Shown: one piece after another, positions 1 through 10,280 of the stretch
How the letters are laid out: each line of letters starts with the position of its first letter
How positions within the stretch are numbered: the first letter of the stretch is position 1
NCBI GenBank assembly: GCA_013698525.1
Contig: JACCSM010000385.1
Span: 1 to 10,280 of the forward strand
From: Rubrobacteraceae bacterium
GTDB lineage: Bacteria > Actinomycetota > Rubrobacteria > Rubrobacterales > Rubrobacteraceae
Reading direction: 5' to 3'
DNA length: 10,280 nt
Notes under the pieces: model-generated
Database searches by the model: none
Seen by the model: only the letters and a program-made list of their open reading frames with translations
Told to the model about the DNA's origin: nothing
Position numbers and translations under genes: made by a program

Positions 1-110
1 CGCAGGAACTCCCGCCGGCTCATGCGGCCGGCTCGCCGCTCCTCGTACAGGTGGTATGCGTAATCGTTCACGTCCCTTTCCAAGGTCTTTCCCTTTCCCT
101 GAGTACCCAT
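1..110 (-). CDS. Tat-exported protein, 5' end only (probable ABC-transporter substrate-binding protein)
   Basis: An ATG at 108-110 opens a frame that runs without a stop to the window edge (36 codons). The visible protein begins MGTQGKGKTLERDVNDYAYH and continues through a basic stretch to MSRREFLR. SRREFL is a twin-arginine (Tat) export signal; the hydrophobic core would follow outside the window. The arrangement of about 30 hydrophilic residues and then MSRREFL is common in actinobacterial solute-binding proteins of oligopeptide or polyamine ABC transporters. The start lies 23 bases downstream of the M20 peptidase stop on the same strand, so co-transcription is likely and fits peptide import. 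No strong ribosome site is visible. The Tat signal is seen directly; the transporter role is inferred from context. Confidence 0.6.
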   Translation of the reverse strand, partial: MGTQGKGKTLERDVNDYAYHLYEERRAGRMSRREFL

Positions 111-133
111 AACTATCTCACATCAGCGGCTTT

Positions 134-1453
134 CTAGTCTTCTCCACAGAAGCGCAGGGCAGCGATCGCTAGGGCTTGTGCTCCGTGGACGAGGCTATCG
201 ATCGGTACATGCTCGTCGATAGCGTGAGCAAACCTACCGTCACCCGGGCCGAAACAGATCGAGGGCGTACCGGAGTGCGTGAATGTGGCGCCGTCGACCC
301 AGCCGGTGCCCGCAAGTTGCCCGGGCCGACCGATATCTGCGCCAGCGGCGAGCATGGTGTAGACGATTGGTTCCTCTGCAGAGATTTCGGCGGCCGGGAC
401 CCCGCCGGCCGCCCACTCTATCATTGGTGGTTTTTCTGCTAGCCAGGCGTCTGCCTTGGCCGCGCGCTCGATCAGGTCGACGATCTCGGCTTGGACAGCG
501 GTGCCCCAGCCATCCTCATCGGCTTGCGCCGGCAGGTAGCCGACGTGGTAGGAGAGGCGGCAGGAAGAAGGATAGCTGACTACCCACTCCCCGCCAGAGA
601 TCTCGGTCGTGATGATGTGACCTGGTGAGAGGTACGGATGCTGATACTCGGGCCGCCCGTGCCACTTCTCCTGGAGGCGGTCGAGCGCCTTACGGATAAC
701 GTCGGCCTTATCGATCGCGTTGACCGCGCCCCCGGTCCTCCAGTGCGGCTGCTCGACGCTAACGTGACCCGACCGACCCGGGACGGTGATCGTCGGCAAG
801 AGGGAGCCACTGCAGGCGATCGCGACGTCGAAAGAAGTGGACTCCGTTACGATGGCGGCGTCGGCGCTCACGCCATGGTTGACCGCTGCGACCCCGCCGG
901 CACCCGTAGACTCCTCGTCCGTGACCGTGCAGACGACGAGGTCGCCCGCGAGCCGCAAGCCAAGAGAGGCCAAAACCTCGGCGGCGAAGACCATCGTGGC
1001 AATGCCGCCCTTCATGTCAACGGCGCCGCGTCCGTAGAGGCTACCCCCGCGTACCTGGGCTTGGAAGGGGTCGCTCGTCCACTCTTCGCGAGGGTCCACC
1101 GGGACCACATCGATGTGGCCGTTGAGGAGGAGGCTTCGACCACCTCCTGCCCCAGGGAACCGGGCCACCATCTGAGGACGGCCGTCGAAGCGAAGGCCGG
1201 GAGGGACGAGCCGACTCCCGGCCACGTCTTCGGGTGTTGGTTCCCACGCCTCAGTCTTGGCGCCAGCCGCGCGCAGACGCTCGGCCAGGTACTCTTGGAG
1301 ATCAGCCTCCTCGCGGGGAGGATCCTCGAGATCGCGGGAGATCGTGTCATAGCCGATCAGATCGGTAGCTAGGGCTACTAGCTCGTCGCGGCGCCGCTCG
1401 ATCTCCTCGGTTACTAGCCTTTCACTCTCCGTCAAGCTCACGTCGTTTCCCAC
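134..1453 (-). CDS. M20-family metallopeptidase/deacylase (ArgE/DapE/CPG2-like)
   Basis: A 439-aa zinc hydrolase of the M20 clan, the group that includes acetylornithine deacetylase, succinyl-diaminopimelate desuccinylase and carboxypeptidase G2. The metal site looks complete: H113 and D115 in NGHIDVVPVD, bridging D146 in GRGAVDMKGG, catalytic E180 and ligand E181 in TDEESTGAGG, E204 in VTESTS, and H410 in GRFAHAIDEH. The dimerisation (lid) domain lies between, at about residues 215-335. There is no signal peptide, so it should be cytoplasmic. The chosen GTG start follows AGAGGAA closely; a second in-frame GTG four codons later is possible. The substrate cannot be read from sequence. The neighbouring Tat-exported protein and M24-fold protein suggest use of imported peptides or N-acyl amino acids. 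Confidence 0.9.
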   Translation of the reverse strand: MGNDVSLTESERLVTEEIERRRDELVALATDLIGYDTISRDLEDPPREEADLQEYLAERLRAAGAKTEAWEPTPEDVAGSRLVPPGLRFDGRPQMVARFPGAGGGRSLLLNGHIDVVPVDPREEWTSDPFQAQVRGGSLYGRGAVDMKGGIATMVFAAEVLASLGLRLAGDLVVCTVTDEESTGAGGVAAVNHGVSADAAIVTESTSFDVAIACSGSLLPTITVPGRSGHVSVEQPHWRTGGAVNAIDKADVIRKALDRLQEKWHGRPEYQHPYLSPGHIITTEISGGEWVVSYPSSCRLSYHVGYLPAQADEDGWGTAVQAEIVDLIERAAKADAWLAEKPPMIEWAAGGVPAAEISAEEPIVYTMLAAGADIGRPGQLAGTGWVDGATFTHSGTPSICFGPGDGRFAHAIDEHVPIDSLVHGAQALAIAALRFCGED

Positions 1454-1741
1454 TTCCTCTGAATCGCAACTCTTACAGCTTCTCGGGGGGATGTGGTAAC
1501 GATACCGGGGGCTCCCGGCGCCTTGGTGCCACGGTGGCGCTTGGTTGGGACAGACTTCCCCAAGGAACCGGGGACGCGGATGGAACCAGCACCCGGACAG
1601 CGACTAGGAGCTGGGTAATGGCACTGAGCCACGGCCTCCTCAGCAGGAACCGGCCCATGGCCCTTTGGTGTCTCCCCCAAAACCAATCACTGCGACACCA
1701 AACAGGCCTCGTAGTTTATCCCTTTCATTGTGAGAAGTATG
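1454..1741. other. Intergenic stretch, no gene recognised
   Basis: Short frames exist on both strands (minus 1438-1686 and 1473-1658; plus 1534-1821), but none has a convincing ribosome site or a protein I recognise. The stretch lies next to a decayed IS630 transposase and may hold further scrambled insertion-sequence DNA. It should also contain the promoter of the M20 peptidase gene, but I see no clear -35/-10 pair. Confidence 0.4.
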
Positions 1742-2088
1742 TCATGCGTAGAAAATCCGTGCAACAGGAGTCGCTACATAGGCACCCATCGTCACCGTAC
1801 CATCTACGTGGCCTAGGATAGCGCTGCCACCCAGGAAGACGACGAGCTCCAAGCGGTCGTGCGCGCGGCGGCGGGCCGTTTGGTGTTGCTGTGCTGGCTG
1901 ATCTACATCCCGTGGCTGAACCCCATCGAGATGCTCTGGCGGCACTTTCGGCGCGAGGCGACCATTGCGAGCCGTCTCCGAACATAAAAGCTCTGGTTGC
2001 GGTGGCCTACGATTTCTTCGAGTGCCATAACCGACGACCTCACGATGTTCTCTCGCTGATCGGCTCTCATGATCCAGGAATTCCGTGA
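1742..2088 (+). pseudogene. IS630-family transposase, C-terminal remnant
   Basis: The C-terminal part of an IS630-type (Tc1/mariner-like DDE) transposase survives in pieces. In the frame starting at 1781 it reads GTHRHRTIYVA, a TAG stop at 1814-1816, then DSAATQEDDELQ, which matches the second-aspartate region (usually ..LDNAS..). It continues to WLNPIEMLWRHFRREA, the hallmark (P-W-LNPIE-W) before the third catalytic acid. At about 1961-1965 the reading switches by one base: an apparent single-base deletion turns the expected T-H-C-E into another frame, which continues as HCEPSPNIKALVAVAYDFFECHNRRPHDVLSLIGSHD to the TGA at 2086-2088. The N-terminal domain and first aspartate are not seen. With an in-frame stop and a frameshift it cannot make an active transposase. 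The 5' limit is approximate. It separates the M20 and M24 genes. Confidence 0.8.
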
Positions 2089-2194
2089 CTGTACTTAGCT
2101 CTTCACTTTAGCCACTCCCTAAGCGAGTACACTGCCCGGTCGGCGTCCTTCCTAAGCTCACAATTCTTACTCAATCCATCAGATGCTCCTGTCG

Positions 2195-3598
2195 TCAAAG
2201 ACGAACGTAGACGTGGTCATGATCGAGCCAGAAGGGTGGGAGGTATGCCGGTGATGAGGAAAGCGGCAGCAACCCGTCGGCCACTCGGATACCGATTTCG
2301 TCGCGCATGAAACGTTGCCGCGACACAATGCGTTCCCACACATCCGGGTACCTATTAGCTAGCTCGCTCCGCAGATCTGCATCAGCTATCACTACGGGAT
2401 CCTCGCAATTCAAAGCACGCCCAGGACCTGCGGGGGTAGGGATGATGTCGCACTGATAGGCCATACCCGAAGCTATGGGTACGGTTCCATTTTTCACGAT
2501 AGGGCTGTTAACCCATTCGTCGAGATGGGTGAGGTGTCCCGGATTTAACATCGAGCGGAAGCTAGTTGGGGCAAGCGTGTTTTCGACCGCCTCGGACACT
2601 TCGCCACCCTTTGTTCCGATATCCACCGTTTCATACCAAGCAGCGATGGCCCGGAAGTAGGGAGCTCCCAGCTCTCGTGTAAAGTCGGGATCATCGCCGG
2701 AACGCAGAATACCGGCGCGACATCCGAGCCCTCCCCAGTATCCGATGGCAGCGGTGACGGCGTCCCTCTCTCGTATCGTACGGGCTGTTGGACTGCGAAG
2801 ACCTACAATCTCTCCGTTTCCGGAGGCGAACATGACGTGCGCCGAGAGCGGCTCGCCCTGATATCCCATGCGCGAGCTTGCCTCTAGCTCGGTCATTCCC
2901 GGGCGCGTTCCCGCAACGATCCGCATAACGGCTCGGGTAGCTCGCGAGGCCGCCCATTCGAAGGCAGCGATCTGGTCTGCACAGGCGCGGGAACGGAGGC
3001 CGTGCTCTGGATCCAACAGTGCTAAGGTTATGTCCTCGACCGTTCCCTCACTAGAGACGAGATCACGGAGTGAATCTAAGAGAAAAGCCGGGACCGCGAT
3101 GCCCGGAGACGAGCCTTCCCACTCCTCCTCCGAAAAGTACTTCCAGCCCACGACGCCGACCCGATCGCCGGAACCTATCCCCATGTCAGCCAAGCACTGG
3201 CGCAGCGAGGGTGAGTTCGATCGATCCTGGCCCATGAGGCTGAGCGATTGGCATAGGACTATGTCGAGGCGAGGCACGACGACTACGGAACTGTACCCGA
3301 GCCCTTCATTACCGACGAGCAGACAGCGAACGTCACCCGGCCCCAGCACGAGAACGGCCTCCTCGAAACGGGGGTCAAAGCATGTTAGATACGCGAGATT
3401 AGCAAAGTGCTCGCGGTCCCCATAAACGACGATCCACTCGGTTCCCGCGGACGCCCTTAGCGCGTCGATCCGATTCTCATACTCGGCCTCCGGTAATTCG
3501 GGTCGTTTATCCGGAACACCGAAGTCGGGAAGTGGCAGAGGGCGCAAAGAGACGCCGGATTCTCCGATCGATTGGGACGATTTTTGCGTATCACTCAT
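2195..3598 (-). CDS. M24-fold (creatinase/Xaa-Pro peptidase-like) protein, probable metal-site-less homologue
   Basis: A 467-aa protein whose layout follows creatinase/aminopeptidase P: an N-terminal creatinase-like domain (about 35-190, with EYENRIDALR and WIVVYGDREHFANLAYLT) and a C-terminal pita-bread domain (about 205-467). Active M24 enzymes carry five ligands (D, D, H, E, E). Where the two aspartates are expected, the sequence reads AAIGYWGGLGCRAGI (283-297) with no acid. The histidine region is NPGHLTHLDEW (352-362). The first glutamate position reads GMAYQCDIIP with D384. The last region is RDEIGIRVADGLL (432-444). Catalysis by the standard two-metal mechanism therefore looks unlikely; this comes from reading by eye without an alignment. 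The ATG start has an AAGGAG ribosome site (complement of 3607-3612) eight bases upstream. That site lies exactly at the left edge of an IS110 element, so the native upstream region is now about 1.4 kb away. Confidence 0.75.
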   Translation of the reverse strand: MSDTQKSSQSIGESGVSLRPLPLPDFGVPDKRPELPEAEYENRIDALRASAGTEWIVVYGDREHFANLAYLTCFDPRFEEAVLVLGPGDVRCLLVGNEGLGYSSVVVVPRLDIVLCQSLSLMGQDRSNSPSLRQCLADMGIGSGDRVGVVGWKYFSEEEWEGSSPGIAVPAFLLDSLRDLVSSEGTVEDITLALLDPEHGLRSRACADQIAAFEWAASRATRAVMRIVAGTRPGMTELEASSRMGYQGEPLSAHVMFASGNGEIVGLRSPTARTIRERDAVTAAIGYWGGLGCRAGILRSGDDPDFTRELGAPYFRAIAAWYETVDIGTKGGEVSEAVENTLAPTSFRSMLNPGHLTHLDEWVNSPIVKNGTVPIASGMAYQCDIIPTPAGPGRALNCEDPVVIADADLRSELANRYPDVWERIVSRQRFMRDEIGIRVADGLLPLSSSPAYLPPFWLDHDHVYVRL

Positions 3599-3607
3599 AC
3601 GTTATGC

Positions 3608-3617
3608 TCCTTATCTT
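3608..3617 (+). promoter_or_regulatory. IS110 left end with -10 half of the circle-junction promoter
   Basis: TATCTT at 3612-3617 matches the -10 consensus at four of six positions. In the integrated form no -35 is paired with it. In a circular intermediate, the right-end TTGACA would be placed exactly 17 bp upstream. Confidence 0.6.
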
Positions 3618-3623
3618 TGTGTT

Positions 3624-3800
3624 TGTCGTTCAGGTACAGTTTCTGGATGACGCCCAAGGGGGCCGAGGATGGCTCGTTTTGCTCTGCCGTCCGATGGCTT
3701 GAAAGGAATCGCCCCTCGGCCCCACCGGAGGCTCCGACCGCTCATAGAGATCGGCGAAGTCCATGAAGACTCGCTGCATAAGGAGCCGTCGGCGGAGTAC
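3624..3800 (+). ncRNA. IS110 bridge RNA (seekRNA)
   Basis: This is the guide RNA that lets an IS110 recombinase pair donor ends with target DNA. Three structural units can be folded by eye. (a) 5' stem-loop: 3625-3633 with 3643-3651, loop 3634-3642. (b) Target-binding loop: outer stem 3659-3668/3714-3723 (ten pairs), inner GGC/GCC, tip hairpin 3686-3690/3694-3698. (c) Donor-binding loop: outer stem 3734-3738/3788-3792, tip hairpin 3754-3761/3768-3774 with one bulged A. The guides fall in the internal loops. Left target guide 3675-3684 equals left flank 3600-3609 at 9 of 10 bases. Right target guide 3701-3710 is the reverse complement of 5039-5048 (10/10). Left donor guide 3742-3751 equals right end 5032-5041 (10/10). 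Right donor guide 3778-3786 is the reverse complement of 3606-3614 (9/9). The predicted start is about 3624; the 3' end is approximate. Confidence 0.85.
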
Positions 3801-3844
3801 TCCACGGGCGAGCTATCGCTGGCAACCGAGGCACGGAGGTGACC

Positions 3845-5026
3845 ATGGACAGCAAGAAGGTGTGGGTTGGCATCGACGCCGGCAAGGAGGCCCACTGGGC
3901 TCACGTGCTCGACGCTTCGGGGATGAAGATCCTCTCCCGAAGGGTCGAGAACGACGAGGCCGACCTCTCGGGGCTCATCGACGAGGTGCTCGCCCTCTCT
4001 GAGGAGCCCCTCTGGGCCGTCGACCAGCCCGGGGGCAGCGCGGCGCTGCTTCTGGCGCTTTTGTGGGAGAGAGATCAGCGGGTCCTCTACCTCCCGGGCC
4101 TGGCCGTGGAGCGTGCGCGCGAGGCCTACCCCGGGGAGTCCAAGACCGATGCTCGTGACGCCTACGTCATCGCCGACCAGGTCCGGATGAGGTCCAACCT
4201 CGCTCGGCTCGTTCCCGGCGAAGACGATCTCGCTGAGCTGCAACTCTTGCTCGCCCGTCGGAGGGACCTCGTCGCCGACCGGACCAGGTGCGTCAACCGT
4301 CTCAGGGACGTCCTCCTTTCCCTCTTCCCGGCCCTGGAGCGCGCGCTGGACCTGAACGCCAAGGGCGCCCTCATCCTGGTGAGCCACTACCAGACCCCAG
4401 GCGCCATTCGCCGTGTGGGCCACAGGCGCCTTGCCGCCTTCCTCAAGAACCGCGGCGTCAAGGGGGCCGAGGTGATCGCCCAGAAGGCCATCACCGCGGC
4501 CAAGGCCCAGAGCGTCTCCCTGCCCGCACAAAGCGTCGCCGCCACGATCTGCGCCGAGCTCGCCCAAGAGACGCTCGCCCTCAAGGAGAGCGTAGCCGCC
4601 CTCGACGGGGAGATAGCGGGCCGTTTTTTCGCCCGTCCCGAGGCTCGGATCCTCTCTAGCCTGCCAGGCATGGGTCCGATCCTCGGTTCCGAGTTCTTGG
4701 TGAGCGTCGGAGAGCTCTCCGCCTTCGAGAGCGCCGACCAACTCGCCGCCTACGCCGGCCTGGTGCCGGCCGCCCACGACTCCGGAAAGAGGGTCGGCAA
4801 CCATCGCAGGATGCGCGGGGGCAACAAGGTCCTCAAGAGGGTCTTCTACCAGTCGGCGTTTGCCAGCTTGCGCTCCTCGCCCCACTCCAGGGCCTACTAC
4901 GACCGAAAGAGAAGGGAGGGCAAGAAGCACACCCAGGCCCTGATCGCCTTGGCTCGCCGGAGGGTCAACGTCCTGTGGGCGATGCTGCGCGACGAGACCA
5001 CCTTCGAGGTCCCGCCTGCAGCTTGA
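3845..5026 (+). CDS. IS110-family transposase (DEDD recombinase)
   Basis: A 393-aa RNA-guided serine recombinase of IS110 elements. The N-terminal RuvC-like domain (about 4-160) shows D11 in VGIDAGKEAHW, D60 in WAVDQPGG (glutamate in many relatives), and D102 and D105 in SKTDARDAYVIA. A coiled-coil-like middle follows at about 205-262. The C-terminal Tnp domain (about 265-375) contains the helix-hairpin-helix LPGMGPILGSEF and the serine-recombinase motif AAHDSGKRVGNHRRMRGGNK with likely nucleophile S313. I chose ATG 3845 because GGAGG (3835-3839) lies five bases upstream; the GTG at 3839 overlaps that site. No frameshift or stop interrupts the gene, and with its bridge RNA and both ends present the element looks capable of movement. 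Confidence 0.95.
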   Translation: MDSKKVWVGIDAGKEAHWAHVLDASGMKILSRRVENDEADLSGLIDEVLALSEEPLWAVDQPGGSAALLLALLWERDQRVLYLPGLAVERAREAYPGESKTDARDAYVIADQVRMRSNLARLVPGEDDLAELQLLLARRRDLVADRTRCVNRLRDVLLSLFPALERALDLNAKGALILVSHYQTPGAIRRVGHRRLAAFLKNRGVKGAEVIAQKAITAAKAQSVSLPAQSVAATICAELAQETLALKESVAALDGEIAGRFFARPEARILSSLPGMGPILGSEFLVSVGELSAFESADQLAAYAGLVPAAHDSGKRVGNHRRMRGGNKVLKRVFYQSAFASLRSSPHSRAYYDRKRREGKKHTQALIALARRRVNVLWAMLRDETTFEVPPAA

Positions 5027-5041
5027 CATTTTCATAGAGAT
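5023..5041 (+). promoter_or_regulatory. IS110 right end with outward -35 (TTGACA)
   Basis: A perfect TTGACA at 5023-5028 overlaps the transposase stop and points out of the element. It is followed by TCATAGAGAT at 5032-5041, the segment copied in the bridge RNA donor loop. In the integrated form no good -10 lies 16-18 bases further on. After circularisation the left-end TATCTT completes a promoter. Confidence 0.65.
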
Positions 5042-5121
5042 TCCTTTCTACGGTTATTTGTGTCAGCCTCAGTACATAGCTGTTGCCAGTGAAGCGAAGC
5101 CGATAGGCGAACCCAAAAGGT

Positions 5122-5439
5122 TCAGCCGTCCAACAGGTCCACAGGCATCTCGTTGCCGCTCTCGATTCTCCCCGGCGTCATCAACGTCTCCAAGATGCGC
5201 TCGTGGGTAGCGCGGTGCCCCACCTGGTCGGGATGCGCCGAGACGGCGTGCACGGGGCTTCCTGAAACAGTGTAGAGGTATTGCGCTCCTGCGTAACGCA
5301 CCATCGCCTCGATGCCGCCGCCGTCCGGGGTTAGGCGGGTCAGCAGCTCGAGCTCGCCGGTAATCGCCCCCACCTCCTCGGTCATCACGCCGCCCGTGGT
5401 GGAGCTAAACGAAGACCAATTAGTCTCGGCAACGCTCAC
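5122..5439 (-). CDS. Hypothetical protein, 105 aa
   Basis: Not recognised. The protein is acidic and soluble-looking, with no signal peptide or membrane segment. It begins MSVAETNWSSFSSTTGG, has a central MVRYAGAQYLYTVSGSPVHAVSAHPDQ that could form a small beta-sheet unit, and ends EMPVDLLDG. The GTG start lies one base after the TGA of the upstream HNH-type remnant, so translation is probably coupled to it or once was. Its stop is 73 bases from the point where the IS110 element interrupted the leader of the M24 gene. Before that insertion, this gene and the M24 gene were neighbours on the same strand and could have been co-transcribed. The coding assignment rests on length, frame and this tight junction. 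Confidence 0.5.
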   Translation of the reverse strand: MSVAETNWSSFSSTTGGVMTEEVGAITGELELLTRLTPDGGGIEAMVRYAGAQYLYTVSGSPVHAVSAHPDQVGHRATHERILETLMTPGRIESGNEMPVDLLDG

Positions 5440-5440
5440 G

Positions 5441-5680
5441 TCAGTCCGCCTTGCACGTCGCCAGCATGTCGTTGAGTGCCGTCTTCTCGTTGGGGTTGAC
5501 GCTGAGATCCCATTCCGACTTTATCCAGATCCAGCGCCTCGCATACTCGCACCAGTAGTCGCGGTTCGGTATATGTGTTGTTGCTCGCCTCCCAACTCTT
5601 GTCCCCGTCATGAGCGACAAACTGGTCACCCACTCAAGTGCCTCCAGCCACTGGGCTTCGCCCTCCCACGAGCACCGCTC
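5441..5680 (-). pseudogene. HNH endonuclease/DUF1524-type protein, C-terminal remnant
   Basis: The last 40 or so residues (PNRDYWCEYARRWIWIKSEW then DLSVNPNEKTALNDMLATC) resemble the C-terminus of actinobacterial HNH-family (DUF1524/GmrSD-like) proteins, where ..YxCxYAxxWIxVKxxWxLSVxxxEKxALxxML..C is typical. Upstream in the same frame (THIPNRDYW and before) the resemblance is lost. The neighbouring frame reads HDGDKSWEASNNTYTEP, which looks like the expected ..GDK.. segment, so a frameshift near 5560-5575 is likely. The catalytic D-x-D-H segment is absent. What remains is too short to be a nuclease. The 5' limit is approximate. Recognition is from memory of the family's C-terminal pattern. 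Confidence 0.55.
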
Positions 5681-5774
5681 CGTGCCCCGAATTCACGATT
5701 TCCGCCTTCATGTTACCGGATCGATCAGCCTGAGGAGACCCATGCAGGTTAAGCGCGCAGCTTCAAGCAGCGCT

Positions 5775-5796
5775 GAGTGGTATCAGAGTGGTATCA
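5775..5796 (+). repeat. Tandem direct repeat, 11 bp x 2
   Basis: GAGTGGTATCA occurs twice without a gap, 5775-5785 and 5786-5796, just left of a strong hairpin and about 70 bp from a tRNA-Thr fragment. Paired 10-11-bp repeats near an att core are typical of integrase arm-type binding sites. Confidence 0.6.
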
Positions 5797-5797
5797 G

Positions 5798-5826
5798 AAT
5801 CCCCTCGGTGCGACGCCGAGGGGATT
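5798..5826. terminator. Perfect 11-bp inverted repeat, possible terminator
   Basis: AATCCCCTCGG (5798-5808) and CCGAGGGGATT (5816-5826) form a perfect stem with a 7-nt loop that can close further by one pair. There is no long T-run after it; on either strand the stem itself ends AATT-like. It may be a bidirectional terminator or a structured part of the attachment region. Confidence 0.45.
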
Positions 5827-5864
5827 AACCTTGCAGACTATTCGGCTTATCTAAGCCAATTGGT

Positions 5865-5910
5865 GAGAGCCGACGAGCGGACTCGAACCGCTGACCTGCT
5901 CATTACGAGT
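5865..5910 (-). repeat. tRNA-Thr(CGT) 3'-half fragment, left att-like repeat
   Basis: Read on the minus strand, this gives the anticodon loop CTCGTAA (anticodon CGT), the 3' anticodon stem TGAGC, variable loop, T-arm AGCGG-TTCGAGT-CCGCT, acceptor strand CGTCGGC and discriminator T, ending at 5868. The 5' half (acceptor 5' strand, D-arm) is missing; unrelated DNA follows to the right. This is the signature of an attachment core left by a tyrosine-recombinase element. The copy at 10019-10064 is identical except for two adjacent bases (5892-5893). Confidence 0.85.
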
Positions 5911-6309
5911 GTGCGGTCGGTGGTTGCTGGGCATTGCAGGGGTTTGCGAATCTGGCATAGGAAACGGGTTTTCTGTGCCCTCGATTGCCCGGTATTGCAG
6001 AGTGTTGCGTGCGGGTTAGGGTCAAACTAGGGTCAAGTGGTGTCAGTACGCGGCGGGTTACAGGTGTCCGGTTTCTTTACAGTCCACAATCGCAACTACT
6101 ACGAGTCTAACGGTGTCTGACGTAAAGTACGGTCTCATCTCTGCTAGCCTCCACGCTGCTGGGAGCGATAGACGAGGAAATCGGCAGCCTTGGTCGGGCG
6201 CCCTATTCTCTCAGCTCATTCCCACGTGGTTACAGGAGGTTAGCGTCACTCCCCCTCCGCGCACTGGCAAAAATAGGAAGACGCGAAGCCTCGAAGAGGT
6301 CCCAACGCT
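5911..6309. other. Non-coding end of the tRNA-bounded segment, with arm-site-like repeats
   Basis: I support no gene here. TAGGGTCAA occurs at 6017-6025 and again at 6028-6036 (11-bp period). Related GCATTGCAGGGG, GTATTGCAGAG and GTGTTGCGTG motifs lie at 5931-6010. This fits integrase arm-type sites inside an element end. A plus-strand frame at 6113-6394 overlaps the next gene antiparallel and looks spurious. Confidence 0.45.
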
Positions 6310-6672
6310 TCAACCCCTCAGGGACGCGAACCTCTCGTGCAGAAACGCGTGGTACTCCTCGCGCACGGCCGCGCCTTCGGCCCACTCCAGGTAGTGCCCC
6401 AGCCATGAGTCGCGGGCCTCTGCGCCCCCCAACTCGCGCAAGTGGGCTGGCCTTTGGGCCTCGCGGTCGGCTAGCAGGCCAGCCTGCCACTGGGCGGCCT
6501 TCTCGTGTCGATGGAAACCGTCAGCAAGCTCGCCCAGTCGGCTGCCGGCAGGGGTCTTAAGCACCTCTGCAAACGCGTCCTCGAAGGTATGCCCCGTCCT
6601 CTCCGAGACCGCCTCGGCCTGTCTGGCCAGCGACTCCACCACCATCTCGGATACGGTCTGCTCTGCTCTCAA
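6310..6672 (-). CDS. Hypothetical protein, 120 aa
   Basis: Not recognised by family. The protein looks alpha-helical and charged (MVVESLARQAEAVSERTGHT then FEDAFAEVLKTPAGSRLGEL) and is rich in Glu, Ala and Arg, with no signal peptide or membrane segment. The C-terminus (YLEWAEGAAVREEYHAFLHERFASLRG) also looks helical. A strong ribosome site (AAGGAGGAGGAG) lies just upstream of a TTG start at 6670-6672; the first ATG would be ten codons later, too far from that site. It is separated from the upstream gene pair by about 110 bases. Codon use and the strong ribosome site support a real gene; the function is unknown. Confidence 0.65.
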   Translation of the reverse strand: MRAEQTVSEMVVESLARQAEAVSERTGHTFEDAFAEVLKTPAGSRLGELADGFHRHEKAAQWQAGLLADREAQRPAHLRELGGAEARDSWLGHYLEWAEGAAVREEYHAFLHERFASLRG

Positions 6673-6782
6673 GCTCTCCTCCTCCTTCTGAAAGCTCGTT
6701 CCAGGCGCGGCATTCTACGCCCGCATAGGCTAATTCTCATGAGTGTGCGTCAACGGATCGCTAGGTTTGGAGACCACCTCAA

Positions 6783-7034
6783 TTAGGCTCTTCTGTAAAT
6801 AGTGCGCGGTCGGCGCTCACTTGGCGCCCCATCGGGGGTCTCGTCCCTCAGCTGGTAGTGCCAGAACAAATGGGGGCCCCCGCCGTCTAGGACCACCTCG
6901 TGGGCCGCGTGGTCCGGATGGCCGAAGCTCTGCGTGATCGTGCCGGACAAGCCCTGCAACTCATCCGGCACAGAGTCGAGCTCGCGCAACCTCACCTTCG
7001 CGCCGATGCGGCCTTCCGATGTCGGATGGATCAT
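6783..7034 (-). CDS. Small SH3-like barrel protein (B), 83 aa
   Basis: Not assignable to a named family. The core GRIGAKVRLRE...LSGTITQSFG....HEVVLDGGGPHLFWHYQL has the rhythm of a small five-strand SH3/KOW-like barrel: a G-x-[KR]-V-R start, a central G-T-I strand, and a final L-F-W-x-x-x-L strand. It aligns by eye over most of its length with the protein encoded immediately upstream (7036-7266), so the two appear to be tandem paralogues. The ATG lies one base after the stop of that gene, with the G-rich end of that gene as ribosome site, so the pair is translationally coupled. It is cytoplasmic and acidic to neutral. The fold assignment is inference from pattern only. Confidence 0.65.
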   Translation of the reverse strand: MIHPTSEGRIGAKVRLRELDSVPDELQGLSGTITQSFGHPDHAAHEVVLDGGGPHLFWHYQLRDETPDGAPSERRPRTIYRRA

Positions 7035-7035
7035 G

Positions 7036-7266
7036 CTAGCCCCCCTCGAACATCGAACGCCACCAAGTCCGCGGTGGAGAAATCTCTTTTAGGTCCGCCG
7101 GCCAGAACAGCCTCCGCCGGCCATCAGAGAGCTGTACGTCTACAGCAACATGCTCGCGCCCCCCGTAGCGGCCCATGATCTTGCCCACGGCCTCTCGCCG
7201 GGACTCAACCCTGTGGTCCCCTCGCACCCTCACCCTTGTGCCGACGCGTATCTCGTCAAAGCCCAC
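7036..7266 (-). CDS. Small SH3-like barrel protein (A), 76 aa
   Basis: This is a paralogue of the following gene. IRVGTRVRVRG...AVGKIMGRYGGREHVAVDVQLSDGRRRLFWPADL matches the other copy at the G-x-R/K-V-R-V/L-R start, the central glycine-isoleucine strand, the H-V/A-A..V-x-L strand and the closing LFW...L. It is very basic in the middle (RGDHRVESRREAVGK), which could suit nucleic-acid binding; this is inference. The start is GTG 7264-7266 with a weak GGGGTGG upstream. It is the first gene of a two-gene unit. A 20-codon frame with a strong ribosome site lies just upstream (7256-7318) and overlaps this start by 11 bases. Confidence 0.6.
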   Translation of the reverse strand: MGFDEIRVGTRVRVRGDHRVESRREAVGKIMGRYGGREHVAVDVQLSDGRRRLFWPADLKEISPPRTWWRSMFEGG

Positions 7267-7788
7267 GACCTAACCACCCCTTCCCGTTGGCGCACCTACG
7301 CGCTACCGCGCGACTCACATACTCCTTTACCTCCTCAGGCAAGCTGAGGAGAGTGTGGCTTCTAGGCTAGAGGGGAAACGGGCAGAAGTCGATGGGACAT
7401 AAGTCCTAGACGCATATGTGTCATCCCAGACCTAGCTTATCGGCGGGTTCCAAGGCCGGGGGTCTTCAGATGAGGTGCTTCCGCACCTTGCTGAAAATCG
7501 CCCACTTGTTGCTAGTCTCCAGATGGTGGCAGTGGCACAGCGAACCTACACATATGCTTTATATCCTTTCCCCAGCTCGCCTCGAAGCCTAATCAGGCTT
7601 GAGCGGGAGTCGTAAGAACAATTGCCTATCATTGGGTGACGTGGATATTCTGTTTCCGAGAACATCCTCGATGACAAGATCTCAAAAATGTGTTCTGTCA
7701 CGGCTGTGGCGTTGCCGAATGGGTGGTATTCTGCTACTGCTTCAGAGGTGAGTTCTGCGATGTGCGAGATAAAGGCAGCAGGGTAGCT
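7267..7788. other. Intergenic region between divergent genes, with palindromes
   Basis: This region should hold the promoters of the minus-strand small-gene unit and of the plus-strand kinase. It contains a perfect 8-bp stem (CTCCTCAG 7331-7338 with CTGAGGAG 7344-7351) and GGGACATAAGTCCT at 7394-7407, a near-palindrome of the kind bound by NarL/DosR-type regulators. A minus-strand frame at 7546-8166 overlaps the kinase and is its shadow. I see no clear -35/-10 pair. Confidence 0.4.
7394..7407. promoter_or_regulatory. DosR/NarL-type operator-like palindrome
   Basis: GGGACATAAGTCCT agrees with the DosR-box core GGGACTWWAGTCCC at 12 of 14 positions. It lies about 130 bases from the minus-strand unit start and about 380 from the kinase start. 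A NarL-type regulator is encoded 1.5 kb away. Binding is inferred from the match alone. Confidence 0.35.
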
Positions 7789-8859
7789 ATGCGGCAACCA
7801 GTACCAGAAGAGATCAATCAGGTACATCAGGCTGGATCGACCCTGCACGATGGCGAATTGCATTTCCGTCGGTTGCTGGAAAAGCTGCCCGCCGGGGCGT
7901 ACACCTGCGATCCCGAAGGATTGATCACCTATTTTAACCAGCATGCGGTGCGACTGTGGGGGCGCGCGCCGAAGCTGAACGATCCCGTGGACCGCTTCTG
8001 CGGCTCCTTTAAGCTTTTTGCGGTAGATGGATCCCCGATCGCTCACAACCAATGTTGGATGGCGCTCGCGCTCGAGTCGAACGAAGGGTACAACAAGCGC
8101 GAGATCGTCATCGAGCGCCCGGGCGGCGAGCGTCTGAGCGCCCTGGCCCACGCTAATCCCATCCACGACGAGTCGGGCAACCTCATCGGGGCGGTGAATG
8201 TGCTGGTAGACATAACCGAGCGCAAACGCGCCGAAGAAGAACTACGAATGGTGCGGGAGGCTGAGCGCAGCCGGATAGCCCGCGATCTGCACGATGGGGT
8301 GTTGCAAGACCTCGCGGCCGTCGTGCAAGGGCTGGAAGCCGCCCGCATGGAGCAGAAAACACGGTTTGAGGGATATGATACCGATCTCCATCGAGAGATC
8401 GATACCCTAAGGCAAGCCGCTTCGAAGTTGCGCCGGGCCGTCTACGATCTGCGTTCGGAGAAACCCCCACCGTTTCTTCAGGCCATTGAATCTCTAGTGG
8501 AGGTCAACCTTCAGCGGGCTCCCGAGTGCGAGGTAAAACTTGAGGTCCAAGACGACTTCCCGCACGAGATTCCTGACGAGACGGGTAGGGAGCTGCTTAG
8601 GATCGTCCAAGAAGCTCTCACCAATGCCAGGTGCCACTCCGAGGCGCGCAACGTCCGCATCGGTTTGGAAGTAGAAGGAGCCGACTCCTTGGTGGTGGAG
8701 GTAGCCGACGACGGGCTGGGCTTCAACCCCGCATCGGCGGATAGCGGGGTGGGCATTGAAGGAATGCGCGAGCGGGTGTCTTTGCTAGGGGGGGATATGG
8801 CGATCCGCTCCGAGATTGGTAAGAGGACGTTGGTACGCGTCAGGGTGCCATGCCCTTGA
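7789..8859 (+). CDS. PAS-domain sensor histidine kinase, NarL/DegS type (HisKA_3)
   Basis: A cytoplasmic kinase of 356 aa from the chosen ATG. A PAS domain spans about 26-145 (LLEKLPAGAYTCDPEGLITY to GAVNVLVDITERKRAEEEL). The HisKA_3 dimerisation helix carries phospho-acceptor H168 in ARDLHDGVLQDL. The HATPase domain (about 265-355) has an N-box around N279 (EALTNARCHSEAR), a D-x-G box DDGLGF (307-312) and GVGIEGMRERVSLLGG. There is no transmembrane segment, so the signal must be intracellular or a bound cofactor. The frame is open back to an ATG at 7690, but the extra 33 residues are cysteine-rich and unlike a PAS lead-in, while AGGG precedes the 7789 ATG. A NarL-type regulator lies convergently 52 bases downstream and is the obvious partner. 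Confidence 0.88.
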   Translation: MRQPVPEEINQVHQAGSTLHDGELHFRRLLEKLPAGAYTCDPEGLITYFNQHAVRLWGRAPKLNDPVDRFCGSFKLFAVDGSPIAHNQCWMALALESNEGYNKREIVIERPGGERLSALAHANPIHDESGNLIGAVNVLVDITERKRAEEELRMVREAERSRIARDLHDGVLQDLAAVVQGLEAARMEQKTRFEGYDTDLHREIDTLRQAASKLRRAVYDLRSEKPPPFLQAIESLVEVNLQRAPECEVKLEVQDDFPHEIPDETGRELLRIVQEALTNARCHSEARNVRIGLEVEGADSLVVEVADDGLGFNPASADSGVGIEGMRERVSLLGGDMAIRSEIGKRTLVRVRVPCP

Positions 8860-8911
8860 TCCCTGCGTGAGCAACAAGCCGTAGATAGCGTAGAGGAGGA
8901 TCGGGGTTGCG

Positions 8912-9583
8912 TTAGGGAAGCTCCGGTTGCTCGATGTCCACAAGACCACGACGAACGGCGTAGATGACGGCCTGGGTCCTGTCGAAGATGTGCAACTTCC
9001 TGTAGATGTTGGAGGCATGGTTGCGAACCGTCTTCTCCGAGATGCCCAGATCGCGCGCTATCTCCTTGTTGCTCTTGCCCTGAGCCAGCGCCTTTATCAC
9101 CTCGAGCTCTCGCTCGGTGAGGCTCGGAGCGAGCTCAGTGCTTGAGCGAATGCCCTCGAAGGTCGTCATCGTCTTCTTCGCGATATCAGGAGACATGATG
9201 GTGTCTCCGGCATGGACGGCCTTTATCGCGCTCGCGAGATCTTCCGGGGCGCAATCCTTCAGGATGTACCCCTGCGCGCCGGCCTTAATCGCTTGAAAGA
9301 GGTTGATGTCATCGGTGTGGACGGTCAGGACCAGGACCTGTGTCCTTGGCAAAAGACTGAGAATCTTTCGAGTCGCCCTGATGCCACCCATCCCCGGCAT
9401 AGAGAGGTCCATAAGCACGACGTCGGGCTCCTCCCTCAGACACATCTCCACGGCCTCCTCGCCCGTGTGCGCCCTACCCACCACTTCCACGTCACGTTGG
9501 ATGCTGAGGATCCTGACAAGACCGTCGACGAAAAGTCGCTGATCGTCGACGATCGTTACCTTAATCACACCCTCTTCACGCAA
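8912..9583 (-). CDS. NarL/FixJ-family response regulator
   Basis: A 223-aa two-domain regulator. The receiver (about 7-125) has acidic pocket D13/D14, phospho-acceptor D59 in VVLMDLSMPGMGG, T89 and K111 (GYILKD). After a linker, a LuxR-type helix-turn-helix (about 155-215) reads LTERELEVIKALAQGKSNKE then IARDLGISEKTVRNH, with the recognition helix at the end. Phosphorylation, most likely by the adjacent kinase, should promote dimerisation and binding to palindromic sites. The TTG start (9581-9583) follows GGGGAGAAGAGG; an in-frame GTG five codons later is too close to a purine site to be preferred. The gene is convergent with its presumed kinase and not co-transcribed with it. No obvious terminator is visible in the 52-bp gap. 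Confidence 0.92.
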   Translation of the reverse strand: MREEGVIKVTIVDDQRLFVDGLVRILSIQRDVEVVGRAHTGEEAVEMCLREEPDVVLMDLSMPGMGGIRATRKILSLLPRTQVLVLTVHTDDINLFQAIKAGAQGYILKDCAPEDLASAIKAVHAGDTIMSPDIAKKTMTTFEGIRSSTELAPSLTERELEVIKALAQGKSNKEIARDLGISEKTVRNHASNIYRKLHIFDRTQAVIYAVRRGLVDIEQPELP

Positions 9584-10018
9584 TGTCCTCTTCTCCCCTG
9601 CCTTTGTCGTGGCGCCTCACTGCTAGGGTATCGTGCCACGCCTGCACATCCAAATCGAGGATAGCATCTCATACAGCGGCGACGGGAAATACCAATCGAT
9701 GTGGTAACGACAGTCTCGGTGCTTATCAGGAGAGAAGTTCGGGACAAAATACCTACAGAACTGCAGCCCCATGTCCCATAGAGTACTCCCAACATCACGG
9801 GCACAGGGCTTCTCTACCCCCTCCGAAGCTCCAAGGCCCGGCACAGCACATCGGGCCGAGCCTTCGGCTCAGCTCTAAGCTCGTGCATCCGGTGCCCGCT
9901 TTTTCGAGGTGATAGGTGGGAAAGGGAAAGGAGGAGTCGGGCACCGGATCAGCTTCCCTATTCTTACAGTACTCTTATGATTAATGCCAGCATTCTTACT
10001 GCAAATGGACGCTTTTTG
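9584..10018. other. Non-coding stretch with inverted repeat, no gene supported
   Basis: It should contain the promoter of the response-regulator gene. Frames on both strands (for example minus 9623-9844) have no ribosome site or recognisable product. The stretch holds a GAGCC-TTC-GGCTC hairpin (9858-9870) and a 12-bp perfect inverted repeat around a purine-rich tract. Confidence 0.4.
9887..9949. repeat. 12-bp perfect inverted repeat around a purine-rich spacer
   Basis: ATCCGGTGCCCG (9887-9898) and CGGGCACCGGAT (9938-9949) are exact reverse complements separated by 39 bases. The spacer carries the purine tract GTGGGAAAGGGAAAGGAGG (about 9917-9935). It lies 70 bp left of the second tRNA fragment. 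Confidence 0.6.
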
Positions 10019-10064
10019 GAGAGCCGACGAGCGGACTCGAACCGCCCACCTGCTCATTACGAGT
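10019..10064 (-). repeat. tRNA-Thr(CGT) 3'-half fragment, right att-like repeat
   Basis: This is the second copy of the 46-bp tRNA-Thr 3' half in the same orientation as 5865-5910, with 44 of 46 bases identical. It runs from the anticodon loop to three bases past the tRNA end. The 5' half is again missing; unrelated DNA with tandem repeats follows to the right. Confidence 0.85.
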
Positions 10065-10280
10065 TTGCTTGAGCACGTTCTAACCCGTCCTGGGGCGTCC
10101 GTAAATTGCGCTTGTTTAGGCGGTTTTCGACGATCTGGGGGAGTTGCTTTGTTCATTCCGTACCAGTGCGTACCAGCCCGGTTGCAGTACGGTTGCAGTA
10201 CACTCTCGCAAGGGCTCGGTTAGGGAACGTAGCTTCACTGGTGCACCTTCTGAGGGTGGGTCTTAGGATCTTAGGCTCCC
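10065..10280. other. Non-coding DNA with tandem repeats beside the tRNA fragment
   Basis: GTACCAG occurs at 10160-10166 and 10170-10176. GGTTGCAGTAC occurs twice without a gap at 10180-10190 and 10191-10201. No gene is supported. The pattern fits integrase arm-type sites of a further element extending beyond the window. Confidence 0.5.

Follow-up and report, generated by a model that had tools for sequence, protein, structure and literature searches.

The locus described here raises the question of whether an insertion sequence of the IS110 family finds its target by means of an RNA encoded in its own non-coding end and, if so, what this RNA reads at the site of insertion. The DNA that was analyzed (the window) is a stretch of 10,280 nucleotides from a Rubrobacteraceae bacterium (contig JACCSM010000385.1), in which a preliminary description had claimed a decodable IS110 bridge RNA. 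In this study, that claim is supported by covariation, by the joint change of guides and flanks, and by shuffling controls. Judged from these sequence comparisons, the element is almost certainly a bridge-RNA-guided IS110-family insertion sequence. Its bridge RNA is of a known kind; the logic of its target, a Shine-Dalgarno (SD) sequence, is the new part.

Element, recombinase and core

The window carries an intact IS110-family insertion sequence with a TC core at 3608-5041. Its parts are the following.

3608..5041, + strand: IS110-family element, 1434 bp including one copy of the TC core; set by guide matches and by the paralog L002
3839..5026, + strand: IS110 recombinase, 395 aa, with DEDD_Tnp_IS110 and Transposase_20 domains (Pfam, NCBIfam)
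3608..3609, + strand: core dinucleotide TC, left copy (paralog comparison and blind search)
5042..5043, + strand: core dinucleotide TC, right copy (paralog comparison and blind search)
3600..3607, + strand: left target (flank), CGTTATGC; together with the core a 9/10 match to 3675-3684
5044..5048, + strand: right target (flank), CTTTC; match to the right target guide
3610..3614, + strand: right donor (left end), CTTAT; match to the right donor guide
5032..5041, + strand: left donor (right end), TCATAGAGAT; match to the left donor guide

The recombinase scored 243 bits against NCBIfam NF033542 (cut-off 140) and also matched Pfam PF01548 and PF02371. It is homologous to the solved bridge recombinases of IS621 and ISCro4 (IS110 group), the match being clear over the C-terminal domain, which includes the serine region, and weak over the TDxxDA motif. 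The non-coding ends measure 231 bp ahead of the recombinase ORF and 15 bp behind it, and no terminal inverted pair was found among the repeats of at least 12 nt in the window. A DEDD recombinase with both Pfam domains, a long left and a short right end, and a short shared core are the features of the IS110 family (IS110 group). The two junctions have TCCTT in common in the window and TC alone in L002; therefore, the core was assigned as TC. CC, CT and TT within TCCTT were rejected on the same ground and on their scores in the blind search described below (at most 31, compared with 35).

One full copy of the element was found in its own genome, in addition to the paralog L002 (73% identical DNA) and a 48-base fragment. 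Among relatives with named records, Rubrobacter MAGs (L034, L035) come closest. The decodes of L035 and L007 are identical, as are those of L006 and L034, and each pair appears to be a single record. Recombinases of L002, L005, L007 and L034 are 70-81% identical to that of the window. In these four, fold, core and promoter are alike and the donor loop is alike save for a few bases, whereas the target guides and the sites differ. A search of viral_contigs (six stretches) returned no relative.

Four guides and their DNA partners

The long left end contains the predicted RNA and its guides.

3620..3815, + strand: predicted bridge RNA (the stretch that was folded), 5' end placed from the -10 box
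3658..3724, + strand: predicted target-binding hairpin; outer stem 3658-3673/3711-3724, tip stem 3686-3689/3695-3698
3675..3684, + strand: left target guide; 9/10 against 3600-3609, one mismatch
3701..3710, + strand: right target guide, GAAAGGA (SD-like) plus handshake ATC; 10/10 against the reverse complement of 5039-5048
3728..3802, + strand: predicted donor-binding hairpin; outer stem 3728-3741/3788-3802, tip stem 3754-3757/3771-3774
3742..3751, + strand: left donor guide, without the core; 10/10 against 5032-5041
3778..3786, + strand: right donor guide, ATAAGGA plus GC; 9/9 against the reverse complement of 3606-3614

All four matches of the preliminary description were recovered, and their order and strand (left target, right target, left donor, right donor) proved to be the canonical ones. 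Exact words of at least 7 nt common to the RNA region and the ends comprised the last three guides, one more 7-mer and self-identity; the left target guide is absent from this list, being split by its own mismatch. The chance level was estimated from 20,000 dinucleotide shuffles of 3620-3838, searched with 9-nt queries at a bar of 8/9 for the left target guide and 9/9 for the other three, guide order not being required. Single guides were reached at rates of 0.013, 0.00095, 0.0006 and 0.00075 (in guide order), and all four together in 0 of the 20,000 shuffles. Furthermore, a blind search, which scanned end positions and guide placements with the ORF as its only input, returned the same ends and guides as the best solution for the window (35 of 36 positions, core TC). 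Among 75 loci decoded blind, 26 scored at least 32, a number that includes the window, two re-fetched copies of the window and a few other mutual duplicates. On the same loci this score was reached by one of 225 shuffled-RNA runs (maximum 32). The weaker blind-decoded loci overlap the shuffle scores and are not confident decodes.

RNA fold and covariation

Each guide pair was claimed to sit face to face in an internal loop. Consistent with this, the conserved stems leave just the guide stretches free, namely 3674-3685 and 3699-3710 in the target loop and 3742-3753 and 3775-3787 in the donor loop. Two stem-loops, with internal loops that hold the target and donor guides in a fixed order, are the layout of a bridge RNA. 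Folded by itself, the window RNA reaches a minimum energy with z = -3.3, and this single-sequence fold also pairs parts of the left and right target guides with each other. Rfam gave no match in the window above the gathering score.

Covariation in the stems of other IS110 left ends had been proposed as a check, and it was found. The alignment comprised 30 of 40 listed left ends; the ten omitted were mostly near-duplicates, and eight entries (copies of the window or the paralog, and doubtful decodes) had been excluded before the listing. The RNAalifold consensus contains 39 pairs, 16 of them with two-sided changes. One weak 5' stem (4 pairs) was taken out before the covariation test, which left 35 stem pairs with 96.7% of cells paired over the 30 left ends. 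Two-sided changes affect 14 of these pairs (9.5 +/- 1.5 in shuffles) and 73 cells; the number of such cells was 20.5 +/- 4.0 after shuffling and did not exceed 11 after sliding. None of them lies in either tip stem; the support comes from the outer stems.

Junction promoter

In an excised circle, the two ends of the element would be joined.

5023..5028, + strand: -35 box TTGACA, overlapping the recombinase stop codon
3612..3617, + strand: -10 box TATCTT, 17 nt from the -35 box solely in a circle with joined ends

By its sequence, the joined junction reads TTGACA-17-TATCTT, and the excised circle would thus carry a sigma-70-like promoter reading into the bridge RNA. A local promoter scan of the window was uninformative, being blind to a promoter that is split by the element. 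Of 42 distinct junctions in the family, 32 have TTGAC at the distance seen in the window, give or take one base; the exceptions are eight without it (mostly with doubtful ends), L084, in which it is displaced, and L011, which has TTGAA. The junction promoter published for IS621 circles agrees with that of the window (PMC11208160). The preliminary description contained neither the junction promoter nor the SD target.

Target guides follow the flanks

Copies with unrelated flanks and identical guides had been named as the case that would speak against a bridge RNA. The paralog L002 has nearly the same donor loop as the window and wholly different flanks, and its target guides are new as well and match these flanks. 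Its left target guide, TGCAAACCTC, is its own left flank, and its right target guide complements its own right flank (9/9 and 9/9), both being unrelated to the guides and flanks of the window.

To avoid circularity, a further test located the ends solely by promoter motif, donor guides and shared core, so that target guides and flanks beyond that core played no part. This gave ends for 64 of 99 full-length loci (35 were left out) and 45 distinct target loops, including those of the window and L002. Over these 45 elements, the left guide fits its own flank at 6.11 of 7 positions, as compared with 4.96 of 7 for same-core flanks of other elements, and the right guide (five target bases and two core bases) at 6.09 as compared with 4.83 of 7. 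The observed fit was reached by 0 of 20,000 permutations within core groups (top mean 5.4 on either side), although the permutation and binomial figures overstate the certainty because related elements are not independent. The guides thus covary with the target flanks, as is expected of a bridge RNA.

A comparison of the target guides with the flanks of other copies had also been suggested. One Streptomyces genome contains six copies of an element (L041, L042, L044, L045, L047, L091). All of them fit the left target at 9/9, and their right targets are looser and vary; four of the six have an identical 16 bases of left flank, so that the copies represent three left contexts. The fit is poorer in two near relatives that lie at SD-like sites: L005 at 4/7 on the left and 7/7 on the right, L007 at 5/7 on both sides. 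L005 has its right target guide in common with the window and lies at another GAAAGGAGC site.

Insertion between a ribosome-binding site and a start codon

The target of the window element belongs to the gene at its left.

2195..3598, - strand: host gene, 467 aa, whose ribosome-binding site is the target (GAAAGGAGCATAACGT-ATG on the uninserted strand)

The element lies antisense between the predicted ribosome-binding site and the start codon of this 467-codon gene, a site like that of IS900. The empty site would read GAAAGGAGCATAACGT-ATG, so that the SD is what the right target guide spells. Relatives of the host gene were found in 4 of 396 genomes searched (own genome aside), at 34-46% identity; as they align from residue 38 or later, the start of the gene is supported mainly by the ribosome-binding site. 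No credible match to the host gene was found among solved structures, no empty site was found, and 59 other related genomes searched contained no relative of the host gene. Since the left end starts TC-CTTAT, insertion leaves TAAGGAG ahead of the host start.

The SD could be incidental to this site: one sequence would be targeted that happens to be a ribosome-binding site, and any excess in the family would come from few related lineages. We regard this as possible, but rather unlikely. A strict test required an SD, a start codon (ATG or GTG) at 0-14 nt from the core and a minimum ORF length of 90 codons, and was applied to 66 distinct family sites (47 of 127 loci were omitted, having no motif-defined ends). 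It was passed in antisense by 13 of the 66 sites and in sense by none. Random positions in the same loci pass at 561/25,932 (2.2%) and core-matched positions at 108/3,960 (2.7%), which corresponds to 1.4 to 1.8 expected sites, and such an excess in a single orientation argues against an incidental SD. By contrast, the incidental reading is favored by the 53 sites that fail the test, and by the closest decoded relatives (L005, L034, L115, L007, L002), of which only L007 passes; L005 has an SD and an ATG but an ORF of 81 codons. Near-duplicates also occur among the SD cases (L116/L127; L154/L156).

The recombinase tree, built by a quick method without bootstrap from 59 of the 66 sites and 11 of the 13 SD cases, bears on both sides. 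The SD-start label is somewhat clustered (16 of 500 shuffles are as low), as it would be with few related lineages, and nevertheless it requires eight changes, of which at least seven are forced by starred branches. The right target guide contains an SD word at 11 of the 13 SD-type sites as against 9 of the remaining 53, and the left target guide contains CAT at 8 of 13 as against 3 of 53. This also speaks against an incidental SD, with the restriction that guides were placed by best target match and these counts are not independent of the site.

Target guides that spell a translation start signal may provide a recurrent and mild landing site. What insertion does to this signal was followed at 17 hand-picked SD-like sites, comprising 12 of the 13 strict ones (L151 omitted) and 5 looser ones. 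After insertion, TAAGGA or better stands ahead of the host start at 11 of the 17 sites (6 of the 12 strict); as to the remainder, L007 keeps GGAGG and five have a weaker word. IS110 bridge-RNA guides aimed at an SD were not found in print, in a search that did not cover subscription papers and preprints.

Stop codons as possible targets

A second gene signal was found in the Streptomyces GC-core clade, in which the left target contains the complement of a TGA stop. At 14 clade sites with an upstream open frame of at least 60 codons, this stop is replaced by an in-frame TAA from the right end of the element (GCTTCCTAATG; in one case, GCTTCCTAATA). In 11 of the 14, GC content is highest at third codon positions, as in real genes. 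A wider stop-codon test over 66 sites counted 19 in antisense and 4 in sense, 5 of the 19 being of another kind. This result is weaker than that for the SD, because the 14 sites are closely related and GC-rich DNA often contains long open frames; those present in the recombinase tree are part of one clade.

Taken together, it is tempting to propose that in an actinobacterial IS110 clade the target guides repeatedly carry general gene grammar rather than unique addresses (SD and start codon in some lineages, last codons and TGA in another), approached in antisense and with element ends matched so that the host is spared, the window being the SD example. This reading is plausible, yet still doubtful, and its probability was lowered because the SD is rebuilt at only part of the sites. 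If it is true, insertion would spare the host gene.

Antisense ORF and IS900

A long open frame runs against the recombinase gene.

3611..5035, - strand: putative hed-like antisense ORF, 474 codons, spanning the element; captured SD followed by ATG at a distance of 6 nt

IS900 inserts antisense, and Doran is said to have reported in 1997 that it targets translation initiation signals. IS900 of Mycobacterium avium subsp. paratuberculosis is 1451 bp long, and its target motif is given as CATGNNNNNNTCTCCTT (PMC8141618). The window site CATACGTTATGCTCCTT agrees with this motif in its spacing and at 9 of 11 specified bases; both elements belong to the IS110 family and have a similar length and an element-long antisense ORF. 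The guides of the window do not spell the start codon, and the likeness to IS900 is one of site and layout.

By analogy to the hed ORF of IS900, the element might target ribosome-binding sites so that the captured host signal drives expression of its antisense ORF. We consider this improbable. The ORF of the window begins behind a captured GAAAGGA and ends with a TAA stop at the left end, and an element-long ORF is also present in L005 (473 codons) and in L007 and L035 (479 codons), with a 480-codon version that ends in the host flank in nine further loci (L040, L046, L051, L052, L053, L056, L072, L073, L074); an ORF of this type is also described for IS900 (PMC8141618). However, the ORF is broken in L002 and L034, amounts to 11 codons in the SD-targeting L071, L081, L086 and L089, and is broken in others as well. 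An open frame is moreover favored by the mirrored codons of the recombinase, since it is interrupted by TTA, CTA and TCA only, which are rare in GC-rich DNA, and the left-end part would be open by chance in about 15% of cases for the window. NCBIfam gave no match for the product. Synonymous shuffling was uninformative, every result being 0 or 1 because the frame mirrors codons; for this reason, and as relatives both keep and break the ORF, hed is not claimed as a gene. The preferred reading, in which RNA guides lead the element to the SD, could also account, in a form that can now be tested, for the long-known insertion of IS900 at translation start signals.

Handshakes and the left donor guide

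Handshake guides have been defined as bases, two in each loop, whose partners lie at positions 6-7 in the other DNA (PMC11208158). They were counted in 64 elements, any element with a guide below 5/7 being dropped; the cores were TC in 31 and GC in 29, and the odd cores in the element sets (TG, GT, CA) probably reflect misplaced ends. The bases after the right target guide match donor positions 7 and 6 in 57/64 and 55/64 elements, and the own target in only 14/64 and 10/64. On these sequence counts, the right-target handshake is characteristic of the family. Behind the right donor guide, the bases match the target in 14/64 and 15/64 elements, where about a quarter is expected (9/31 and 12/31 with TC cores, 4/29 and 2/29 with GC cores), and their own donor in only 3/64 and 0/64. 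A right-donor handshake as a family feature was rejected on these near-chance counts; in the family it appears to be mainly an avoidance of pairing with the own donor. This agrees with pairing to the own donor having been published as a block to exchange. The window is one of the cases, with L005, in which the right-donor handshake is visible, so that its handshake bases would pair with the other DNA in both loops.

The preliminary description had proposed both handshakes. The extension of the right target guide into the element end (about three bases in the window) is conserved as a handshake in the family, and that of the right donor guide by about two bases holds for the window without being a rule. 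The family counts separate the two: one is a conserved pairing, the other mainly own-donor avoidance. The left donor guide had been called a weak point for not including TC. The core is indeed absent from it, but this is no flaw of the window copy, as most TC-core relatives show the same: their left donor guides match the first core base in 4/31 elements and the second in 11/31, as compared with 26/29 and 2/29 in GC-core elements. The left donor guide of IS621 likewise pairs up to position 8 only (PMC11208158).

Model of insertion

That the left end is merely a structured 5' non-coding region, with flank matches that are coincidental or remnants of local duplication and a target chosen by protein-DNA contacts, is hardly credible: single guide matches are short (9-10 nt) and the left target guide has its one mismatch, but the four guides never occurred together in the shuffles, and guides and flanks change together in L002 and across the 45 elements, by which this explanation is largely refuted. 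On the sequence evidence, the left end encodes a two-hairpin RNA whose first loop contains guides for both target halves and whose second loop contains guides for both element ends. By analogy to IS621, the recombinase would bind this RNA and pair the target CGTTATGC-TC-CTTTC with the donor TCATAGAGAT-TC-CTTAT. The top strands would then be cut beside the TC core; their exchange, assisted by the additional ATC that the right target guide carries, would insert the circle.

Comparison with known systems

The window element resembles the published seekRNA system of ISEc21/ISEc11 in that an RNA from a non-coding region guides a DEDD transposase and in the circle-junction promoter, whereas in ISEc11 the RNA lies downstream of the transposase gene and the targets are others (PMC11187229). 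With IS621, it has in common a bridge RNA in the long left end, two loops, the same guide order, a 7+2+5 layout, the junction promoter and handshake bases in the right target guide. The two differ in the core, which is TC in the window and CT in IS621, with a T that is nearly invariant at position 9, so that the window element does not have the core of the IS621 subgroup. They also differ in the left donor guide, which stops before the core in the window and reaches position 8 in IS621; in the right target guide, which is longer in the window; and in the right donor guide, which is contiguous in the window and has two bases flipped out in IS621 (all PMC11208158). As a fully decoded actinobacterial bridge RNA with a TC core, a longer right target guide and a contiguous right donor guide, the window example could help to widen the rules for programmable bridge recombinases.

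Guide loops, related sites and neighbouring genes

A 73%-identical paralogue of the window element (L002, contig C631) lies in the same genome, G000. Its donor loop is nearly the same as that of the window element and its target loop is completely different, which makes it a natural example of guide switching.

In relatives from the Streptomyces clade, a TGA stop codon is present in complementary form within the left target at 14 insertion sites (L036, L039, L040, L042, L044, L046, L048, L049, L051, L052, L053, L056, L091 and L100). At these sites, the inserted element end places a TAA, in frame, at the very codon of that TGA.

The target hairpin's outer stem has a second copy within the recombinase gene, forming an exact 14-nt direct repeat, CAAGGGGGCCGAGG (3655-3668 and 4459-4472). 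The recombinase (3839-5026) gave, in its C-terminal half, a sub-threshold match to the TIGR-Tas endonuclease model (30 bits, cut-off 100).

The 467-residue host protein (2195-3598, minus strand) matched no Pfam or NCBIfam model. Relatives with 34-46% identity were detected in 4 other genomes of 396 searched, and none in the 59 other related genomes searched. Elsewhere in the window (7690-9583), a plus-strand PAS histidine kinase (HisKA_3) and a minus-strand LuxR-type response regulator face each other.

Predicted junction promoter and antisense reading frame

Two further features were noted in the element:

5023-5028 and 3612-3617, predicted split promoter, which would form in the excised circle only
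3611-5035, minus strand, antisense ORF of 474 codons spanning the entire element

The -35 box of the split promoter overlaps the recombinase stop codon. The ATG of the antisense ORF lies 6 nt past the captured ribosome-binding site, and its stop codon overlaps the regenerated TAAGGAG. This element-long ORF resembles hed of IS900.
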